DNA of 64,000 bases, taken from a virus. Shown piece by piece: positions 1-64,000 of the stretch; positions within the stretch are counted from its first letter, which is position 1; every line of letters begins with the position of its first letter. Made by a program: the position numbers and the translations under genes. The stretch spans positions 1 through 64,000 of the IMG/VR virus record IMGVR_UViG_3300044623_001154. One strand, 5' to 3'. Under the pieces are notes generated by a model. That model saw only the letters and a list, made by a program, of their open reading frames with translations, was not told the origin of the DNA and did not search any database.

Positions 1-1
1 G

Positions 2-763
2 GATGATGAAAGACAAGAGTTAATAAAATCAATGAGTGTTAATAATGATATTAATTATGATGATTTAATAAGTCGACTTGGTGATGATGATGCGACTATT
101 AGTATGGATGATTTATTTAGTTTAAAAGAATCAATACGAAAAGTATTAAGGGAAGAGGTTGAGAGGAAATATCTTAAACCATCACCAAATTCTGAAAAGT
201 TAATTTACGAAATATTAAACAAACTTTTCTCAGGTGCTGATATGTATTACGAAAAAGTTTCGAAAGCCAGACACGATTTTGATTTCTGTAAAAATGGTAA
301 GCGAATTATCGAATTTATAATGTATTTTGATAATGATGATGACGCATGGGAAGATAAAAGGGCTTCAACAGAAAGGAATTTCCGAGAAGGTAACGTTCTA
401 ATATATCGTGAAACAATTGATGATATATTAAAACATATTCCTATTAGAAGAAATTATTTAAAACATATTTTTGATGAATGGTTTGAAGAAACATACTTAG
501 ATATGATACATGAAAAAATGGGACGTAATGATATAACAATTGACACAATTGATGAATTAACAGGTAGACCTGATGTTTGTGTTCCAACCCAAACAAAACC
601 TGATGAAATTACCGATGAGGAAATGATTGAGTATATTATGAAAAATACTTTATATCGTAGGGAACATATTGAAAAAAATGAATCGGAAGAGCCAGGTTGG
701 ATTGAAGATTTATATTTGAAAAAACTTCGTAAGAATAAACATGATGAGCTGAGAGGATATTAA
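2..763 (+). CDS. Hypothetical protein, 5' end outside window
   Basis: Function not recognised. The frame stays open to the left edge of the window, so the ATG at 32 may be internal. The part seen is acidic and helical; residues LKESIRKVLREEVERK resemble the basic helix of the leader peptides found further on. The stretch HIFDEWFEETY matches the C-terminal W-F/V-E module shared by many proteins here. A terminator follows at 781-807. Confidence 0.75.
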   Translation, partial: DDERQELIKSMSVNNDINYDDLISRLGDDDATISMDDLFSLKESIRKVLREEVERKYLKPSPNSEKLIYEILNKLFSGADMYYEKVSKARHDFDFCKNGKRIIEFIMYFDNDDDAWEDKRASTERNFREGNVLIYRETIDDILKHIPIRRNYLKHIFDEWFEETYLDMIHEKMGRNDITIDTIDELTGRPDVCVPTQTKPDEITDEEMIEYIMKNTLYRREHIEKNESEEPGWIEDLYLKKLRKNKHDELRGY

Positions 764-780
764 TTTAAAATAATATGCGA

Positions 781-807
781 GGGATAATGAAAGTTATCCC
801 TTTTTTT
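781..807 (+). terminator. Rho-independent terminator
   Basis: GGGATAA / TTATCCC stem with a 6-nt loop followed by seven T. It ends the first gene and directly precedes the next promoter. Confidence 0.85.
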
Positions 808-809
808 AT

Positions 810-817
810 TATATTTG
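810..817 (+). promoter_or_regulatory. Bacteroidota-type -7 box TATATTTG
   Basis: Matches TAnnTTTG. Only four bases separate it from the ATG at 822, so the transcript should start at or next to the start codon (leaderless). Confidence 0.7.
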
Positions 818-821
818 ACCT

Positions 822-1049
822 ATGGAAACGACAGACATCAAAGTAGGCAACGAATTTAACCCTTTTGGGTTGTCATATTGGAGAAATTCTTCAAAACCTT
901 ATAGTATTGAAGAGTATAAAGGTTATCATCCAAACATTATGGAAATTACCAACACTCTAAAAATCACTAAAATTGAAGGTGACGCACTTATTTTTAATGA
1001 TGGTGAGTATATTATTGACAAGAAATATTTTAATAAAACAAAAATATGA
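822..1049 (+). CDS. Small hypothetical protein (75 aa)
   Basis: Not recognised. A small soluble protein with beta-strand-like sequence; the C-terminal half (LKITKIEGDALIFNDGEYIID) could be an SH3-like barrel. Starts four bases after a TATATTTG box. Its stop overlaps the next ATG by four bases, so the two are probably translated together. Confidence 0.8.
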   Translation: METTDIKVGNEFNPFGLSYWRNSSKPYSIEEYKGYHPNIMEITNTLKITKIEGDALIFNDGEYIIDKKYFNKTKI

Positions 1050-1237
1050 CAACAGATAAAAACGGTAGAGACATCAAAGTAGGTGATTATGTTAAAGTAA
1101 TTAACCGAATTACAGGTTCAATTGAGGATTCAGGTAAGATTACCAAAATAGATGGAAGACAAGTTCATCTTGGTGTTAAGTTGATTGATATTGTAGTAAT
1201 TGATAATGTTTATTTAAGTGACCAAATTGTTAAATAA
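1046..1237 (+). CDS. Small SH3-like/KOW-like hypothetical protein
   Basis: 63 aa. DIKVGDYVKVINR followed by alternating hydrophobic strands (GKITKIDGRQVHL) suggests a small SH3-like barrel. It shares the phrase DIKVG with the preceding protein, hinting at common descent. ATGA overlap with the upstream gene. No function can be assigned. Confidence 0.75.
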   Translation: MTTDKNGRDIKVGDYVKVINRITGSIEDSGKITKIDGRQVHLGVKLIDIVVIDNVYLSDQIVK

Positions 1238-1238
1238 T

Positions 1239-1745
1239 ATGGATATTGAAAAACTAAATATGGGTGAGCTTATTGAATTAAGAAATAGAATTCAATATCG
1301 TATTGATAATTATAGTGACGGATATTTGTATATCTGTTCCGTTCGCCAATATGGAAGTGTGTGGGAAGAAAAACCTAATAACCTTTATACCCTAAGTGAC
1401 TTATGTGATTCATATTACGGTGATAATGGTATTGTTGATGTATATACCAATAACCCTAATTTAAAGTTTCCTGAAATGGAATTCTATAACTATGGGGATG
1501 TTATGTTCATTAAGACTGAATATGATTATAGAGAGTGGGTTAAATTCAATAAATCACGTAATTTAATTGATTCTATAAGAGAACAAGTTGATGCTTGGGA
1601 GGATAGAGATAATCTTCCGTTCAGGAGTAGACCTATGTTTAAACCTGTTTGGTCAAAAGAAGAATTGGAAGATGAGGTTAAAGAGTTTGAGAACAAAACG
1701 TGGGATTTTGTTGAACCTGTAAGTATGGTATTAAACGAAGAATAA
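1239..1745 (+). CDS. Hypothetical protein (168 aa)
   Basis: Unrecognised soluble protein. The N-terminus (MDIEKLNMGELIELRNRIQYRI) is helical and is followed by an aromatic mixed region and an acidic C-terminus. I chose ATG 1239, one base after the upstream stop, over a TTG at 1218 that would overlap the previous gene. Part of a tightly spaced run of small genes. Confidence 0.8.
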   Translation: MDIEKLNMGELIELRNRIQYRIDNYSDGYLYICSVRQYGSVWEEKPNNLYTLSDLCDSYYGDNGIVDVYTNNPNLKFPEMEFYNYGDVMFIKTEYDYREWVKFNKSRNLIDSIREQVDAWEDRDNLPFRSRPMFKPVWSKEELEDEVKEFENKTWDFVEPVSMVLNEE

Positions 1746-1746
1746 T

Positions 1747-1941
1747 ATGAAGAAATACAATTTAATAGTGCTCGCAGGTTATACACATTGGACCGTCTCA
1801 GTATTTGCGACCAAATTTCGCAACACAACAAATGATAGTTCAAGTTCAGGGTTTTACTCATTTTATGATGAGAACATACTTGTTGCTTGTTACCCAATTG
1901 AAAAGACAATAATAACAGGTATAGAAGAAATGGAAGAGTAA
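1747..1941 (+). CDS. Small hypothetical protein (64 aa)
   Basis: MKKYNLIVLAGYTHWTVSVFATKFRNTTN... is a short mixed protein with a mildly hydrophobic N-terminus, too weak to call a signal peptide. It lies one base after the previous stop and just before a lipoprotein gene. Function unknown. Confidence 0.7.
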   Translation: MKKYNLIVLAGYTHWTVSVFATKFRNTTNDSSSSGFYSFYDENILVACYPIEKTIITGIEEMEE

Positions 1942-1942
1942 T

Positions 1943-2158
1943 ATGAGAAAATTAATATTAGTAATCTTAGTGGGGATATTACTATCCTGTGATGATGGAT
2001 TCAAACACGAAATTGGGGATGTAACAACTTATAAGTTATATAGTAACCGAGTATTGATATTGGATACTTTAACTAAAAACGGAAAACCTTACTATAAAAT
2101 ACAAGCCGAACCTGATTGTAATAGTTGTAAAGAAGCGTCTGAATTAGAATTAAATTAA
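1943..2158 (+). CDS. Small lipoprotein
   Basis: 71 aa with a lipoprotein signal: KK/R start, hydrophobic stretch ILVILVGILLS and lipobox LLSC with Cys16, followed by DD, which may affect sorting. The mature part contains a CxxC pair (DCNSCKE). A phage-encoded lipoprotein could act in superinfection exclusion or lysis, but that is only a guess. The stop overlaps the next ATG. Confidence 0.75.
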   Translation: MRKLILVILVGILLSCDDGFKHEIGDVTTYKLYSNRVLILDTLTKNGKPYYKIQAEPDCNSCKEASELELN

Positions 2159-2352
2159 TGGGTAAAAACAAACACGTATCACTTAGAAAGATAACAACCC
2201 GTAATTCAAATGACGATGAGGTTGTTATTTTCGAACAAAACCACTATAATGAATGGGCATACACGGTAATGCAAGTTAATGGTAAAGAAGTTAATGATGG
2301 TGCTTGGGATTATCTTTCAAGTGCTTTAAAAGCAAGTGAGAAATATGGGTAA
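2158..2352 (+). CDS. Small hypothetical protein (64 aa)
   Basis: Basic N-terminus followed by a likely beta-rich body (EVVIFEQNHYNEWAYTVMQVNGKEV) and a C-terminal helix. Unrecognised. Start and stop overlap the genes on either side, indicating translational coupling. Confidence 0.7.
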   Translation: MGKNKHVSLRKITTRNSNDDEVVIFEQNHYNEWAYTVMQVNGKEVNDGAWDYLSSALKASEKYG

Positions 2353-2560
2353 CATCGGTAAAGAAATTAAGGACTTCTACTGTAATGGTTTCGCTGGTAG
2401 AAGATATGATTTAACAGGTAGTATTATTGAAGCCGAAGGTGAAGATTGGGTTGTTATTAGAACTGATGAAGGTGAACCAATCTTTATGAACCTACAAGAT
2501 GGAGATAAACAAGAATATGTTAATGATTGGACCAAATTTAATTATGATGAAGAAATTTAA
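2345..2560 (+). CDS. Small hypothetical protein (71 aa)
   Basis: Acidic protein (MGNIGKEIKDFYCNGFAGRRYDL...) with a probable small beta domain (IIEAEGEDWVVIRTDEGEPIFMNL). ATG 2345 is preferred to an upstream GTG because this overlap style is usual here. Unrecognised. Confidence 0.7.
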   Translation: MGNIGKEIKDFYCNGFAGRRYDLTGSIIEAEGEDWVVIRTDEGEPIFMNLQDGDKQEYVNDWTKFNYDEEI

Positions 2561-2624
2561 TACGTACACCAACTACAAAACCTATACTTTGCATTAACAG
2601 GAGAAGAACTTTTATTAAAAGAAT

Positions 2625-2984
2625 ATGAAAAATAAAATGCTTATAGTGGACGATGAGGAGGACATCTTAATATTCTTATCTCATCACTTCAATAAAAATG
2701 GTTTCGATGTTACAACATCATTAGATGGTTCCATAGGTTTATCTGAATTTAAAAAGAAAAAATTTGATATTGTTATAACTGATATACGTATGCCAAATAT
2801 GGATGGTATAGAAATGTGTGGTGAGATAAAAAAACAAGATGATACTACACCAATCATATTTTTAACTGCGGTTACGGATGATTATAAAATATTACATGCA
2901 ATGAGAACAGGTGCGTCCCAATTTGTTGATAAACCAATCAAACTAGATGAACTAACAGATATTGTTAATAATTTGGTTAATTAA
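2625..2984 (+). CDS. Single-domain response regulator (CheY-like receiver)
   Basis: 119 aa, one complete receiver domain. Acidic pocket D9 D10, phospho-acceptor D53 (VITDIRMPNMDG), conserved Thr in FLTAV and Lys in VDKP are all present. There is no output domain, so it must act by protein contact, as CheY or Spo0F do. No kinase is adjacent; the only one in the window is at 50.0-52.2 kb. Possibly acquired from a host two-component system. Confidence 0.93.
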   Translation: MKNKMLIVDDEEDILIFLSHHFNKNGFDVTTSLDGSIGLSEFKKKKFDIVITDIRMPNMDGIEMCGEIKKQDDTTPIIFLTAVTDDYKILHAMRTGASQFVDKPIKLDELTDIVNNLVN

Positions 2985-2996
2985 AATTGTGAAAAA

Positions 2997-3077
2997 ATGA
3001 GTGACGACAAAGAATTAAAAGAAGTAATCAGTGGTTGGTTAGATGATGATGGTTGTTTAATCCTGAGAAGAATATGA
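2997..3077 (+). CDS. Tiny ORF (26 aa)
   Basis: MSDDKELKEVISGWLDDDGC... An acidic micro-protein whose ISGWLDDD recalls the W-L/F-x-E/D C-terminal module of other proteins here. Its TGA overlaps the next ATG (ATGA), which is the main support. It may be the relic of a longer gene. Confidence 0.45.
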   Translation: MSDDKELKEVISGWLDDDGCLILRRI

Positions 3078-3271
3078 ACATATCAAGATTAACATTGATA
3101 AACGCCGAATTTAACCAATGGAACGGATTTAACTTTTCATTGGGTGGGGTTGAACTAAATTTCGGTAATAAAACATTTGAGGGTGATTTATTATCATTAT
3201 CCTTTTCAAGGGACCACTTTATAATCGGATTGTGTTTTTTTGATATAATAATTTCAAAACCAATACATTAA
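3074..3271 (+). CDS. Small hypothetical protein (65 aa)
   Basis: MNISRLTLINAEFNQWNGF... beta-strand-like, unrecognised. ATG 3074 overlaps the preceding TGA; an in-frame TTG at 3053 is less likely. A terminator follows at 3296. Confidence 0.6.
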   Translation: MNISRLTLINAEFNQWNGFNFSLGGVELNFGNKTFEGDLLSLSFSRDHFIIGLCFFDIIISKPIH

Positions 3272-3295
3272 AACTTAAAAGAAATATAATTCAAT

Positions 3296-3321
3296 CCCCA
3301 ATGATAAGTTGGGGTTTTTTT
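3296..3321 (+). terminator. Rho-independent terminator
   Basis: CCCCAA / TTGGGG stem, 7-nt loop, then a run of seven T. Confidence 0.85.
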
Positions 3322-3323
3322 AT

Positions 3324-3331
3324 TATATTTG
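3324..3331 (+). promoter_or_regulatory. TATATTTG promoter box
   Basis: TAnnTTTG-type -7 box right after a terminator, 14 nt before the ATG at 3346. Confidence 0.65.
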
Positions 3332-3345
3332 TAAAAAAAGAAAAT

Positions 3346-3564
3346 ATGGGACTAATAATTTTTATCGCAGTACTTCTAACGTTAATCAATATCGTTATGA
3401 CTAAACAACTAACTAGCTTGCTAATACATAGCAGACTTGACACCCAATTCTTTTATAGATTATGTCTAATCCCTCCAATTGGGATTGTAACATATTGTTT
3501 AGCTATTATTGTAATAGTCATAACAGTTTTAATATTCACGGTTATGGATATTTGGTATAAATAA
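3346..3564 (+). CDS. Small two-helix membrane protein
   Basis: 72 aa with hydrophobic segments at about residues 2-18 and 44-68 joined by a polar loop. Inner-membrane location likely. First gene after a terminator and a TATATTTG promoter. Function unknown. Confidence 0.7.
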   Translation: MGLIIFIAVLLTLINIVMTKQLTSLLIHSRLDTQFFYRLCLIPPIGIVTYCLAIIVIVITVLIFTVMDIWYK

Positions 3565-3579
3565 TTTAAAGAAAAGATT

Positions 3580-3651
3580 ATGGCGGTAATTGGAATTATA
3601 ATGGTGGTATTATTCATCAAAGGTGTGTTATTCTTAGATAAAAAATTATGA
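3580..3651 (+). CDS. Tiny membrane peptide (23 aa)
   Basis: MAVIGIIMVVLFIKGVLFLDKKL is one hydrophobic helix with a basic tail; the TGA overlaps the next ATG. Supported by the coupling overlap and membrane character only. Confidence 0.45.
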   Translation: MAVIGIIMVVLFIKGVLFLDKKL

Positions 3652-4514
3652 GTTATCCTGAAACATTTAAAAAAGGGTTTATTACTGAGATTGAGAAAGA
3701 ACTCAAAAAATGTGAGATAATCTATAACCCAAACACAAAAGGTATTTGGTTTGTTAACCGAGAAGAAAAATATTGGTACTTAGAATATAAAATAGAAAGT
3801 AACTATCTATGGTGGAGATATGAATTTTTTAATATGTTAAAAACCTTATTTTCTATGCCTGATGAGGTATTTAATGATGTAATCTCTGAGTGGGTGGAAG
3901 ACACCCTAAATTGTAAGGTACTCTCAATCCACCACGTGTATTTTACATCTTCCACATTGGTGGAAGAGACCCTAAATTGTAAGGTACTCAAAATAGATGA
4001 AAGAAATTTCCCCCAAAATAAATTGGTGGAAGACACCCTAAATGGTAAGGTAGTCACAACTTGGTTGACTCCAGCAGAAAAAAATCCTTGGGTGGAAGAA
4101 ACCCTAAATATTAAGGTAGATTCAATGTGTGGTAGAAATGATGATTGGAATGAACAGGTGGAAGAAACACTAATTTGTAAGGTACTCAAAACAATAAGAA
4201 GAGACGGTTTTAAAGAATCTTCGGTGGAAGACACACTAAATTGTAAGGTACTCACAACGGCCCATTTCGAAAGTAAATCCTTGTTCAGGGTGGAAGAAAC
4301 CCTAAATTGTAAGGTACTCAAAACAAATCTAAAAAACACTGCAGATATATATGCGGTGGAAGAGACCCTAAATTGTAAGGTACTCAAAACTAGGTATGAG
4401 CTACAAAACGATGGGATAAAGGTGGAACAGACCCTAAATTGTAAGGTAGTCTCAACACAGAACCATTCATTAAAACAAATTGAATTGGTGGAAGAGACAC
4501 TAAATTTAAAATAA
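3648..4514 (+). CDS. Protein with nine 22-residue repeats (V-E-E/D-T-L-N-C-K-V)
   Basis: 288 aa. Residues 1-82 form a unique domain (W-rich, GIWFVNREEKYWYLEY). From about residue 83 come nine perfect-length 22-residue units plus a truncated tenth. In each unit some 12 residues are conserved (VEETLNCKVLKT) and some 10 are almost unrelated. The first unit is preceded by DVISEW, giving EWVEDTLNCKV, which matches the W-F-E-E-T-x-N-x-K-V C-terminal module of many proteins in this window, so the array seems to be an amplified module. No signal peptide. Function unknown; a binding scaffold is possible. ATGA overlap with the upstream ORF. Confidence 0.85.
   Translation: MSYPETFKKGFITEIEKELKKCEIIYNPNTKGIWFVNREEKYWYLEYKIESNYLWWRYEFFNMLKTLFSMPDEVFNDVISEWVEDTLNCKVLSIHHVYFTSSTLVEETLNCKVLKIDERNFPQNKLVEDTLNGKVVTTWLTPAEKNPWVEETLNIKVDSMCGRNDDWNEQVEETLICKVLKTIRRDGFKESSVEDTLNCKVLTTAHFESKSLFRVEETLNCKVLKTNLKNTADIYAVEETLNCKVLKTRYELQNDGIKVEQTLNCKVVSTQNHSLKQIELVEETLNLK
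3894..4514 (+). repeat. 66-bp in-frame repeat array, nine units plus a partial
   Basis: Each 66-bp unit has about 30-33 bp of conserved DNA (gtggaagasaccctaaattg...) and 33-36 bp of unit-specific DNA. The period is exact and a multiple of three, so plus-strand and one minus-strand frame both stay open. Copies differ by several substitutions in the conserved part. Confidence 0.95.
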
Positions 4515-4570
4515 CGAGGGCAAATCTTACCCCTATTAAAATAACGAGAGTAATAAATACATCTGAAATT

Positions 4571-4807
4571 ATGACACAGGAAGACGCAAACGAATTAAAT
4601 AAAGAACAAGCATTAGAGGAGGGAAGACAACTAGCATTCCCATTATCAACAGGGTCAGGTTATCCTATTACAGGATTAACCAAAAGAGAATATATGGCAA
4701 CACAACTAATGGTGGGTTTACTATCAAACGGTCATAAAAAAGAAATTGCCGCAGGTCTCGCAGTTCAAGCAACCGAATTATTATTAATAGAACTAAATAA
4801 AAAATAA
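4571..4807 (+). CDS. Hypothetical phage protein (78 aa)
   Basis: MTQEDANELNKEQALEEG... then SGYPITGLTKREYMATQLMVGLLSNG and a helical tail. KREYMA followed by small-residue helices is common in small phage proteins of unknown function. Soluble. The stop overlaps the next ATG by one base. Confidence 0.75.
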   Translation: MTQEDANELNKEQALEEGRQLAFPLSTGSGYPITGLTKREYMATQLMVGLLSNGHKKEIAAGLAVQATELLLIELNKK

Positions 4808-4941
4808 TGAAAACACCGAAAGAAGTATTAGATGAGTTTATCATCGGAATGCCTGATGAAGATTGTATGAAAGGATTCATCATAAAAGCAATGGAAGAGT
4901 ACGCCAAATTATATCACGAAGAACAATTAACTAAAAATTAA
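4807..4941 (+). CDS. Small hypothetical protein (44 aa)
   Basis: MKTPKEVLDEFIIGMPDEDC... an acidic helical protein coupled to the upstream gene (TAATG). Unrecognised. Confidence 0.6.
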   Translation: MKTPKEVLDEFIIGMPDEDCMKGFIIKAMEEYAKLYHEEQLTKN

Positions 4942-4946
4942 AAACA

Positions 4947-5129
4947 ATGATTACACTAACAATACTTTCAATAATATACTCAATCTTCGGATTGATGAGG
5001 TTTAAAAAAATATATGGACATTATAACGTTTATGATGAAGAGATGAAAGGGTGGACCTTGTTAGTCGCAATGACCACAATATACTCAAGTTTGATGGGAA
5101 TGGTGTTCATAGTAAAATACTTACCATAA
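4947..5129 (+). CDS. Small membrane protein (60 aa)
   Basis: Two likely membrane helices, residues 2-17 and about 38-56, joined by a charged loop. Location inner membrane; no function suggested. Five bases after the previous stop. Confidence 0.65.
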   Translation: MITLTILSIIYSIFGLMRFKKIYGHYNVYDEEMKGWTLLVAMTTIYSSLMGMVFIVKYLP

Positions 5130-5204
5130 CAACCCCGCGAAGGAATCACAGTTCAATATATCACAGACTTCAGTGGCAATGAACATACCAAAATAATGAA
5201 CGCT

Positions 5205-5720
5205 ATGAATCAAGAACATAAAGAAGCAATAATTAATTATGTAAATGAATTAGGACTAACCGATACCCTAACCATTGTCGGGGGGAACAAAGATATTATT
5301 AGAAAAGCATATATAGATAATCCTGAAAGATATATGGATTACCTAATTGGTAATCTACTTAAAGACCACCAACCTATTAATGATGAAATATATTTCTATA
5401 AACCAATAGTAATTGGTGGGTATAATAATTATGAGGTTATATTCGAATGTAAAAGACCTGACTATGAATTTAAACTTAATGGTGACCTTTATGTTAGTCG
5501 GCGTATATGGAACTACTTCTATGTTAATATTATGTGTTTTACCACTAAAGAAATAGAAAACACAATCAAATCATGGATAACTAAAAATATCCCTGACCTA
5601 AGTTCATTAACTCCTGTATGTAAACAACCTAATTTATCTTTCTCAGCATCAACCATGGGTTATCGTGAAATTAGTTTCGAAGATGAATATATGGTTTTAC
5701 CAAGTAATCACAGAATATGA
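5205..5720 (+). CDS. GG-module hypothetical protein, paralogue of the next gene
   Basis: About 171 aa. The N-terminal 45 residues (EAIINYVNELGLTDTLTIVGG-x-KDIIRKAYIDNP) define a module shared with the next gene and, more distantly, with proteins near 21.0, 21.9, 25.1, 25.6, 29.2 and 32.1 kb. IWNYFYVNIM follows, and the C-terminus has the tryptophan module (KSWITKNIPDL). ATG 5205 is preferred to 5196 by alignment with the paralogue. Function unknown. Confidence 0.85.
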   Translation: MNQEHKEAIINYVNELGLTDTLTIVGGNKDIIRKAYIDNPERYMDYLIGNLLKDHQPINDEIYFYKPIVIGGYNNYEVIFECKRPDYEFKLNGDLYVSRRIWNYFYVNIMCFTTKEIENTIKSWITKNIPDLSSLTPVCKQPNLSFSASTMGYREISFEDEYMVLPSNHRI

Positions 5721-6172
5721 ACCAAGAACATAAAAACACCATAATCAATATGGTTAACGATATAGGAATCAGTAACACCTTAGACATAATCGGGGGTGAT
5801 AAAGATATTATCAGAAAAGTATATATAGATAATCCTGAATCTTATCTCGACTACTTAATAGGTAACCTATATCCAATGAAAGATTCATACGGATTAAATC
5901 GGTGGGTATATGAATATAAAGTTAATGTACTACACTATGAAGATAGTACAGATACGATTCTTATTGATGATTATATATGGAACTACTTCTATAAAAGTGT
6001 TATGCAATTTGATGATAGAACTATAGAATCCATACTCACTAAATGGTTATGTAAACACTACCCAAAACTATCCGAAAGAAAACCAATACCATATACTGAT
6101 TGGTGGGATGTGGATAAAAAAATAAATGCTCTTGCTGATGAATACAAATATTTTATGGGTTATAATCAATAA
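5717..6172 (+). CDS. GG-module hypothetical protein (151 aa)
   Basis: Tandem paralogue of the preceding gene: MNQEHK start, NTLDIIGGDKDIIRKVYIDNP module, central IWNYFY and C-terminal TKWLCKHYPKL. ATGA overlap with its sister. The duplicated pair probably acts as a complex or as diverged variants of one function; nothing shows which. Confidence 0.85.
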   Translation: MNQEHKNTIINMVNDIGISNTLDIIGGDKDIIRKVYIDNPESYLDYLIGNLYPMKDSYGLNRWVYEYKVNVLHYEDSTDTILIDDYIWNYFYKSVMQFDDRTIESILTKWLCKHYPKLSERKPIPYTDWWDVDKKINALADEYKYFMGYNQ

Positions 6173-6777
6173 TAATTAATGTAAACTACATATAAGATTA
6201 AACTATTTATTCCTAACTCCCGTTCCGTTTACACTCCACTACGTTATCCATTCATACTCTAATCATATATGTAGTTTCTCCTGTTCATTATATATAACCG
6301 TTCATTGTCACTGAACATACAATCCTACTGAACACTTTCCCCCCATTTAATCAAGACCCCCTTTTTACTATCAGACCTTACCATAGATTAACTATATCCC
6401 ATTATGATGGGGATTATATCAAATAACATATAAAAGTACACCACAGGTGTTAATTGTATGTTTATACATATAATCCCCCTTTAATAGGACTTATAGTAAG
6501 TTATACGAATTTCACTATGTAAGAATTCCTTACTAACTCAGGTTCCACCTGTTTACACTAACCTCTTTACTGTAACTTTTTTAACTGTCCTAATATAATA
6601 TAATCTGATGAGGTGTCTGTCATTTTGTCCCACTAATTACCACCATAAATGGTCCGTTGAAGATACTTTCCTAACACACTACGTGTTCACACGCCTCCTG
6701 TACCTTAAACTAGAATATTTGCTGGGTTTTATATATAGTAAATAAACTAGACCTACAGACCCCTACAGAGGGGATTT

Positions 6778-6793
6778 ATTGGTCACTACACTA
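6778..6793 (+). repeat. 16-bp direct repeat, copy 1
   Basis: ATTGGTCACTACACTA, identical to 7611-7626. Confidence 0.9.
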
Positions 6794-6890
6794 TCAACAA
6801 CCAAACATCCGAACTAAAAAAATGGGGGTTGTGGTAAGAAGTGGGAACCCAAATACCCGTCAAGCGATTATCCCCATCCCCAAGCACGAC

Positions 6891-6903
6891 TGACATTTTG
6901 TCA
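6891..6903. promoter_or_regulatory. Palindromic operator-like site TGACATTTTGTCA
   Basis: Perfect 5-3-5 inverted repeat, identical to the copy at 53508 ahead of dnaK. Confidence 0.7.
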
Positions 6904-7040
6904 AAAACAAGTTTTTTAACATAAAAAGTTATTAACAATTCCCCACTGTCATAGTGTCAGGTCCATTTCCCCCAATAAAGTTATCAACATTAATGGTGTT
7001 CATAAGTCACATTTACTGTACCATCAGGAAAGTTATCAAC

Positions 7041-7071
7041 TTGACATACTGTCAGGTGTTAATATATTTAT
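7041..7071 (+). promoter_or_regulatory. Promoter with overlapping operator for the 7076 gene
   Basis: TTGACA (7041-7046) lies 18 bp before TATTTAT (7065-7071), which is four bases from the ATG. The palindrome TGACATACTGTCA (7042-7054) covers the TTGACA box, so a bound dimer would block transcription. Confidence 0.65.
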
Positions 7072-7075
7072 ATAT

Positions 7076-7375
7076 ATGGAAATATTAAATGACTTCGGAA
7101 TAGAAATAAAAGATGAAACCCCAAAGATAAGTGTGAACTATACCAATGGGGATTATACAGGAACCTGTGTATACGAGATAGTAGAAAAGGTGGGAACTAA
7201 TAAACCAATCAGACAGACCATTATAATCCTGACCCACTCAGATATGGGGGAAGTAATTGACTATTGGAATACTAAGGAGAAATTAAATGAAGAGAACTAT
7301 AATGAAGTATCTACTTCAATCAGGAGACACTCTCGTCAGATGGTGGATGAATATCTTCAAGGTCAGTCTCACTAA
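7076..7375 (+). CDS. Hypothetical protein (99 aa)
   Basis: Unrecognised. Mixed alpha/beta protein with strands YTGTCVYEIVEK and RQTIIILTHSD and a polar C-terminal helix. It stands alone in the regulatory region under an operator-covered promoter. Its 3' end overlaps an opposite-strand gene. Confidence 0.75.
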   Translation: MEILNDFGIEIKDETPKISVNYTNGDYTGTCVYEIVEKVGTNKPIRQTIIILTHSDMGEVIDYWNTKEKLNEENYNEVSTSIRRHSRQMVDEYLQGQSH

Positions 7376-7502
7376 CCACATGTCTGTTCCACCATACACG
7401 TAGTCTATGACCTTCAGGTAAACTCCTGAAGGTTACATCCAAGATGTAAAACACCCCAATGAATGAGGCCATAACCAACCATATAATAAAAAGTATCTTC
7501 AT
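7320..7502 (-). CDS. Small membrane-anchored protein (60 aa)
   Basis: MKILFIIWLVMASFIGVFYIL is one membrane helix, followed by a basic WWNRH stretch and an acidic tail. I start at the ATG at 7502 rather than an upstream in-frame ATG. Convergent with the 7076 gene, overlapping it by 56 bp. Holin-like size, but no other evidence for that role. Confidence 0.55.
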   Translation of the reverse strand: MKILFIIWLVMASFIGVFYILDVTFRSLPEGHRLRVWWNRHVVSETDLEDIHPPSDESVS

Positions 7503-7588
7503 ATATAAATTATAATCAATTATAGTGGGGAAATCAAATCTTTGTTGTATATTCATATTAAGTATTCACAATCTAATATGTATCAATC

Positions 7589-7729
7589 ATGGGAGCAACT
7601 GAAATAAAATATTGGTCACTACACTACCACGTGTATGTTAAGTTGGTTAATAACAAACCTGTAGACAACTGTGACCCTGAGGCAATCAACTACTTCACAT
7701 TATATATCAAAAATAATTCCCCATTCTAA
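7589..7729 (+). CDS. Short hypothetical protein (46 aa)
   Basis: MGATEIKYWSLHYHVYVKLV... polar and beta-like. A hairpin (TTCCCCA / TGGGGGA) with a T-rich tail begins at its stop. The coding start includes the 16-bp repeat found at 6778. Plausible but unsupported by similarity. Confidence 0.45.
   Translation: MGATEIKYWSLHYHVYVKLVNNKPVDNCDPEAINYFTLYIKNNSPF
7611..7626 (+). repeat. 16-bp direct repeat, copy 2
   Basis: ATTGGTCACTACACTA, identical to 6778-6793; here inside a short ORF. Confidence 0.9.
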
Positions 7730-7748
7730 CGTGGGGGATTATTATTAT
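7717..7748 (+). terminator. Probable terminator
   Basis: ATTCCCCA ... TGGGGGAT hairpin followed by TTATTATTATTT. Confidence 0.55.
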
Positions 7749-7764
7749 TTGTATATTAGCATTG

Positions 7765-7950
7765 TCACTTGTGAGAACAGTTAAGACGGGCGGATATAAT
7801 TCAGTTTATATGTGGGGAGTTCTAAGGGAACCTGCTATCAACCCCCAAGGTATATGAAAGTATAAGGCAGGTTGGAGTCTACTTGCTTCTCACCTTTAAG
7901 AGTAGTCGTCTGAGGTGTCACCCCCAAACCATCATACAACAAAGGTGGGG
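7765..7950 (+). ncRNA. Candidate structured RNA
   Basis: No ORF. A 7-bp outer stem (GTGAGAA 7771-7777 with TTCTCAC 7887-7893) encloses hairpins ATATAA/TTATAT (7794-7811) and AACCTGC/GCAGGTT (7829-7873); GGGG near 7813 could pair with CCCC near 7843. A CCCCCA/TGGGG hairpin follows at about 7920-7950. Strand inferred from G-U tolerance and gene direction; not matched to a known RNA. Confidence 0.4.
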
Positions 7951-7957
7951 ATAATTA

Positions 7958-7988
7958 TTGACATAAACTAATTCTTCAACATATTTAT
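7958..7988 (+). promoter_or_regulatory. TTGACA-18-TATTTAT promoter
   Basis: TTGACA 7958-7963 and TATTTAT 7982-7988, four bases before the ATG at 7993. Same geometry as the promoter of the 7076 gene. Confidence 0.65.
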
Positions 7989-7992
7989 TGTC

Positions 7993-8463
7993 ATGGAGAC
8001 TAAATTAAATGATAAACAAATGAGAGGTATTGACATGGTCATCAATGCCATCATGAAGAAATACAAATTCCTTAAAGGGTGGGAACTATATCCTGACCAT
8101 GAAAAATATGACTCAGTGATATTCATAAACGTTATCATGGACTATCAGGAGTTTGCTGACACATACAAATACTATACGGAACCTAACAGATATACATTTA
8201 AACGTACCGCAGGAAACCCCGCTACTTACATGGGGAGAGATAAGAAAGACTATGATAGTATGTACTATGATAAAGATAAGTTACTATACGAAGAGGTTAA
8301 ACTAATCAAAGAAGACATTGAAACAAGTGCTAAAGAATTATACCATAACCTTCCTGAAGAATTCCACTCTACATTCTCCACCGAATCATTCCCCGAATCG
8401 AAACACCCAAGGTCTATTATGATTACTGAGTTCATTGATACTCACCAAGCAGAGTCTTACTGA
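7993..8463 (+). CDS. Hypothetical protein (156 aa)
   Basis: METKLNDKQMRGIDMVINAIMKK... soluble, Tyr- and Lys-rich. Helical N-terminus, then a beta segment (DSVIFINVIMDYQEF) and an acidic helical tail. Unrecognised. A TGACAnnnTGTCA palindrome begins within its stop codon. Confidence 0.75.
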   Translation: METKLNDKQMRGIDMVINAIMKKYKFLKGWELYPDHEKYDSVIFINVIMDYQEFADTYKYYTEPNRYTFKRTAGNPATYMGRDKKDYDSMYYDKDKLLYEEVKLIKEDIETSAKELYHNLPEEFHSTFSTESFPESKHPRSIMITEFIDTHQAESY

Positions 8464-8473
8464 CATAATGTCA
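8461..8473. promoter_or_regulatory. Palindromic site TGACATAATGTCA
   Basis: Perfect 5-3-5 inverted repeat beginning at the stop codon of the preceding gene. Confidence 0.65.
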
Positions 8474-8516
8474 ATTCCTAATTCCCCCACAATAAGTTAT
8501 TAACATCCATACCACC

Positions 8517-8529
8517 TGACACCATGTCA
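8517..8529. promoter_or_regulatory. Palindromic site TGACACCATGTCA
   Basis: Perfect 5-3-5 inverted repeat, flanked by GTTATTAAC (about 8495) and, on the other strand, GTTATCAAC (about 8532). Confidence 0.65.
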
Positions 8530-8779
8530 TGTTGATAACTTCATTTGTATATGTCCCTGTAATTACATCACCCCCATATAGAATCCCTAAGACAGGGGGA
8601 CCTATAGTAACGTGGGCTAGAGCCCCTTCCCCTGATAACCCCCCATATACCCCTATACACCCCCCCTGCCCCGTATCCCCCCTCCATATAGGGTCATTTT
8701 GGGGTCCAAAAGGGGGGATAATCCTTTTGAGAAAGCGTATATCCTAAAAAACATATACTAACTTTTTTTCTGAAAAACC

Positions 8780-8815
8780 AAAAAAATATTTTTAAAAAAT
8801 TTTTGGAAAATTTTA
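8780..8815 (+). repeat. A/T-rich upstream element, copy 1
   Basis: AAAAAATATTTTTAAAAAAT followed by a TTTTGGAAAATTTT-like segment; near-copies lie at about 9477-9508 and 10073-10100, each just ahead of a gene. Confidence 0.65.
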
Positions 8816-8839
8816 AGGAATTACCTATCTTTATACTCT

Positions 8840-9178
8840 ATGACAAATCGGGCGATTGATACATACGTAAAAGACTTTTTAACTTACCGACATAAGGATT
8901 GGTATTGGGTTATTAATCCTGACACTAAAGAGTGGTTGGTTAGTGTGGGTAAAACGGGATATACATTTTTCAATAGTGAGTTTTGGCTTACCTTTTCAAA
9001 GTTCTATCCTGTGAAGGATTTAACTAAGACAATACAGGATTGGGTCATATATAAATTGGATGCTCCAATAAGTGAACATTGTTACCCTGATTATGTAAGT
9101 GGGGACTATGATTGGAGGAATGAATTTGATATTATGGAAATTACTGAGGTTATTCACGAAGGTAAGGTATTTATCTAA
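8840..9178 (+). CDS. Hypothetical protein with C-terminal W module (112 aa)
   Basis: MTNRAIDTYVKDFLTYRHKDWYWVINPDTKEW... an aromatic beta segment, then KDLTKTIQDWVIYKLDAPIS, which matches the tryptophan module of the local family. Layout resembles the 15730 and 28927 proteins. Function unknown. TATACT lies two bases from its start. Confidence 0.8.
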   Translation: MTNRAIDTYVKDFLTYRHKDWYWVINPDTKEWLVSVGKTGYTFFNSEFWLTFSKFYPVKDLTKTIQDWVIYKLDAPISEHCYPDYVSGDYDWRNEFDIMEITEVIHEGKVFI

Positions 9179-9179
9179 T

Positions 9180-9470
9180 ATGAAAGTGATAATAACAGAA
9201 AATCAAATCCCCTTAGTGATACGTTACTTTAAAACTGAGGTCCTTAAACAAATGGAGGTTTCTAACCCATGTTATTATAATGACCATTTTGATTTTGACA
9301 AATACAAACGAGATATTATACATTCCTCAATTAATGAGGTTGTGGGTCATATGGGTATTGACGAAAGGATGTTCTCCACATTCAAAGGTCAATTGTTAAA
9401 TGAGTTGGGTGGTGTGATTAGAAGACACTATAATAAATTCATTAAGGAGAACTGTCGTCCAAGGTGGTAA
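9180..9470 (+). CDS. Leader-peptide protein (96 aa)
   Basis: Begins MKVIITENQIP, the class-A leader (MKxIITE). The body is helical and basic at the end (IRRHYNKFIKENCRPRW), with DHFDFDKYKRD in the middle. ATG 9180 is chosen because the leader starts there. If the leader is cut after Glu7 like a T4 capsid-targeting sequence, a packaged head protein results; that is inference. Confidence 0.85.
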   Translation: MKVIITENQIPLVIRYFKTEVLKQMEVSNPCYYNDHFDFDKYKRDIIHSSINEVVGHMGIDERMFSTFKGQLLNELGGVIRRHYNKFIKENCRPRW

Positions 9471-9476
9471 CATATC

Positions 9477-9508
9477 AAAAAAATATTTTTAAAAAATTTT
9501 CAGAAAAT
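9477..9508 (+). repeat. A/T-rich upstream element, copy 2
   Basis: Near-copy of the element at 8780, directly ahead of the TATTTAT box of the next gene. Confidence 0.65.
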
Positions 9509-9513
9509 CGGAG

Positions 9514-9520
9514 TATTTAT
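9514..9520 (+). promoter_or_regulatory. TATTTAT promoter box (long spacing)
   Basis: 15 nt before the ATG at 9536. Confidence 0.6.
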
Positions 9521-9535
9521 AATTAAAATTATATT

Positions 9536-9937
9536 ATGGATAATTTAAATAAATACAAAAACAGATTTCATACATTAATGGAATCGACAATCGGCTATGT
9601 TAAACCATTAATTAGTGAGCAAAATTTTAAAGATGAATTAATAAAGCAGGGTTATAATGATATAACCTCTTGGTTTTTAAGTGATGTGGGAGTTGTTTAT
9701 ATACCTGACGGTAAATATGTTGGCGAAGGAACCCAAGATTATGTACATATTAAAACCCCCCAAGGAATTGATACGGGTTATGTATTATTTTGGGAGGAAC
9801 CGATGGAATTAACTAGAGGTGGCGGTATTGAAATTTTAATTGAAAGTAAGGGCGCAGTTATTAGAGTTGCGGGTAAGTTTAACTCATTAATGTTGAATGA
9901 AACCAAATTAAATAGTAGTGGATTAAAAACAAATTAA
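9536..9937 (+). CDS. Leader-type protein ending the leader in LISEQ (133 aa)
   Basis: The N-terminal 29 residues (helical, ending VKPLISEQ) look like the longer leader class whose end is hydrophobic-x-E-Q. The mature part starts NFKDELIKQGYNDITSW and is beta-rich (GVVYIPDGKYVG, YVHIKTPQGIDTGYVLF). Function unknown. Preceded by the A/T element and TATTTAT box. Confidence 0.8.
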   Translation: MDNLNKYKNRFHTLMESTIGYVKPLISEQNFKDELIKQGYNDITSWFLSDVGVVYIPDGKYVGEGTQDYVHIKTPQGIDTGYVLFWEEPMELTRGGGIEILIESKGAVIRVAGKFNSLMLNETKLNSSGLKTN

Positions 9938-10072
9938 TTTAATGGTACTTTTTAATTTGGGGGAAATCAGGACCCCCCTATAAACGGGGGACATGTCTAC
10001 TGAATAAACATATAAGGGGGACATGTTTAAATTTCCTGTAAAAATCGACATATATAAAAAGGGGGTAATAGT

Positions 10073-10100
10073 GAAAAAAAATTTCTGGAAAAATTTTGAG
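10073..10100 (+). repeat. A/T-rich upstream element, copy 3
   Basis: GAAAAAAAATTTCTGGAAAA-type copy of the 8780 element, ahead of the TATTTAT box at 10111. Confidence 0.6.
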
Positions 10101-10110
10101 TAAAATGGGG

Positions 10111-10117
10111 TATTTAT
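10111..10117 (+). promoter_or_regulatory. TATTTAT promoter box (4-nt spacing)
   Basis: Four bases before the ATG at 10122; implies a leaderless transcript. Confidence 0.65.
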
Positions 10118-10121
10118 ATAT

Positions 10122-10487
10122 ATGAAAGTTATATTAAATGAAAGTAGATTCGAATCTGTGTTTTCGGAATTGTTGAAGAAAGAAAAACTTAACATAGACA
10201 TTAGTTGGTATGGTAGTGATATGAGTAGTCAAGGTGAATTGATTATAAAAGGGTTGGTTAAATTTAGTCAGGGAGATACACCGAGAAATATAGAACTTAT
10301 TGGATATTCACAAGGTCATATATTTTCATATATAAAAAAAGGGGATGAATTAATATTGAGAAAGATATCACCTAATATAGAACATTATTTTGAACGTGTT
10401 GCTTTGTTTAATATATTCCCCCCCGAAAAGGTGTTAGACTATCTTGATAACTTGGTTAAGGAATATTTATATAATGAATTAAAATAA
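10122..10487 (+). CDS. Leader-peptide protein (121 aa)
   Basis: Class-A-like leader MKVILNESRF. The body has a beta-rich middle (QGELIIKGLVKFSQ, PRNIELIGYSQGHIFSYIKKGDELILRKI) and a C-terminal helix (VLDYLDNLVKEYLYNEL). Unrecognised. Own promoter and terminator, so a single-gene unit. Confidence 0.85.
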   Translation: MKVILNESRFESVFSELLKKEKLNIDISWYGSDMSSQGELIIKGLVKFSQGDTPRNIELIGYSQGHIFSYIKKGDELILRKISPNIEHYFERVALFNIFPPEKVLDYLDNLVKEYLYNELK

Positions 10488-10492
10488 TACAT

Positions 10493-10519
10493 AACCCCTC
10501 TTCAACGGAGGGGTTTTTT
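10493..10519 (+). terminator. Rho-independent terminator
   Basis: AACCCCTC / GAGGGGTT stem with T run. Confidence 0.85.
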
Positions 10520-10530
10520 GTTTTAGATAA

Positions 10531-10537
10531 TATTTAT
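10531..10537 (+). promoter_or_regulatory. TATTTAT promoter box (14-nt spacing)
   Basis: 14 nt before the ATG at 10552, in the recurrent context TATTTATAAT(A/T)AAAAGTATATATG. Confidence 0.65.
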
Positions 10538-10551
10538 AATAAAAAGTATAT

Positions 10552-11049
10552 ATGAAAAAAGTGATAAGATTAACAGAATCCGATTTGATGAGGATTGTTA
10601 AACGAGTTATTAAAGAGAGTGATGGTGAGGTTAAAAAAACTGACGCTAAGACAAATCAATATTGGAACCAATTAAAACCTAGATTAAAAGCCTTAGGTTT
10701 TAATTCTAAAGTAGACCATATTGTAAATGAACGTAGTTATTTTAACATAGGTGGATACCCTAGTGTTGATTTTTATAGCGAAGTAATGACACACCCATCA
10801 GGAATTGTTATTACATATCCTGCAGATATGATGGATTATACAGGTGATTATTACCCTAATTTTGTGGAAATCAATGGTTCTAAAAATTGGAATCAATCAT
10901 CACATTTACCTACGTTTGTAGACGGGTCAAGTCCTTGTATTGGTTCTATAATACAAAGTGAGCCTGATTCAGGAAAAGGTTTTAAGGTGTCCTGTGGTGA
11001 TTACATTGTTAAAGTTGTAACTAAAGCAATTAATGACACAAAGAAATAA
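10552..11049 (+). CDS. Leader-peptide protein, MKKVIRLTESDL class (165 aa)
   Basis: Residues 1-23 are the class-B leader (MKKVIRLTESDLMRIVKRVI then KES). Two (I/L)xE sites, LTE9 and IKE22. The mature part (YWNQLKPRLKALGFNSKV..., later SGIVITYPADMMDYTGDYYPNFVEING) is unrecognised; two Cys occur near the end. The leader DNA is nearly identical to that of the 14482 and 18507 genes although the bodies differ. Own promoter and terminator. Confidence 0.87.
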   Translation: MKKVIRLTESDLMRIVKRVIKESDGEVKKTDAKTNQYWNQLKPRLKALGFNSKVDHIVNERSYFNIGGYPSVDFYSEVMTHPSGIVITYPADMMDYTGDYYPNFVEINGSKNWNQSSHLPTFVDGSSPCIGSIIQSEPDSGKGFKVSCGDYIVKVVTKAINDTKK

Positions 11050-11060
11050 GATTAACTGAA

Positions 11061-11087
11061 ACCCACCTCATCAGGTGGGGTTTTTTA
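11061..11087 (+). terminator. Rho-independent terminator
   Basis: CCCACCT / AGGTGGG stem, CATC loop, T run. Confidence 0.85.
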
Positions 11088-11088
11088 T

Positions 11089-11117
11089 TTGACCTCATCA
11101 TTTAATTTCTATATAAT
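11089..11117 (+). promoter_or_regulatory. TTGACC-17-TATAAT promoter
   Basis: Near-consensus sigma-70-type boxes (11089-11094 and 11112-11117) with 17-bp spacing, 15 nt before the ATG at 11133. A different class from its neighbours. Confidence 0.6.
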
Positions 11118-11132
11118 TAAATAAAAAAGATT

Positions 11133-11423
11133 ATGAGAGATTATGATGTTAATGAAACTGTGGAACAACCTGTTGAAATGAGAGGTTATGATAGAGAACC
11201 TGAAATGGAGTTGAAACAAGATTACAAACCTAAGAAACAGGAATTACTTAAAGAATACGAGATACGTCTTCGTTTTTTAAGTGTTGGGTGTGTTGTTAGT
11301 GTTGGATGTAAGGAGATTCCTTTTAGAAATGTAAAGGAAGCTATGGATGAACTTAACAAGTATGTTGAGAATCCATATGAGGTAGGAAAGAAATGGCATG
11401 AGTTATTTAATAGTGAGGACTGA
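11133..11423 (+). CDS. Hypothetical protein without leader (96 aa)
   Basis: Charged N-terminal half (repeated MRDYDV/MRGYDR, then KPKKQELLKEY) and a C-terminal small domain (EIRLRFLSVGCVVSVGCKEIPF followed by a helix). It has no MKxIITE leader and uses a TTGACC/TATAAT promoter, so it is probably expressed at another time than the leader genes around it. Function unknown. Confidence 0.8.
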   Translation: MRDYDVNETVEQPVEMRGYDREPEMELKQDYKPKKQELLKEYEIRLRFLSVGCVVSVGCKEIPFRNVKEAMDELNKYVENPYEVGKKWHELFNSED

Positions 11424-11430
11424 TATTTAT
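11424..11430 (+). promoter_or_regulatory. TATTTAT promoter box (14-nt spacing)
   Basis: 14 nt before the ATG at 11445. Confidence 0.6.
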
Positions 11431-11444
11431 TATTAAAAATATAT

Positions 11445-11837
11445 ATGAAAAAGTTTATTATTACGGAAGACGATAAGAATCATATAAAGGGTTTATATGG
11501 GAGAATATTATCTGAGGGTTTTGAAGGTCAAGTTGAGGACTTGGATAATTGGATTGAAAATCATCATGATTACATCAGTCAGCATTCTTTAGAAGAAAAG
11601 ATATCAGAGTTGTTTGATGGGGCGCTTGGTGATGTTGATTCACACGTTCACACTGAAAATGACGCAGGTGGTGACGAGTATGGTGAGAATTGGGGTAGAA
11701 AGTTAATTACAATAACAAACAATGGTGAACCCTTAATTAAAATTTGGGTAACTAATGATTATGTATATGACTACGGTAAAAACTCTATTGAGTTTGACGA
11801 AAGGTTTAAATTTAATCAGGACGCATTATATTCATAA
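11445..11837 (+). CDS. Leader-peptide protein, MKKFIITE-DKN class (130 aa)
   Basis: Class-C leader MKKFIITEDDKNHIKGLYGR followed by ILSEG, again with (I/L)xE at residues 8 and 24. The mature part is acidic and His-rich (NHHDYISQHSLEEK, DVDSHVHTENDAGG) and ends with a beta segment (KLITITNNGEPLIKIWV). Its last 50 bp plus downstream hairpin recur at 12873-12940 as a remnant. Confidence 0.87.
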   Translation: MKKFIITEDDKNHIKGLYGRILSEGFEGQVEDLDNWIENHHDYISQHSLEEKISELFDGALGDVDSHVHTENDAGGDEYGENWGRKLITITNNGEPLIKIWVTNDYVYDYGKNSIEFDERFKFNQDALYS

Positions 11838-11904
11838 TCCCCCAACTACCGAATAATCCTCGGTAGTTTAATAATCCCTCGCCAATGATAGTATCGTTGG
11901 TTTG

Positions 11905-11934
11905 ACCCCATCTTTTATAAGTGGGGTTTTTTTA
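11905..11934 (+). terminator. Rho-independent terminator
   Basis: ACCCCA / TGGGGT stem with seven T; preceded by an ACTACCGA/TCGGTAGT hairpin near 11850. Confidence 0.8.
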
Positions 11935-11965
11935 TTTAATGGGATATTTATCATTAAAACAAACT

Positions 11966-12454
11966 ATGAAAAAATTTATAATCACCGAACAAGATAAGAA
12001 TTCCATTTTAGGTATGTATGGTGTCATATCCGAACAAGCCCCAACAACAACTTATTATCTTGGGACTAACAAAAACGCAAAATTTACAGTTATTAGTGCT
12101 AAGGATATACCTGGTGGTAAAGAATTAACCTTAACTTTACAGTCACTATGTCGTTTTCTTGATAAAGAAGGTCAATTAGAGATGAATGCTAATTACTCAA
12201 CGCTAACAGGAAAACTAACATACACCAGTTCAAATGGGTTGGTTAAATTAACAATTTTACCTACCAACACGAATCCTGAGATGGTCAAGACTCTAAATTA
12301 CGCATTTGATTTTATGTTTAACGATATAGTTACAACAGGTGTTAGTATTGACGAAAAAAACTTTTTTTACGATACCACTTTAGTTGCAAGACTTAAAAAT
12401 ATTAAAACACCAACTACACCTGTTGGTGGAGTATCACAAAAACCAATGGGTTAA
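11966..12454 (+). CDS. Leader-peptide protein, MKKFIITE-DKN class (162 aa)
   Basis: Leader MKKFIITEQDKNSILGMYGV ending ISEQ, matching the 11445 leader. After it, a Thr-rich mature domain with regular strands (YYLGTNKNAKFTVISAKDI, GKLTYTSSNGLVKLTILPTN) that could be a beta-sandwich, and a Pro/Gly tail. A TATTTAT box lies near 11944. Function unknown. Confidence 0.85.
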   Translation: MKKFIITEQDKNSILGMYGVISEQAPTTTYYLGTNKNAKFTVISAKDIPGGKELTLTLQSLCRFLDKEGQLEMNANYSTLTGKLTYTSSNGLVKLTILPTNTNPEMVKTLNYAFDFMFNDIVTTGVSIDEKNFFYDTTLVARLKNIKTPTTPVGGVSQKPMG

Positions 12455-12483
12455 AATATAGGACTTAGTAATATAATATAGTG

Positions 12484-12511
12484 AACCCCTTCTTCAACGG
12501 AGGGGTTTTTT
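12484..12511 (+). terminator. Rho-independent terminator
   Basis: AACCCCT / AGGGGTT stem with T run. Confidence 0.85.
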
Positions 12512-12522
12512 ATTTTACAAAG

Positions 12523-12529
12523 TATTTAT
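12523..12529 (+). promoter_or_regulatory. TATTTAT promoter box (15-nt spacing)
   Basis: 15 nt before the ATG at 12545. Confidence 0.6.
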
Positions 12530-12544
12530 TAAAAAAAGATTTTT

Positions 12545-12868
12545 ATGAAGAAAGTAATAAGATTAACAGAATCAGATTTGATGAGAATAGTTAAAAGAGT
12601 TATATTAGAACAATCAGTAAATTGTGACAATGACTTTAATAAAATTGAAAACTCGTTAGAATATAAATACCACCAAAAGGGCGGGATATTTTCTAAACTT
12701 AACCAAAATGATAAAGGTATGAATGAATATGTTTGTTTAAAAGACCATAAGGGTTATATTAAAAAAATCATACCTACAATCACAAATGAAAATTTAAAAT
12801 GTGTTCAGAATAAAATGGTTAATTGGTGTAAATCTGAAGGTTATAATACAGGTAATCAGATATCTTAA
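12545..12868 (+). CDS. Leader-peptide protein, MKKVIRLTESDL class (107 aa)
   Basis: Class-B leader ending VILEQ, then a short mature part (SVNCDNDFNKIENSLEY...GIFSKLNQNDKGMNEYVCLKDH) with four Cys that could pair. Unrecognised. It sits between the 11445-type tail and its duplicated remnant, as if inserted during a duplication. Confidence 0.83.
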   Translation: MKKVIRLTESDLMRIVKRVILEQSVNCDNDFNKIENSLEYKYHQKGGIFSKLNQNDKGMNEYVCLKDHKGYIKKIIPTITNENLKCVQNKMVNWCKSEGYNTGNQIS

Positions 12869-12872
12869 CATT

Positions 12873-12940
12873 ATTGAGTTTGATGAAAGGTTTAAATTTA
12901 ATCAGGACGCATTATATTCATAATCCCCCAACTACCGATT
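12873..12940 (+). pseudogene. Remnant of a second copy of the 11445 gene
   Basis: About 68 bp nearly identical to 11788-11855: the last 16 codons (IEFDERFKFNQDALYS), the stop and the first part of the downstream hairpin. No start or body remains, so only the 3' scar of a duplicate is left. Confidence 0.85.
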
Positions 12941-12960
12941 AATTCTCGGTAGTTTAATTC

Positions 12961-12990
12961 CCCCATCTTTTATAGGTGGGGTCTCTTTAT
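12961..12990 (+). terminator. Duplicated terminator
   Basis: CCCCA / TGGGG stem with T-rich tail, the counterpart of 11905-11934. Confidence 0.6.
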
Positions 12991-13036
12991 TTGGTAGAAA
13001 ATAGGATAAAAAAGATAAAATTTCGTTCACCGTGTC

Positions 13037-13056
13037 CGACCTTCGGTCGTGTTTTT
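13037..13056 (+). terminator. Possible terminator in a GC-rich patch
   Basis: CGACC-TTC-GGTCG hairpin followed by GTGTTTTTC. The surrounding 45 bp are unusually GC-rich for this genome. Confidence 0.35.
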
Positions 13057-13090
13057 CTTGGTCCCCCCGCCGCGATTTAATATTTGAATA

Positions 13091-13097
13091 TATTTAT
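13091..13097 (+). promoter_or_regulatory. TATTTAT promoter box (14-nt spacing)
   Basis: 14 nt before the ATG at 13112. Confidence 0.6.
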
Positions 13098-13111
13098 AAT
13101 TAAACGTATAT

Positions 13112-13387
13112 ATGAAAAATAGAATAAGATTAACTGAGGGTGACTTGATTAGATTAGTTAAACGTGTCATTAATGAAAACCACGAAGAAAATTCATTATA
13201 TAAAGAAATTAAAAGTGTTATAAGAAATTCTATTTCACCATCTGAAGAGAGGGTTAATATTTTACGAATGATTGCCGATGAAATTGAATCAGGGGCATCA
13301 CAAAGAAAAGAAACTGCCATAAGATGGGACAAAGATAAAGAACGGTCAAGAAAAAGGGGTGGTTTAGACCCTAATAATCAATTTTAA
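13112..13387 (+). CDS. Leader-peptide protein, RIRLTEGDL class (91 aa)
   Basis: Class-B variant MKNRIRLTEGDLIRLVKRVI ending NEN. The mature part is a charged helix (EIKSVIRNSISPSEERVNILRMIADEIE) and a basic tail. The TAA overlaps the next ATG by one base; this starts an operon running to about 15.2 kb. Confidence 0.83.
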   Translation: MKNRIRLTEGDLIRLVKRVINENHEENSLYKEIKSVIRNSISPSEERVNILRMIADEIESGASQRKETAIRWDKDKERSRKRGGLDPNNQF

Positions 13388-13836
13388 TGAATAAGGAAAC
13401 AACAATAGAAGACCCATCGGTATTGAACGTTATTAAAAAGTTTACGAACAAAATGATTAATCAATACATGAAGATGTATACAGGTATTAATACTGATTTT
13501 AAATTTGATTTAGAATTAATTGATGTAACTAGTAGAAATGGTATGGAAAGAGTTAGTGATTCGGTTAGACGTGAATACGATTATGTTTTATTGCTGGAAC
13601 CTAATCAGGTTATACCTGGTAAAATATATGTTAATGAGGAAACCCCATTTTATCATAAAGATGATGTAAGAGCTCAATATATGAAAAATCCGTATGAAAT
13701 TGGTTTTTATGAGTTCACTGAGTTATTGAGGGAGGATTTAAAAATGTTGGGGATTGATTTGGACCGTACTTCGTTTGGTCGAACTTATATAAAGTGTCCT
13801 GTTGATTGGGGTTTAAGTTTAAATTATAAAGAATGA
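13387..13836 (+). CDS. Hypothetical protein (149 aa)
   Basis: No leader at the N-terminus (MNKETTIEDPSVLNVIKKFT...). Helical start, beta middle (DYVLLLEPNQVIPGKIYVNEE), then FYEFTELLREDLKMLGIDLDR. Coupled by overlap to leader genes on both sides, so it may work with or assist one of them. Unrecognised. Confidence 0.8.
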   Translation: MNKETTIEDPSVLNVIKKFTNKMINQYMKMYTGINTDFKFDLELIDVTSRNGMERVSDSVRREYDYVLLLEPNQVIPGKIYVNEETPFYHKDDVRAQYMKNPYEIGFYEFTELLREDLKMLGIDLDRTSFGRTYIKCPVDWGLSLNYKE

Positions 13837-14201
13837 AAATATTAATTAATGAAAGTGATTTAAGAAATCTATTGGTAAATAGATTGGGGATTGATTTAAC
13901 GGGTAAGGTTAAAATCTTAACCAGTGTTTATCATATTCCTAGGGTATTTGATGAATTCATGAGTAGTCATATGGCTAGAGTTTGGATGAAAAACTATGGA
14001 CCGATGTATCTAATTAAATTACCTGATGAGACATTAATATATCAGAAACAGGTTAAGTTTAGGGATAAGATATTAGTTAATTCTGAAGGTGAATCATATC
14101 AGGAACAAGAAGTATTGGATAAGTTAGGTGTTCCCCCGATTGGGTTAACCCTTACTGATATTGTGGATACATTTGGTGAAGAAATGGATATGGGTTTATG
14201 A
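13833..14201 (+). CDS. Leader-peptide protein, YGPMY family (122 aa)
   Basis: Leader MKILINESDLRNLLVNRLG. Member of a three-copy family (with the C-terminal half of the 16532 protein and the 17307 protein) sharing NLLxNxLGxDLTGxV, a central YGPMYLIxLP, and C-terminal LGxPPxGxTLxDIVDTF. The conserved core and variable middle suggest one fold with changing specificity. Function unknown. Confidence 0.87.
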   Translation: MKILINESDLRNLLVNRLGIDLTGKVKILTSVYHIPRVFDEFMSSHMARVWMKNYGPMYLIKLPDETLIYQKQVKFRDKILVNSEGESYQEQEVLDKLGVPPIGLTLTDIVDTFGEEMDMGL

Positions 14202-14473
14202 AGGTAATAATAACGGAAGAACAACTTAGCGTTTATGTCAGACGAAGATATCATTGTATGAAGGATTATCTTGATAAGTTAGCGAGTGGTGAAGAGAGAT
14301 TATTTATTCCCCCTGGTGATTTTGAGTGGAGTTCCTATCAGGTGGTATTTACCGCGGTTCTTAGACTTAATTGTGATGATAAATATAATGGTTTATATAG
14401 TCAAGATATTCATAATGAAGTTATGGAACTGTTTGGTGACGACATGTTTAAAATTTATAAAGAAAATAAGTAA
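14198..14473 (+). CDS. Leader-peptide protein (91 aa)
   Basis: Leader MKVIITEEQLSVYVRRRYH, basic after the Glu. The body is helical with RLFIPPGDFEWSSYQ in the middle. Unrecognised. ATGA overlap with the upstream gene and a 5-bp gap to the next. Confidence 0.83.
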   Translation: MKVIITEEQLSVYVRRRYHCMKDYLDKLASGEERLFIPPGDFEWSSYQVVFTAVLRLNCDDKYNGLYSQDIHNEVMELFGDDMFKIYKENK

Positions 14474-14481
14474 AAGTACAT

Positions 14482-15210
14482 ATGAAAAAAGTAATAAGAT
14501 TAACAGAATCCGATTTGATGAGGATTGTTAAAAGAGTGATTAAAGAGAGTGATGGGGAAGATAATTTTGAAACGTTAATCAATTTAGGGTTTGATAATAT
14601 GTTTGCGTTTTATTTGACGATGGTTGAAGGTAACGGTACTTGGACAGAACTCTTCAATACGTATAATAAAGAAATATCGGAATTATTTTTTTATAATGAT
14701 TATTGGAGATTTATACATTTTGTTTTAGCTTCTAAGGAATATAGTTCATACACACTTAACCTTAAACAACCTGAACTACCAAAGTTAAGTGTCGATGATT
14801 TAGATAATTTCACTGACGCTGATTGGGACGAATTTAATAAAAAAAGTGATGAATATCATAAACCAAAACGAAAATCATATATGATGGATTTTTATCCTAA
14901 TTGGGATGGGACTCATTCACAAATGATAGATATCTTAATTAACTACTTTTTTGATGGTGATAAGAAGGAATGGATAAATGAATATGGTTCTTATTTAATT
15001 AATCATCGAATAATTGATGATGTTCACGGTGACACCCCAATGATATATGAGTATCATATTTATCTTGCATTACGTCAATATAGAGGTGATTTTTATAAAA
15101 TGGAAGATGAAATTGAAGAGAATTTCGGTAAATCTTTAGACGATATTCTTTATGAGTATCAGCCATTTAATGTTGATAACATTAATGACTTATATAATTT
15201 ATTAAAATAA
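14482..15210 (+). CDS. Leader-peptide protein, MKKVIRLTESDL class (242 aa)
   Basis: Class-B leader ending VIKES, DNA almost identical to the 10552 leader. The large mature part is acidic and aromatic (FETLINLGFDNMFAFYLTMVEG, YKEEFY-type helices; DFYPNWDGTHSQMIDILINYFFDGD). The similar LSDLFKIYGE and ILTDYFCQGDEDKA of the 18507 protein show that the two are paralogues. Function unknown. Confidence 0.87.
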   Translation: MKKVIRLTESDLMRIVKRVIKESDGEDNFETLINLGFDNMFAFYLTMVEGNGTWTELFNTYNKEISELFFYNDYWRFIHFVLASKEYSSYTLNLKQPELPKLSVDDLDNFTDADWDEFNKKSDEYHKPKRKSYMMDFYPNWDGTHSQMIDILINYFFDGDKKEWINEYGSYLINHRIIDDVHGDTPMIYEYHIYLALRQYRGDFYKMEDEIEENFGKSLDDILYEYQPFNVDNINDLYNLLK

Positions 15211-15213
15211 TTT

Positions 15214-15240
15214 AAACCCTCTTAAACGGAGGGTTTATTT
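15214..15240 (+). terminator. Rho-independent terminator
   Basis: AAACCCTC / GAGGGTTT stem with a T-rich tail. Confidence 0.8.
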
Positions 15241-15249
15241 ATTTAGATA

Positions 15250-15256
15250 TATTTAT
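15250..15256 (+). promoter_or_regulatory. TATTTAT promoter box (14-nt spacing)
   Basis: 14 nt before the ATG at 15271. Confidence 0.6.
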
Positions 15257-15270
15257 AATTAAAAGTATAT

Positions 15271-15654
15271 ATGAAAAAGGTTATAAGATTAACAGAATCT
15301 CAACTTATTAAAACTTTAAAAAAAATCATAAAAGAATCTGAGTTAAATGAGCTTGGTCAAGGTGATTTTTCGGATATTGAAGAAATTGATTGTGTTGACC
15401 CAATTGGTAAATTACACGTGGGGATTACGACTATGTCAAAAAGGAGTAATTATCGTAGTGGATTTGATTTTATCGTTGTTTATTATAACAACAAAAAGAC
15501 AAATGAAAAAATTGTATATGGTTTCGGACCAGAAGTAACAGATGATATGTTTGATAAAAAAGATTATGAGGGTACCCCTATAATTTGTCGTATAGCTGAA
15601 AGAACGTTGATGGATTTTTCTGAACAATATAATGAAAAAGAAGTAAACTTTTAG
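15271..15654 (+). CDS. Leader-peptide protein (127 aa)
   Basis: Class-B variant MKKVIRLTESQLIKTLKKII ending KES. The mature part begins ELNELGQGDFSDIEEIDCVDP and has strands KLHVGITTMSK and FDFIVVYYNN. Unrecognised. Monocistronic between a TATTTAT box and a terminator. Confidence 0.85.
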   Translation: MKKVIRLTESQLIKTLKKIIKESELNELGQGDFSDIEEIDCVDPIGKLHVGITTMSKRSNYRSGFDFIVVYYNNKKTNEKIVYGFGPEVTDDMFDKKDYEGTPIICRIAERTLMDFSEQYNEKEVNF

Positions 15655-15676
15655 AATTAATAAGTTTTATTAACGC

Positions 15677-15701
15677 CCACCTCATCAGGTGGTTTTTTTT
15701 T
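15677..15701 (+). terminator. Rho-independent terminator
   Basis: CCACCT / AGGTGG stem, nine T. Confidence 0.85.
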
Positions 15702-15729
15702 GTAAATTTGTTTCATTAAATCATGTGTA

Positions 15730-16041
15730 ATGGAAAAGATTGTTAATAAGTTTTTGGATGGTTACGTTGGGGATAAGGTAGACTGTCGATTAGTTCATAC
15801 ATCTAAAGCGTTTTGGTATAAGTTAAAAGGTAAATCAGGTGTTGGTTTTTACACTATTCGTGTTAGTAAGAAACATGGGGGTTATATTGTGTTTAAGGAC
15901 CAGAATTTATGTAACATGGTTGCTAGTATATTTGACATTTCAACTGAAGATTCGGGTAATTTAATCAGTAAATGGTTTCAGGAAACTTTTAATATTGTTA
16001 AGTTTTCCGATTTATCTCAATTTATGGATAAAAAAGGGTAG
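15730..16041 (+). CDS. Hypothetical protein with C-terminal W-F module (103 aa)
   Basis: No MKxIITE leader. Layout: helical start (EKIVNKFLDGYVGDK), beta domain (FWYKLKGKSGVGFYTIRVSKKHGGYIVF), then ISKWFQETFNIVKFSD, a clear member of the shared C-terminal module. A TAAATTTG box (about 15703-15710) suggests a host-type promoter, unlike the leader genes. Confidence 0.83.
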   Translation: MEKIVNKFLDGYVGDKVDCRLVHTSKAFWYKLKGKSGVGFYTIRVSKKHGGYIVFKDQNLCNMVASIFDISTEDSGNLISKWFQETFNIVKFSDLSQFMDKKG

Positions 16042-16068
16042 TATCTTTTAATTTCTCCCACCTCGTTA

Positions 16069-16075
16069 TATTTAT
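16069..16075 (+). promoter_or_regulatory. TATTTAT promoter box (4-nt spacing)
   Basis: Four bases before the ATG at 16080. Heads the operon 16080-18938. Confidence 0.65.
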
Positions 16076-16079
16076 TGTT

Positions 16080-16535
16080 ATGAAATTAATACTGACAGAA
16101 TCACAATATCGTGGGATGTTAAAACAGATTAAGGATTATGAGGAAAAATTGTCCTTCATGAAACAGAATTTGTCAACATCTGTTAAAGCTGATATTTTCA
16201 ATCATTTATTTGACAAATATACAGGTGAAAAAAGCATATACGGAATTAATCCTGAAGAATCGTTTCAAATTGAGTTAGATGGTTTAAGAAATGTGTTGGG
16301 AGGTCGACCTAGGATATTAGTATGGGTTGACGTTATTAACGGTTATGTGAGAGCTATGATAACAATTGGGGGTATTCGTGGTGGTGGTGATGACAAGATG
16401 ACAACAATTAAATGGTTGTTTGAGGATGAAAATGGTGAGGAAACCTTTTATTCAAAACTTGATAAGGGGATTCAAACTAGAATGAGCCAAAAGTATCAGG
16501 ATAAAATGATTGAGAAGTACAATAGTAGACAATGA
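16080..16535 (+). CDS. Leader-peptide protein (151 aa)
   Basis: Leader MKLILTESQYRGMLKQIKD. The mature part has a helical start (SVKADIFNHLFDKYTGEKS), a beta core (RILVWVDVINGYVRAMITIGGIRGGGDD) and a basic helical end. Unrecognised. First gene of an operon of six leader proteins with ATGA or near-zero spacing. Confidence 0.85.
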   Translation: MKLILTESQYRGMLKQIKDYEEKLSFMKQNLSTSVKADIFNHLFDKYTGEKSIYGINPEESFQIELDGLRNVLGGRPRILVWVDVINGYVRAMITIGGIRGGGDDKMTTIKWLFEDENGEETFYSKLDKGIQTRMSQKYQDKMIEKYNSRQ

Positions 16536-17305
16536 AAGTCGTAATAACTAAAAAACAATATAAGGACGCTGCGTATAAATTCCTGACAACATTTTTGGGT
16601 GAGTTAAGATATGATGAAAATGAATATTCTACATCCGTTTATGGTAAGAATGATTCAATTGATGATAATGCTCCTATGACAATATGGAGGGGACCTCAAA
16701 GGGGTAAAGGATGTAAAAAAGATTTAACCTTGTATTACGATTTTTCACATCAATTGGACCTATTTTTTCCGTTAACAAGGAAAAAGATTTTCTCGGATGT
16801 TTTGGTTAAATATGTTTACGATAAGACAGGTATTAAATGTGACTGTGTTGATTATAGTTATGATTTTGACCTTAGTGGTGAAAAAAGTCAACAATATAGG
16901 TATAATGTTAAGAAAAAAAAGAAAACTACAATTCGTGAAAACTTTTTAACTGAAGCCAATCTTAAAAATTTATTGATTAATAAATTGGGTGTTGATTTAA
17001 CAGGTAAAATTCATATGGTAACTAATTCATACGAATTACCATTTGAATTTAATGAACGTATAATTACCCCACAAACACTTCGATTATATCTGAATAAATA
17101 TGGTCCTATGTATGTTATTGAGATTGGTAGTCAAATATATTTATATCAATATCAACAATTAACAAATGAAGTTCGTAAGATGATTGTTGATACAAACGAT
17201 AGAACATATTCTGAGGACCAAATATTAAATAAACTAGGTATTCCCCCAATGGGTCTAACACTTGATGATATTGTGGATACATTTGTTGAAGAAGGGGAGG
17301 AATAA
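16532..17305 (+). CDS. Fusion of two leader-type proteins (257 aa)
   Basis: Residues 1-125 start with a leader variant (MKVVITKKQYKDAAYKFLT) and carry a Tyr/Asp-rich domain. Residues from about 140 (RENFLTEANLKNLLINKLG) repeat a full leader-plus-body of the YGPMY family, matching the 13833 and 17307 proteins to the end (LGIPPMGLTLDDIVDTF). A second leader in the middle, with LTE kept, suggests gene fusion with loss of a stop and ATG; a protease recognising it could release two products. Confidence 0.88.
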   Translation: MKVVITKKQYKDAAYKFLTTFLGELRYDENEYSTSVYGKNDSIDDNAPMTIWRGPQRGKGCKKDLTLYYDFSHQLDLFFPLTRKKIFSDVLVKYVYDKTGIKCDCVDYSYDFDLSGEKSQQYRYNVKKKKKTTIRENFLTEANLKNLLINKLGVDLTGKIHMVTNSYELPFEFNERIITPQTLRLYLNKYGPMYVIEIGSQIYLYQYQQLTNEVRKMIVDTNDRTYSEDQILNKLGIPPMGLTLDDIVDTFVEEGEE

Positions 17306-17306
17306 T

Positions 17307-17678
17307 ATGAAAGTAATAATAACTGAAGCTAGTCTTAAAAATTTATTGGTTAATAAATTGGGTATTGATTTAACGGGTCAGGTTGAAACTATTAAATATG
17401 TTCATCAGTTACCTAAAAAGTATTTTGACTTTATTGGTCCAAAGAAGATTAATGATTGGTTGAATATGTATGGTCCGATGTATCTATTTAGATTACCATA
17501 TAGAAATTTTTTATATCAGAGTCAATCAAACACTTGGACGGAAAGTCATTCAGGTTTACTATTAAGTTATAATGGTAAAACATATACTGATGCTGAATTC
17601 TTGGAACTCTTAGGTATTCCCCCAATGGGAATAACTATTCAAGATATCATTGATACATTTGTTAAAGAAGAAGATTGA
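17307..17678 (+). CDS. Leader-peptide protein, YGPMY family (123 aa)
   Basis: Leader MKVIITEASLKNLLVNKLG runs directly into the family core (GIDLTGQVETI, MYGPMYLFRLP, LGIPPMGITIQDIIDTF). Most similar to the C-terminal half of the upstream fusion, so a tandem duplicate. ATG 17307 is chosen at the leader, one base after the previous stop. Confidence 0.87.
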   Translation: MKVIITEASLKNLLVNKLGIDLTGQVETIKYVHQLPKKYFDFIGPKKINDWLNMYGPMYLFRLPYRNFLYQSQSNTWTESHSGLLLSYNGKTYTDAEFLELLGIPPMGITIQDIIDTFVKEED

Positions 17679-17679
17679 T

Positions 17680-18042
17680 ATGAAAGTAATAATAAGTGAA
17701 TCCAAATATGAGGAAGGTATTTTAAATTATTTAAAAGCCAATTATTACCCTGATTATAATTGGGGTCCCGAACTACATAGTTTTTATAAAGAAGAGGTGG
17801 CGAAATATGGTGGTATTGATTTTTATATTAATGACCAGGTTGGTTATGAATATAGACGTGGATTAAATGTCAGTGTTTTACATCTTTATTTTAGAGTAAC
17901 TCAACCCCTGTATAACTTGTTTGGTTTTAAATGGGTTCCAATATTTAAAACGTGGTTTGAAGAGAACACTGGTCTTAAAGTTAATGAGGTAAGTTTTGTT
18001 GATAATGAAGATTATTCTTCGATGAAAAATATTGAATTTTAA
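17680..18042 (+). CDS. Leader-peptide protein with W-F module (120 aa)
   Basis: Leader MKVIISESKYEEGILNYLK. The central beta part (GGIDFYINDQVGYEYRRGLNVSVLHLYFRV) leads to WVPIFKTWFEENTGLKVNEVSFV, a strong match to the shared C-terminal module. Function unknown; one base after the previous stop. Confidence 0.87.
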   Translation: MKVIISESKYEEGILNYLKANYYPDYNWGPELHSFYKEEVAKYGGIDFYINDQVGYEYRRGLNVSVLHLYFRVTQPLYNLFGFKWVPIFKTWFEENTGLKVNEVSFVDNEDYSSMKNIEF

Positions 18043-18045
18043 AAT

Positions 18046-18510
18046 ATGAAAATAATAATAACTGAAAATCAGTATAATTTATTAACTGAAATGGAAGACG
18101 ACTTAATATCGTATGAGAGTGATTTTGAATCGGGTATTAATATTTTAGTTATCTTTGAAAGCAATCCAAATTACTCAAACTTAGTAGATTTTTTTGAAGA
18201 GTATGGTTATGGGTTTTATTTCCCTGAACAAAATTTAATAATAATTGATGGTGAAATTTTCTTAGGTGATGACGGTTTAACTATGAAAGACCTTAAATTT
18301 ATTGAAGCTCACGAAATTGCTCATTTAATATTAAAACATAACGGACCTCGGTCTGAAAAAGATGAGATAGAGGCCGACCTTGGTGCTTACATCCTTTTAA
18401 AACAACACAACATGTCAACAGATAGGTTGGTCGATGAGTTTTACAACCGACACGGTGTTGAGTTTGATGAAGAACTAATAAATAAAGTTTCGAAAAATTT
18501 TAAAAAATGA
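18046..18510 (+). CDS. Leader-tagged zinc metallopeptidase, ImmA/IrrE-like
   Basis: Leader MKIIITENQYNLLTEMEDD, then an acidic domain and the peptidase core: EAHEIAHLILKHNG (HExxH) followed by DEIEADLGAYILL, whose Glu is a probable third zinc ligand, as in the M78/ImmA-IrrE family. A protease carrying the putative packaging leader could be injected to cut a host regulator or defence protein; that is inference. The usual DNA-binding partner domain is absent. Confidence 0.85.
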   Translation: MKIIITENQYNLLTEMEDDLISYESDFESGINILVIFESNPNYSNLVDFFEEYGYGFYFPEQNLIIIDGEIFLGDDGLTMKDLKFIEAHEIAHLILKHNGPRSEKDEIEADLGAYILLKQHNMSTDRLVDEFYNRHGVEFDEELINKVSKNFKK

Positions 18511-18938
18511 AAAAAGTTATAAGATTAACAGAATCTGATTTGATGAGGATTGTTAAAAGAGTGATTAACGAGAGTGAAAGTCATGAGAAAGAATTCAATG
18601 ATAGGTTAGATAACAATGAGGACCCAATGATTGCGTATTATAAATCTCAATTGATTAATGGTACAAAATTATCTGATTTATTTAAAATATATGGTGAAGT
18701 ATTAGCTTTTGATTTATTTGGTGGTAACATAACTAAATTTTTAGATGAAGTTCAGGAAATAAATAATAATTCTAGTGAATATCCCCAAGAAGATTGGAAA
18801 GAGGAAAAGCTTATTCCGATTTTAACCGATTATTTTTGTCAAGGGGATGAAGATAAGGCATATAATGAGGTTAGAAAATGGTGGAAAAATATTACGTTTG
18901 AGGATGATGACTTAGATAATTTGGAGGCTATGAGATAA
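18507..18938 (+). CDS. Leader-peptide protein, MKKVIRLTESDL class (143 aa)
   Basis: Class-B leader ending VINES. The body (NDRLDNNEDPMIAYYKSQLINGTKLSDLFKIYGEVLAFDLF) aligns with part of the 14482 protein, including ILTDYFCQGDEDKA against ILINYFFDGDKKEW. Last gene of its operon; a terminator follows. Confidence 0.86.
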   Translation: MKKVIRLTESDLMRIVKRVINESESHEKEFNDRLDNNEDPMIAYYKSQLINGTKLSDLFKIYGEVLAFDLFGGNITKFLDEVQEINNNSSEYPQEDWKEEKLIPILTDYFCQGDEDKAYNEVRKWWKNITFEDDDLDNLEAMR

Positions 18939-18963
18939 CTCCACCTCATCAGGTGGGTTTTTT
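18938..18963 (+). terminator. Rho-independent terminator
   Basis: CCACCT / AGGTGG stem with T run, starting at the stop codon. Confidence 0.85.
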
Positions 18964-18975
18964 GTTATGTGAGGA

Positions 18976-18982
18976 TATTTAT
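18976..18982 (+). promoter_or_regulatory. TATTTAT promoter box (16-nt spacing)
   Basis: 16 nt before the ATG at 18999. Confidence 0.6.
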
Positions 18983-18998
18983 TATTAAAATTATAAGA

Positions 18999-20153
18999 AT
19001 GAAACATTTATTAAATAATTTAAGCGAAGAAGAAAAGAATAGTATTCGTGGACAACATACAGGAGGTATGCTAGTGAATAATTCGAGATTTAACTCTTTA
19101 TTGGAAAATAAATTGGGTAACTCTAAACCATTGGTTGAACAATTTGACGATGAGGATGATAGTCGTATTAAAAATAAATTAAAACACCCTGGTTCTGAAA
19201 TTATGATGGTTGGTCATGATTATACTTTAATTAAAGTTGAAGGTACGGGAGAAGAACAAAGAAAAGCGGTTGAGTGGTTTGGTGGTTATTATAAATGGAC
19301 TGAGGGGGAATCACATTGGGAAGAATCAATACCAAATGAAAAATTTGGTCTTAGACTTTTAGTTAACGGACCGATATTTTTTATATTTCCAAATGATGAT
19401 AATGGGGATGTTGGTTTAGTGACAGGGTTACCTAGTGAAAGATACCTAATTCAGTTTGAACACAGAAGATTTGTTGATAGATTGGACAAAAAGTTTGACG
19501 TTGTTAGAAGATTTAATGGTGATTTCGCTGAGTTCAAAGATATTCTTAAAGAATATTTATATCCATCAGAACCAACATTAGATAATGAACTTAATGATGA
19601 AGAACTTGATGAGGACACATCTTGGATGAATGATTTAGAAGAAGGAAAGAATAGTATTCGTGGACAACATACAGGTGGTATGCAAGTGAATAATTCAAGA
19701 TTTAACACATTATTGGAAAATAAATTGGGTAACTCTAAACCATTGGTTGAACAATTGGACGATGAGGATGATTATGAATTAGAGGATGAAAACGAACCAT
19801 ATATTGATTTAACAGATGATGAGGATGATGATATTCACCAAATACACCGTAAAATGAGTTCTGATGATGAAGAACTTTATCGTGGTGCCCCTGAAAGACT
19901 TGTTAAACATATGGATAGTGGTAAAATTTCTGGTACACATAAACACGGTGTTGGTTATACCCCTAACGAGTTTGGAAAAAGTTTAGGACATTCAAGTCAC
20001 CCTACTTCAATTCCTAATTATACCAAAATGGAGGATTTAGATGATATAAACGGTATGTTAAGAATGTCAAATCCTAATAAAGGTAGAAGATATAGAGATT
20101 TAGAAGAAGACACATCTTGGATGAATGATTTAGAAGAAGGAAACGATTGGTAA
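18999..20153 (+). CDS. Protein with two copies of a long leader (384 aa)
   Basis: Class-D leader (MKHLLNNLSEEEKNSIRGQH, then a GG-containing stretch and SKPLVEQ, about 49 residues) is repeated at about residue 215 (EEGKNSIRGQHTGGMQVNNS...SKPLVEQ). The phrase DTSWMNDLEEG also occurs twice, once at the very C-terminus. Between the copies lies a beta domain (EIMMVGHDYTLIKVEGTGEE..., KFGLRLLVNGPIFFIFPND); after the second, an acidic and His-rich region. An internal duplication or fusion of leader genes. Function unknown. Confidence 0.87.
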   Translation: MKHLLNNLSEEEKNSIRGQHTGGMLVNNSRFNSLLENKLGNSKPLVEQFDDEDDSRIKNKLKHPGSEIMMVGHDYTLIKVEGTGEEQRKAVEWFGGYYKWTEGESHWEESIPNEKFGLRLLVNGPIFFIFPNDDNGDVGLVTGLPSERYLIQFEHRRFVDRLDKKFDVVRRFNGDFAEFKDILKEYLYPSEPTLDNELNDEELDEDTSWMNDLEEGKNSIRGQHTGGMQVNNSRFNTLLENKLGNSKPLVEQLDDEDDYELEDENEPYIDLTDDEDDDIHQIHRKMSSDDEELYRGAPERLVKHMDSGKISGTHKHGVGYTPNEFGKSLGHSSHPTSIPNYTKMEDLDDINGMLRMSNPNKGRRYRDLEEDTSWMNDLEEGNDW

Positions 20154-20170
20154 AAATTAAACTATTATAA

Positions 20171-20196
20171 GCCCCACCATTGAGTGGGGTTTTTTG
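20171..20196 (+). terminator. Rho-independent terminator
   Basis: CCCCAC / GTGGGG stem, six T. Confidence 0.85.
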
Positions 20197-20206
20197 TTTT
20201 ATATTG

Positions 20207-20213
20207 TATTTAT
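20207..20213 (+). promoter_or_regulatory. TATTTAT promoter box (4-nt spacing)
   Basis: Four bases before the ATG at 20218. Confidence 0.65.
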
Positions 20214-20217
20214 AAAT

Positions 20218-20586
20218 ATGAAAATTATAATAACTGAAAATAAACTAAATGAGTTTATAAATAAATTCATTGGTGATTATGTTAAAGATTATAACAGATA
20301 CAAAAATGGTTCTTTTCTTCTTTATGAAGAACCATGGGATGATGATGATTATGCCAATTATGATAGTGTTGTGTTAGAACATGATTCAGAAGATGGTAGA
20401 TTACTTATTAGATATAGTTTGGTAAAAACAATTTCGGACATGTTTGGTTTAAGTCTAACCGATGCTAGAGTTAGAATTAAGGATTGGTTTGAGAATGAAA
20501 ATGGATTGATAGTTAAATTTGTCGAATCAGATAAAATTGCTGGTAAACAATATTTTAATAACGAAGATGAAGATACTAATAACTGA
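20218..20586 (+). CDS. Leader-peptide protein with W-F module (122 aa)
   Basis: Leader MKIIITENKLNEFINKFIG. The acidic, aromatic middle (EEPWDDDDYANYDSVVLEH) precedes a helix and RIKDWFENENGLIVKFVES, the shared C-terminal module. Overlaps the next gene by 20 bp. Function unknown. Confidence 0.86.
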   Translation: MKIIITENKLNEFINKFIGDYVKDYNRYKNGSFLLYEEPWDDDDYANYDSVVLEHDSEDGRLLIRYSLVKTISDMFGLSLTDARVRIKDWFENENGLIVKFVESDKIAGKQYFNNEDEDTNN

Positions 20587-20965
20587 AAATAAATTACAAT
20601 CATTATTCAATGGGATGGTTTCCGAATATGATAAGTTAATCGAGTCGGAACGTGATTATGATTATTATGACGAGAGCAAAAGTCGTTATATTGATTACAC
20701 ACCGTTTAATTTTTATATGGATGATGAAGATTGGGAGAATGATGAATGGATTATGCAATATGCTGAAAAACCCCCATATAATAAACCTGTTGAGGGATTT
20801 GAAACACCATTATTAATTTACTCAGAATGGTATTTTAAATCATTAACAACAATGTTTGTGGATAAGTTTGATGATTTATTAGCGGAATGGTTTACATTAA
20901 CATATGGATATCCTGTTAAAATGGTTAAAAGTTACAGAGATGTTAATGACTTTTTAGGTTATTAA
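20567..20965 (+). CDS. Leader-peptide protein with W-F module (132 aa)
   Basis: Leader MKILITENKLQSLFNGMVSE. Tyr/Asp-rich middle, then LLAEWFTLTYGYPVKMVKSY, the shared module. Closely parallel in layout to the gene it overlaps, so the pair probably arose by duplication. The ATG is at the leader; upstream in-frame starts lie inside the previous gene. Confidence 0.85.
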   Translation: MKILITENKLQSLFNGMVSEYDKLIESERDYDYYDESKSRYIDYTPFNFYMDDEDWENDEWIMQYAEKPPYNKPVEGFETPLLIYSEWYFKSLTTMFVDKFDDLLAEWFTLTYGYPVKMVKSYRDVNDFLGY

Positions 20966-20978
20966 AACACCATCTTAA

Positions 20979-20985
20979 TATTTAT
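20979..20985 (+). promoter_or_regulatory. TATTTAT promoter box (4-nt spacing)
   Basis: Four bases before the ATG at 20990. Confidence 0.65.
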
Positions 20986-20989
20986 ATTT

Positions 20990-21475
20990 ATGAAAATCAT
21001 TATTCGGAACGAGTTAGTTAACAATTTACGAGACCAAATTAAAACTTTAGGTGTTGGTGAGGTTGTTAAATTAGTTGGTGGTGTTGATACATTATTAAAA
21101 GTTACCTTTAATGGTGATTTAAATGAATTTTATAAAACTACTGGTTATGTCCCATATAAGTTTGATTCAACAGGTGAGAATATGTATATAGATGAAATGT
21201 TAATTCAAACACTTAATTTAGAAGATGTGTACTTAGGAAAAAAACTTGGTGATTTTAGATGGACTAGTAGTGGTATGGATTTTAAGGTTACCACGATAGT
21301 TTTTAAACCTTTTAAAAATCAATCGGGTCAAGAGTTACGGAGAGTTATTGGGAGAAGTGGTGATTCAGGGTTTGGTGATTCGTATATCTCAAAAAAAAAC
21401 ACAATCGGTAAACGAGGTAGAGCTCAGATATTCAAACAAATTATAGAGGAATATAAATTAAACAGTTATATATGA
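20990..21475 (+). CDS. GG-module protein with variant leader (161 aa)
   Basis: Starts MKIIIRNELVNNLRDQIKT, a leader that lacks the TE. Then LGVGEVVKLVGGVDTLLKV, the GG module. The body has YIDEMLIQTLNLEDVYLGKK and a basic C-terminus (RRVIGRSGDSGFGDSYISKKNTIGKRGR) that might bind nucleic acid. Function unknown. ATGA overlap with the next gene. Confidence 0.83.
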   Translation: MKIIIRNELVNNLRDQIKTLGVGEVVKLVGGVDTLLKVTFNGDLNEFYKTTGYVPYKFDSTGENMYIDEMLIQTLNLEDVYLGKKLGDFRWTSSGMDFKVTTIVFKPFKNQSGQELRRVIGRSGDSGFGDSYISKKNTIGKRGRAQIFKQIIEEYKLNSYI

Positions 21476-22269
21476 AAATTATTATTGGTGAAAATACTGA
21501 ATCTAAGTTATCAGGTTTGTTACAGACAAAGATTGGTGAAATATTAGATGGTATTAAAAAACGTTATCGTAAAGAGGAGATTGGTGCTAGTAATTGGTAT
21601 CTAAACACATTTTCAAGAATTGACAAAGTAGTTGTTAGAAACCTTAAAGTTAACCCCTATTTTAGTATTTATATTGATGTTTACAGTAATCATGGACACT
21701 TCGATGAAGATGATGCCCAATCGTTTGCGGTATATTTAAAAGAAGAATTAAGTTATATAGGTAATCCTTGGGTTGTTCCCATATTAATCAATAATAATTT
21801 GGAGGACGAAGATATGATTAGTGAAAATGAAAATGAAAATGAAAAACCAAAGTTAAACGACGTAATACAATCTATGATTGATGAATCAGGTTTGGTTAAT
21901 ACTATTAAATCTTCGGGTGGATATGATACATTTGTAACAATCATACCTGATTACTTCAAGTCAAAAACAAAGAAGATTAATTTAATCAATGATATAATTG
22001 TTTATGATGAAGAAGCTAATGGTAGAATTTATTTAGAAGATTTTATGAATCCAATAGTTATTCGGGAGGAAATTGTTGATGGGGGAACATTTCAACATGA
22101 GATTTCTTTTATTGAAAACGATATTGTCTGTGTCGCAGTGTGGGAATATGATGAAGATGGTGACCAGTTAGATGATATGGACGATACTTATGATATGTAT
22201 TTAGAAGAAATACAACCAAGACATTTAAACCAAATATTTGAAGGACTAATTAACGAATATTTAAGATGA
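21472..22269 (+). CDS. Leader-like protein with internal GG module (265 aa)
   Basis: Leader-like MKIIIGENTESKLSGLLQT (GE in place of TE). Residues 1-115 form one domain (FSIYIDVYSNHGHFDEDDAQSFAVYLKEEL). After an acidic ENENENEK linker comes a GG module (VIQSMIDESGLVNTIKSSGG-YDTF) and a second domain. Looks like a fusion of two formerly separate proteins. Function unknown. Confidence 0.85.
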   Translation: MKIIIGENTESKLSGLLQTKIGEILDGIKKRYRKEEIGASNWYLNTFSRIDKVVVRNLKVNPYFSIYIDVYSNHGHFDEDDAQSFAVYLKEELSYIGNPWVVPILINNNLEDEDMISENENENEKPKLNDVIQSMIDESGLVNTIKSSGGYDTFVTIIPDYFKSKTKKINLINDIIVYDEEANGRIYLEDFMNPIVIREEIVDGGTFQHEISFIENDIVCVAVWEYDEDGDQLDDMDDTYDMYLEEIQPRHLNQIFEGLINEYLR

Positions 22270-23183
22270 AAATAATAATAACAGAACTACAACGTAAATC
22301 ACTTAATGAAATGATTAAACTCGACATTAAAGTTGGGGATACATTAATGGGTGGTAAATTTAAGAATAAGAAGGTGGTTGTTAAAACTATTGGTAAGAAT
22401 GATAAGGGTGATATCACAATTAATGGTAAACCATTGTTAAGATTTAGAATGTTAAAGGAAAATGTAGATATACCTGAGAATAAAATACTGAATATGTTTA
22501 AGAAATGGTTATATGATACTTATGACAATATTTCGTTTTTGGAAATTTCAACAAAACCTGACCCCTATTTACACCCCTCAAGATTTAAAGACATTCCATT
22601 AGTCATAGTTCATTATACGGAGAGTGATGAGGGTGAATATCCCACTTATCAACCCAATTATAGAAGTTGGTTAGTTATAGATATAGTTGAAACATGGAAT
22701 AAAATCACAGGTGGTTCAATACCAATTACAGGTAGTTTTTATGATAGAATTGACCATAAAAACGTTAAGATACTTGTTGACGCTGAAGAGTTTAGTGAAG
22801 ATGAGGATGAACCAATTAATGAAAGTGTTAATCCTAAAATGAATGATTTATTTGATGACTACATTAAAAAAGTTCATCCTGAATTTTTAGTTAAGAACTC
22901 CTCATTTAGAATGTCTTCAGGTGAAGATACATTATACATTTATACCGATAGTACTGATAGTTATAGACCAGGTGCAACGTTTTTTGTTGACTTAGTTTAT
23001 AATGATGATGTTGATGGTAAACATTTGGTTTTTTATGATGAGAAATACATTGAGGAATTTTCTAATGTATTTGGTGAAGATAAATGGGCAGAACTATTTT
23101 TAAATTGGATTAATAAAGAATATGAACCTAAATTAAAAAGATACTTCAATGAGATTGATTGGGAAATAACAGGTGTAAATTAA
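22266..23183 (+). CDS. Leader-tagged two-part protein (305 aa)
   Basis: Leader MKIIITELQRKSLNEMIKL. First half ends with a module copy (KKWLYDTYDNISFLEIST). Around residue 180 EPINESVNPKMNDLFDDYI looks like a degenerate internal leader that starts a second unit ending FLNWINKEYEPKLKRYF. So it seems to be two family proteins joined head to tail. Function unknown. Confidence 0.84.
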   Translation: MKIIITELQRKSLNEMIKLDIKVGDTLMGGKFKNKKVVVKTIGKNDKGDITINGKPLLRFRMLKENVDIPENKILNMFKKWLYDTYDNISFLEISTKPDPYLHPSRFKDIPLVIVHYTESDEGEYPTYQPNYRSWLVIDIVETWNKITGGSIPITGSFYDRIDHKNVKILVDAEEFSEDEDEPINESVNPKMNDLFDDYIKKVHPEFLVKNSSFRMSSGEDTLYIYTDSTDSYRPGATFFVDLVYNDDVDGKHLVFYDEKYIEEFSNVFGEDKWAELFLNWINKEYEPKLKRYFNEIDWEITGVN

Positions 23184-23186
23184 TAT

Positions 23187-23215
23187 TTGACATTAAATCA
23201 TTTATCCCTTATACT
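23187..23215 (+). promoter_or_regulatory. TTGACA-17-TATACT promoter for hsp20
   Basis: Perfect -35 (23187-23192) and near-perfect -10 (23210-23215), 17 bp apart. The host would need a classical sigma-70 reading, unusual for Bacteroidota. Confidence 0.6.
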
Positions 23216-23246
23216 TTAATCAATAAACTTAAATAACTAAAAAAAA

Positions 23247-23717
23247 ATGACAAACGAATTAAAAACGATTGAAAACTTATTGAACAAACTTTGGACTGAG
23301 TCTAATTACCCAACTACATTCGGTACTAAAGCAACTGAATGGTTTACACCTGTAGTTAACAGTGAATTATTCACACCATCAAAAGTTGCTAACTCTTGGT
23401 ACAAAAATTATAACCCAACTTATAATGAAACACCAACAAGTTACACAACTGAAAACACTTTAACATGGTCATTTGAATTACCAGGGTTTAACAATGAAAA
23501 TTTGACAGTTGAACTTTCAAACAACAAATTGTTTATTGAAGGAAAACGTCCTCTTAACACAACTGAAGAAACTTATGAAACTGTATCTAAAACTTACACG
23601 GTTGATACAACTACATATGATTTCACTAACTCAACTGCTGAGATTAAAGACGGTATCTTAACTGTGACTTTTCCAAAGTACAAAAAAGATAAGAAAAAAG
23701 TCGTTACGTTAATTTAA
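23247..23717 (+). CDS. Hsp20-family small heat-shock protein
   Basis: 156 aa. The alpha-crystallin domain spans about residues 70-156: LTWSFELPGFNNENLTVELSNNKLFIEG, then KTYTVDTTTYDFTNSTAEIKDGILTVTFPK (the usual GxLxV motif appears as GILTV). The Thr-rich N-terminal arm has no similarity. Phages of cyanobacteria and other hosts carry Hsp20 as ATP-independent holdases. The DNA codon pattern is more host-like (many aac/aca) than its neighbours. Own promoter and terminator. Confidence 0.93.
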   Translation: MTNELKTIENLLNKLWTESNYPTTFGTKATEWFTPVVNSELFTPSKVANSWYKNYNPTYNETPTSYTTENTLTWSFELPGFNNENLTVELSNNKLFIEGKRPLNTTEETYETVSKTYTVDTTTYDFTNSTAEIKDGILTVTFPKYKKDKKKVVTLI

Positions 23718-23734
23718 TTTTATTAAATGAAATT

Positions 23735-23769
23735 AAACCCCTCTTTCTTAATTGATTGGGGGGTTTTTT
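23735..23769 (+). terminator. Rho-independent terminator
   Basis: AAACCCCT ... GGGGGGTT stem with six T. Confidence 0.8.
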
Positions 23770-23780
23770 GTTTCTTATAA

Positions 23781-23787
23781 TATTTAT
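23781..23787 (+). promoter_or_regulatory. TATTTAT promoter box (15-nt spacing)
   Basis: 15 nt before the ATG at 23803. Confidence 0.6.
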
Positions 23788-23802
23788 AATAAAAATGATA
23801 TT

Positions 23803-23970
23803 ATGAAAAAAGAAGAAGTATTAGGTATTGTTAGACATCTATTAACCTTTATTGGTGGTGGTGTTGTTGCTAAAGGTATTGTGGATGAATCACAAGTTTT
23901 AGAAATAATTGGTGCTATTATGACCTTGGTAGGTTCAGTATGGTCAGTTGCCGATAAAAGAAAAAAATAA
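23803..23970 (+). CDS. Small holin-like membrane protein (55 aa)
   Basis: MKKEEVLGIVRHLLTFIGGGVVAKGIVDESQVLEIIGAIMTLVGSVWSVADKRKK: two short hydrophobic helices separated by a polar turn and a basic tail. The Gly-rich GGGVVAKG segment and size resemble small phage holins of the Gly-rich two-helix type. Not next to an endolysin, so the role is tentative. Late-type TATTTAT promoter. Confidence 0.7.
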   Translation: MKKEEVLGIVRHLLTFIGGGVVAKGIVDESQVLEIIGAIMTLVGSVWSVADKRKK

Positions 23971-23986
23971 TTTAATTAAAATGATT

Positions 23987-24020
23987 AAACCCCCTTTCTT
24001 AAATGATTGGGGGTTTTTTG
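23987..24020 (+). terminator. Rho-independent terminator
   Basis: AAACCCCC ... GGGGGTTT stem with T run. Confidence 0.85.
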
Positions 24021-24030
24021 TTTTATATTA

Positions 24031-24037
24031 TATTTAT
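24031..24037 (+). promoter_or_regulatory. TATTTAT promoter box (4-nt spacing)
   Basis: Four bases before the ATG at 24042. Confidence 0.65.
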
Positions 24038-24041
24038 TAAT

Positions 24042-24680
24042 ATGAAATTAATATTAACTGAAGAACAATATTTTAAAATTTTTGAAGATGTTAAACCATC
24101 AGATAAAGCAATAAAAAATATATGTGATTCCGAAAAATTTTGTAAAGCTCAAGGTAAAATCACTTTTGGTCAATTACGGTCTTTAGTTGATTATTCAACA
24201 AAGAAAAGGATTTTATATCATTTAGGTGAAGGTGGTTATAAAGCTTTTTTAAGAATATTACCGTGGTTTTTACCACAAATAACGTTTGTGGGTGTTGCGG
24301 CATCAATAAGTCGAGCGATAAATAAAATAATAAAACCCGCTTTAGAAGAAACCAATGGTTATAAAACTTGGTGGGGGAAAGTTATTATGAAGTCGTTTAA
24401 CATTGTTGAGGGGGAATTACCAATTGATGACCCATTATCCAAGATATTCTTCATATCAGATGGTTTAATGACAATGTTAAATGAAAATTATAAAATTAAA
24501 TTTGCTCGTTATATCGTAAAAATAACTAGTGAAAAATCTGATGATGAGGTTGTACCTGACTATTTTGTTGAAAATGAATTAAGGACTTGGTTAAATGAAA
24601 AATTTTTATTAGACCCACCACTACCACCCAAACAAGATAAGACTAAAGACGATTTTAATATTGATGACCCTACATTATAA
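24042..24680 (+). CDS. Leader-tagged protein with hydrophobic segment (212 aa)
   Basis: Leader MKLILTEEQYFKIFEDVK. Then a Cys-containing helical region, a hydrophobic stretch (FLRILPWFLPQITFVGVAASISRAI) and a soluble C-terminal part with ENELRTWLNEKFLLDPP, a module match. Membrane-active head proteins of this kind can help genome delivery, but that is a guess. The stop lies inside the terminator hairpin. Confidence 0.83.
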   Translation: MKLILTEEQYFKIFEDVKPSDKAIKNICDSEKFCKAQGKITFGQLRSLVDYSTKKRILYHLGEGGYKAFLRILPWFLPQITFVGVAASISRAINKIIKPALEETNGYKTWWGKVIMKSFNIVEGELPIDDPLSKIFFISDGLMTMLNENYKIKFARYIVKITSEKSDDEVVPDYFVENELRTWLNEKFLLDPPLPPKQDKTKDDFNIDDPTL

Positions 24681-24692
24681 GTAGGGTTTTTT
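24667..24692 (+). terminator. Terminator overlapping a stop codon
   Basis: ACCCTAC / GTAGGGT stem; the TAA of the gene forms the loop end. Confidence 0.85.
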
Positions 24693-24703
24693 GTTTGTTG
24701 TAA

Positions 24704-24710
24704 TATTTAT
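24704..24710 (+). promoter_or_regulatory. TATTTAT promoter box (5-nt spacing)
   Basis: Five bases before the ATG at 24716. Confidence 0.65.
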
Positions 24711-24715
24711 CTAAT

Positions 24716-25108
24716 ATGAAAATATTGATAACTGAAAATAGGCTGATTAATTTATATCAATCATTAATTAATAGATGTGTTGATGAATTGAGTTCTATGG
24801 GTCATGAAGAAATCCCAGCTGAAGATTGGGTTGACCCTTATGTATTTGATGAAGCTGAGGCTATAGATAGTATTACCGTTAATGATGTTGAGGTTATGGA
24901 TGAAACTTATCCTTCATTTAGTATTATGGTTGTTGAAATACATGCGGATGTTATTTTGGATTCATTAAAGAGATATGATTTAGAGAACTTAAATTATCAT
25001 ATTGAATACTTCATTAAGGCAAACACATTTGGTAAAAGTGATAGAGGTGTTAAAATTGATTTGTTATTTGATAGTGTAGAATTAAAAAATAAAAATCCTC
25101 AGTGGTAG
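24716..25108 (+). CDS. Leader-peptide protein (130 aa)
   Basis: Leader MKILITENRLINLYQSLIN. Acidic body with IDSITVNDVEVMDETYPSFSIMVVEIHAD and a charged C-terminus. Unrecognised. Starts a three-gene operon with the two duplicated GG-module genes. Confidence 0.85.
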   Translation: MKILITENRLINLYQSLINRCVDELSSMGHEEIPAEDWVDPYVFDEAEAIDSITVNDVEVMDETYPSFSIMVVEIHADVILDSLKRYDLENLNYHIEYFIKANTFGKSDRGVKIDLLFDSVELKNKNPQW

Positions 25109-25112
25109 ATAT

Positions 25113-25589
25113 ATGATAGAAAAATTTAAAAATTTAGTTAAAAATGTCGGAGTAGTTGACGCCATTAAAATGATGGGTGGTTTCGACACATTTAGGGAAA
25201 TTGCTGAAAATAATCCCCAATTTAAACCATATCTTGATAAATTAAAAGGTAGTTGTAGTATTTCAGATTTAGAAAAATCAACTGATGCGTATTTTGATTT
25301 TTACATATTGAATGTCGATACTCGAGATGATTTTGCCGAACTAACGGTTGATATGGTTGTTGATTTTAAGAATCTATCAGGTGAGGAAATTTATAAATTA
25401 AAAAAATGGTTAGGTGCGGTTGCCAATGACCATTACTTTGATATATACGATATTGATTTGGAAATACCATCAGACCAAAATCTATTTATTAAATCATTCA
25501 ATGGTAAACCATATAGTTGGTCTGGTTATGATAATGTTATTAGTGACAATGAAGCTTTTGAATTACTTGATAAAACAGGTAAGTGGTAG
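25113..25589 (+). CDS. GG-module protein, tandem copy 1 (158 aa)
   Basis: MIEKFKNLVKNVGVVDAIKMMGG-FDTF opens directly with the GG module. A body with FYILNVDTRDDFAELTVDMVVDF, then LKKWLGAVANDHYF and a C-terminal SFNGKPYSWSGYDN. It is about four-fifths identical to the first half of the next protein. No leader, but co-transcribed with a leader gene. Function unknown. Confidence 0.86.
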   Translation: MIEKFKNLVKNVGVVDAIKMMGGFDTFREIAENNPQFKPYLDKLKGSCSISDLEKSTDAYFDFYILNVDTRDDFAELTVDMVVDFKNLSGEEIYKLKKWLGAVANDHYFDIYDIDLEIPSDQNLFIKSFNGKPYSWSGYDNVISDNEAFELLDKTGKW

Positions 25590-25593
25590 ATAT

Positions 25594-26664
25594 ATGATAG
25601 AAAAATTTAAACTATTAGTTAAAAATGTTGGAGTACTTGAAGCTATTAAAATGATAGGTGGTTTCGACGCATTTAGGGAAATTGCTGAAAATAACCCCCA
25701 ATTTAGACCATATCTTGACGAATTAAAAGGTAGTTGTAGTGTTTCATTAGTGAATACCCCTGATGCGTATTTCGATTTTTACATAATGGATTATGATATT
25801 ATGGATGGGGAATTTGTTGAATTAATTGTTGATATGATAGTTAATTTTAATAATCTATCAGGTGAGGAGATATATCAATTAAAACAATGGTTTGGAGCGG
25901 TTGCCGATGACCACGGATTTGAGATATATGATATTGACTTAAAAATCCCGACACACCAAAATCTATATATTAAATCATTCAATGGTAGACCATATAGTTG
26001 GACTGGTTTTGATGGTTTAGAGATTAGTGATGATGAAGCTATTGAATTACTCGATAAAACAGGTTTGTGGGAAGGTATGATTAGAGAAAACGATGAAATG
26101 TTATCAAAAGATGATGGTAAATCTGAATTATCTAACCAAAAACAAATGTTAACTAAAATTTGGGATAAACAAGGGTTCGCTAATAAAGACCCAATGTTTA
26201 TGAAACTATTTCATATTTCGGGCTGGAAAGAAAGCTATGTTGAAACTTGGGTTGTTGAATGGAATAAAAAAAACAATATTAATCCTTTAAAATATTTTGA
26301 AGAAGACGGTTTTAAGTTTCACCAATTATCACCAACAAATCCTCATTTATTTTTAAGTGAAGATAGTAGAACCGTAACGATAACCCAAGATACTGTAACA
26401 GGTGATATAATAATACATCGTATAGATGTTAGTACTCAAACAGAAAGTGTTGGTGTTTGGTTTGAGATAATATTCGATACGATTACCGAACCAAGTTTTA
26501 ATGGTAGAACATTTGATGAAATGTATGATTATGATAATATGGATGAAGATGATTATGACGAAATAGTTAATTCATACCGTGATGATTTACATTGGGGTTT
26601 ACAAAACTATATCGAGAAAAAATACACAAGAAAAATGGGTTACTATTTAGATTTAGAATGGTAA
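25594..26664 (+). CDS. GG-module protein, tandem copy 2 with extra domain (356 aa)
   Basis: Residues 1-158 duplicate the upstream protein (GVLEAIKMIGG, SGEEIYQLKQWFGAVADDH, SFNGRPYSWTGFD). Residues 165-356 add a second domain (MLTKIWDKQGFANKDPMFMKLFHISG..., strands TVTITQDTVTGDIIIHRIDV) ending LQNYIEKKYTRKMGYYL. ATG 25594 is chosen by alignment with copy 1. Function unknown. Confidence 0.86.
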   Translation: MIEKFKLLVKNVGVLEAIKMIGGFDAFREIAENNPQFRPYLDELKGSCSVSLVNTPDAYFDFYIMDYDIMDGEFVELIVDMIVNFNNLSGEEIYQLKQWFGAVADDHGFEIYDIDLKIPTHQNLYIKSFNGRPYSWTGFDGLEISDDEAIELLDKTGLWEGMIRENDEMLSKDDGKSELSNQKQMLTKIWDKQGFANKDPMFMKLFHISGWKESYVETWVVEWNKKNNINPLKYFEEDGFKFHQLSPTNPHLFLSEDSRTVTITQDTVTGDIIIHRIDVSTQTESVGVWFEIIFDTITEPSFNGRTFDEMYDYDNMDEDDYDEIVNSYRDDLHWGLQNYIEKKYTRKMGYYLDLEW

Positions 26665-26730
26665 TCTGAAAATTAAAAAAAGAATGTCAAGTTTTCACGT
26701 ATAATTTTTGTTAGTTATTAGTTTTCGTAT

Positions 26731-26738
26731 TATATTTG
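26731..26738 (+). promoter_or_regulatory. TATATTTG promoter box
   Basis: TAnnTTTG box 17 nt before the ATG at 26756. Confidence 0.65.
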
Positions 26739-26755
26739 TAGAAACAGATACGGTC

Positions 26756-27340
26756 ATGAAAACATTAGTAACTATATTATTCGCAATCATCACAGTGGCA
26801 ACTTACTCTCAAGAAGTTTTGTCTAAGTACCCATTGTTCTCAGATATATGGAAAGTTAACGTAGTTGTTGAGAATGGTAAAAAAGTTGATGTTGTAACAC
26901 CAATCAATGCTAAATGTTTCTCACTTAACACTTCATACGTAGAACAAACTATCAACGAGACTGAAATTGAAAAATACTTGTTAGAGTCTTTCAATAAATT
27001 CCGTAAAGAGTACAACGCATTACCTGTTACTCAGGATGCTGGTATAACTAAAGGTGCTGAAGAATACGCTAAAAAATTGGCATCATCTAACACTTTAGTA
27101 CACGATGTAAACTTACCATACGGACAATCTGAATGTATCGCAAATATCTCTTTCATGTTGTTGAGTAAACTAACTAAAGAAGATGGTAACATAAACAAAA
27201 TCATCGCCGACTCTTATTTTGACATCTTCGTAGGAAGTGACGCACACATGGACATATTGTTAGACAACGACACTAAAACTTACGGATTTGGAATCGCAGT
27301 TCTTAATAACTCAATCAGAGTAGTTGTTCGTGGAAAATAA
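26756..27340 (+). CDS. Secreted CAP/SCP-domain protein
   Basis: 194 aa with a signal peptide (MKTLVTILFAIITVATYSQ). CAP features: SFNKFRKEYNALPVTQDAGITKGAEEYAKKLAS, a His in LVHDVNLPYGQSE, and GSDAHMDILLDNDTKTYGFGI near the end. Bacterial CAP proteins are secreted and bind ligands or the cell surface. The codon choice is host-like (cac, aac, atc), unlike the flanking leader genes, which suggests recent transfer or high expression. Bidirectional terminator downstream. Confidence 0.82.
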   Translation: MKTLVTILFAIITVATYSQEVLSKYPLFSDIWKVNVVVENGKKVDVVTPINAKCFSLNTSYVEQTINETEIEKYLLESFNKFRKEYNALPVTQDAGITKGAEEYAKKLASSNTLVHDVNLPYGQSECIANISFMLLSKLTKEDGNINKIIADSYFDIFVGSDAHMDILLDNDTKTYGFGIAVLNNSIRVVVRGK

Positions 27341-27367
27341 AAAAGGGAGTCTAAAACTCCCTTTTTT
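27341..27367. terminator. Bidirectional terminator
   Basis: AAGGGAGT / ACTCCCTT stem with A and T runs on both sides, between convergent genes. Confidence 0.85.
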
Positions 27368-27375
27368 ATTACCAA

Positions 27376-28494
27376 CTATTTTAATATTGGACAAACCAGC
27401 ATCTTAGCTGCCCAATTTGATTTGTTTTTTTTAGTACCTGTTATTCTCATAATAATTTTTGGTAATTGATATGTGATGTGTCTACCAGGTTTTAAAAATT
27501 TTATATTATACATATCAGAAGTAACATCAATAAAATCATCTTCTTTTGGTATTGGGTCAGGTTCTTTATTATCATTAAAACCAACCATTAAATCCATATC
27601 CAAATATTTGTATTGTTCATATTCAGGTCTTTTTTGTTCTTTAATATTTTCGGGCCATTTGGAATTCCAAGCTGGTCCTGATGTTCCTGGTAATTTAGAG
27701 TTAGTTCCCATCCAATTTTGTTGGGGTTTAAAGGTCTCAGGAATATAAACACCAATTTTACGTAATTCATCTATCACATAGTTAGTTGCCGTTTGATTTC
27801 TTAATCTTGATAAATCTTCAAATGAATATGTTTTTTTATCAGGTGATGGACCATTGGGTAATGTTGAGCATGATGATTTAACCGACATGGAATCAATAAA
27901 CGCTTTTGGTTCACCTTCTTTAGGTGTTAGAAGCTCCATTTGTTTTACTATTGGGTCAATAATATCCTCTTTAACCGATTGAACAAAAACATCTGTTAAT
28001 TGAAAATAATTGTCCACGAAGAATTTAGAATTTGGTTCTAAGTTTCCTGGAAATTTAAGTGGTACACCTGCAACTTTTTTAACTTTACCTTCAATAGGAA
28101 TTTGGTCAACAGTTGTTTTATCCCCAACGATAACTGATTCCCATTTATTTTCTTCGTAAGTAGCGTTAAACTCTTCTAATGCCGCCACGGCATATCCTTT
28201 ATGTATTGTATCTTGTTTAAGTTTTAACCAAAACTTTTTAGACGAACCTTGCATCAAACTAACCATAGTTGAATCATTCTTCAAATAAGCGTCCCATTGG
28301 TCTTGAGGTGTTTTAGCGACATAACTATCAAAACTAACAACGTCAGTTTTACTTGGTTTACCTTTACCTAATTCACGAACTTTACCTTTTTTAATTTTTA
28401 TATCTAAACGACGTTGTTCATTAATCACGTAATCAAACTTAATTAAGTCCTTCATTCTCGTCATTTCGTTTAATATATTTTCGTTATTTTTCAT
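27376..28494 (-). CDS. Leader-type protein ending leader in VINEQ (372 aa)
   Basis: The first 27 residues (MKNNENILNEMTRMKDLIKF then DYVINEQ) form a long leader like that of the 9536 and 30928 proteins. The mature part is basic, then mixed (VVSFDSYVAKTPQDQWDAYLKNDSTMVSLMQGSSKKFW), with a possible OmpA-like phrase near RLRNQTATNYVIDELRKIG. It ends ...KKNKSNWAAKMLVCPILK. A minus-strand TATTTAT box lies at about 28517-28523. Function unknown. Confidence 0.83.
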   Translation of the reverse strand: MKNNENILNEMTRMKDLIKFDYVINEQRRLDIKIKKGKVRELGKGKPSKTDVVSFDSYVAKTPQDQWDAYLKNDSTMVSLMQGSSKKFWLKLKQDTIHKGYAVAALEEFNATYEENKWESVIVGDKTTVDQIPIEGKVKKVAGVPLKFPGNLEPNSKFFVDNYFQLTDVFVQSVKEDIIDPIVKQMELLTPKEGEPKAFIDSMSVKSSCSTLPNGPSPDKKTYSFEDLSRLRNQTATNYVIDELRKIGVYIPETFKPQQNWMGTNSKLPGTSGPAWNSKWPENIKEQKRPEYEQYKYLDMDLMVGFNDNKEPDPIPKEDDFIDVTSDMYNIKFLKPGRHITYQLPKIIMRITGTKKNKSNWAAKMLVCPILK

Positions 28495-28554
28495 ATTTCT
28501 AATATTATTATATTTAATAAATATTCATTATCTTTGAAATCCTTAATAATAGAG

Positions 28555-28561
28555 TATTTAT
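28555..28561 (+). promoter_or_regulatory. TATTTAT promoter box (10-nt spacing)
   Basis: 10 nt before the ATG at 28572. Confidence 0.5.
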
Positions 28562-28571
28562 ATATTATATA

Positions 28572-28937
28572 ATGAAGTTTAAAGAAATAAAGTATAGTGA
28601 AATTAAGTCAAATATCTATGATAGATTCATTGATATGTTGGTTAAGAACACGTCGTTTTCTGATGTATATGATTATACTAATGGTGAAATGTACGATTTT
28701 GTCTCACATATTAAGTTCCCATTTTATGATGATGGTTATGAATTAAAGTTTAAAAATTCTGAGTCATGGTCAATGAATGTTCCTCCAAGATACCATTTGG
28801 AACAAATGTTAATGGTTGTTGGTGTCGATTCTAATGAGGACCCAAAGATTTCTCAATCCATATATTTAGAATATGTTGATAGACTTGAAATCAAAGTTAA
28901 GGACTTTATAAAACAATTTATGGAATATGAAGGTTAA
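28572..28937 (+). CDS. Hypothetical protein (121 aa)
   Basis: MKFKEIKYSEIKSNIYDRFIDMLVK... a helical start that may be a decayed leader, a beta part (YDDGYELKFKNSESWSM) and a C-terminal helix (LEIKVKDFIKQFMEYEG). Layout resembles the W-module family without the Trp. Overlaps the next gene by 11 bp. Confidence 0.8.
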   Translation: MKFKEIKYSEIKSNIYDRFIDMLVKNTSFSDVYDYTNGEMYDFVSHIKFPFYDDGYELKFKNSESWSMNVPPRYHLEQMLMVVGVDSNEDPKISQSIYLEYVDRLEIKVKDFIKQFMEYEG

Positions 28938-29247
28938 GGTTAATAAAGAAATGTTGAGGAAAGCATCTAATATGGTGTTTGATACTTATTATTCAGATAT
29001 TGATGATATCAATGATTATAATCTTGATAGATTCATGTATTACAGAACTGACGGTAAAATAAAATTACAGGTTAGAGAATACAATGGACTAAAGTATTTG
29101 GCGTTTTATAAACAAGATAGAGATTCTATTCAAAACATGGTACCGATAAGTGATTATATGTTTGATAAATTACTTAAAGAATGGTTCATAAACAAATACA
29201 ACGTCGATATTGATTCTGTGTTATTACCATTTAATAGAAATGAATAG
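28927..29247 (+). CDS. W-F module protein (106 aa)
   Basis: MKVKVNKEMLRKASNMVFDTYY... then a compact beta part (GKIKLQVREYNGLKYLAFYK) and LLKEWFINKYNVDIDSVLLPF, the shared C-terminal module. The start resembles a leader without TE. Function unknown. Overlaps neighbours on both sides. Confidence 0.82.
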   Translation: MKVKVNKEMLRKASNMVFDTYYSDIDDINDYNLDRFMYYRTDGKIKLQVREYNGLKYLAFYKQDRDSIQNMVPISDYMFDKLLKEWFINKYNVDIDSVLLPFNRNE

Positions 29248-29794
29248 AAAAGAACAAATAAGGTCTATGATAGATAGTATGGGTGTTTTTGAAGTTTCAA
29301 AAATAATTGGATTACCTGTGTTTGATTTAATCAAATATTCGGATTACCCGATTAATCCTACGATTATATATGAAGTTATCCAAGAGTATTTTACCGAAGT
29401 TAAACAAAGACCTGGTGGACGAATTTATTATAAAGAATTTTCAATATATTATGAAAAATTTGAAGGTGTTGTGGTATGGAATGACGGGGTTTATGTTGAT
29501 TCCCATGGTGGTGGAACATCTTTTCAATTTTATGCAACCCCATTTTGGGATGGTTTATCAATTATACCAATTAATTTGACAGATGTTTATGTTGATAATA
29601 TTGACGGTGATGAACCAATGTCTATCATTGATGAAATTGGCGAAGAAAACTATTATGATTATATTGATATTGATTATAAAAAATTTGATAGTCTTGATAA
29701 ATTAATAAAATGGCTTGAGACTGATTATTTAGAATTGACTTATAATCAAATAAAAAAAATAAGGTCCAAAGTAATTAATGAATATAAATTATAA
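29240..29794 (+). CDS. GG-module-like protein (184 aa)
   Basis: MNRKEQIRSMIDSMGVFEVSKIIG-LPVFDLIKY is a variant GG module (IGL in place of GG). Central beta region (GRIYYKEFSIYYEKFEGVVVW), an acidic stretch and LDKLIKWLETDYLELTYNQIK, a module match near the C-terminus. ATG 29240 overlaps the upstream gene by 8 bp. Function unknown. Confidence 0.82.
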   Translation: MNRKEQIRSMIDSMGVFEVSKIIGLPVFDLIKYSDYPINPTIIYEVIQEYFTEVKQRPGGRIYYKEFSIYYEKFEGVVVWNDGVYVDSHGGGTSFQFYATPFWDGLSIIPINLTDVYVDNIDGDEPMSIIDEIGEENYYDYIDIDYKKFDSLDKLIKWLETDYLELTYNQIKKIRSKVINEYKL

Positions 29795-29821
29795 AGGGTA
29801 ATGACAGTCACCCTTTTTTTT
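29793..29821 (+). terminator. Rho-independent terminator
   Basis: AAAGGGT / ACCCTTT stem starting at the stop codon, T run. Confidence 0.85.
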
Positions 29822-29835
29822 ATTATACTTATTTC

Positions 29836-30225
29836 ATGGAAATTAATAGAAAACACATTTATTTAATTGATAGTATCTTTAACACATTTTTTCCAGGTGT
29901 TGAGTATGTTATTGAATCTGAGAATAGTTTAGTGTATTTGTATAATATTCGTTTAACAAACGCTATAGGTAAAATATACGACCCAATGTCATTTGACCCC
30001 ATATATAGATTTAGTTCAAATACGTATTATAGTGAAAATGATTTTATAATAGTATTTCGTGAATTCGCAGTTTCGTTATCAGGTTTAATCTTAGTGTATT
30101 ATCCTCATTTAAATGACAACAAAAAAACTTCAATAATTGTTACACCAAGTCAAACAAAAAATAGAGACTACGGAATATATGCCGCAATTACTGACCCACA
30201 TAAAAATAGATTTGAAAATCATTAA
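29836..30225 (+). CDS. Hypothetical protein (129 aa)
   Basis: MEINRKHIYLIDSIFNTFFPG..., beta-rich (YVIESENSLVYLYNIRL, FIIVFREFAVSLSGLILVYY). The layout recalls the N-terminal part of the W-module proteins, but it ends without that module. Starts shortly after a terminator; TATACT lies near 29825. Function unknown. Confidence 0.78.
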   Translation: MEINRKHIYLIDSIFNTFFPGVEYVIESENSLVYLYNIRLTNAIGKIYDPMSFDPIYRFSSNTYYSENDFIIVFREFAVSLSGLILVYYPHLNDNKKTSIIVTPSQTKNRDYGIYAAITDPHKNRFENH

Positions 30226-30262
30226 CAGTTTAAAAAAAATAAACATCAATTATATTTAAGTT

Positions 30263-30448
30263 ATGGATAATGAACAAAAAGCAGCAATTTACGGACGACT
30301 TCTAAATGAGCACACGAGGTTACAAAATGAAATTTCCTCAGTTAAAGGAGAATCTTTTGATTTGAATACTGAACAAAGAAATAGAATTAAACAACTTGAG
30401 CAAACGCAAATAAGAATTATGAACGATATTAATCGTTTATTACGTTAA
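30263..30448 (+). CDS. Small coiled-coil protein (61 aa)
   Basis: Two helices with heptad-like spacing (AAIYGRLLNEHTRLQNEISSVKG and TEQRNRIKQLEQTQIRIMNDINRLL). Likely a helical hairpin or oligomer. No leader. Resembles small phage scaffold-like or chaperone-like proteins only in composition. Confidence 0.75.
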   Translation: MDNEQKAAIYGRLLNEHTRLQNEISSVKGESFDLNTEQRNRIKQLEQTQIRIMNDINRLLR

Positions 30449-30451
30449 TCT

Positions 30452-30478
30452 AAACCCCACCCATGAGTGGGGTTTTTA
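30452..30478 (+). terminator. Rho-independent terminator
   Basis: AAACCCCAC / GTGGGGTTT stem with T run. Confidence 0.85.
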
Positions 30479-30488
30479 ATTTTACGGA

Positions 30489-30495
30489 TATTTAT
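30489..30495 (+). promoter_or_regulatory. TATTTAT promoter box (4-nt spacing)
   Basis: Four bases before the ATG at 30500. Confidence 0.65.
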
Positions 30496-30499
30496 TAAT

Positions 30500-30925
30500 A
30501 TGAAAATAATAATTACTGAAAGACAATATCGACAATATAAATCATTATTAGAACAAAGTGTTTATGATGAAGAAGATGACGATGATGATAATTACTTGAA
30601 TAATTATCGTAGTGCAGAACCTTTCGATAAAGAAGGTATGGTTGTTAAAGGTGAAGTTGGTTCAATACCAATCAAGTTTACATATTCTGAAGAGAATACT
30701 ACTGAGAATGGGGAAATCGAATATTTCGGTGAAATCCAATTTTATGGTGACGAATTTTTAGGGATAATAATAACCGACAAACGTGGTTATTTAGTTAACG
30801 TTGATTTTTATTCAACACTATCTGATGATGACGTTAGATTACAAAAAGTATTAAAAGAAATGGGTCTTTATTTTGAATTTGAACATTGGATAGATTCAAC
30901 AGTAATCCCACAAATCCAAGATTAA
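30500..30925 (+). CDS. Leader-peptide protein (141 aa)
   Basis: Leader MKIIITERQYRQYKSLLEQ has both signals, ITE at residue 7 and LLEQ at 19. A very acidic stretch (EEDDDDDNYL) follows, then a beta domain (EIEYFGEIQFYGDEFLGIIITDKRGYLVNVDF) and a C-terminal FEFEHWIDSTVIPQIQ, a degenerate module. Function unknown. Confidence 0.86.
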   Translation: MKIIITERQYRQYKSLLEQSVYDEEDDDDDNYLNNYRSAEPFDKEGMVVKGEVGSIPIKFTYSEENTTENGEIEYFGEIQFYGDEFLGIIITDKRGYLVNVDFYSTLSDDDVRLQKVLKEMGLYFEFEHWIDSTVIPQIQD

Positions 30926-30927
30926 TT

Positions 30928-31224
30928 ATGAATGAGTTAGAAAAAATTAAGTATTTGTTTCAATACAAAAAAGGTGTTGTAATTAGTGAACAAACGATTC
31001 CACCCCCACCACCTGATACTGTGGGACCTACGTCAGGAGCGACTTCAGGTGATACATCAGCGGTTACAACAACGACAACAACAGTTAAACCTGTTAGTCC
31101 TGATAAATTGAGGGATTGTTCAGGATTTAATTCGGGAGGTAAACTAACTAAAGGTGAGGAAACAAAAGAGTTTATCATCTTTAACAATGAAAAAGGAATA
31201 CCCGTTTGTAAAAAAACAAAATAG
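30928..31224 (+). CDS. Leader-type protein with Pro/Thr linker (98 aa)
   Basis: Leader MNELEKIKYLFQYKKGV then VISEQ. Directly after it come TIPPPPP and a Thr-rich linker (ATSGDTSAVTTTTTTVK) and a small domain with two Cys (RDCSGFNSGGKLTKGEE, FNNEKGIPVCKK). The boundary between leader and disordered linker supports a cut at SEQ. ATG 30928 is chosen at the leader, two bases after the upstream stop. Confidence 0.82.
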   Translation: MNELEKIKYLFQYKKGVVISEQTIPPPPPDTVGPTSGATSGDTSAVTTTTTTVKPVSPDKLRDCSGFNSGGKLTKGEETKEFIIFNNEKGIPVCKKTK

Positions 31225-31230
31225 AAATTT

Positions 31231-31257
31231 AAACCCCTTGATTATCGAGGGGTTTTT
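31231..31257 (+). terminator. Rho-independent terminator
   Basis: AAACCCC / GGGGTTT stem with T run. Confidence 0.85.
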
Positions 31258-31271
31258 TATTATGGTTATGT

Positions 31272-31571
31272 ATGGAGAATCTTAACGTATTATACCAAAA
31301 CATTAATCGGTTAACTAAAATAAAGTATTCTGAAGTAAATGGGGTTTCAATAAAACTTGAACATCGTAGTAATCCATTCAATCCTATAGGTAAGTATGAT
31401 TATAAGATTGTGGTATTTGAGGTTGATATAAATGATGAAACTCCTTTTAGTAAAACATTATTACAAGAGATTAGTAACCATATTGGAATAATTGTTAAAA
31501 TGTTATTATCTGAATGTGATTTTATTAGGGTATATTTCAACGGTATATTACAATGTAACCCCTCTTATTAA
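31272..31571 (+). CDS. Hypothetical protein (99 aa)
   Basis: MENLNVLYQNINRLTKIKYSEV... followed by GVSIKLEHRSNPFNPIGKYDYKIVVFEVDI and a C-terminal alpha/beta segment. Unrecognised, no leader. Between two terminator/promoter boundaries. Confidence 0.75.
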   Translation: MENLNVLYQNINRLTKIKYSEVNGVSIKLEHRSNPFNPIGKYDYKIVVFEVDINDETPFSKTLLQEISNHIGIIVKMLLSECDFIRVYFNGILQCNPSY

Positions 31572-31580
31572 AAAATTAAC

Positions 31581-31587
31581 TATTTAT
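31581..31587 (+). promoter_or_regulatory. TATTTAT promoter box (17-nt spacing)
   Basis: 17 nt before the ATG at 31605. Confidence 0.5.
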
Positions 31588-31604
31588 AACAATACTATTG
31601 AATT

Positions 31605-31787
31605 ATGGAAAACCAAGTAGAGAGACAGATTAATGAATTAGAAAAATTAATTTTGTTTTATGAGAATTTAGGTGAAACTAACAATCACATTGAGAATTAC
31701 AAAAAACAATTATTCATTCAATTAGATGAATTAAAGAACCCAAAGGTGGAAACTACCGATGAAAAACAAAATCAAACTGAGGTTTAA
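31605..31787 (+). CDS. Small helical protein (60 aa)
   Basis: MENQVERQINELEKLILFYENLGETNNHIENYKKQL... a helical hairpin with a charged tail. Overlaps the next gene by 29 bp. Unrecognised. Confidence 0.72.
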   Translation: MENQVERQINELEKLILFYENLGETNNHIENYKKQLFIQLDELKNPKVETTDEKQNQTEV

Positions 31788-32127
31788 TTTAGGTAGGGGA
31801 AAAAACTACCTTAAATGGAAAATTGAATATCCTAATTCAAAACCAATGTATCTTGACCCTAGTGAAGTTAAATTGGTTTTGGAAGGGTGTTTATTAAAAA
31901 ACTACAAGAAGACGGCACAACGTATATATGACGGGTCAAATAAGACCGTATGTTCTTGGGTTATCTGTGATAATATCACTATTAATGAACCAACACCTCA
32001 TCTTGGTGGAAAGGTTATATCTTATAACCCCAAATTAAATCCTTATTGGGTTTACGAGGGGAACGATGCCGATAATTTTACGTTTGAAACTATAATCTCA
32101 GATGGTGGAGAATTATTCGTTATTTAA
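31759..32127 (+). CDS. Hypothetical beta-rich protein (122 aa)
   Basis: MKNKIKLRFNLGRGKNYLKWKIEYPNSKPMYLDPSEVKLVLEG... basic start, then strands with conserved-looking Trp/Cys (KTVCSWVICDNITI) and an acidic end. No leader of the MKxIITE type. This looks like a widespread single-domain phage protein of unknown function, but I cannot name it. Confidence 0.78.
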   Translation: MKNKIKLRFNLGRGKNYLKWKIEYPNSKPMYLDPSEVKLVLEGCLLKNYKKTAQRIYDGSNKTVCSWVICDNITINEPTPHLGGKVISYNPKLNPYWVYEGNDADNFTFETIISDGGELFVI

Positions 32128-32134
32128 TATTTAT
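32128..32134 (+). promoter_or_regulatory. TATTTAT promoter box (4-nt spacing)
   Basis: Four bases before the ATG at 32139; overlaps the end of the preceding gene by none, immediately after its stop. Confidence 0.65.
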
Positions 32135-32138
32135 TAAT

Positions 32139-32579
32139 ATGAAAATACTAATCACTGAAAATAAATTTAAAGATGCAATTAAATTAAGTTTAAAAGAGTT
32201 AGGAACTGAATCAACAATTGATAATGTTGGTGGGTGGGAGAACTTTTGTAAAGTAATGAACATTGAGGGTTTTATGGATTTCTTACACTTATTTGATGAT
32301 TTGGAACAAGTTCAATCTGAGGAAAGAGAACATTGGACGTTATTTCGTTATAAAAAAGGTAATAACTTAATGGTTTACGATAGAAAAAGTAAGGAAGTTT
32401 ACATTAGTAAAAAAGAAATTTGGTCGTTTTTGGGCGGTAAATTTGATTTAACTTATCCTGTTGTTCAGGCAGTTACAAAGAAGTGGTTGGGTGAGGTCTA
32501 CAATTTGAGGGGAATCAGAACAGAAATTACAACCACAAACAACCGAAGCCCCTACAAAGGTTCGTGCCAAATTACTTAA
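32139..32579 (+). CDS. Leader + GG module + W module protein (146 aa)
   Basis: The one protein here that clearly combines all three shared parts: leader MKILITENKFKDAIKLSLKE, GG module (ELGTESTIDNVGGWENFCKV) and C-terminal TKKWLGEVYNLRGIRTE. Centre: RYKKGNNLMVYDRKSKEVYISKKEIWSFL, parallel to IWNYFY of the 5205/5717 pair. Its 3' end lies in a local duplication. Function unknown. Confidence 0.87.
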   Translation: MKILITENKFKDAIKLSLKELGTESTIDNVGGWENFCKVMNIEGFMDFLHLFDDLEQVQSEEREHWTLFRYKKGNNLMVYDRKSKEVYISKKEIWSFLGGKFDLTYPVVQAVTKKWLGEVYNLRGIRTEITTTNNRSPYKGSCQIT

Positions 32580-32646
32580 AGGGGAATCACAACAGAAATT
32601 ACAAACACAAACAACCTCAGTTAGTTGGGTGAGGTATAGAATTTAA
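32487..32646 (+). repeat. Local duplication around a gene end
   Basis: Segment Y (36 bp, GGGGAATCA-type start) occurs at 32509-32544 and 32581-32616; segment X (TTGGGTGAGGT...AATTT) at 32487-32505 and 32625-32644. Order X-Y-Y-X, so more than one event. Confidence 0.8.
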
Positions 32647-32689
32647 AATATTTATTGATATTCAAGTTGACTTTATTTATTATTGATTA

Positions 32690-32923
32690 ATGAAACAATC
32701 AATTGTCGAACAATTTTTCAAAATAATGTACCCCGACTTAGATATTAAAATCAAAAACTATGAATTAATGCCAAGATTTGATTTTAATGAGAAGGGACAA
32801 TTTGTAGAAGGTGATTCGGCTATATTTATAGATGTTATTACTAATAGTTTATTTGACGAATATCTTGTTGGTAATGAATTAACACAATTTACAGGTTATG
32901 AATTTTCAATAACCAGATGTTAA
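32690..32923 (+). CDS. Small hypothetical protein (77 aa)
   Basis: MKQSIVEQFFKIMYPDLDIKIKNYEL... resembles the N-terminal part of the W-module proteins (a helix then a beta segment SAIFIDVITNSLFDEYLVGN). Could be a shortened relative. TATTTAT boxes lie near 32648 and 32673. Confidence 0.72.
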   Translation: MKQSIVEQFFKIMYPDLDIKIKNYELMPRFDFNEKGQFVEGDSAIFIDVITNSLFDEYLVGNELTQFTGYEFSITRC

Positions 32924-32935
32924 AAAAATATTAAA

Positions 32936-33211
32936 ATGAGAACACTATTAGAAACGGCTTATTCAAATTATTTAACTCAGGTTGAAAGTACTCTTACAAT
33001 TGAAGAATTTAAATATAAATTAACGATTGACGATACATTTGACTCAGAATGGTCTAATGGTTGTACAAGAACATTAACTTTTGATGAAAGATATGCTTTA
33101 GGTGAATCCATTGAAGATGTTAGAGTTGCAAAAGTTCAAAAATACGGGGAGGCTTATATAACAGTATATCTAAATGAATTTAACATACCTAAACGAGACA
33201 TTATAAACTAA
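32936..33211 (+). CDS. Hypothetical protein (91 aa)
   Basis: MRTLLETAYSNYLTQVESTLTIEEFKYKLTIDDTF... soluble, mixed. RTLLE at the start resembles the (L/I)xE signal. Function unknown; 12 bp after the preceding gene and 16 bp before a secreted-protein gene. Confidence 0.75.
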   Translation: MRTLLETAYSNYLTQVESTLTIEEFKYKLTIDDTFDSEWSNGCTRTLTFDERYALGESIEDVRVAKVQKYGEAYITVYLNEFNIPKRDIIN

Positions 33212-33227
33212 TTAAAACTTACATACT

Positions 33228-34601
33228 ATGAAAAGACTATTTTTATTAATTACAATTTTGCTGGTTTCACAATTCTTATCGGCACAATATTGTGGAATAG
33301 CTACTACAAATGTTGCAATAACACCAACTACTACTGTACAATATAGTACGACATATAGTTCTGGTAGGAGAGCATTTAATTTTGTAGCCACTGCTGGTAG
33401 TGAATATACATTTTCAACAGTAGGACAATCAACTGTTGATACCTACCTTAGATTATATTCTACAGGTACGGGTGGTACACTTTTAGCAGAAAGTGACGAT
33501 TATAATAATACCCAATCTGAAATAACATGGTATTGTTCAACTTCTGGAACTTATTCTGTGTTACTTACTAGATGGACATCAAGCAATACGTGTGCTGCTC
33601 TTAATGGAAATGCTCGTATTAAATACCAAAAGGGTAATTCTAGCGGAGGTACCGTTGTAAGTATTGGTGGTGGAGAAGTCAGTGATTACAATGTTCCTGC
33701 AAATCATTATTACAAATATGGATGGACAGATATGATTTATCTACAATCAGAAATTAATACTGTTGGTAGTATTACAAAAATTCGTTTTCAAGTTGACCCA
33801 TTAACTGCGATTCCTTATACGGCAACAAATCAAAAGATTTATATGGGTCACACCACATTATCATCATTTCCATCTTCTACAGTAAAAGAGAATGCTCAAA
33901 CGAATTACGTATCTTCCAATTATACATTAGTGTATGACGGGACTGTAAGTTGGACAGTTGGGTGGGTTGAAATTGTGTTACAAACTCCTTTCCCTTGGAA
34001 TAACACAAATAATTTACTTATTAAGTGGGAAAATAGAAATAATGCCTATACATTTGATGAACCATGGTTTTATTATACATCAAAAACCAATACAGTTGCA
34101 TATAAAGTTTTAGATGCTTCATACCCTACTGCTGATGGTGTGAGAGGTAGTTTAAGACCTAACATTAAAATTGCATTAGCCGACCCAGTTGGATTACCTA
34201 TTGAATTATTATACTTTAAAGGTAAAAAAATGGATGATGGTAATTTATTAGAGTGGGAATCAGCAACTGAATTAAATAATGATTACTACACGATTTATAG
34301 AAGTAACTATCCAATTGATTGGGCCGAAATTGTTAAAATTGATGGTGTCGGAACATCAACCTTTTCCAACCACTATCACTATTTAGATAGAGATTTTTCA
34401 AATGATGTCAATTACTACTATTTGACTCAAACTGATTTTGATGGTAAAACAAAAAAATATGAAATCATATCAATTGATAATCGTTATATTGTTTCTGAAT
34501 TAGTTCGTATAACCAATATATTAGGTCAAGATATTAATTTTGATACACCTGGTTTAAAAATATTTTATTACACTGACGGAACAATTGTTAAACGATATTA
34601 G
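33228..34601 (+). CDS. Secreted beta-sandwich protein with T9SS-like C-terminus
   Basis: 457 aa. Signal peptide (MKRLFLLITILLVSQFLSAQ). Residues 21-130 resemble a PPC-type beta domain (RRAFNFVATAGSEYTFSTVG, DTYLRLYS, SGTYSVLLTRW). Then a domain with YKYGWTDMIYLQSEINTVGSITKIRF, and from about 330 LPIELLYFKGKKMDDGNLLEW, the Fn3-like segment that precedes sorting domains in Bacteroidota. The end (NILGQDINFDTPGLKIFYY then DGTIVKRY) looks like a type-A T9SS sorting domain. A host-type cell-surface protein carried by a phage. Confidence 0.85.
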   Translation: MKRLFLLITILLVSQFLSAQYCGIATTNVAITPTTTVQYSTTYSSGRRAFNFVATAGSEYTFSTVGQSTVDTYLRLYSTGTGGTLLAESDDYNNTQSEITWYCSTSGTYSVLLTRWTSSNTCAALNGNARIKYQKGNSSGGTVVSIGGGEVSDYNVPANHYYKYGWTDMIYLQSEINTVGSITKIRFQVDPLTAIPYTATNQKIYMGHTTLSSFPSSTVKENAQTNYVSSNYTLVYDGTVSWTVGWVEIVLQTPFPWNNTNNLLIKWENRNNAYTFDEPWFYYTSKTNTVAYKVLDASYPTADGVRGSLRPNIKIALADPVGLPIELLYFKGKKMDDGNLLEWESATELNNDYYTIYRSNYPIDWAEIVKIDGVGTSTFSNHYHYLDRDFSNDVNYYYLTQTDFDGKTKKYEIISIDNRYIVSELVRITNILGQDINFDTPGLKIFYYTDGTIVKRY

Positions 34602-34647
34602 ACACCATTCATTTTTTTTACTATCTTTATAAAAAAAAAGATGGACA

Positions 34648-35034
34648 ATGGACAAGAATGAAATGGACCAATTTTTAGAATCAATTGGTGGTTTAGAAAA
34701 CGGATTTTTTACAGATAGAGAACCTATCGTCGATAGTGGATTCTTTGGTGTTAATCAAGGATGGTTCCCAATAATAAAATCCTTAATCGAAGACTTAATC
34801 AAATTGGGGTGGGACAAACAAATTACTCAAGTTAAAGAGAAGTTTGGTGGTCTAAGATTTTATATCAACTCAGGTAGTGATGAAATCCATCAAAGAATAT
34901 TACAGGCTGAAAACGAAAGTTACGAGACTTGTGAGGTTTGTGGTAAACATGGTGAACTAAGAAAAGATATTGGATGGTATTTCACATTATGTGATGAACA
35001 TTATAACCTTAAAAAAAATAAAAATGAAATTTGA
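34648..35034 (+). CDS. Zinc-finger-like hypothetical protein (128 aa)
   Basis: Central KEKFGGLRFYINSGSDE and C-terminal CEVCGKHGELR...WYFTLCDEHY give a likely Cys3-His zinc site (CxxC...CxxH). The same arrangement of FGGLRFY plus zinc knuckle occurs in uncharacterised bacterial and phage proteins. DNA or RNA binding is possible. Overlaps the next gene by 11 bp. Confidence 0.8.
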   Translation: MDKNEMDQFLESIGGLENGFFTDREPIVDSGFFGVNQGWFPIIKSLIEDLIKLGWDKQITQVKEKFGGLRFYINSGSDEIHQRILQAENESYETCEVCGKHGELRKDIGWYFTLCDEHYNLKKNKNEI

Positions 35035-35212
35035 TTTATCTGAAGAACAAATCACTAAATTAGATGAGTGGAAAAAAGCAATTAAAATTGTTTATGGTGA
35101 ATATGGTTTATTCACATATAGTTTCTCACCAACAGGTATTGGTACAAGTGTTGAAGTATTCAGTGATATTGCAAAGACATCAATTGATTTAACAGAAATT
35201 GATAAGTGGTAA
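35024..35212 (+). CDS. Small hypothetical protein (62 aa)
   Basis: MKFDLSEEQITKLDEWKKAIKIVYGEYGLFTYSFSPTG... the start somewhat recalls the leader but lacks ITE. Soluble alpha/beta. Overlaps the preceding gene. Function unknown. Confidence 0.72.
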   Translation: MKFDLSEEQITKLDEWKKAIKIVYGEYGLFTYSFSPTGIGTSVEVFSDIAKTSIDLTEIDKW

Positions 35213-35226
35213 AAAAAATAGAAACT

Positions 35227-35490
35227 ATGATAAAATTAGGACTGATTAACTATGAAGGTGATTGTTTAAGAGCAATTAAGAAAGGTGATAAAATAATTAT
35301 CAAAGACCAACACGGTGAAGAATTAGAAACGACAAATGTTAAAGGTTTGTTAGAGTTCTTAGATGGTTATAGAAATATAACTGATAGTGAAGGTAAAAGT
35401 TGGGATTATAATGACGTACATAAAGACGCCAAACCTAAGTATTTAAAAATATACGAATTTTTAATCAAATTTCCCAAGGAAGATTTATGA
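35227..35490 (+). CDS. Hypothetical protein (87 aa)
   Basis: MIKLGLINYEGDCLRAIKKGDKIIIKDQHGEEL... beta-rich N-terminus and helical C-terminus. ATG 35227 is preferred over an upstream start that overlaps the previous stop. Unrecognised. Confidence 0.72.
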   Translation: MIKLGLINYEGDCLRAIKKGDKIIIKDQHGEELETTNVKGLLEFLDGYRNITDSEGKSWDYNDVHKDAKPKYLKIYEFLIKFPKEDL

Positions 35491-35520
35491 GGTAATAACT
35501 AATTATATTAAAAGAAAAAT

Positions 35521-36162
35521 ATGATTAGATTTATTTTATTATTATGTACGATGGTAAGTTTACCATTGTTTGGTCAATACAAAGTTGATACAACAATTAT
35601 AAACGAGGCTTACACATCTTACGTTAATAAAGAATTGGGACAGGCATTATATGTCAAATACAAGTTATATAAAGGGGGTGGAAAGTGTCTAAGAGCCTCC
35701 AATTGGGTAAACGATACAAAACTAATTTTAGTTAATGAGAACCAATATAAAGGGACTCTATACGATAAAGGACATTTGGCTAACGCTGAAGATTTTGCTT
35801 ACAATTGTCATCTTGATTCGTTAACGTTTAGAGATTATAATAGATTACCACAAATAAGAAAATTAAATCGAGGTCTTTGGAAAACAACTGAAACCGAAAT
35901 TAGAAAAATGTCTCAGACCGATTCGTTAATGATTTATACTGGCGGATATTGGGGAACCCCAAATATAGTTGTGAATGGAATGAAAGTTCCTTCAATTTGT
36001 TGGAAGGTAGTTTATAGTTTATCATTAAAAAAAGTTGTACTGTGCTCATTGTTTTATAACAACGACACACCTGTTAAAACTGATACTAACTTAGGGAATC
36101 TTGAATTAATGTTAGGGTTTTCTTTAGGTGTTTATACTGAATCAAAAAAAAAGAAAAAGTAA
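35521..36162 (+). CDS. Secreted DNA/RNA non-specific endonuclease (NUC1 family)
   Basis: 213 aa with a signal peptide (MIRFILLLCTMVSLPLFGQ). Catalytic motif DKGHLANAEDF replaces the usual DRGH; the His is kept. LPQIRKLNRGLWKTTETEIR supplies the metal-binding Asn region, and the C-terminus has VPSICWKVVYSL as in the family. It would cut nucleic acid outside the cytoplasm. Possibly digests periplasmic or external DNA, e.g. to exclude other phages (inference). Adjacent genes also encode secreted proteins. Confidence 0.88.
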   Translation: MIRFILLLCTMVSLPLFGQYKVDTTIINEAYTSYVNKELGQALYVKYKLYKGGGKCLRASNWVNDTKLILVNENQYKGTLYDKGHLANAEDFAYNCHLDSLTFRDYNRLPQIRKLNRGLWKTTETEIRKMSQTDSLMIYTGGYWGTPNIVVNGMKVPSICWKVVYSLSLKKVVLCSLFYNNDTPVKTDTNLGNLELMLGFSLGVYTESKKKKK

Positions 36163-36163
36163 T

Positions 36164-36370
36164 ATGACCAAATTTAAAAATGTGAGTTTGGAAATCTCCA
36201 ATAAATTGTCTACATTGCAATATGAATGGGGAGATATCTCGGATATCGGAAATGAAATTGGGATTATCCTTGGTAAATACATTGATGAAAATGACCAAGG
36301 ATGGGATAAGGATAGCTTTATTGCTGGTTTAAATCACGGTATATCTCACACAGACGGAACACATTGTTAA
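36164..36370 (+). CDS. Small phage protein (68 aa)
   Basis: MTKFKNVSLEISNKLSTLQYEWGDISDIGNEIGIILGKYI... ending IAGLNHGISHTDGTHC. An acidic helical protein with a His/Cys-containing tail. ATG 36164 sits one base after the nuclease stop. Function unknown. Confidence 0.77.
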   Translation: MTKFKNVSLEISNKLSTLQYEWGDISDIGNEIGIILGKYIDENDQGWDKDSFIAGLNHGISHTDGTHC

Positions 36371-36386
36371 ATTAAATAAAAATAGT

Positions 36387-36974
36387 ATGAAAAAGTTAGT
36401 ATTCGGTATTTGTTTGATGTTATCATCATTAATTTTTGGACAAGGGGATGGTGAAGACATACCTTATTACGAATTGTATTGGATTAAAACTGTAACATTT
36501 GGTGATAATACTATTGAAAAAGTTAGGCTAATTCAGGGCGACCCAAGTCCTGAATATTTTAAAAAAGAAAACATCACTAAGTGGGACACTATTGGTGTGT
36601 TATCGTATATGGGGAGACAAGTTATTGATTCATTAAACAAACTTAGAGTTAGTGAAGGATTATCCGTGATTACTAATGATGATGAGTTTGCCGAAGATGA
36701 ATACGGTTATGCTGAAGAAAGTATCTTTGATTTTTACGGTAGAAGACAAACACCTTTGATGGTAACCGACATCTATTATGATACGGGTGAATGTACTTGT
36801 GTTAATGACATTATTGCCGAAATAACATCACATAAAGATATTATGAAACGAGTATTATCTAAACGAAATAAAGTGTTAAATGTTTGTGTTCTTTTAGATA
36901 AAAAAACAAATGAGTTTAACATATACATCCAAGTAAAAAGATTATTCACTTTAAGTTATTTCATAGGTAATTAG
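36387..36974 (+). CDS. Secreted hypothetical protein (195 aa)
   Basis: Signal peptide MKKLVFGICLMLSSLIFGQ, then a soluble domain (YYELYWIKTVTFGDNTIEKVRLIQG) with an NKLRVSEGLSVITNDDEFAE segment reminiscent of CAP-domain starts (residues about 78-100). CTC vicinal cysteines at DTGECTCVND. Probably periplasmic. The CAP link is weak. Confidence 0.72.
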   Translation: MKKLVFGICLMLSSLIFGQGDGEDIPYYELYWIKTVTFGDNTIEKVRLIQGDPSPEYFKKENITKWDTIGVLSYMGRQVIDSLNKLRVSEGLSVITNDDEFAEDEYGYAEESIFDFYGRRQTPLMVTDIYYDTGECTCVNDIIAEITSHKDIMKRVLSKRNKVLNVCVLLDKKTNEFNIYIQVKRLFTLSYFIGN

Positions 36975-36975
36975 T

Positions 36976-37179
36976 ATGAAGAAAAAAAGATTTAAGATTG
37001 ATATCCCTGAAAAAATAATCGGAATGTCATTTAACAACGCTAAAGTTTATTGTTTATCTGAAGGTTATAGATTATATTTACCAGAAGATAACACGGGTGA
37101 TTTAAATATCACTTATATTATAACGGTTAAAGAAACTGACAGTGATGGTAAAATTTTAAAAGCGAATTACGGAATATGA
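36976..37179 (+). CDS. Small hypothetical protein (67 aa)
   Basis: MKKKRFKIDIPEKIIGMSFNNAKVYCLSEGYRLYLPEDN... resembles the small inhibitor-like fold pattern (GMSFNNAKVYCLSEGY close to G-x-x-x-x-x-A-x-x-x-I), as in potato-inhibitor-I-type proteins, but this is uncertain. Coupled by ATGA to the Sir2 gene. Confidence 0.7.
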   Translation: MKKKRFKIDIPEKIIGMSFNNAKVYCLSEGYRLYLPEDNTGDLNITYIITVKETDSDGKILKANYGI

Positions 37180-37880
37180 AGAAAAAGATTGTGGTATTCA
37201 CAGGTGCTGGTGTCTCAAGGGAGAGTGGTGTCCTAACATTCCGAGATAGTGTTGATGGATTGTGGGAAAATCATAATATTGACGATGTTTGTACTCCTTC
37301 AGGTTGGAAGAAAGACCGTGAGAAAGTATTGAACTTTTATAACGATAGACGTAGACAATTACCAACAGTTGAACCAAACTCAGCACATACTGATTTGGTT
37401 AAATTAGAGGACAAATATGACGTAACAATCGTTACCCAAAATGTTGACGACCTACATGAAAGAGCGGGTTCATCAAAGATATTACATTTACACGGTGAGT
37501 TGACTAAGGCTCGTGGGTCTTTATCTACTAATCAAGATACCATTCGTGATATTGGATATGGTGATATTAATATTGGGGATAAGTGTAAATACGGTTCACA
37601 AGTAAGACCCCACATTGTTTGGTTTGAAGAAATGCCGTTCAACGTTGAGGAAAGTTACGACGCAATTATTGATACGGATGTCTTAATTATAATCGGAACT
37701 AGTTTGATGATTGGTTATACTTTGAATTTATTATCAAGTGTTAGTGATGATTGTAAAATATATTACATTGACCCCCAACCAAGTAGATACTTAGACAAGT
37801 ATGGTAAAAATGTTACTTACATTGAGAAACCAGCAACAGAGGGGGTGATGTCAGTTGTTAATGAATTAATGAATGAATAA
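37176..37880 (+). CDS. Sir2-family NAD-dependent deacylase
   Basis: 234 aa. Rossmann motif FTGAGVSRESGVLTFR, TQNVDDLHERAG, catalytic His in LHLHGELTKA, VRPHIVWFEEMPF and a C-terminal IIGTSLMI. Zinc-binding cysteines are absent; instead IGYGDINIGDKCKYGSQVRPH, the form common in Bacteroidota sirtuins. GAGVSxESGVxTFR indicates an active NAD site. Could remove acyl groups from host proteins or act on NAD in phage-host conflict; not decidable here. Overlaps both neighbours. Confidence 0.92.
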   Translation: MKKKIVVFTGAGVSRESGVLTFRDSVDGLWENHNIDDVCTPSGWKKDREKVLNFYNDRRRQLPTVEPNSAHTDLVKLEDKYDVTIVTQNVDDLHERAGSSKILHLHGELTKARGSLSTNQDTIRDIGYGDINIGDKCKYGSQVRPHIVWFEEMPFNVEESYDAIIDTDVLIIIGTSLMIGYTLNLLSSVSDDCKIYYIDPQPSRYLDKYGKNVTYIEKPATEGVMSVVNELMNE

Positions 37881-38263
37881 TGGGAGAAAAGTTACCTGAT
37901 AGTTATGTTCCTGATAGAAGTCTAAAAACATATCCGACTGAAATTGGTTCACAATCATTTGAACCTGATAATATTGAATTATTTAAGTTAGATAAAACTC
38001 AAAACTTAAAACATCATTATGTTACGAAGTTTGAAGAAATTAAATCTGAATATGAAAAATTAATGAATGAGATTCAGGTAAATGAACGGGTTTATAAATC
38101 AAAATATAACTTCATACCTGTTGTCGGTTATCATTATTATCTTTATATTGATGGTGATAAAGAATTCCTTTCAATTATCACACCTGATGAGTGGGGTAAT
38201 AAATTTGGATTCATTGGGAAGTATGTCTTACAGTCAGATGGTAGATGGTTAGAAATTAAATAA
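37880..38263 (+). CDS. DUF2452-like hypothetical protein (127 aa)
   Basis: YPTEIGSQSFEPDNIELFKLD, then KFEEIKSEYEKLMNEI and FIPVVGYHYYLYIDGDKEFLSIITPDEW...GKYVLQSDGRWLEI match my memory of the DUF2452 family found in Bacteroidota and phages. Function unknown. Begins at the Sir2 stop (TAATG). Confidence 0.77.
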   Translation: MGEKLPDSYVPDRSLKTYPTEIGSQSFEPDNIELFKLDKTQNLKHHYVTKFEEIKSEYEKLMNEIQVNERVYKSKYNFIPVVGYHYYLYIDGDKEFLSIITPDEWGNKFGFIGKYVLQSDGRWLEIK

Positions 38264-38271
38264 TTTGAAAT

Positions 38272-38679
38272 ATGAAAAGAAACATACCTGATATGAGCAA
38301 CCAATTGTTGTTCTATATGGATAAGTGGGGTGAAAAAGGAAACAAGTCTGACCGAACTCCTGAAAAGTATGAGGAAACTATGATTAATCTTGAGAAGAAG
38401 ATTGAGAAGGATATGATTGGGGTTTTATCTAAAATGGGGGTTAATGCTAGTGTTAAGTCTGACAGATATTCATTACCATTTCAGGACCAAATTAAAACGA
38501 CACAACATGGTGAATCGTATTTGAATGGTGCGTTCGAATCAATTAAATTATATCGTGCGGTACTACATAAAATGGTTGACCTGAATGTTTATAAAGTTAG
38601 ATTTTATATCTTTGCTGAGGTTGAAGATTCATTCCCGATGGGTAAAGTAAATTACTACTTCAACTATTATATTCATTAA
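38272..38679 (+). CDS. Hypothetical protein (135 aa)
   Basis: Helical N-terminal half (RTPEKYEETMINLEKKIEKDM), then SVKSDRYSLPFQDQIKTTQHGESYLNGAFESIKLY and a beta-rich C-terminus (VYKVRFYIFAEVEDSFPMGKVNYYFNYY). Unrecognised. Confidence 0.77.
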   Translation: MKRNIPDMSNQLLFYMDKWGEKGNKSDRTPEKYEETMINLEKKIEKDMIGVLSKMGVNASVKSDRYSLPFQDQIKTTQHGESYLNGAFESIKLYRAVLHKMVDLNVYKVRFYIFAEVEDSFPMGKVNYYFNYYIH

Positions 38680-38680
38680 A

Positions 38681-38839
38681 ATGAGTGTTGCGATAATTAA
38701 ATCGAAAAAGGTTGAAAAACATAATGATGTTTTCATACTTCACGTTGGTTTTAAACACTATGATTTAGGTGTTCAAATTCATAGTTGGGGTGTTAGATTT
38801 ATGTTTATTTGGTGGCATGTTTGCATACATTTAAAATGA
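38681..38839 (+). CDS. Small hypothetical protein (52 aa)
   Basis: MSVAIIKSKKVEKHNDVFILHVGFKHYDLGVQIHSWG...FIWWHVCIHLK. Beta-strand-like with an aromatic C-terminus. One base after the previous stop; part of a chain of coupled short genes. Confidence 0.6.
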   Translation: MSVAIIKSKKVEKHNDVFILHVGFKHYDLGVQIHSWGVRFMFIWWHVCIHLK

Positions 38840-38923
38840 ATGAAGAAATTAATATTAAAGTTTTCGTTATGGTTATATTATAAATTACCTAAACGTAAAA
38901 GAAAAAGTGTGTGGGATTTATGA
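38840..38923 (+). CDS. Tiny basic peptide (27 aa)
   Basis: MKKLILKFSLWLYYKLPKRKRKSVWDL: amphipathic, membrane-active-looking start and a basic tail. It starts one base after the upstream stop, and its TGA overlaps the next ATG, so it is likely translated. Confidence 0.5.
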   Translation: MKKLILKFSLWLYYKLPKRKRKSVWDL

Positions 38924-39117
38924 ATATACCTGAAAATGAAAGAACGTTTAATGATATCTATGATGAAATTGTTAATGATTTAAAAGGTAATCTAACCTCA
39001 GATGAATACAAAGAATTAATAACCCTTGAATACGTTCTTACTTGGGGATATAACGAACCAAGTGATTCCAAAAGATATGACGAATTAAGAAATAAAAAAT
39101 ATGAACTCATTAGATAA
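38920..39117 (+). CDS. Small hypothetical protein (65 aa)
   Basis: MNIPENERTFNDIYDEIVNDLKGNLTSDEYKELITLEYVLTWGYNEPSDSKRYDELRNK... acidic and helical. ATG 38920 is chosen by the ATGA overlap. Its end overlaps the thymidylate synthase start by 17 bp. Confidence 0.7.
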   Translation: MNIPENERTFNDIYDEIVNDLKGNLTSDEYKELITLEYVLTWGYNEPSDSKRYDELRNKKYELIR

Positions 39118-40315
39118 ACAATACACAGATTTACTTCAAACCATATTAGATTATGGGGTTGGAAAGAAAGATAGAACAGGTACGGGAACTAAATCTATCT
39201 TTGGTTATACCATTCGTCATAATATGAAGGACGGATTTCCTTTGCTCACGACAAAACGAATGCCGTTCCGTCTCATAGCAACAGAGTTAATTTGGTTCCT
39301 TCGTGGTGATACAAACATTAAATTCCTGGTTGATAATGATTGTCATATTTGGGATGGTGATGCGTATAAAAAATATTCAAACCATTTTATCGGATATGAA
39401 GATGTGCCAAATAAAGAATGGTTTATTGAAAGAATAAAAACAGATGATGAGTTTGCTAACAAGTGGGGTGAGTTAGGTCCAATTTATGGTAAGCAATGGA
39501 GAAGATGGACTAAAAAGAAAATGTATTTATCTACGGATGGTTCATATGAAAAAATCTTTGATGAAATGGACCAAACAGTTATTGACCAAATCGCTATCTT
39601 AATCAACGACCTTAAAACAAATCCAGACTCAAGACGATTAATGGTTAATGCGTGGAATGTTGGAGAATTGGATTCAATGGTACTTCCACCTTGTCATTAT
39701 GGATTTCAAGTTTATACAAGAGAGTTGAGTGAGAAAGAAAGGCATAATCTTTTAAAAAAATACAAAGGGTTATTATGTTATGATGGTATAGGAAATGTTA
39801 TGGAATACTATGATTCTATTAATATCCCTAAACGAGCAATCTCATTAATGTGGAATCAACGTTCAGTAGATACATTTTTAGGTTTACCATTTAACATCGC
39901 ATCTTATGGATTGTTATTGGAAATCATTGCTAAAACAGTTAATATGGTTCCTGATGAATTGATTGGAAACTTGGGTGATACTCATCTATATTCAAATCAT
40001 ATTGAACAAGCAAAAGAACAAATTGGTAGAGAATTACGAGTTGATGAAAGAGTTTGTATGTGTTATGAAAACCCCAAATTAGATTTGTCTAAGATACAGG
40101 AAGGAATGAGTGATGAAGAATTCACAAAAGTTTGTGATGAATTTAATATTCCGACAAGAACGAGAACACCATTTGAATTACCGACATTAGTAATATCTAA
40201 TCAAGTTAATTTTAATGAAGGGATTGATGAGTTTTTAAATAGTTGTTTAATCACTGATTTTGTTATTAAGAATTACCAATCACACGGAACTATCAAAGCT
40301 CCATTATCAAATTAA
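39101..40315 (+). CDS. thyA: Thymidylate synthase (ThyA)
   Basis: 404 aa; makes dTMP from dUMP with methylene-tetrahydrofolate. N-terminal GVGKKDRTGTGTKSIFGYTIRHNM, PFRLIATELIWFLRGDTNI, catalytic Cys in MVLPPCHYGFQVY (about residue 200), NQRSVDTFLGLPFNIASYG and DTHLYSNHIEQ are all present. Longer than the usual 264 residues, with insertions near 85-150 and 210-240 and a C-terminal region after DLGDTHLY that contains extra helices. Supplies dTMP for phage replication. Confidence 0.96.
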   Translation: MNSLDKQYTDLLQTILDYGVGKKDRTGTGTKSIFGYTIRHNMKDGFPLLTTKRMPFRLIATELIWFLRGDTNIKFLVDNDCHIWDGDAYKKYSNHFIGYEDVPNKEWFIERIKTDDEFANKWGELGPIYGKQWRRWTKKKMYLSTDGSYEKIFDEMDQTVIDQIAILINDLKTNPDSRRLMVNAWNVGELDSMVLPPCHYGFQVYTRELSEKERHNLLKKYKGLLCYDGIGNVMEYYDSINIPKRAISLMWNQRSVDTFLGLPFNIASYGLLLEIIAKTVNMVPDELIGNLGDTHLYSNHIEQAKEQIGRELRVDERVCMCYENPKLDLSKIQEGMSDEEFTKVCDEFNIPTRTRTPFELPTLVISNQVNFNEGIDEFLNSCLITDFVIKNYQSHGTIKAPLSN

Positions 40316-40318
40316 AAA

Positions 40319-41149
40319 ATGAAACAGATTTACATAATAGCGAAAGAATTTAAGTATCCGTTACTATTGATTTATACGTATATGTTTATCGCACAACTTT
40401 TATTTTTACTTGAGCCTTTTGTGTTGGGTAAAATGATTGATGGTCTGTTAAAAAATGATTATAATTGGTTATATTGTTTCTTAGGTATTATGGTATTTGA
40501 AAATTACTTTATTTACCGAAGAATGGTTTACGATACTAAGGTGTATACAACAATTTATAATAGTGTTGTTCTTAAATTTTTGAAAAACTCAAAGGATTCC
40601 GATAATTCAACAAAAATTGCCAGAACTGAGTTGACCAATAATTTGATTAATTTTTTAGAGAATGATATTCATTACTATATAATGGCGATAATAACATTGG
40701 TGGGGTCATTAATCTTTATATTTTTAGAACACCCAATGACAGGTTTTGTGTCAATGGCTTGTGTAATACCAATATCATTTATTGTGTACCATTTTTATAA
40801 AAAAATATCACAAAGTACTCGTGTTAACCATACACACTACGAGGATAAAATAAGTATAATTACCGAAGGGGATGATGATAAGATTGAATCTTTCTTTAAC
40901 AGACGAAGAAAGATAATGATTTATGGTTCAACATTACAAGGTAAAAATTGGGTTTCATTGATTGGAACAAGAGTTAGTTTTTTAGTGTTGGCATTAATCG
41001 TGTTTACACATAATAACACAAATTTATCTCAAGGGGATTCAATTGCAATGTATGCGTACATTAATCAATTCTTATTTTCCTTAATGTCAATACCTGTTGG
41101 GGTTGAAACATTCACAAGAATTAAAGACGTATTAAACAGAATAAATTAA
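40319..41149 (+). CDS. Orphan ABC-transporter six-helix membrane domain
   Basis: 276 aa with about six hydrophobic helices (LLLIYTYMFIAQLLFLLEPFVLG, WLYCFLGIMVFENYF, YYIMAIITLVGSLIFIFLE, SFLVLALIVF...). PFVLGKMIDGLL matches the start of type-IV ABC exporter TMDs. No Walker motifs and no ATPase gene adjacent, so transport cannot be powered by this gene alone. Could plug or modify a host transporter or envelope. Directly follows thyA. Confidence 0.8.
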   Translation: MKQIYIIAKEFKYPLLLIYTYMFIAQLLFLLEPFVLGKMIDGLLKNDYNWLYCFLGIMVFENYFIYRRMVYDTKVYTTIYNSVVLKFLKNSKDSDNSTKIARTELTNNLINFLENDIHYYIMAIITLVGSLIFIFLEHPMTGFVSMACVIPISFIVYHFYKKISQSTRVNHTHYEDKISIITEGDDDKIESFFNRRRKIMIYGSTLQGKNWVSLIGTRVSFLVLALIVFTHNNTNLSQGDSIAMYAYINQFLFSLMSIPVGVETFTRIKDVLNRIN

Positions 41150-41160
41150 AAAAAATTAAC

Positions 41161-41187
41161 ACCCCAATGTAAAAGTTGGGGTTTTTT
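41161..41187 (+). terminator. Rho-independent terminator
   Basis: ACCCCAA / TTGGGGT stem with six T. Confidence 0.85.
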
Positions 41188-41190
41188 GTT

Positions 41191-41198
41191 TATATTTG
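41191..41198 (+). promoter_or_regulatory. TATATTTG promoter box
   Basis: TAnnTTTG box 17 nt before the ATG at 41216. Confidence 0.65.
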
Positions 41199-41215
41199 TA
41201 AAAACGATAAGAGTT

Positions 41216-41374
41216 ATGGAAAGATTTTCAATGAGAGAAGTGTTAAAGGAGAAATACGGTGAACCTGAGAAAAACACTAAAACCGCTAAGTCAACTAAAA
41301 AGGTTGAGAAGAAAGATGGTGGTAAGTACGTTACTAAAATTGTTGATGGTGTTAAATACATGGTTTTAAAATAA
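41216..41374 (+). CDS. Small basic protein (52 aa)
   Basis: MERFSMREVLKEKYGEPEKNTKTAKSTKKVEKKDGGKYVTKIVDGVKYMVLK: Lys-rich linker between a short helix and a beta hairpin. May bind nucleic acid. First gene after a terminator and a TATATTTG box. Confidence 0.7.
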   Translation: MERFSMREVLKEKYGEPEKNTKTAKSTKKVEKKDGGKYVTKIVDGVKYMVLK

Positions 41375-41379
41375 AAGAT

Positions 41380-41685
41380 ATGAATATAGTAAGTAAAACA
41401 TTAATGGTGAATATCGAGAATGATATCACATTACATAATGGGTCAATTACAATGACTGTAGTACATCAAGTGCACGTATATGAATTAGGTGATGAGATTG
41501 ATGTTGATGTTGAATTAATAGATTTTGATAACGTTGTTTTCTTAGGTATAAGTATTGGATATACAACATTAAGAGAGACCTTGGAAAATGTTGGTATTGA
41601 GTTTCAATCAATGGTGAATGAAGCGTCTAATGATTTAATAAGTGACCAAGACATTGAGTATTTAAAAACATTATATATCAAATAA
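41380..41685 (+). CDS. Hypothetical protein (101 aa)
   Basis: MNIVSKTLMVNIENDITLHNGSITMTVVHQVHVYELGDEIDVDVELIDFDNVVFLG... a run of beta strands followed by a helical tail. Unrecognised. In the operon 41216-43114. Confidence 0.77.
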   Translation: MNIVSKTLMVNIENDITLHNGSITMTVVHQVHVYELGDEIDVDVELIDFDNVVFLGISIGYTTLRETLENVGIEFQSMVNEASNDLISDQDIEYLKTLYIK

Positions 41686-41688
41686 GGT

Positions 41689-42225
41689 ATGCAAAAAAGA
41701 GCGGTAAGTGGTGTTGTGTTTGAGAATTCATTTATTGGTGATGGTTGGGTTAGAAAGGCAACATCCCCAAGATTAAAATGGGGTGGTAACGGGAGAACAA
41801 TAATTGATAAGATTAAATCAATTAATTATAACCCTGAGTTGTTCATTTTGGATGAGAATTCTAATATGTCAAAGTATGACATCTATAACACAATCACAGG
41901 TGGTAAACGTGAAGTTAAGAAATACCCAAAAGATAGTTTAAAAGGGTGGTCATTATATTCCGAAGCGTTTTTTAAGATTGCTAGTGAGAATGCCGTTAAA
42001 CAAATAAGTGTTGACGTTTACAATAAATTTGTCGAAGATTATTATGAATACCACAAGAACAGTGGTTTATTTGACCGAGTAATAAAAAAGATGAATGAAG
42101 GAATTGAGGGTGTACAAGTGATTGATACATTTATCCCCATGAATGAGTTAGAATTCAAAGTTGATATTATTAGAAACAGTTGGAAAAAATACCATAGATT
42201 AAGTGTACTAATTAAATTGAAATGA
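41689..42225 (+). CDS. Hypothetical protein (178 aa)
   Basis: MQKRAVSGVVFENSFIGDGWVRKATSPRLKWGG... then FKIASENAVKQISVDVYNKFVEDYYEYH. VFENSFIGDGW has some look of an endonuclease-like start, but no catalytic motif stands out. Basic. ATGA overlap with the next gene. Confidence 0.75.
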   Translation: MQKRAVSGVVFENSFIGDGWVRKATSPRLKWGGNGRTIIDKIKSINYNPELFILDENSNMSKYDIYNTITGGKREVKKYPKDSLKGWSLYSEAFFKIASENAVKQISVDVYNKFVEDYYEYHKNSGLFDRVIKKMNEGIEGVQVIDTFIPMNELEFKVDIIRNSWKKYHRLSVLIKLK

Positions 42226-42563
42226 CTATGAAAACTTGGATTAAACAAATTACGGTAGTGTTCTTATTCACACTGATGTCATCATTCAGTAGAGCACAAT
42301 TCTCACCATTAGGTTATTATGGTTTGAGATTTGGTTGTGGTAATGACGTGGACTTGACCTTTACAGGTTCAATTCTTATGATTGGGGGCGGTGTAACATA
42401 CCTATACGCTAACCAACTTTATCCTGTTATGTATAATCAACAACAACCGACACAACCACAGATTTATAACTTACAAAGAATTGGTGTAACATTAGTTATA
42501 ACAGGTGTGGTAGTTTTAGTTGAGGAATCAATTAGACATGGATTACATAAAAGAAGACGATAA
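42222..42563 (+). CDS. Exported membrane protein (113 aa)
   Basis: Signal-like N-terminus (WIKQITVVFLFTLMSSFSRA), two further hydrophobic segments (VDLTFTGSILMIGGGVTYLY and IGVTLVITGVVVLVEESI) and a basic HKRRR end. Start may be 42222 or the second Met at 42228. Location inner membrane or envelope; function unknown. Confidence 0.72.
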   Translation: MTMKTWIKQITVVFLFTLMSSFSRAQFSPLGYYGLRFGCGNDVDLTFTGSILMIGGGVTYLYANQLYPVMYNQQQPTQPQIYNLQRIGVTLVITGVVVLVEESIRHGLHKRRR

Positions 42564-42574
42564 ATTAATTTAAA

Positions 42575-42748
42575 ATGAAAGATATTATGTTTAGTATTGG
42601 AATTGGAATTATGTTAGTAACATATTGTTTGTTAGTTCATAGTGTGGTTAAAAAACCTGACTTGGGTAACAATAATTATAAGTTAAGAGATAAATTATTT
42701 GTCTTACTTCTTTGTGAAATGATAATTATTTGTATCTTTAGACTATGA
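42575..42748 (+). CDS. Small membrane protein (57 aa)
   Basis: Two hydrophobic segments (MFSIGIGIMLVTYCLLVHSVV and LFVLLLCEMIIICIF) separated by a polar loop. TGA overlaps the next ATG. Confidence 0.62.
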   Translation: MKDIMFSIGIGIMLVTYCLLVHSVVKKPDLGNNNYKLRDKLFVLLLCEMIIICIFRL

Positions 42749-42903
42749 AATATATCGTAAACACAAAAGATAAACAGATTATAATAATTGAGGGTTTTAC
42801 CAAAGACCTGAAAAGTATTAAAGATATATTCAAAGGGTATCAAATTATTTTTCAACCAATTAAAGATAAAACAGATGGCGGTAATAACAGTAGAAACGAT
42901 TAA
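42745..42903 (+). CDS. Short hypothetical protein (52 aa)
   Basis: MKYIVNTKDKQIIIIEGFTKDLKSIKDIFKGYQIIFQPIKDKTDG... alpha/beta-like. Coupled by overlap to the genes on both sides; overlaps the next by 29 bp in another frame. Confidence 0.6.
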   Translation: MKYIVNTKDKQIIIIEGFTKDLKSIKDIFKGYQIIFQPIKDKTDGGNNSRND

Positions 42904-43114
42904 GATTGGTAGAGTTACTTATGAAGTAAAAAGTGGTGATTTTATTACGTATAACGGTGTTAATCATATGTTTGTTGCTGGCGACAAAAGAATCCTTAAA
43001 ACAGTTGGATGGGTATCATACGATTCTTTGGTAATGCCAAAGTCGTTAGTGAAAAAAATACCTTTTATTCGAATGACTAAAGTAAACGGTCACACAGGAA
43101 AATGGTACTTTTAA
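42875..43114 (+). CDS. Small beta-rich protein (79 aa)
   Basis: MAVITVETIKIGRVTYEVKSGDFITYNGVNHMFVAGDKRILKTVGW... likely SH3-like or beta-barrel. Last plus-strand gene before the lysis cluster. Unrecognised. Confidence 0.75.
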   Translation: MAVITVETIKIGRVTYEVKSGDFITYNGVNHMFVAGDKRILKTVGWVSYDSLVMPKSLVKKIPFIRMTKVNGHTGKWYF

Positions 43115-43117
43115 ATA

Positions 43118-43147
43118 AAAAACCCCTATTGTTTAGGGGTTTTTTTA
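43118..43147. terminator. Bidirectional terminator
   Basis: AACCCCTA / TAGGGGTT stem with A and T runs on both sides. Confidence 0.85.
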
Positions 43148-43293
43148 ATATATGAATACTCAATAATTGTGTCATGTGAGATTATTTGTTTCTCAGGATA
43201 TGGGTCAATATACAATCGTTTATATAATTCCCAATCCTGAGTTGGGCTCACCGCTGGGTCGAATATTACAAAATCAATTTCTTTATCTTTCAT
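43126..43293 (-). CDS. Short hypothetical protein (55 aa)
   Basis: MKDKEIDFVIFDPAVSPTQDWELYKRLYIDPYPEKQ... ends inside the terminator stem. Starts 19 bp after the transglycosylase stop on the same strand, so probably co-transcribed. Soluble and acidic; unrecognised. Confidence 0.6.
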   Translation of the reverse strand: MKDKEIDFVIFDPAVSPTQDWELYKRLYIDPYPEKQIISHDTIIEYSYIKKTPKQ

Positions 43294-43312
43294 GACTAAT
43301 ATTTTTTAATGT

Positions 43313-44074
43313 TTATACCATTCCTGTAGTTCGGTAGTACTGATTTAAATCACCAACAGTTAATGGTGTGTCAACAGGTTTACCTAATTTTTTGTTAAAT
43401 ACAGGGTTCGCTTTTGCAACTGTTTGTGCGGACATACCATTTGTTTGTAATACATAGTCATTTGGTTTACCTGCGGCTACAGGCCAAAAGTTGAATATGT
43501 ACAAATCAGTAGGTGTTTTAATTTTACCACTTTTATGTCCCGCCATCCAAAATTCTTTTATGGCCTCCATCTGAGTATCTAAATTAGTTCTAATATCTTC
43601 TAATGAGTATTTCTTACCACTTATTGTTTTAGTTGTTCCATTCTTACCATCTGGACAAAATTGAATTAAACCAACACATCCGATACTATTTTTAACCGAA
43701 GGATTTAAACCTGATTCGTGTTGCATCAACTTAATAATTGAATTCTCATCAATACCAATCGCACTTGATATTTCACTAAGTTTAGATTTAAAATTTGGAT
43801 TATTCAATAGTTCTTGACCTTTAGCCGATACATTACCAATACTAACAGGTCCACTTGGAGTACTTGAGGTACTTGACGCACCATCATGTGAACTACCATT
43901 ATTTGATGATGATGAAGAACCTGAATCTTTATCTCTAATTAATTTTTTAGCGTATTCAATAGCTTGTCTACCAATGTCACCAAGACTAAGTCCACCATCA
44001 GAACTACTATCTTGTTCCTTCAAATATTTCTTAACCATTTTGTTTTTTTGCGATTCTGTGATTATAAATTTCAT
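43313..44074 (-). CDS. Leader-tagged lytic transglycosylase (253 aa)
   Basis: Leader MKFIITESQKNKMVKKYLKE followed by Q, then a Ser/Gly-rich linker to about residue 85. SLT-like domain: LSEISSAIGIDENSIIKLMQHESGLNPSVKNSIGCVGLIQFCP with catalytic Glu in QHESG, and later TPTDLYIFNFWPVAAGK. It cleaves peptidoglycan. The leader and a minus-strand TATTTAT box (about 44093) suggest it is packaged in the virion and used during entry rather than lysis (inference). Confidence 0.9.
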   Translation of the reverse strand: MKFIITESQKNKMVKKYLKEQDSSSDGGLSLGDIGRQAIEYAKKLIRDKDSGSSSSSNNGSSHDGASSTSSTPSGPVSIGNVSAKGQELLNNPNFKSKLSEISSAIGIDENSIIKLMQHESGLNPSVKNSIGCVGLIQFCPDGKNGTTKTISGKKYSLEDIRTNLDTQMEAIKEFWMAGHKSGKIKTPTDLYIFNFWPVAAGKPNDYVLQTNGMSAQTVAKANPVFNKKLGKPVDTPLTVGDLNQYYRTTGMV

Positions 44075-44127
44075 AATTAATCTTTTAATATATAAATAGT
44101 TTACTATTCTTAAAGTTTATTATAAGA

Positions 44128-44134
44128 TATTTAT
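44128..44134 (+). promoter_or_regulatory. TATTTAT promoter box (7-nt spacing)
   Basis: Seven bases before the ATG at 44142. Confidence 0.55.
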
Positions 44135-44141
44135 AAACAGA

Positions 44142-44528
44142 ATGAAAGTAACTATTATACATAAAAAATCAGGAATTAAAAAAGATGAGGTAGAAGTTTA
44201 TAATAAATTTATAAAATACCTTCAGAAGGAATTCCCATTAAAACACGATTTAACAATCACTTTCCTTGGTGAAAGAGTTGGTAAAATGACCACAGGTAGT
44301 AGACTACCTCATGACATTCGAATATTATCTAAAAATAGGATGAATCGTGACATTTTAAGAACCTTGGCTCACGAATGGGTTCATGAACATCAGATGGACG
44401 TTAAGAAACGAGATATGGGTCCTGATATCGGTGGTGAGAATGAAGATGAAGCAAATTCAGAATCAGGAGCCATGATGAAAAAATTTGAACGTGACTTTCC
44501 CGATTCTGAATCAATACTTTATAAGTAA
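44142..44528 (+). CDS. Zinc metallopeptidase-like protein (128 aa)
   Basis: LRTLAHEWVHEHQMDVKK carries HExxH, followed by GGENEDEANSESGAMMKKF whose acidic residues may give the third ligand. A short single-domain zincin. N-terminus MKVTIIHKKSG is not a clear leader. Substrate unknown. Convergent with the next gene, with no gap. Confidence 0.78.
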   Translation: MKVTIIHKKSGIKKDEVEVYNKFIKYLQKEFPLKHDLTITFLGERVGKMTTGSRLPHDIRILSKNRMNRDILRTLAHEWVHEHQMDVKKRDMGPDIGGENEDEANSESGAMMKKFERDFPDSESILYK

Positions 44529-45086
44529 TTAAATATTATTTGGTCGTACCCAATTATCTTGGTAATCATATGTGTTAGCACAAAATCTAGCGTAATCATT
44601 TACTAATGGTTTTCCTGTGTTGTAACAACCACAAACAATTTCCCAATCACCATATTTGTCGTGTAATTTTCGTAACAACTTCATACTAATCTCAATGTTT
44701 AATCTAACATCGGTTTTCAACTTATTATTAGGTACACTATGTTTCTGAATTAGTCGAGCCGTTCCTGGCATGATTTGCATTGGTCCTAACGCCCCCACAC
44801 ATGATGTTTGATGTGGGTTATATTTCCAATGAAATGGTCCTTGATAACGAGTTTCCAAAAACGAGATATTGTAAGCAATATGTTTAGGTATTTTATATTT
44901 TTTTGAATATTTCTCAATGTTTTCATACATAAACATTGGTGTTGGGGTTATTATATCTGAATGATTCTTTACCAACACAATCTCTTTTTCAAAATCAGAT
45001 TTTTGGTAGAATGATTGTAAAGACGTGAATAAAATCAACATTGAAACTGTAAATAATGAGACTAGTGTTAAATCTTTAATTTTCAT
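44529..45086 (-). CDS. Membrane-anchored lytic transglycosylase (185 aa)
   Basis: N-terminal anchor (LTLVSLFTVSMLILFTSL), then an SLT domain with Glu in SFLETRYQG and the typical CVGALGPMQIMPGTARLIQKH, and CGCYNTGKP. No leader, so unlike the 43313 enzyme it probably acts from the host membrane at lysis. Second in a minus-strand pair with the gene at 45094. Confidence 0.88.
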   Translation of the reverse strand: MKIKDLTLVSLFTVSMLILFTSLQSFYQKSDFEKEIVLVKNHSDIITPTPMFMYENIEKYSKKYKIPKHIAYNISFLETRYQGPFHWKYNPHQTSCVGALGPMQIMPGTARLIQKHSVPNNKLKTDVRLNIEISMKLLRKLHDKYGDWEIVCGCYNTGKPLVNDYARFCANTYDYQDNWVRPNNI

Positions 45087-45093
45087 AGGTTTT

Positions 45094-45429
45094 TTATTTT
45101 AAAGTGTTAGTAGAATTGTGTTGTCCCCAAACATTCGCTGCGTAAAGTTTAAAAATAGTTTTACCTATTGAATCTTGGTAGACAGTGTAGTCCCCTGTGT
45201 TGTTGTTAATGATGATTAGATGATGACTTTCATCAATTGCCAATGTTACATCTTTCTTTCTAACCCTTTCCATTTCGGTTTTAGGTACAATGGTTTTAGT
45301 TGTCAATTTGCGGTACGTATACCCTACAATGAATGACGCAATTACTGATATGATAACAATACCATATACCATGACGTTTTTAAAAAATTGTTTTGTTAAT
45401 GACATTACTTTTTCAAATTTTTCTTTCAT
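45094..45429 (-). CDS. Small membrane protein, possible spanin-like partner
   Basis: 111 aa: basic N-terminus, one membrane helix (VMVYGIVIISVIASFIVGYTY), then a periplasmic beta part (VTLAIDESHHLIIINNNTGDYTVYQDS). Type II topology and a place just upstream of a transglycosylase are compatible with an inner spanin or lysis helper, but no outer lipoprotein is nearby. Confidence 0.65.
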   Translation of the reverse strand: MKEKFEKVMSLTKQFFKNVMVYGIVIISVIASFIVGYTYRKLTTKTIVPKTEMERVRKKDVTLAIDESHHLIIINNNTGDYTVYQDSIGKTIFKLYAANVWGQHNSTNTLK

Positions 45430-45503
45430 AATCGTTTAGTTTAGATTGTTAATAACTTTTAGTTAAAGTTAATAAAATTTTGGGGATTATTCAATCAAAC
45501 CCC

Positions 45504-45541
45504 CATAAAAAAAAAGAACCACCAGTGTTTAATTGGTGGTC
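45504..45541 (-). terminator. Terminator for the FKBP gene
   Basis: On the minus strand: ACCACCA / TGGTGGT stem followed by nine T. Confidence 0.85.
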
Positions 45542-45564
45542 TCGTGATTTTCTATTTTTTAGTC

Positions 45565-45990
45565 TTAATCAATGGAAACAAGTTCTAAATCAAAGATTAA
45601 TTTTTGTCCTGCCAAAGGATGATTAGCGTCAACTACGATAGTTCCTTCTTTAATTTCGGCAACTTTAACATTAACAGGTCCCATTGGTCCTTCAGCTTGT
45701 AACATATCACCAACTGAAACACCTTCAGGTATTTGTTCTCTTGGGACTTCAACAATCATTTCTGAGTTAACGTCACCATATGCGTTTGATGGGTCAATTT
45801 CAATTGTTTTTTTATCACCGATAGTCATTTCAATAATACCATCTTCAAATCCTTTAATTAAAAGACCTTGTCCTAATTGAGCTTTTAAAGGTTCTCTTCC
45901 TTCAGTTAAAGATGAATCAAAAACAGTCCCATCTTCTAGTCTTCCTGTGTAATTAACTACAACAGTGTCACCATTTTGTACTTTTTTCAT
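45565..45990 (-). CDS. FKBP-type prolyl isomerase, SlyD-like
   Basis: 141 aa. FKBP half 1 (VQNGDTVVVNYTGRLEDGTVFDSS), insert-in-flap chaperone domain (AYGDVNSEMIVEVPREQIPEGVSVGDML) and the closing ANHPLAGQKLIFDLELVSI. Speeds prolyl bond rotation and helps folding; cytoplasmic. No His-rich metal tail. A chaperone gene alongside DnaK and Hsp20 elsewhere in this genome. Host-like codon use. Confidence 0.93.
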   Translation of the reverse strand: MKKVQNGDTVVVNYTGRLEDGTVFDSSLTEGREPLKAQLGQGLLIKGFEDGIIEMTIGDKKTIEIDPSNAYGDVNSEMIVEVPREQIPEGVSVGDMLQAEGPMGPVNVKVAEIKEGTIVVDANHPLAGQKLIFDLELVSID

Positions 45991-46037
45991 AATTTAGTTT
46001 TTTAGTAATTATAGTCTATTATTGTTAATAATCAAGT

Positions 46038-46367
46038 TTAATTCAATACAATTTTATTGGTTTCGTAGTCAAAACGAATATCGTAGGTGTAACTGTACAA
46101 CCCCAATGTATTAGTATTATTAGTTATATATATCTCCCCACACTCATTTTTGAGTAATGCAACCAAAGACGCTCCAAAGCACCCCATACTTAAAAACGCC
46201 TCACCTAATTTTGGTGTTGTTAGTCCTAAATTACCGATTAATCGACCATTATCTATAATGTTTTCTAATCGTTTTTTTAGTAATGAACCACCATCGTGTT
46301 GTACGTGTAGACTGAATAATCTATCCCCGTTTTCGTTATATACATTTACAAGTGCTAAAGTTCCCAT
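46038..46367 (-). CDS. Hypothetical protein (109 aa)
   Basis: MGTLALVNVYNENGDRLFSLHVQHDGGSLLKKRLENI... FGASLVALLKNECGEIYITNNTNT. A compact alpha/beta protein resembling uncharacterised single-domain phage proteins. Transcribed from a minus-strand CAAATATA (TATATTTG) box at 46383-46390, 15 nt upstream. Confidence 0.78.
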   Translation of the reverse strand: MGTLALVNVYNENGDRLFSLHVQHDGGSLLKKRLENIIDNGRLIGNLGLTTPKLGEAFLSMGCFGASLVALLKNECGEIYITNNTNTLGLYSYTYDIRFDYETNKIVLN

Positions 46368-46390
46368 AGTTCGTTTTTTTCACAAATATA

Positions 46391-46669
46391 CTAAAAAAAG
46401 TCTACAGTGGACATAAATTGTGTACTTTCTGATACCACCATATATTTCCACGATTCATTCATTAAATAATTTAATCCATCAGGATAAATTATCTCAAAGT
46501 CCTCAAGTTTATTATCTTTGGGAATCATTAATTTACAATCAACCATATAACACTTTTGATACTGAGAAAAATGTACTCGATTAACTATAATATAACACCC
46601 GTCCCCATATAGAAGTTCTAAATCTTTTTTGAAAACTTTGTTCAATAAAACTTCTAAAGCTTTTTTCAT
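46391..46669 (-). CDS. Hypothetical protein (92 aa)
   Basis: MKKALEVLLNKVFKKDLELLYGDGCYIIVNRVHFSQYQKCYMVDCKLMIP... helical start and beta hairpin with three Cys. Unrecognised; may form a small transcription unit with the following minus-strand genes. Confidence 0.75.
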   Translation of the reverse strand: MKKALEVLLNKVFKKDLELLYGDGCYIIVNRVHFSQYQKCYMVDCKLMIPKDNKLEDFEIIYPDGLNYLMNESWKYMVVSESTQFMSTVDFF

Positions 46670-46743
46670 AATAAAAATATACTATAATTCAGTATAAGGT
46701 CAAATTCAGGTTTGGTCAATAATTAATATAAATAACTGTAACA

Positions 46744-46938
46744 ATGAAAATATTCTTATTCATTATCTTATTAATCGTAATTGGATTCCCAATTTATTTT
46801 ATGGTATTATTGTATAACCATTTTAAGAAATTCATACATATTAAGTTCACAACTACCAAGAAAGTTAAAGGTAAAACCGATAATCCGAGTGTTAATTTAA
46901 AATCATTATTATCTCACATGTCAAAACAAAATAAATAA
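46744..46938 (+). CDS. Small membrane protein (64 aa)
   Basis: MKIFLFIILLIVIGFPIYFMVLLYNHF is a membrane helix, followed by a basic tail. Inner membrane. Unrecognised. Confidence 0.68.
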   Translation: MKIFLFIILLIVIGFPIYFMVLLYNHFKKFIHIKFTTTKKVKGKTDNPSVNLKSLLSHMSKQNK

Positions 46939-46940
46939 CT

Positions 46941-47159
46941 ATGAACATAATTTCAATTGAAACTGAATACCAATGGGTATTAAAAACTTTAAATTCATCA
47001 TTAACACTTGACCACATTAATGTGAGTGATAGATTATTTGAATCGTATTTAACTAAATGGTCCGATGAGTTATCTGACATTAAATTAATGACTATTAATT
47101 CAACATATGAACGACAAAAATCGTTGAGAACTATTGAAATCCAAAAAAATATTAACTAA
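46941..47159 (+). CDS. Small hypothetical protein (72 aa)
   Basis: MNIISIETEYQWVLKTLNSSLTLDHINVSDRLFESYLTKWSDELSDIKLMTIN... LTKWSDELSDIKL recalls the W module. Two bases after the previous stop. Function unknown. Confidence 0.7.
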   Translation: MNIISIETEYQWVLKTLNSSLTLDHINVSDRLFESYLTKWSDELSDIKLMTINSTYERQKSLRTIEIQKNIN

Positions 47160-47195
47160 TGTTATTAAAACGTTAATTTTTTAAAAAAATAGATA

Positions 47196-47202
47196 TATTT
47201 AT
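47196..47202 (+). promoter_or_regulatory. TATTTAT box without a downstream gene
   Basis: No ORF of note follows; it may drive the small RNA candidate at 47207-47275. Confidence 0.45.
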
Positions 47203-47206
47203 TAAT

Positions 47207-47275
47207 ACTATCACACTCATCAGAGTGCCTATATATAATGGGGGTTTGTAATTTATTTACTAACCCCTTTTTTTA
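47207..47275 (+). ncRNA. Candidate small RNA
   Basis: About 70 nt between a TATTTAT box and a strong terminator, with a CACTC/GAGTG hairpin (47214-47227). No convincing coding content. Confidence 0.35.
47240..47274 (+). terminator. Strong terminator
   Basis: GGGGTT / AACCCC stem extended by GTAA/TTAC, then seven T. Confidence 0.85.
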
Positions 47276-47290
47276 TTGATAGATAATTAC

Positions 47291-47298
47291 TATATTTG
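47291..47298 (+). promoter_or_regulatory. TATATTTG box (4-nt spacing)
   Basis: Four bases before the ATG at 47303; leaderless start implied. Confidence 0.7.
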
Positions 47299-47302
47299 TT
47301 CT

Positions 47303-47488
47303 ATGAAGATAATAAACGAATATTTGATATTAAACCCGATTACGGGTAAAGTTAAAAAATACATTGAACTTGAAGGTGAAATGTTTTTTAAACTTAAAGG
47401 TCATGAAGAAAATAGATACGATTGGGTAAAACCTGAAGTATTTTATGAATTATATGAAGAATCTAAAAAAACTTTTGAAGGATGGTAA
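47303..47488 (+). CDS. Small hypothetical protein (61 aa)
   Basis: MKIINEYLILNPITGKVKKYIELEGEMFFKLKGHEENRYDWVKPEVFYELYEES... beta start and helical end. ATG 47303 is chosen by the promoter spacing. Its stop overlaps the next ATG region by 7 bp. Confidence 0.7.
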   Translation: MKIINEYLILNPITGKVKKYIELEGEMFFKLKGHEENRYDWVKPEVFYELYEESKKTFEGW

Positions 47489-48096
47489 GAGATGAAAAAA
47501 TAACCATATTTGAAAAAATCCGTTTATGGTGGAGATTTGATGGTAAATATTGCCACAAAAACTTTATTGAAGGTGTTAAAAACCTATGGAAATGGTTTCC
47601 TGTAATATGGAAAGACCGTGATTGGGATTCATTTTTCATTTATGAAGTTATTAGAGTTAAATTGAACAACCAAGCTGAATATATCGGTGGGAAAAATAGA
47701 CACACTAATGCTAAACGTGATGCCGAATTAATGAGATTAACTTCACGTTTAATCCAACGTTGTCAAGATGACCACTACAATATGGAATATATGGATTATC
47801 ACGAATCTAACATTCTTTGGTTGGATGTTACAGATGTAGATAATATCCCTGAAAAATATAAAGATTCCAAAAGATTGGAGATTGAAGAAATTAGTGAGAA
47901 TTTTGATGAATACTTCAAAAAATACCCACGTCAATACAAACGTGTGATGTCAGGTGAGGTTAACCGATTCAGTCGACCTGTAGAAGAAAAAGATAAAAAC
48001 CTAATTGCAATGGAAATTGCTCACGAAAATCAAGATAGATGTCGTAAATTAGTATTCAAAATAATGTCAAATCGTGTCGAGGGATGGTGGGATTGA
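47482..48096 (+). CDS. Phage hypothetical protein, WFPVIWKDRDWD family (204 aa)
   Basis: Trp-rich N-terminus (FEKIRLWWRFDGKYCHKNFIEGVKNLWKWFPVIWKDRDWD), then YIGGKNRHTNAKRDAELMRLTSRLIQRC and YNMEYMDYHESN. I have seen this pattern in unannotated proteins of other large phages, but I know no function. Soluble, basic. Overlaps the next gene by 13 bp. Confidence 0.82.
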   Translation: MVRDEKITIFEKIRLWWRFDGKYCHKNFIEGVKNLWKWFPVIWKDRDWDSFFIYEVIRVKLNNQAEYIGGKNRHTNAKRDAELMRLTSRLIQRCQDDHYNMEYMDYHESNILWLDVTDVDNIPEKYKDSKRLEIEEISENFDEYFKKYPRQYKRVMSGEVNRFSRPVEEKDKNLIAMEIAHENQDRCRKLVFKIMSNRVEGWWD

Positions 48097-48278
48097 CGAT
48101 TAACACCCCCAATGGTGTGGGTGAATTAGAAAAAATATATTTAAGTGAACTAGGTTATCTGATGGTTAAATTAAAAAACGGAGATAAAACTTTTACCTCA
48201 TATAATCTTGGTAAACCAAAAGATGAATTATCAATTGATGATTTAATAAAACATTTAACCCAAAATAATAAATTTTAA
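48084..48278 (+). CDS. Small hypothetical protein (64 aa)
   Basis: TINTPNGVGELEKIYLSELGYLMVKLKNGDKTFTSYNLGKP... likely SH3-like beta fold. Start either 48084 or close to it. Overlap suggests coupling to the previous gene. Confidence 0.68.
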   Translation: MVGLTINTPNGVGELEKIYLSELGYLMVKLKNGDKTFTSYNLGKPKDELSIDDLIKHLTQNNKF

Positions 48279-48279
48279 T

Positions 48280-48287
48280 TATATTTG
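48280..48287 (+). promoter_or_regulatory. TATATTTG promoter box
   Basis: 15 nt before the ATG at 48303. Confidence 0.65.
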
Positions 48288-48302
48288 TAAAAAACTTTTA
48301 AA

Positions 48303-49013
48303 ATGGGAAAATACACAGTAACATTAATCAGTGATACACACAACAAACATAAACATGTTCACAACAACTCTTTGGGTGACTTACCTGGGGGAAATATCTT
48401 AATCCACGCAGGTGACATATCATCTATGGGTTACGAACACGAAATAAATGAATTCGCTAAATGGTACGATGGTCTTAACTATGACCACAAAATATTCATC
48501 GCGGGTAATCACGATTGGGGATTCCAAAATAACGCTGAAAAAGTTAAAGGTAACTTAACAGGATACAAAAGTATTGATTACATCCAAGATGAATTGTTAA
48601 CTATCCAAGATGGTGACAAACCTGAAGTTAAAATATGGGGTTCTCCTTGGCAACCTGAATTCTACAATTGGGCGTTCAACTTACCAAAAAATGGTGATGA
48701 GTTAAAAGCGAAATGGGATATGATTCCTGAAGATATTGATATCTTAATCACTCACGGGCCAGCATGGGGATTCTTAGATGATGTTGATGGTCGCCGAGGA
48801 GACCACTTAGGTTGTGAATTACTTGCTGAGAAAATCAAACAAATCAAACCAAAGATTCACGTATGTGGTCACATCCACACAGGACACGGTCACTACTTCG
48901 ATGGACACACTCACTTCTTCAATGCGTCATTATTGAATGAACAATACTTATACTCTCAAACACCATGGAAATTCGAATGGGATTCTGTAACAAATGAAAT
49001 CACATTCTTATAA
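48303..49013 (+). CDS. Calcineurin-like metallophosphoesterase (236 aa)
   Basis: All signature motifs: SDTHNKH, GDISSMG, GNHDWGF, THGPAWG, GHIHTGHG. Two-metal phosphoesterase; substrate could be a nucleotide, cyclic nucleotide or nucleic-acid end. Single-domain, cytoplasmic. Own promoter and bidirectional terminator. Host-like codon choice (cac, atc, aac), unlike the leader genes. Confidence 0.93.
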   Translation: MGKYTVTLISDTHNKHKHVHNNSLGDLPGGNILIHAGDISSMGYEHEINEFAKWYDGLNYDHKIFIAGNHDWGFQNNAEKVKGNLTGYKSIDYIQDELLTIQDGDKPEVKIWGSPWQPEFYNWAFNLPKNGDELKAKWDMIPEDIDILITHGPAWGFLDDVDGRRGDHLGCELLAEKIKQIKPKIHVCGHIHTGHGHYFDGHTHFFNASLLNEQYLYSQTPWKFEWDSVTNEITFL

Positions 49014-49016
49014 AAA

Positions 49017-49049
49017 CAAAAAACCCCTCAAACGAGGGGTTTTGTTTTA
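49017..49049. terminator. Bidirectional terminator
   Basis: AAACCCCTC / GAGGGGTTT stem between convergent genes. Confidence 0.85.
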
Positions 49050-49877
49050 TTGGGTTAATAATTTGTAATATTCTTTAAAGTGTTTTAATCTATCCTCAAG
49101 ACCGTTAGTTCCACCGTTAACTCTTTTTGTTACTAAAGCAACTGTTTTATCGTCAGCACCTTTATCACAAACACTCCATAAAGTGTTAGCATCAAAGAAA
49201 TAAGCTGCAGATGCTAATGGGTATTTAGTTGAAACCAAATCAGGATTAGAAACACAATCCTCACCAATGAACTTAGTGAAGTTTACATAGTTAGATTTAC
49301 CTGTTAATTGGATGAACCCTCGTCCACGGAATTTAAACCCTTCCTTGGTCGTTTCATCACCATTACCCATTCTTCCACCATAAACTCTTGAAGCTATCTT
49401 TTCAGGTTGTTTTGCGTACGATTCTGAAAGATTTCCTGGAAAATACTTTCCGAACACTTTTTTAAGACCATCTGACGAGTAATGTAAATTTTCAACTGTT
49501 ACTCTAAAACCACCACTTTCATGTGAACATTGTGATAAGAAATGAGCTAATCTTAAATTTGTTGTAATACGAAACTTTTTTGCGGTTTCATCAATTTGAG
49601 ATAAAACAGTGTCAGGTATATGACCACGTAATTTATCAATGTTTAACCCACTTGTTGTTGGGGTAATAACAACATCTTCTTTAACTATAGATTTTGTATC
49701 ACCAAATAATTTACTCCACGATTGTTGACCGATAATACCATCGGAAGTCAAACCATTATTAGTTTGCCATGATTTAACCGCTTTTTCAGTGCCAGGACCA
49801 AATACACCATCAGGTGTTAATCCCAATTTAGATTGTAACGTTTTTACATCTTCCCCTGTTGAACCAATTTTTAACAT
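49047..49877 (-). CDS. Endolysin: PG-binding domain + GH19 muramidase/chitinase-like
   Basis: 276 aa. Residues 1-60 are a peptidoglycan-binding-1 domain (KIGSTGEDVKTLQSKLGLTPDGVFGPGTEKAV). Residues 80-276 are a GH19 domain: FLSQCSHESGGFRVTVENLHYS (catalytic Glu), ASRVYGGRMGNGDE, FKFRGRGFIQLTGKSNY and VTKRVNGGTNGLEDR. ATG 49877 is chosen; a TTG upstream adds three residues. No signal peptide, so it needs a holin. TATTTAT box on the minus strand at 49904-49898. Confidence 0.95.
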   Translation of the reverse strand: MLKIGSTGEDVKTLQSKLGLTPDGVFGPGTEKAVKSWQTNNGLTSDGIIGQQSWSKLFGDTKSIVKEDVVITPTTSGLNIDKLRGHIPDTVLSQIDETAKKFRITTNLRLAHFLSQCSHESGGFRVTVENLHYSSDGLKKVFGKYFPGNLSESYAKQPEKIASRVYGGRMGNGDETTKEGFKFRGRGFIQLTGKSNYVNFTKFIGEDCVSNPDLVSTKYPLASAAYFFDANTLWSVCDKGADDKTVALVTKRVNGGTNGLEDRLKHFKEYYKLLTQ

Positions 49878-49975
49878 AATATTCAAATTTTATATTGATA
49901 AATATTAGACATTGGTTTATAATTTGAATAAATAACGACATTCCGAAAATAAATAATTTAGTTTTTTTCGTTTAA

Positions 49976-50006
49976 GACCCCCTTGTTAAAACTTGGGGGT
50001 TTTTTG
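49976..50006 (+). terminator. Rho-independent terminator
   Basis: CCCCC / GGGGG stem with six T, although no plus-strand gene lies just upstream; it may stop read-through. Confidence 0.7.
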
Positions 50007-50017
50007 GTTTATTAGAA

Positions 50018-50024
50018 TATTTAT
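50018..50024 (+). promoter_or_regulatory. TATTTAT promoter box (5-nt spacing)
   Basis: Five bases before the ATG of the histidine kinase. Confidence 0.6.
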
Positions 50025-50029
50025 TAAGC

Positions 50030-52153
50030 ATGAATAAATTATCTAGAATTTCGTTAACCATTGGTGTAGTTGGGTTATTATCTTTTTTCTTAATGCACGT
50101 ATTAATTTACACAGAATTAATCTTAGTCACTGAGAATATAATCCATTTTAGTTTTTACACAAAAGGTTTAATCGTATTAAGTTTAATGGTCTTCATTAAT
50201 GAATATTTGAAAAAAAACAAACAAATTGATACTGAATCAAAATATAGTGTAAAATTAACTGAAGTATTAATTTCTCAATCACATAATACTTTGTTTTATG
50301 AAGGTAACACTTCTGAAGGTGCTAAAGTTTTAACTAAAGAAGTATCTGAAACAATGAATACGGATAGATGTTCTATATGGTTATATAATCACGATAAAAC
50401 TTCAATTATATGTGAACAACTATATGTTAAATCAGAAGACACTTGGTACCAAGACATTAAACTAAACAAGAAAGATTTCAAACCATATTTTTTAGCTCTT
50501 TTAATTAACCCTGTAATTGTTGCCAATGATGCCAAAACACATACCGCAACTTCTTGTTTTACTGAAACATATCTAAAACCTCTTGGTATAAAATCTATGT
50601 TGGATGTTCCAATTATTTTTAAGGGGGAAGTCATTGGTGTTATATGTATTGAAAGTTTAACTCCTCGTGAGTGGAAAAAATCTGAACTAGAGTTTTCTCA
50701 ATTATTATCGTCTACTTACTCATTCTCATGTTGGGTTAAAGAAAGTAATGATTTAACGAGAAGAAATATAGAAACTGAAAAATTCATAAATGAAGCGGCG
50801 ATTGTTTCAATTACTGACAACAAAGGAAAAATAACTCACGTAAACTCTAAATTTGAAGAGGTATCGGGTTGGAAATTAAAAGATGTGAAGGGTAAAGACC
50901 ATAGTATCGTTAATTCCGATTCACAACCTGACGGATATTGGGGTAAGATGTATGACAAAGTATTAAAAGGTAAAATATGGAATGATGTTGTTACTAATAA
51001 AACAAAAACAGGTGAACTGTATTATGTTGACACATACATCAAAGCATTATTTGACAAAGAACAAAAATTAGAAGGTTTTTCATCAATTAGACAAGATGTT
51101 ACCGAACTGAAAAAAAAGGAACTTGAAATTCGTAATAGAATGAACGCAATTAATAAATCTAATGCAGTGATTGAGTTTGATTTAGATGGAAATATTCTTT
51201 TTGCTAATGAATTGTTTTTAAATACTATGGGTTATTCATCACAGGATGAAATAGTCGGAAAACACCATAGTATGTTTATCTCAGATGATGACTTAAATAG
51301 TGATGAGTATCGTGTTTTTTGGGAAAAATTAAAAGAAGGTATATTATTCTCAGGGGAAATTAATAGAACTAAAAAAGATGGGACCTTAGTGTATTTGCAG
51401 GCGACTTATAATCCAATTGTTGGTATAGATGGTAAAATTTATCGTGTTATGAAAATAGCCACAGATATTACCAACTCTCACGAACAAAAGAAAGAAATTG
51501 AAAAGAAAAACACGTATTTAGAACACGCGGCAAAGATATTAAGACACGATATGCACTCAGGGATTAATACTTACATCCCAAGAGGTGTTAACTCATTAGA
51601 AAGAAGATTAACTCAAGAAGATATTACTAATCTTAAAATCGAAGCCCCACTTAAAATGATTAAGGAAGGTCTTAAACACTCACAAAAAGTTTATAAAGGA
51701 GTTTACGAATTTACCAATCTTGTAAAGAAAGATGTTGTATTAAACAAAACCGAATGTGATTTAAAAATGATTCTAACTGACTACTTATTATCAACGGCAT
51801 ATATTAGTCAAGTTATTATTGACGAATTACCAACTATTGAGGTAAACGAACCTCTATTCTGTACCGCAGTTGACAACTTGATTAGAAATGGTTTAAAGTA
51901 TAATGATTCGGACACTAAATTTGTTAAAATTTATTTTGAAGGTGATACTCTGAATATACAAGATAATGGTCGAGGGATTAACCAAAAAGATTTTGATGAG
52001 TTATCAAAACCTTACACTAGAAAAGAAGGTCAAAAAGAATCAGGAACTGGTTTGGGTCTAAATATTTGTGTGGCGATTTTGGAAGAACATGGATTTAGTA
52101 TTACCTGTGAGAAAAATGAAACAGGTACAAAAATGAAAATAAAAATAAAATAA
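50030..52153 (+). CDS. Membrane GAF-PAS-PAS sensor histidine kinase (707 aa)
   Basis: Two N-terminal membrane helices (about 6-27 and 40-58), GAF domain (about 75-230), PAS 1 (about 245-350, ITDNKGKITHVNSKFEEVSGW), PAS 2 (about 370-480), a phospho-acceptor helix AAKILRHDMHSGINTY with His near 505, and an ATPase domain with NLIRNGLKYND, LNIQDNGRGIN and GTGLGLNICVAIL. All catalytic boxes are intact. Followed by a receiver gene and a coiled-coil membrane protein as an apparent operon. Very unusual for a phage. Confidence 0.95.
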   Translation: MNKLSRISLTIGVVGLLSFFLMHVLIYTELILVTENIIHFSFYTKGLIVLSLMVFINEYLKKNKQIDTESKYSVKLTEVLISQSHNTLFYEGNTSEGAKVLTKEVSETMNTDRCSIWLYNHDKTSIICEQLYVKSEDTWYQDIKLNKKDFKPYFLALLINPVIVANDAKTHTATSCFTETYLKPLGIKSMLDVPIIFKGEVIGVICIESLTPREWKKSELEFSQLLSSTYSFSCWVKESNDLTRRNIETEKFINEAAIVSITDNKGKITHVNSKFEEVSGWKLKDVKGKDHSIVNSDSQPDGYWGKMYDKVLKGKIWNDVVTNKTKTGELYYVDTYIKALFDKEQKLEGFSSIRQDVTELKKKELEIRNRMNAINKSNAVIEFDLDGNILFANELFLNTMGYSSQDEIVGKHHSMFISDDDLNSDEYRVFWEKLKEGILFSGEINRTKKDGTLVYLQATYNPIVGIDGKIYRVMKIATDITNSHEQKKEIEKKNTYLEHAAKILRHDMHSGINTYIPRGVNSLERRLTQEDITNLKIEAPLKMIKEGLKHSQKVYKGVYEFTNLVKKDVVLNKTECDLKMILTDYLLSTAYISQVIIDELPTIEVNEPLFCTAVDNLIRNGLKYNDSDTKFVKIYFEGDTLNIQDNGRGINQKDFDELSKPYTRKEGQKESGTGLGLNICVAILEEHGFSITCEKNETGTKMKIKIK

Positions 52154-52172
52154 TATAAAAAACGAAAAAAAA

Positions 52173-52610
52173 ATGATTGATTCAATTTTATTAGTGGATG
52201 ATGAGGATTTATTCCATTTAGTATTTGAAGATGCGTGTTCATTACTTGACATAAGTTTATCTTTAAACGCATTAAATAGTTCTGATGAAGCCGCAAAACT
52301 ATTTGAAAAATGGTTCCAAGAAGGGGACAATTATGATAAACCAGAATGTGTATTTGTTGATTTAAACATTATTGGTAGTTCTTTTGATGGTATTGAGTTA
52401 ATCAGAAAAATAAATTTTGAGTTTGGTAATCACGTTGTAATTGGGATTATATCATCTTCAAACGAAGCCGAAGAACAAGCAAAAGCGGTTCAAGCGGGTG
52501 CACAATTTTGGATTATTAAATCTGATGACATTGAACCTCGTTTAGAAGAGTTCAGAAAAGATTATGAAGGTTATAAAAACAGAACATTACCATTTAAAGT
52601 TTACAAATGA
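52173..52610 (+). CDS. Response regulator receiver (145 aa)
   Basis: Receiver with DD at residues 9-10, phospho-acceptor D63 (VFVDLNIIGSSFDGIE) and Lys116 (WIIKSDD). No output domain. The spacing around the Asp is longer than usual. Lies 19 bp after the kinase gene and is its probable partner. ATGA overlap with the next gene. Confidence 0.92.
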   Translation: MIDSILLVDDEDLFHLVFEDACSLLDISLSLNALNSSDEAAKLFEKWFQEGDNYDKPECVFVDLNIIGSSFDGIELIRKINFEFGNHVVIGIISSSNEAEEQAKAVQAGAQFWIIKSDDIEPRLEEFRKDYEGYKNRTLPFKVYK

Positions 52611-53284
52611 TTAAAATAGATAGTAATACTAAAAAATTATTGATGGACCTATACGTTACCAAACGTGTGGGTCTTGAAGGTAACATTACTAAACTTATTG
52701 ATAGTGAAGATGACGATGACTTTAAAAATTATCTAAAGGAATGTGAAACCAAAGACAGTGATAAAAGAAAAAAACGTCTTGAAATCACCAAAAAAATTCA
52801 ATCTCAAAATAAAGAATTAAGTGATTTAAATGATGAGAATAGTCGAATTTTAAGCGAATTAAATCAAACATTAGATGAAGTTGGTCAAGATAAATTAACC
52901 TACGAAGTTCAAAATCGAGAACTTAATGAGTGGAAATTAGAAAATATCCGTTTAACTGAGGAATTAAAACATGAAATGGTTAAATCTGAACAGGCCAGAC
53001 TGACCGCAGAAACCGCTAAAGAAAATGCTGAAAATGACTTAGATTTTATCCAAAAAAGAAATCAAACGGAATTAATCTCAATTATTGTTAAGGTTGCTTT
53101 ATGGATGATAATTGGTGTTGGTTTAGTAACAACCTTAGTTTATATCATAACCCTTACTATGGGTAAAGACACACAAGTTATTAGTGCCGCTTGGGCAAAT
53201 ATGTTTGGAATCTTACTTACAAACGCGTTCTCAATTGTTGGAACCATTATGGGTATTAAGTATGCGTCAAAAGACAACGGTTAA
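52607..53284 (+). CDS. Coiled-coil membrane protein (225 aa)
   Basis: Long charged coiled coil (about residues 50-145, KKIQSQNKELSDLNDENSRILSELNQ...), then two membrane helices (IVKVALWMIIGVGLVTTLVYIITL and WANMFGILLTNAFSIVGTIMG). Coupled to the receiver gene, so it may be the output or a membrane anchor for the phosphorelay. Convergent with a small minus-strand gene, stops overlapping. Confidence 0.82.
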   Translation: MIKIDSNTKKLLMDLYVTKRVGLEGNITKLIDSEDDDDFKNYLKECETKDSDKRKKRLEITKKIQSQNKELSDLNDENSRILSELNQTLDEVGQDKLTYEVQNRELNEWKLENIRLTEELKHEMVKSEQARLTAETAKENAENDLDFIQKRNQTELISIIVKVALWMIIGVGLVTTLVYIITLTMGKDTQVISAAWANMFGILLTNAFSIVGTIMGIKYASKDNG

Positions 53285-53448
53285 ACTTTACGTTTAGGTG
53301 CTCTCTTCTCATTCTTATATTTGATTTCAACTTCATATGGATTAACCATACTTCGTTTACTATCATATTTAAAGATTGTGATTGAATCGTCGTCTTCAAA
53401 CACTCTTTCCCACTTTTTATGTTCTATTTCTACTTTTTTCTTTATCAT
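53281..53448 (-). CDS. Small basic protein (55 aa)
   Basis: MIKKKVEIEHKKWERVFEDDDSITIFKYDSKRSMVNPYEVEIKYKNEK then RAPKRKV. Beta hairpins with a basic tail. A TAAATTTG box sits four bases before the start on the minus strand. Good coding signal, unrecognised. Confidence 0.72.
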   Translation of the reverse strand: MIKKKVEIEHKKWERVFEDDDSITIFKYDSKRSMVNPYEVEIKYKNEKRAPKRKV

Positions 53449-53507
53449 ACTACAAATTTACAAATATTTTTAATATAATTATATACTGACACAAAAAAAA
53501 AATAACC

Positions 53508-53520
53508 TGACATTTTGTCA
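53508..53520. promoter_or_regulatory. Palindromic operator-like site TGACATTTTGTCA
   Basis: Identical to the site at 6891. Lies 65 bp before the dnaK ATG, with a TTTGACA immediately downstream. Confidence 0.7.
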
Positions 53521-53584
53521 TACTTTGACAGATGGTATGATTTTAATAGTGTTTTTGTAAATTAAAATAAAAATTAAAAAAATT

Positions 53585-55456
53585 ATGAGTAAAATTATTG
53601 GTATTGATTTAGGAACCACAAATTCATGTGTGGCGGTTATGGAAAATGGGGAACCTGTGGTAATCCCTAACAGTGAAGGTAAAAGAACAACACCTTCAGT
53701 TGTTGGATATATTAACGAATCTGAAAGAAAGGTAGGTGACCCCGCAAAAAGACAATCTGTAACTAACCCCACTAAAACGGTATATTCTATTAAACGATTT
53801 ATGGGTACTACATTTGACGAATCTAAGTCAGAAATAGGGAAAGTACCATATGAAGTGATAAAAGGTAAGAATAACTCACCTAGAGTGAAAATTGAGAGTA
53901 AAGATTATTCTCCACAGGAGATTTCCGCAACTATTCTACAAAAAATGAAAAAAACTGCCGAAGATTACTTGGGAACAACAGTTACTGAAGCGGTTATTAC
54001 AGTTCCCGCTCATTTTAACGACGCTCAACGTCAGGCAACCAAAGAAGCTGGCGAAATTGCGGGTTTAACTGTAAGACGTATCATCAACGAACCAACCGCG
54101 GCAGCATTGGCTTACGGTCTTGATAAGAAAAACCAAGATATGTTAGTTGTAGTATTCGATTGCGGTGGTGGAACCCATGATGTTTCAATTCTTGAGTTAG
54201 GTGATGGTGTATTTGAAGTATTATCTACAGATGGTGACACACATTTAGGTGGGGATGACTTTGACCAAACAATTATCAACTTTTTAATTGATGAGTTTAA
54301 GAAAGAGAACGGTGTTGACCCAAGTAAAGACCCAATGGCTCTTCAGAGATTAAAAGAGGCGGCTGAGAAAGCGAAAATTGAGTTGTCATCATCATCATCA
54401 ACTGAAATTAACTTACCATACTTAATCCCTGTTGATGGAATTCCAAAACATTTAGTGGTTTCTTTAACAAAATCTAAATTTGAACAACTTGTTGATAATT
54501 TAGTTAAGAGAACAATTGAACCGTGTAAAAATGCGTTAAAAAACGCTGGTATTAAAATAACTGACATTGATGAAATTATTTTAGTTGGTGGTACAACAAG
54601 AATTCCCGCTATTCAGGATGCAGTTAAGAGTTTCTTCGGTAAAGAACCTTCAAAAGGGGTAAATCCTGATGAGGTAGTTGCGTTAGGTGCCGCTATCCAA
54701 GGTGGTGTGTTAGCTGGTGACGTTAAAGACGTACTTTTATTAGATGTTACCCCATTATCATTAGGTATTGAAACTATGGGTGGTATATTCACTAAATTAA
54801 TAGAGTCAAACACAACAATTCCAACTAAAAAGTCACAAGTATTCTCAACGGCAGTTGATAATCAACCAAGTGTTGATATCCATGTACTACAAGGTGAGAG
54901 AGCCATGGCTAGCGACAATAAAACCATTGGTAAATTCCAATTAACTGATGTCCCACCATCACAAAGAGGGGTCCCACAGATAGAAGTGACCTTTGACATA
55001 GATGCTAACGGTATCATTAACGTATCAGCATTGGATAAAGGAACTAACAAAGTACAATCAATTAAAATTGAAGCGTCTTCAGGTTTATCTAAAGAAGAAA
55101 TTGAAAGAATGAAGGCCGACGCTGAATTAAACGCCGAGTCTGACCAAAAAGCAAGAGAAGAGGTTGAATTAATCAATAAGGCTGACACGACAATCTTCCA
55201 ATCAGAAAAGTCATTAAAAGATTTAGATGATAAAATTTCTGAAGACGATAAAAAAGATATTAATGAACTTATTACTAGTTTGAAGGAGTCAGTTGAGAAA
55301 AAAGAAATAACTATTTTAGATTCTAAGATTGAATCTATTAATACTAAGTTCCAATCAATCAGTGAGAACCTTTATAATAAATCTAATCAAGAACCTACTA
55401 ATGAATCATATGACACAAACGATGTTTCTGATGTAGAATTTGAAGAAGTGAAATAG
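53585..55456 (+). CDS. dnaK: Hsp70 chaperone DnaK
   Basis: 623 aa. N-terminal ATPase: [47 protein letters not shown], then [27 protein letters not shown] (Cys and His replace the usual Leu and Phe), [13 protein letters not shown]. Substrate domain: [50 protein letters not shown], and an acidic tail ending VEFEEVK. Complete and probably active; no DnaJ or GrpE in the window, so it would use those of the host. Host-like codon use. Confidence 0.97.
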
Positions 55457-55481
55457 ATAACCTTAATTTAATATAAAATTA

Positions 55482-55514
55482 AAATCCCATTCTTTTAAGT
55501 TTGGGATTTTTTTA
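55482..55514 (+). terminator. Rho-independent terminator
   Basis: AATCCCA / TGGGATT stem with T run; a TATATTTG box overlaps the end (about 55518-55525). Confidence 0.8.
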
Positions 55515-55517
55515 TTA

Positions 55518-55525
55518 TATTTGTA
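55518..55525 (+). promoter_or_regulatory. TATATTTG promoter box
   Basis: TAnnTTTG box about 21 nt before the ATG at 55547. Confidence 0.6.
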
Positions 55526-55546
55526 GGACAAGTTAAATCACACATT

Positions 55547-55933
55547 ATGAAAGTTAGTTTTGATTACGACGGTACCTTATCGTTACCTCATGTCGAGGAA
55601 TTCGCAAAAGAACTAGTCGAACAAGGGTATGAGGTATGGGTTGTTACTTCAAGAGTAAGTGAAGATGAGTCTATACTCCATCCTTGGACAAAACCTGATT
55701 GGAATAAAGATTTGTGGGAAAGTTGTGAAAGGATTGGTATTCCAAATAGTAGAGTTAAGTTTACCGCACATAAAGATAAGATTACGTTTTTAGAAGGTAT
55801 GGGGTTCGTATTCCACTTGGATGATGACTTACACGAATTAATATCAATTATGGAATCTAAAGATAGTTGTCAACCATTAAACGTTGGCCATTTTGATTGG
55901 CAAAAAAATTGTTTAGAAGTTTTAAATAAATAA
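55547..55933 (+). CDS. HAD-like phosphatase (128 aa)
   Basis: N-terminal VSFDYDGTLSLP (DxDGT), WVVTSRVSED (motif II), a Lys in KITFLEGMG and FHLDDDLHELI (motif IV). A minimal HAD core. Such phage enzymes act as 5'-nucleotidases or nucleic-acid end phosphatases; substrate not evident. Confidence 0.86.
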   Translation: MKVSFDYDGTLSLPHVEEFAKELVEQGYEVWVVTSRVSEDESILHPWTKPDWNKDLWESCERIGIPNSRVKFTAHKDKITFLEGMGFVFHLDDDLHELISIMESKDSCQPLNVGHFDWQKNCLEVLNK

Positions 55934-55987
55934 AATATGATAAATTAATACAAAGTATAAAACACACAAAACCTAAAATTTAAAATT

Positions 55988-56191
55988 ATGAAAAAGTTTG
56001 AAAAAGTAATGTCAGTGATTAATAAATACTCATTATTAGTTGGTGGTATATCATCGTTTTATAACTCGTATTTCAGTACTAAAAGTACGTGGGAAATGGT
56101 TGCTTGGGCTTGTGCTGCTTTGTTCGCATTGAGCGGTTTTGCCCAAATTGTTGAATTAGAAAGAAAAATCAAAGATAAAGATTTTGAATAG
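55988..56191 (+). CDS. Small membrane protein (67 aa)
   Basis: MKKFEKVMSVINKYSLLVGGISSFYNSYFSTKSTWEMVAWACAALFALSGFAQIVELERK: hydrophobic segments at about 15-24 and 36-53, charged tail. Inner membrane. Function unknown. Confidence 0.72.
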   Translation: MKKFEKVMSVINKYSLLVGGISSFYNSYFSTKSTWEMVAWACAALFALSGFAQIVELERKIKDKDFE

Positions 56192-56246
56192 TTGATAATT
56201 TTAGAAAACGTTATCTCCGTGGTTATGGTAATTTAAGATTTTTTTG

Positions 56247-56254
56247 TATCTTTG
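56247..56254 (+). promoter_or_regulatory. TATCTTTG box (4-nt spacing)
   Basis: TAnnTTTG box four bases before the ATG at 56259. Confidence 0.7.
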
Positions 56255-56258
56255 ATAT

Positions 56259-56741
56259 ATGAAAACAACTGTACCATACGAAATGACATCTAACGCGATT
56301 AAAGGTTATGATGAATCAACAATCGCTAAAGCGGAGAGAAATGATTGTGTTGTAAGAGCATTCGCATCAGCGTTTGACATACCTTATGACAAGGCTTGGG
56401 GGATAATCTCTGAGAAATTTGATAGAAAACCAAGACAAGGGACTTATAGTACGTACTCAACATTAAATAAATTGTCTGAGGTTCGTTATACTTGTAATTA
56501 CAAGAAAATTAAACCAATTGGTAAAACTCGCGGAGACTTACGTTACGATGTTAAAGTGAAGGGTGAGGTAGTTAAAAGAAAAATGACTGTTGGGACATTC
56601 ATTAAGAAAAACCCTGAAGGAACATTCTTCATCTTAGTTAGAGGTCACGCGTTCACAATTAAGAATGGTGTGGTTATAGGTAATTACGAAGACTCAATAA
56701 AATTGAAAAAAGAAATTTATTTCGCATACCAAATTATATAA
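56259..56741 (+). CDS. Papain-like cysteine peptidase-type protein (160 aa)
   Basis: AERNDCVVRAFASAFDIPYDKAWGIISEKF places a Cys at the start of a helix, and GTFFILVRGHAFTIKNGVVIGN supplies a His in a strand, the arrangement of papain-like peptidases and C39-type folds. The same NDCVVRA pattern occurs in unannotated phage proteins. Activity not proven; it may be a protease, a deamidase or a transglutaminase-like enzyme. Confidence 0.75.
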   Translation: MKTTVPYEMTSNAIKGYDESTIAKAERNDCVVRAFASAFDIPYDKAWGIISEKFDRKPRQGTYSTYSTLNKLSEVRYTCNYKKIKPIGKTRGDLRYDVKVKGEVVKRKMTVGTFIKKNPEGTFFILVRGHAFTIKNGVVIGNYEDSIKLKKEIYFAYQII

Positions 56742-56744
56742 CTT

Positions 56745-57269
56745 ATGAAAGTAATATTTTTAGATAACGATGGTGTTATGTGTTTATCTACCGAGTGGGG
56801 TGGACGCATGAAAAAGATTAAAAAATGGAAGTTAAACAATCCTGAAAGTCAGGGTTATGTTAACGACCCAAAAATTCCCGCACATATCAAGATGGATAAC
56901 TTCAACTCCAAAGCGGTTAAAGTTCTAAATGAAATATTGGAATTAACTGATGCTGAGATTGTTGTATCCTCAGATTGGAAACTACATTGTACCTTGGTAG
57001 ACTTACAACATATGTTTAAAGAATACGGTGTGATTAAGTCACCTATTGATGTTACACCTGACACCGTACTTAAACGCATGTCTGATTTAGAAGGTAACAG
57101 AGTGTCAGAAATCAATACTTGGTTAAATAACCACCCTGAAGTAACACATTGGGTAGCTATTGATGATTTGGATTTAAGTAAATTACCTAACTTCGTTCAT
57201 ACTAAAAAAATGAAAGAAGGGATTAAACAATCAGGTATCAAAGAAAAAATACTTAAATTTTTACTATAA
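56745..57269 (+). CDS. HAD-family phosphatase, SAK-like (174 aa)
   Basis: VIFLDNDGVMCLSTEW (DxDG motif I), AEIVVSSDWKLHC (motif II) and HWVAIDDLDLSKLPNFVHT (motif IV) match the HAD domains found in Swiss-army-knife RNA repair proteins and phages. Possible polynucleotide or nucleotide phosphatase. A P-loop kinase gene at 59.8-60.2 kb could be a functional partner in end repair (inference). Confidence 0.87.
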   Translation: MKVIFLDNDGVMCLSTEWGGRMKKIKKWKLNNPESQGYVNDPKIPAHIKMDNFNSKAVKVLNEILELTDAEIVVSSDWKLHCTLVDLQHMFKEYGVIKSPIDVTPDTVLKRMSDLEGNRVSEINTWLNNHPEVTHWVAIDDLDLSKLPNFVHTKKMKEGIKQSGIKEKILKFLL

Positions 57270-57281
57270 CACATTTTAATG

Positions 57282-57288
57282 TATTTAT
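57282..57288 (+). promoter_or_regulatory. TATTTAT promoter box (14-nt spacing)
   Basis: 14 nt before the ATG at 57303. Confidence 0.6.
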
Positions 57289-57302
57289 AGTAAAAACATT
57301 TT

Positions 57303-58319
57303 ATGAGCAAAGTAATAAGATTAACCGAGTCCGATTTGGTTAGACTAGTTAAAAAAGTTATATCCGAACAACCCAAAATTAGTAATCCCAAAATTAGTAA
57401 TGATTGGATGACCAATTTGAAAAATTCTGGTAAAAATCAAAGTGTATGTCCCATAGGGTTTAGACAAATGACACAACAAGAAATAAGTTCTTACTCTAAA
57501 AAATTGGTTAAACCTTGGTCTAATACAACTGACGGGACGGGTGACTATATATATAAAAACGCGAATACTATATGTAAAAGTACAGCACCTAAAGGTGAAG
57601 CTAAAAAGCTTCCAAATCCCTTTCAAGGTTTAACATTGGAACAAGTTGCGAATGGATTTAGAGATGCTATGAGTGGTGTTGGTGGAAGCATTGCACAAAT
57701 TGTTATATCACTCTTTGGTGGTCACGTAATAAATATGGTTGCTTGGGGATTATTAGTTGCTTATGATATTTATTCTTGGGTACAAAAAGGGGTCGTTAAT
57801 TGGTTTAACCTTCTTAACGATTTAATTTGGTTATTGTTGGCAGGTGTTGGTGGTAAAATAATGGGGGCTCTTAAACCTATATTGAAAGGTGAAACTAAAT
57901 TAATAAACATCTTCACAAAAGCGTCTAAAACAACTTGGTGGAGTCATCTTAAACTGTTTTTAACCAAAATTAGTAGTTACGGTTCTAAAGTAATATTGCA
58001 AATTAGACAAGCGATAAGTGCGATAATAAATAAAGTTCCTACATTAAAAAGTCTGTTAAACCCATTATTGGGGATAATTAATCGTGTTGGTGGTGTTTTA
58101 ACCAGAATTGAACAAACTTTTGTGGAATTTAGTAAAATTAAACCTGTTATGAAAGTTGCTAAAGTGGTTAAACCTATGGTTAAACCTGTTACGACAGTTG
58201 CTAAAGTGCTTAAACCTATGGTTAAACCTGTTGTAAAAGTTGCCAAAGAATACGTCAAAGGAGATATTCAAAGTAGGGTGGTAAATACTGGATTAAATGC
58301 TGGATTTGGTAAAACATAG
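57303..58319 (+). CDS. Leader-tagged protein with membrane helices and repeats (338 aa)
   Basis: Class-B leader (MSKVIRLTESDLVRLVKKVI then SEQ). A Cys-containing segment (QSVCPIGFRQMTQQE), then hydrophobic helices (SIAQIVISLFGGHVINMVAWGLLVAYDIY and LLNDLIWLLLAGVGGKIMGAL) and amphipathic basic helices with repeats KVVKPMVKPVTTVAKVLKPM. Such a packaged, membrane-penetrating protein would suit DNA delivery or pore formation, as pilot proteins do; inference from composition. Confidence 0.86.
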   Translation: MSKVIRLTESDLVRLVKKVISEQPKISNPKISNDWMTNLKNSGKNQSVCPIGFRQMTQQEISSYSKKLVKPWSNTTDGTGDYIYKNANTICKSTAPKGEAKKLPNPFQGLTLEQVANGFRDAMSGVGGSIAQIVISLFGGHVINMVAWGLLVAYDIYSWVQKGVVNWFNLLNDLIWLLLAGVGGKIMGALKPILKGETKLINIFTKASKTTWWSHLKLFLTKISSYGSKVILQIRQAISAIINKVPTLKSLLNPLLGIINRVGGVLTRIEQTFVEFSKIKPVMKVAKVVKPMVKPVTTVAKVLKPMVKPVVKVAKEYVKGDIQSRVVNTGLNAGFGKT

Positions 58320-58320
58320 T

Positions 58321-58348
58321 AAAAACCCCCAATCACTTGGGGGGTTTT
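58321..58348. terminator. Bidirectional terminator
   Basis: CCCCCAA / TTGGGGG stem between convergent genes. Confidence 0.85.
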
Positions 58349-58351
58349 AGT

Positions 58352-58606
58352 TTAAGAAGGTGTGTTATCACTCTTTTCTTTTTGGATTTTGTGAATCATC
58401 CAACCAGCAACCGCAAACTCAGCCGCCGCCCATAATAAGAATTCACCCATTGACAAATTTATATGTTTTTCTAATAAAAAGAAAATCATACCCCATTGTG
58501 CAATCACAAACGCTATTCCTGACTCAATCCTTTTTTTTGAAAAGTATGATTTTTTTGTTGAATAGATGTTTATGATTTCTGTAAAGAACCATTTAATTTT
58601 TTCCAT
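58352..58606 (-). CDS. Holin-like membrane protein (84 aa)
   Basis: MEKIKWFFTEIINIYSTKKSYFSKKRIESGIAFVIAQWGMIFFLLEKHINLSMGEFLLWAAAEFAVAGWMIHKIQKEK: two membrane helices with charged ends. Similar proteins are common in large Bacteroidota phages and could be holins. Minus-strand TATTTAT box at 58626-58620. Confidence 0.72.
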   Translation of the reverse strand: MEKIKWFFTEIINIYSTKKSYFSKKRIESGIAFVIAQWGMIFFLLEKHINLSMGEFLLWAAAEFAVAGWMIHKIQKEKSDNTPS

Positions 58607-58633
58607 AACGTTTTTATTGATAAATATCTCGCA

Positions 58634-58664
58634 TAAAAAAAGGGGATGGTAGCGAAACCTCCCC
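58634..58664 (-). terminator. Terminator for the 58716 gene
   Basis: On the minus strand GGGGA / TCCCC stem followed by seven T; hairpins GTTAC/GTAAC and CCTC/GAGG lie in the 3' UTR before it. Confidence 0.8.
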
Positions 58665-58715
58665 TTAGTTTGTTACCATAACAGTAACGGTCCTAAACGT
58701 CCTCAGTAAAGAGGG

Positions 58716-59222
58716 TTATTTTTCTTTTACTAATTGTAAACATCTCTTTAAATATTCTTTAGCTCTTGACGACGGGTCTGCGTGTGCTAATACTTTCTCA
58801 ATATCTTTAACTAATTCTTCACCATGTTGGTTTTCTTTATAAAGTTCGATAACTTTATCCATAGCACTGTGACAATTACTAGTTGTTTCATCCATATAGT
58901 TTTTACCACGGAATGTGTTTAAGTGATTCATTAAATCATAAGATAAGTGTTCACCTGAATCACTAACATCAGGATGTAACCTTAAAGTTCTTAATATGTC
59001 CAAGGCATCAACCATACCACTAATTCCACCACTTCTTTTATAAAGTTTTGAAGTGTAATTTTTAAATCCATCATTTAATCCAACGATTTCATCCAAGTTA
59101 ACCGTATTAGTTGTTAAACATCTTTTTTGTTCTTCTTTAGGTTCTTGTGTTGACTCTTGCTCAAGAAGATGTTGACGTATCGCGGTACGAAGTTTATTTT
59201 CGTTAATTATATATTTTTTCAT
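58716..59222 (-). CDS. Leader-peptide protein ending in LLEQ (168 aa)
   Basis: Leader MKKYIINENKLRTAIRQHL then LEQ. The mature part, STQEPKEEQKRCLTTNTVNLDEIVGLNDGFKNYTSK..., is helical (ALDILRTLRLHPDVSDSG; YLKRCLQLVKEK). Resembles no family I know. Minus-strand TATTTAT box at 59249-59243. Confidence 0.83.
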   Translation of the reverse strand: MKKYIINENKLRTAIRQHLLEQESTQEPKEEQKRCLTTNTVNLDEIVGLNDGFKNYTSKLYKRSGGISGMVDALDILRTLRLHPDVSDSGEHLSYDLMNHLNTFRGKNYMDETTSNCHSAMDKVIELYKENQHGEELVKDIEKVLAHADPSSRAKEYLKRCLQLVKEK

Positions 59223-59341
59223 ACTTTTGCTTATTTATAATAATAAATATTAGTATAAATCAAAATAACTCAACAATTAATTTATATTAAATTTCGTAAT
59301 TATTTATTACATAAAAGTTAAATTAACACATATGGATGATT

Positions 59342-59557
59342 ATGAGCAGAATCAAAACATGGAAACAAATATTTTTAGGAAACCTTTCAATAAAGTTCCT
59401 TATGTTGGCAATGTTCTTCAATCCATTTGGTTTCGACATTGTACAATACTATCTGATAGTCTTAACAGGAAGTTTATTCTACGCAAACTTCGTTTTGTAT
59501 TGTATATCGGGACTATTTTTTGGATTGTATTTCTACTTTCGAAAATTTTCTAAATAA
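59342..59557 (+). CDS. Small membrane protein (71 aa)
   Basis: MSRIKTWKQIFLGNLSIKFLMLAMFFNPFGFDIVQYYLIVLTGSLFYANFVLYCISGLFFGLYFYF: three hydrophobic stretches and a basic end. The frame starting at 59332 is also open but gives a less natural protein. The function is unknown; the conserved look suggests a widespread phage family. Confidence 0.7.
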   Translation: MSRIKTWKQIFLGNLSIKFLMLAMFFNPFGFDIVQYYLIVLTGSLFYANFVLYCISGLFFGLYFYFRKFSK

Positions 59558-59558
59558 A

Positions 59559-59777
59559 TTAGTCTTCATCTTCATCGTCAGGGATAATTTCATCAGACGG
59601 TAACATTAATATCATCCACATATCGAATATCATATAGTAAACCCACCAAGTTAATACTGACGATGGGTAATCTGTGGGATAAAAGATAGTTAACCACGAT
59701 AACATTATAAATTTAAACATTACTATTATTCTTGCAACAAGTAGTACTGAACTTAACAATCTTCGGAACATTTTCAT
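59559..59777 (-). CDS. Small membrane protein (72 aa)
   Basis: Helices at LLSSVLLVARIIVMFKFIMLSW and about VYYMIFDMWMILMLP, acidic C-terminus DEIIPDDEDED. ATGA overlap with the P-loop kinase gene upstream on this strand. Unrecognised. Confidence 0.7.
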   Translation of the reverse strand: MKMFRRLLSSVLLVARIIVMFKFIMLSWLTIFYPTDYPSSVLTWWVYYMIFDMWMILMLPSDEIIPDDEDED

Positions 59778-60178
59778 AATTTTACTTCAAAACGGTTTTT
59801 CATTAATTCAATTTTGTCTTCAGGTACTTCGTGTTGATTAACACCCCCGTGACGATTTTCAACAATAAGTGTGAAAACTTTAAATCCGTATTCTTTCGCC
59901 ATTTCGACATACGGTTCCATTTCCCACTCTTGTGTGAATGTGTTGGACACTGCAATTCTTAAATCCCCAATTTTGTTATCAGAGTTCTTCATTGAGATTC
60001 TAACTTGGTCTTGACACCAAGCGTGTGCTTGTTTTAATTTGGTAACATCAAATTTATATTCCTTACCAACCATAAAGTACATATCAGCTTCAAAATGAAC
60101 CGCACCAATAGACTTTGCCAATGTGGTTTTACCCGCACCTGGTATACCCCTAAGAATATATAACGTTTTTTCTTTCAT
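59774..60178 (-). CDS. P-loop kinase (AAA_33-type, polynucleotide-kinase-like)
   Basis: 134 aa. Walker A GIPGAGKTT at residues 11-19, VHFEADMYF (acidic site), VSNTFTQEWEMEPYVEMAKEYGFKV and LIVENRHGGVNQHEVPEDKIELM, the pattern of NEDD4-binding-protein-2-like and polynucleotide kinase domains. Could phosphorylate nucleic-acid ends or nucleotides. A TATATTTG box lies exactly four bases before the start. Confidence 0.88.
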   Translation of the reverse strand: MKEKTLYILRGIPGAGKTTLAKSIGAVHFEADMYFMVGKEYKFDVTKLKQAHAWCQDQVRISMKNSDNKIGDLRIAVSNTFTQEWEMEPYVEMAKEYGFKVFTLIVENRHGGVNQHEVPEDKIELMKNRFEVKL

Positions 60179-60182
60179 ATCT

Positions 60183-60201
60183 CAAATATAGTGATATTTA
60201 T
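60183..60201. promoter_or_regulatory. Divergent promoter pair
   Basis: Minus-strand TATATTTG (60190-60183) for the P-loop kinase and plus-strand TATTTAT (60195-60201) for the 60221 gene, separated by four bases. Host-type and phage-type boxes face away from each other. Confidence 0.6.
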
Positions 60202-60220
60202 TAAAATAAAAAAGATATTT

Positions 60221-61213
60221 ATGAATATTAAAACAATAATTCATGAGATACTATTAGAAGCTAAAAAAAAGGATGATAGATGTACAAGATTGGCAAAACA
60301 AAAGTACGATGTTTGGCCATCGGCATACGCCTCAGGTGCGGTAGTTAAATGTCGACAAGGTAAAATTTGGAAAGAGGAAACCGAAATTGATGAAGGAACT
60401 AAAACTGATTACTCAAAAGAAAATAAATCAGGATTACACGGATGGTTTTCAAGACAAGGAGGTAAAGGCAAATCACAAGGATGGGTTGATTGTAATACCT
60501 GTCGTACCGACTCTAACGGTAAAAAAACGTGTAAATCATGTGGTAGAAGTGACGGTGAGGATAGAGCAAAATATCCTGCTTGTAGACCAACACCATCCGC
60601 ATGTGGGACAAAAGGTAAAGGTAAAAAATGGGGTAAAAAGACACCAATGAAGTTAACTGAAAATATTAAAATATCAAACGAATTAAAATATCATTTAGAT
60701 AATAACATATCATTATCTGATAATGTATTTAGAGTTTATTCTGAAAATTATTTTAGAATAATTAATGAAGTTAGAAGACTATATAATGAAAATTTAATAT
60801 CATTAAATGATGAAGACAGTTGGATTGTTGAATCTGACTTAGGAAAAAAAGTAATCCTTGAAAGTGGTGAAGAAATTTATTTGGACGCTCCAATGTATGA
60901 AGAGGATTTGGAGGAATTAATTAGTGAGGCATTACACCGTGGTAAAAATGTTAAATTAGGTAGTCCATTTAGAACACCAGGTGGACCAAAAAAATTCGCA
61001 GTTTATGTTAAAACTCCTAAAGGTACCGTAAAAAAGGTTACATTTGGTGACCCCAATTTAAGAGTTAAAAATGGTAATAAAGATAGAGCCAAATCATTTA
61101 GAGCGAGACATAATTGTGACCAAAAGAAAGATAGAACTATGGCAGGATATTGGAGTTGTAATGTCGGGAGATACGCAAAAAAATTGGGACTAAAATCATC
61201 AAGAAATTGGTAA
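60221..61213 (+). CDS. Leader-tagged protein, cyanophage-like virion family (330 aa)
   Basis: Leader MNIKTIIHEILLEAKKKDDR. Then KYDVWPSAYASGAVVKCRQGKIWK and a Cys-rich segment (WVDCNTC, TCKSCGR, KYPACRPTPSACGTKGKGKKWGK), as in T4-like cyanophage proteins whose own N-termini resemble T4 capsid-targeting sequences (from memory). A second part after residue 245 (GKNVKLGSPFRTPGGPKKFAVYV, KKVTFGDPNL, ARHNCDQKKDRTMAGYWSC) also recalls marine phage proteins. Probably packaged in the head. Confidence 0.85.
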   Translation: MNIKTIIHEILLEAKKKDDRCTRLAKQKYDVWPSAYASGAVVKCRQGKIWKEETEIDEGTKTDYSKENKSGLHGWFSRQGGKGKSQGWVDCNTCRTDSNGKKTCKSCGRSDGEDRAKYPACRPTPSACGTKGKGKKWGKKTPMKLTENIKISNELKYHLDNNISLSDNVFRVYSENYFRIINEVRRLYNENLISLNDEDSWIVESDLGKKVILESGEEIYLDAPMYEEDLEELISEALHRGKNVKLGSPFRTPGGPKKFAVYVKTPKGTVKKVTFGDPNLRVKNGNKDRAKSFRARHNCDQKKDRTMAGYWSCNVGRYAKKLGLKSSRNW

Positions 61214-61214
61214 T

Positions 61215-62414
61215 ATGAACGAAAGAGAATTAAAAGTTAAAACAAATTTTGAAAAGTTTATTCAAGTAACACTAATACGGTTAAAAAAACAGTATGATAT
61301 AACTTTTGAGAAAACTCCTGAAGTTGAGTTAGTTTCATTAAAATACAATATCTACAATAGTAAAGATACTTTTGAGGTATATATTAACACATTTAATAGT
61401 GAAGGTGGTCTAAATGAAAAATTTGGCTCAATATTACGTGAAACCTGTAGATTTGTACAATTGTTCAACGAGTATAATACTCAATTATTTTTTAATACCA
61501 TTGTTCCTGAAATATTTGATTCTTTAGTATCATCCGCTGAAAAATTTAAAACTGAGTTGCAAGAATATTTGTCGGGTTATGATTCGGAAGAATCTAAATT
61601 TGTGGTTGAATACGTTAAACCCGAAAACACAAATTGGAGTAGGGGTGAGGATATTTCAGTAAGAGTAATTATTACTCTATATATTAAAGACCCTAACGAC
61701 GATGATTTAAGAGATGCCGCAGAAAAAACACTTAATAGAGTGTTAACTCGTATGATTCAAAATAGTGATTTTGTTGCGTATTCATTATACACTGATGTTG
61801 AGGAAATGGATAATAACATTAATGAAATTGCTCAAATATCTACTGAGTTATCTGAGAACAAAGTAAAAAATTTTTTTACCAAACATAGTTCATCAATTAA
61901 AAAAACATTCTTAGAAGAATTGAAAAATTCAGGTGATGATGCTAAAAGTGCGTATTCTAATTTAACGAAATTAGTTAATAGTGATGAACCAATTAGTAAA
62001 GAAGAACGTGAAAAAATTGGTAACGAACTTAAAGGTGTTTTTAAAAGAACCATGGTAAAAGTTGGTATGGCTGGAATATTCTTATTACCTGGAGGAACTG
62101 TGTTTTTATTTCTTTTAAAGTTATTTAAAAACAAAAAATCTAAAACCGAGGAATTACCGTTTGACGAAATTAAAGAGGGTGATAATAAAGTACGAGTTTT
62201 TAGTGAACAAACTAACTCAGACGAGTTTAAATGGCATAGAGATAGAGAAGACCGATTAATTACAATTATTGAAGGTAATGGTTGGGGAATCCAAATAGAT
62301 AATGAATTACCTAAACAACTTGAAGTTGGTAAACAATACATCATCCCTGAAGGTGTATACCACAGAGTAATTAAAGGTGATGGGAATCTAAAAGTTTCTA
62401 TTCAATTTATATAG
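61215..62414 (+). CDS. LETM1-like membrane segment fused to cupin (399 aa)
   Basis: Residues 1-250 are acidic helices. KEEREKIGNELKGVFKRTMVKVGMAGIFLLPGGTVFLFLLKLF resembles the membrane part of LETM1-like proteins (GxxFLLPGG). The last 65 residues (WHRDREDRLITIIEGNGWGIQI, YIIPEGVYHRVIKGDGNLKVSI) form a cupin barrel with His-Arg metal-site-like motifs. Starts one base after the previous stop; likely one operon. Function unknown, perhaps membrane-active head protein. Confidence 0.83.
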   Translation: MNERELKVKTNFEKFIQVTLIRLKKQYDITFEKTPEVELVSLKYNIYNSKDTFEVYINTFNSEGGLNEKFGSILRETCRFVQLFNEYNTQLFFNTIVPEIFDSLVSSAEKFKTELQEYLSGYDSEESKFVVEYVKPENTNWSRGEDISVRVIITLYIKDPNDDDLRDAAEKTLNRVLTRMIQNSDFVAYSLYTDVEEMDNNINEIAQISTELSENKVKNFFTKHSSSIKKTFLEELKNSGDDAKSAYSNLTKLVNSDEPISKEEREKIGNELKGVFKRTMVKVGMAGIFLLPGGTVFLFLLKLFKNKKSKTEELPFDEIKEGDNKVRVFSEQTNSDEFKWHRDREDRLITIIEGNGWGIQIDNELPKQLEVGKQYIIPEGVYHRVIKGDGNLKVSIQFI

Positions 62415-62850
62415 AATCTTCAGTTTCTAATTTATTTAATTCAATCATATCATTAATTCGTTTGATTGACTTATCCTTCAACGGTAACGGAGCACCATCT
62501 TCATCAATATAAACAAATTTAGTATGTGTTTTTAAGACTATAAATTGTTTACCAGTCCTAACATTGTGAGCTCGAGCTTCAATATATAATGTTACTGAGG
62601 TTGTTCCGATAGCTGACGGCCACCCAAAAATCTTTAATAATTGACCCTCCTTTGAGGGTTTTTCAAAAACACATTTATCAATCGACACTGTAACCATTCT
62701 TGGTGTATCACACAATTGCATTGCGTAAGCAACGGCTGATGCGTCTAACCAAGCAAGTAATTTCCCCCCGAATAGATTTCCGTGAAAACCTAGGTCTGAC
62801 TTTTTTATTGGGTGAGTATTTAGTAATTCCATGTCAATATTTTTAAACAT
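62407..62850 (-). CDS. Hotdog acyl-CoA thioesterase
   Basis: 147 aa. HPIKKSDLGFHGNLFGGKLLAWLDASAVAYAM (hotdog helix and active-site Asp), MVTVSIDKCVFEKPSKEGQLLKIFG and TSVTLYIEARAHNVRTGKQFIVLKTHTKFVYID match YciA-type thioesterases. It would free CoA from acyl-CoA. Start may be 62850 or Met at 62832. Convergent 8-bp overlap with the previous gene. An odd metabolic gene for a phage. Confidence 0.9.
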   Translation of the reverse strand: MFKNIDMELLNTHPIKKSDLGFHGNLFGGKLLAWLDASAVAYAMQLCDTPRMVTVSIDKCVFEKPSKEGQLLKIFGWPSAIGTTSVTLYIEARAHNVRTGKQFIVLKTHTKFVYIDEDGAPLPLKDKSIKRINDMIELNKLETEDSI

Positions 62851-62955
62851 TTAATGTATTTTTTTGTACCTTTATCTATAATTTTATTTTTCAAAATATT
62901 TATTAAGTTCACAAATGAAAAATAAAATATATTTATAAGTATATAAAGAGTTAAA

Positions 62956-63957
62956 ATGTCACAAGAAGACCAATACAATATAAGTTTTATAAGTCGAATA
63001 TTAAAGAATAATACCTTTGGATATGACGGACTTACTTTTGATGATTCATATTCCACTAAAAAAATGGAGGGACACATTAATTATGTTGTTGATGAGATTA
63101 TTGACATTAAAAACAAGATAGTTGTTGGTGATTGGATGCCCGTAATCTATCTGAATATTTCAATTGTTGGTGGTGATGTTGATTATTTAAGTCGGTTAAA
63201 ACAAATTAAAACTATATTGGATTATGACCAATTTAACAACATTATACGACTTTTTTCAAGACAAATGATTAATGTTATCAAACATGATATTGAAGGAGTT
63301 TTAAAAAGTAGAATTGGATTTGATGGAATTGTTAATATTGAAAACATTGATGTGGTTACTGATGAAGTTAATAATTTATTAGAAGGTAAAATGAATAGAC
63401 ACGCAATTAGAACAATTGTAAAAGATATTGTTAAAGTATTAAAAACCAAAGGTGATGGGGAATATGCCTTACCTGAAGACATTAGTGATGATATGACATA
63501 TGAATTCATTAATGGTCCTAAAAATATTACAGTTGAACTTGTGATTAGACCTAATGAAGATGTGAAAACATTTTTAGTTAATGGTAATTATGTTAAACAC
63601 GAAGACACCATTGAAGTTCTTATTGTGTATAACCCTAATGGGGACATTAAAAAAATGATGTATGATATTATTGGTGAGTTAAATGATTTAATTGCCCATG
63701 AATTAGAACATTACAATCAATATACTACAGGTGAATATGATTTTGAAGATGATGAAAAAAGTGAGGAATCATTACATTATTATACAAAACCATATGAAAT
63801 AAAGGCCCAAGTTAAAGGTTTTAAAAGATTATCTAAAGTAAGACGAATTCCGTTGGAATCTGTAATTAGAAATTGGTTCGAAACCCATCCTGATATTCAC
63901 ACACTAAATCAAAGAGACCAAGAAACAGTAATCAACACATTATTACAAAACGTGTAA
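62956..63957 (+). CDS. Zinc metallopeptidase-like protein (333 aa)
   Basis: Residues 1-200: helical and beta regions unlike known families. The peptidase core ELNDLIAHELEHYNQYTTGEYD has HExxH (HELEH), and KPYEIKAQVKGFKRLSKV gives a likely downstream Glu ligand. C-terminal SVIRNWFETHPDIHTL matches the W-F module. A TATTTAT box (about 62930-62937) lies about 19 nt upstream. Perhaps a prohead or effector protease; not assigned. Confidence 0.83.
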   Translation: MSQEDQYNISFISRILKNNTFGYDGLTFDDSYSTKKMEGHINYVVDEIIDIKNKIVVGDWMPVIYLNISIVGGDVDYLSRLKQIKTILDYDQFNNIIRLFSRQMINVIKHDIEGVLKSRIGFDGIVNIENIDVVTDEVNNLLEGKMNRHAIRTIVKDIVKVLKTKGDGEYALPEDISDDMTYEFINGPKNITVELVIRPNEDVKTFLVNGNYVKHEDTIEVLIVYNPNGDIKKMMYDIIGELNDLIAHELEHYNQYTTGEYDFEDDEKSEESLHYYTKPYEIKAQVKGFKRLSKVRRIPLESVIRNWFETHPDIHTLNQRDQETVINTLLQNV

Positions 63958-64000
63958 CTATTTCAATTTATCCATTAATTTTTTAATAAAAACACTTAAA
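63958..64000 (-). CDS. C-terminal tail of a possible minus-strand gene
   Basis: The minus strand reads LSVFIKKLMDKLK followed by TAG directly beside the stop of the plus-strand gene, and stays open to the window edge. Too short to be sure. Confidence 0.3.
   Translation of the reverse strand, partial: LSVFIKKLMDKLK

Follow-up and report, generated by a model that had tools for sequence, protein, structure and literature searches.

To our knowledge, Cas1 integrases and related enzymes are the only ones known to carry out programmed capture of short DNA of a fixed length. Diversity-generating retroelements provide phage protein genes with programmed variability at the 3' end, which they achieve by adenine mutagenesis of a template repeat. 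Among CRISPR arrays, the type II-C and VI-B arrays of Flavobacteriia, as found in F. columnare, have 36-bp repeats (PMC8092290). Arrays are also reported on viral genomes that lack adaptation genes, with some targets being host genes, both in huge phages (PMC7162821) and as mini-arrays, which carry the repeat of the host and target rival viruses (PMC11656645). Phage genomes also harbor CRISPR-like solitary repeat units known as Racr (PMC10651486).

We analyzed a 64,000-bp stretch of DNA (the window) that is part of a 72,977-bp IMG/VR record and contains a protein gene ending in an array of repeats and variable halves. We consider it likely that this phage gene has been lengthened at its 3' side by a CRISPR-like capture of host DNA that operates without Cas1, and that the resulting array is translated. 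As in CRISPR arrays of types II-C and VI-B, there is a repeat/spacer geometry with unrelated spacers of exact and constant length, and the leader-distal end of the repeat carries ACAAC/GTTGT. Leader-proximal addition with repeat duplication, distal decay, a conserved order of units, and protospacers with exact borders appear to be further common features, and a weak motif adjacent to the protospacers may be another. The phage repeat may resemble type VI-B repeats. In contrast to CRISPR arrays, the phage array resides within a translated gene and passes a frame filter, its spacers traced so far derive from the host of the phage and not from invaders, and its repeat is absent from host genomes. 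With the arrays of huge phages and the mini-arrays, the locus shares its location on a viral genome, the apparent lack of adaptation genes and some host-gene targets. Unlike in mini-arrays, however, the repeat belongs to the phage gene itself, forming its 3' end, and is not present in the hosts. The locus resembles Racr in placing CRISPR-like repeat units in a phage genome, but there is no host CRISPR repeat to mimic and the many translated units hold captured host DNA. Programmed 3'-end variability of a phage protein gene is common to the array gene and diversity-generating retroelements, with the array gene varying by insertion of host DNA units instead of mutagenesis. No description of such a system was found in the published papers searched.

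Within the ORF 3648-4514, the repeats begin at 3893 and recur with a period of 66 bp, forming nine full units and a truncated tenth (Table 1). This confirms the initial annotation of the window, which had described nine 66-bp units with a conserved and a variable part inside a protein gene. In register, each unit consists of the 36-bp repeat GGTGGAAGAGACCCTAAATTGTAAGGTACTCAAAAC (G plus 35 bp; 12 residues) followed by a 30-bp variable half. Identity at an offset of 22 residues was above chance in this ORF (z = 18). Tandem Repeats Finder did not detect the array in the window because half of each unit is unrelated to its counterparts.

Table 1. Features of the array gene, with positions in the window and the sources of the variable halves.
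Feature	Position	Strand	Description	Basis
Array gene	3648..4514	+	N-terminal domain and translated repeat/spacer array, 288 aa	Single ORF; relatives in IMG/VR
N-terminal domain, residues 1-82	3648..3893	+	Leader position of the array	AlphaFold2; 27-row alignment
Repeat 1, 36 bp, leader-proximal	3893..3928	+	5' part encodes end of the domain's last helix	
Variable half 1	3929..3958	+	Source host genome G343, 2/30 mismatches, antisense to exonuclease III-like gene	
Repeat 2	3959..3994	+		
Variable half 2	3995..4024	+	Source not found; absent from all other IMG/VR contigs	
Repeat 3	4025..4060	+		
Variable half 3	4061..4090	+	Source host genome G372, 2 mismatches, sense, in frame	
Repeat 4	4091..4126	+		
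Variable half 4	4127..4156	+	Source not found; absent from all other IMG/VR contigs	
Repeat 5	4157..4192	+		
Variable half 5	4193..4222	+	Source host genome G372, exact 30/30, antisense to 204-codon ORF	
Repeat 6	4223..4258	+		
Variable half 6	4259..4288	+	Source host genome G372, 1 mismatch, antisense to phytoene-desaturase-like gene	
Repeat 7	4289..4324	+		
Variable half 7	4325..4354	+	Source not found	
Repeat 8	4355..4390	+		
Variable half 8	4391..4420	+	Same sequence as third unit in related phage L008	
Repeat 9	4421..4456	+		
Variable half 9	4457..4486	+	Source not found	
Truncated tenth repeat, terminal	4487..4514	+	Holds stop codon	

AlphaFold2 modeled residues 1-94 with a pLDDT of 93.6. 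The predicted domain consists of a helix, four strands and two helices, and its last helix terminates within the first repeat of the model. The initial annotation was correct that the first unit joins a W-F-E-E-T C-terminal module, on which the array is anchored. In the whole-protein model, the array part reached a pLDDT of about 38 compared to about 80 for the domain, and because of this low confidence the array tail is probably disordered. On this negative prediction, the proposal of a folded modular binding protein finds no support. PDB fold searches with the domain and with the full model gave no match, and searches of Rfam, Pfam, PHROGs and NCBIfam with the array gene gave no credible match.

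The window proteins encoded at 15730-16041, 17650-18042, 20194-20586 and 28927-29247 and many proteins of relatives have the W-[FV]-E-E...V module at their C-terminus but lack an array. In a clustering of proteins from 29 related loci, 134 fell into one family, and arrays are present in only some of them. The window has further peculiarities. Otherwise unrelated proteins starting at 10552, 12545, 14482, 15271, 18507 and 57303 have the N-terminal peptide MKKVIRLTES[DQ]L.R.VK[RK]VI.E in common, which looks like a targeting or packaging tag, and further proteins start with MKIIITE. The gene at 57303-58319, which encodes a lysine- and valine-rich C-terminus, contains a 42-bp tandem repeat (58138-58248). 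Unusually for a phage, the window encodes a PAS/GAF histidine kinase-like protein with a receiver-like protein next to it (50030-52610), the receiver-like protein coming second, and a separate response regulator-like protein (2625-2984).

Further IMG/VR contigs, measuring up to 294 kb, also carry the domain and its array, often with several array genes per phage. Our collected set holds about 50 array genes from about 35 large-phage records, with 272 units and 170 distinct variable halves. INPHARED contained no instance of the domain with an array, and the domain was not found in the bacterial genome contigs searched. A 240-kb relative (G016) possesses T4-type portal, capsid, prohead protease, terminase, baseplate and gp32-like genes, so the array carriers are large tailed phages. 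As a clue to host range, the window encodes a DnaK (53585-55456) whose closest relatives, at 74% identity, are in freshwater Flavobacteriales bins. The array genes belong to large viruses of Bacteroidota. On the reverse strand of L168 (G020, a 293,850-bp phage record) we observed a divergent in-frame array of 22-residue units with the repeat VENTLQMKV[TI]NT, which was also found at about L218:1098 and suggests a second branch of the system.

ORF-based detection could bias any result on reading frame. We therefore scanned the DNA of the related phage loci with a repeat weight matrix and without requiring an ORF. All spacings between the 205 neighboring repeat pairs were multiples of 3 and 194 were exactly 66 bp, which bears out the CRISPR-like rhythm noticed initially. 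The accompanying remark that unit length does not drift holds for the window but not for the relatives, where a few units measure 63, 69 or 72 bp, all of them in frame. In the same scan, the scores of a shuffled window all stayed far below the threshold. A single in-frame stop was present among the 205 pairs. As a random host 30-mer is open in the array frame with P = 0.60, this indicates overwhelming selection for openness: a unit persists only if it leaves the reading frame open. These data contradict the idea that an ordinary non-coding CRISPR array has been mistaken for a gene and the ORF is spurious. CRISPR arrays translated in error are a known artefact (PMC7673337), and the other two forward frames of the repeat contain stops, so that any ORF would use the array frame. 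Yet the upstream part of the gene is a conserved, well-folded domain and cas genes were not found in the searches described below, and we regard a spurious ORF as very improbable.

The array also carries a codon-position signature. In halves common to several phages, the variable codons comprised 19 synonymous and 15 nonsynonymous changes, whereas 74% nonsynonymous changes were expected (p = 2e-4). This pattern hints modestly at a role of the peptide as such, though with so small a sample (15 nonsynonymous) the bias may partly reflect few events, and we give it little weight. A specific binding role is hard to reconcile with purifying selection on peptides of random frame. Conservation of order and sequence with normal synonymous patterns, which the initial annotation had linked to an ordinary old repeat protein, was seen only for old distal units common to close relatives.

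Several lines of evidence show that the variable halves are independent 30-bp inserts and not mutated duplicates. Pairwise distances between halves were either 1-6 differences or 12 and more, as between random sequences, with one exceptional pair at 9. In 24 neighboring pairs with identical 36-bp repeats, the halves differed by a mean Hamming distance of 22.3/30 and a minimum of 18. Mutation is excluded as the cause, because it cannot saturate 30 bp and yet spare the adjoining 36 bp. The array thus did not arise, as initially presumed, by amplifying one module whose halves then diversified.

To search for sources, we compared the halves with 399 genomes of the order to which the DnaK-matched bin belongs and then with the 12 best hosts, and fetched the matching sites. 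The 399-genome search already returned full-length matches at 30/30 and 29/30. A chromosomal source at 0-4 mismatches was found for 53 of the 170 distinct halves, 8 of them exact, in Flavobacteriales-type bacteria. Hence 31% or more of the distinct halves were copied from genes on host chromosomes, and the initial suggestion to check the halves against genome databases for acquisition gave a positive answer. Within the window, sources were located for four of nine halves, and three of these lie in a single genome (G372). Identity between half and source was about 94% over exactly 30 bp and dropped to chance level beyond both borders; per position it ranged from 0.85 to 1.0 within the 30 bp and from 0.09 to 0.36 immediately outside on both sides. 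When 60 halves were reversed, with the 53 matching ones taken first, 0/12 hosts matched, whereas forward queries with 77 halves matched 11/12 hosts. No source was found for the other 117 halves, possibly because their exact hosts are missing from the genome collection. Mismatches fell on the third codon position of the host gene in 59/96 cases, which points to host divergence, the sampled genome being a relative of the true donor.

These matches refute the reading as an ordinary repeat protein that arose through amplification of its units and divergence of their variable halves under selection. Full translation with a codon-position signature and attachment of the array to a folded domain would fit such a protein. 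Exact 30-bp host copies with sharp borders, the bimodal half distances, unrelated halves beside identical repeats and the lack of a confident fold in the predicted array structure do not, and this reading retains next to no plausibility.

The sources are ordinary genes and, judged from their translations, include those for SecA, RsmH, ribosomal protein L13, GmhA, ParB, a DEAD-box helicase, an M28 peptidase and a phytoene desaturase. Sense sources numbered 29 (16/3/10 by frame, 16 being in the array frame) and antisense sources 23 (11/6/6), the expected fractions in the same genes being.27/.12/.12 and.15/.18/.16, respectively. Strand and frame of the sources agree with a capture that is random and a subsequent filter for open frames. 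About two thirds of the sources are out of frame or antisense, and we therefore rejected both copying from host proteins at the peptide level and specific capture of in-frame coding fragments. Other origins were likewise discarded. Related phage DNA totaling 1.56 Mb, in which the 240-kb relative was covered almost completely, gave no self-match above shuffled or reversed controls. None of 64 halves matched INPHARED, and three window halves had no match in IMG/VR outside related arrays. On the leader-facing (domain) side, the sources display a weak Y-T-T motif with Y at -3 (41/53) and T at both -2 and -1, A occurring at -2 in just 5 sources. The information content at -3 (0.265 bits) and -2 (0.233 bits) exceeded the 95% null maximum of 0.223, the signal being weak overall, and no position on the opposite, downstream side was above the null (n = 53).

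The arrays appear to be polar. Mismatches of the repeat to the array consensus were 1.6, 1.3, 2.6, 4.1 and 5.3 from 5' to 3', and identical neighboring repeats occupied unit positions 0 and 1 in 21/24 cases. The order of units common to several arrays was concordant in 323/323 pairs and discordant in none. Host matches were found for fractions of.37,.39 and.17 of the halves in the 5', middle and 3' third, and distal matches were also poorer. Comparison of relatives thus argues that new units adjoin the N-terminal domain while old ones decay distally. One array (L055) joins units from two different array genes of relatives (L011 and L013), so recombination also exchanges entire units. Across 20 diverged genes, the repeat codons GTG, GAA, AAT, AAG and ACA were invariant wherever the residue is shared while other codons varied, and codon identity was 73% in the repeat compared to 56% in the domain. 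These patterns argue that the repeat is constrained as DNA.

We found Cas1 in 0/20 phage records, which are partly fragments, and in 0/12 best-matching hosts and 1/24 hosts, whose assemblies may be incomplete and in many cases are bins. The same search detected Cas1 in 49/399 genomes of the order. The phage records searched lacked a TnpB/Cas12f domain, and a Pfam scan of about 180 proteins of the 240-kb phage gave no Cas family among the matches listed. PADLOC gave one weak Cas9 hit, which probably corresponds to the HNH nuclease that Pfam detected. The array repeat pattern was absent from 24 host genomes at up to 3 mismatches, the fetched phage loci contained no other CRISPR-type array, and gene neighborhoods of the arrays had no common integrase-like gene nearby. 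One host genome (G129, L314:11891 onward) carries a Cas1-linked CRISPR array with 35 copies of a 47-bp II-C-type repeat, which is unrelated to the phage repeat except for the GTTGT/ACAAC ends. Such absences from fragmentary records and bins are evidence and not proof. Unlike CRISPR systems, the phage system thus comes without a detected Cas1 or effector, and no conserved RNA hairpin was found in its repeat. We do not file the locus as a CRISPR array because Cas1, non-coding character and repeat hairpin all fail, although its acquisition works like CRISPR adaptation.

The array might still be a phage-borne CRISPR array that produces guide RNA against the host chromosome for host takeover, with an effector that is unrecognised or borrowed and an ORF whose sole role is to keep the transcript under translation and stable. 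Repeats of 36 bp, spacers of 30 bp, polarity, host protospacers and a motif beside them are what such an array would look like; spacers come from both strands, as in DNA targeting, and huge phages can have arrays without cas1 or cas2 and with some spacers against host genes (PMC7162821). However, the missing Cas1, Cas12f/TnpB and other Cas proteins in the phage records and, among the matches listed, in the 240-kb phage, hosts without the repeat and a repeat without a conserved hairpin all speak against it. A guide would also need neither an open frame in all but one pair nor a synonymous bias. We hold guide RNA to be unlikely, and on the frame and substitution patterns we favour a putative diversifying protein tail.

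Because no capture enzyme was found, we infer the capture mechanism from the insertion scars. The pieces of the host chromosome are 30 bp long, come from either strand and any frame and lie beside the short pyrimidine-rich motif that faces the leader, and each new unit brings a fresh copy of the 36-bp repeat. A putative integrase with a 30-bp ruler, distinct from Cas1, would cut at the junction between the tryptophan codon and the repeat (between TGG and GTGGAAGAG). The repeat would be duplicated at the cut and the end of the domain's last helix restored: as this helix ends within the first repeat, insertion of a repeat-plus-30 unit after the tryptophan codon should rebuild the domain. With less certainty, the product may be used as a protein composed of the N-terminal domain and a disordered tail, whose peptides are renewed from random host sequence. 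The tail would perhaps bind or decoy changing host or defence proteins.

Alternatively, the array might be a sink or by-product, in which an integrase inserts pieces of the host chromosome degraded during infection, and in which the phage either tolerates the tail or is protected by it because it takes up such fragments. The seemingly random strand and frame of the sources would agree with this, as would Campylobacter phages whose Cas4-like protein is reported to be associated with host-derived spacers (PMC4804229). Use rather than tolerance is suggested by repeat DNA that has stayed conserved over the long term in genes with 20 diverged domains, by several array genes per genome and by the substitution bias in shared halves, which makes a mere sink doubtful. 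On balance we lean towards a Cas1-independent capture that writes 30-bp pieces of host DNA into translated genes and thereby yields a continually renewed protein tail.

The locus displays scars of capture without a detected Cas1, in a protein gene, with the host of the virus as the donor. If confirmed, this implies a ruler integrase that has not been described and would represent a new route by which viruses make protein sequence from host DNA. Single array genes would also link phage and host exactly, and the arrays would serve as a natural recorder of the hosts that a phage has met.
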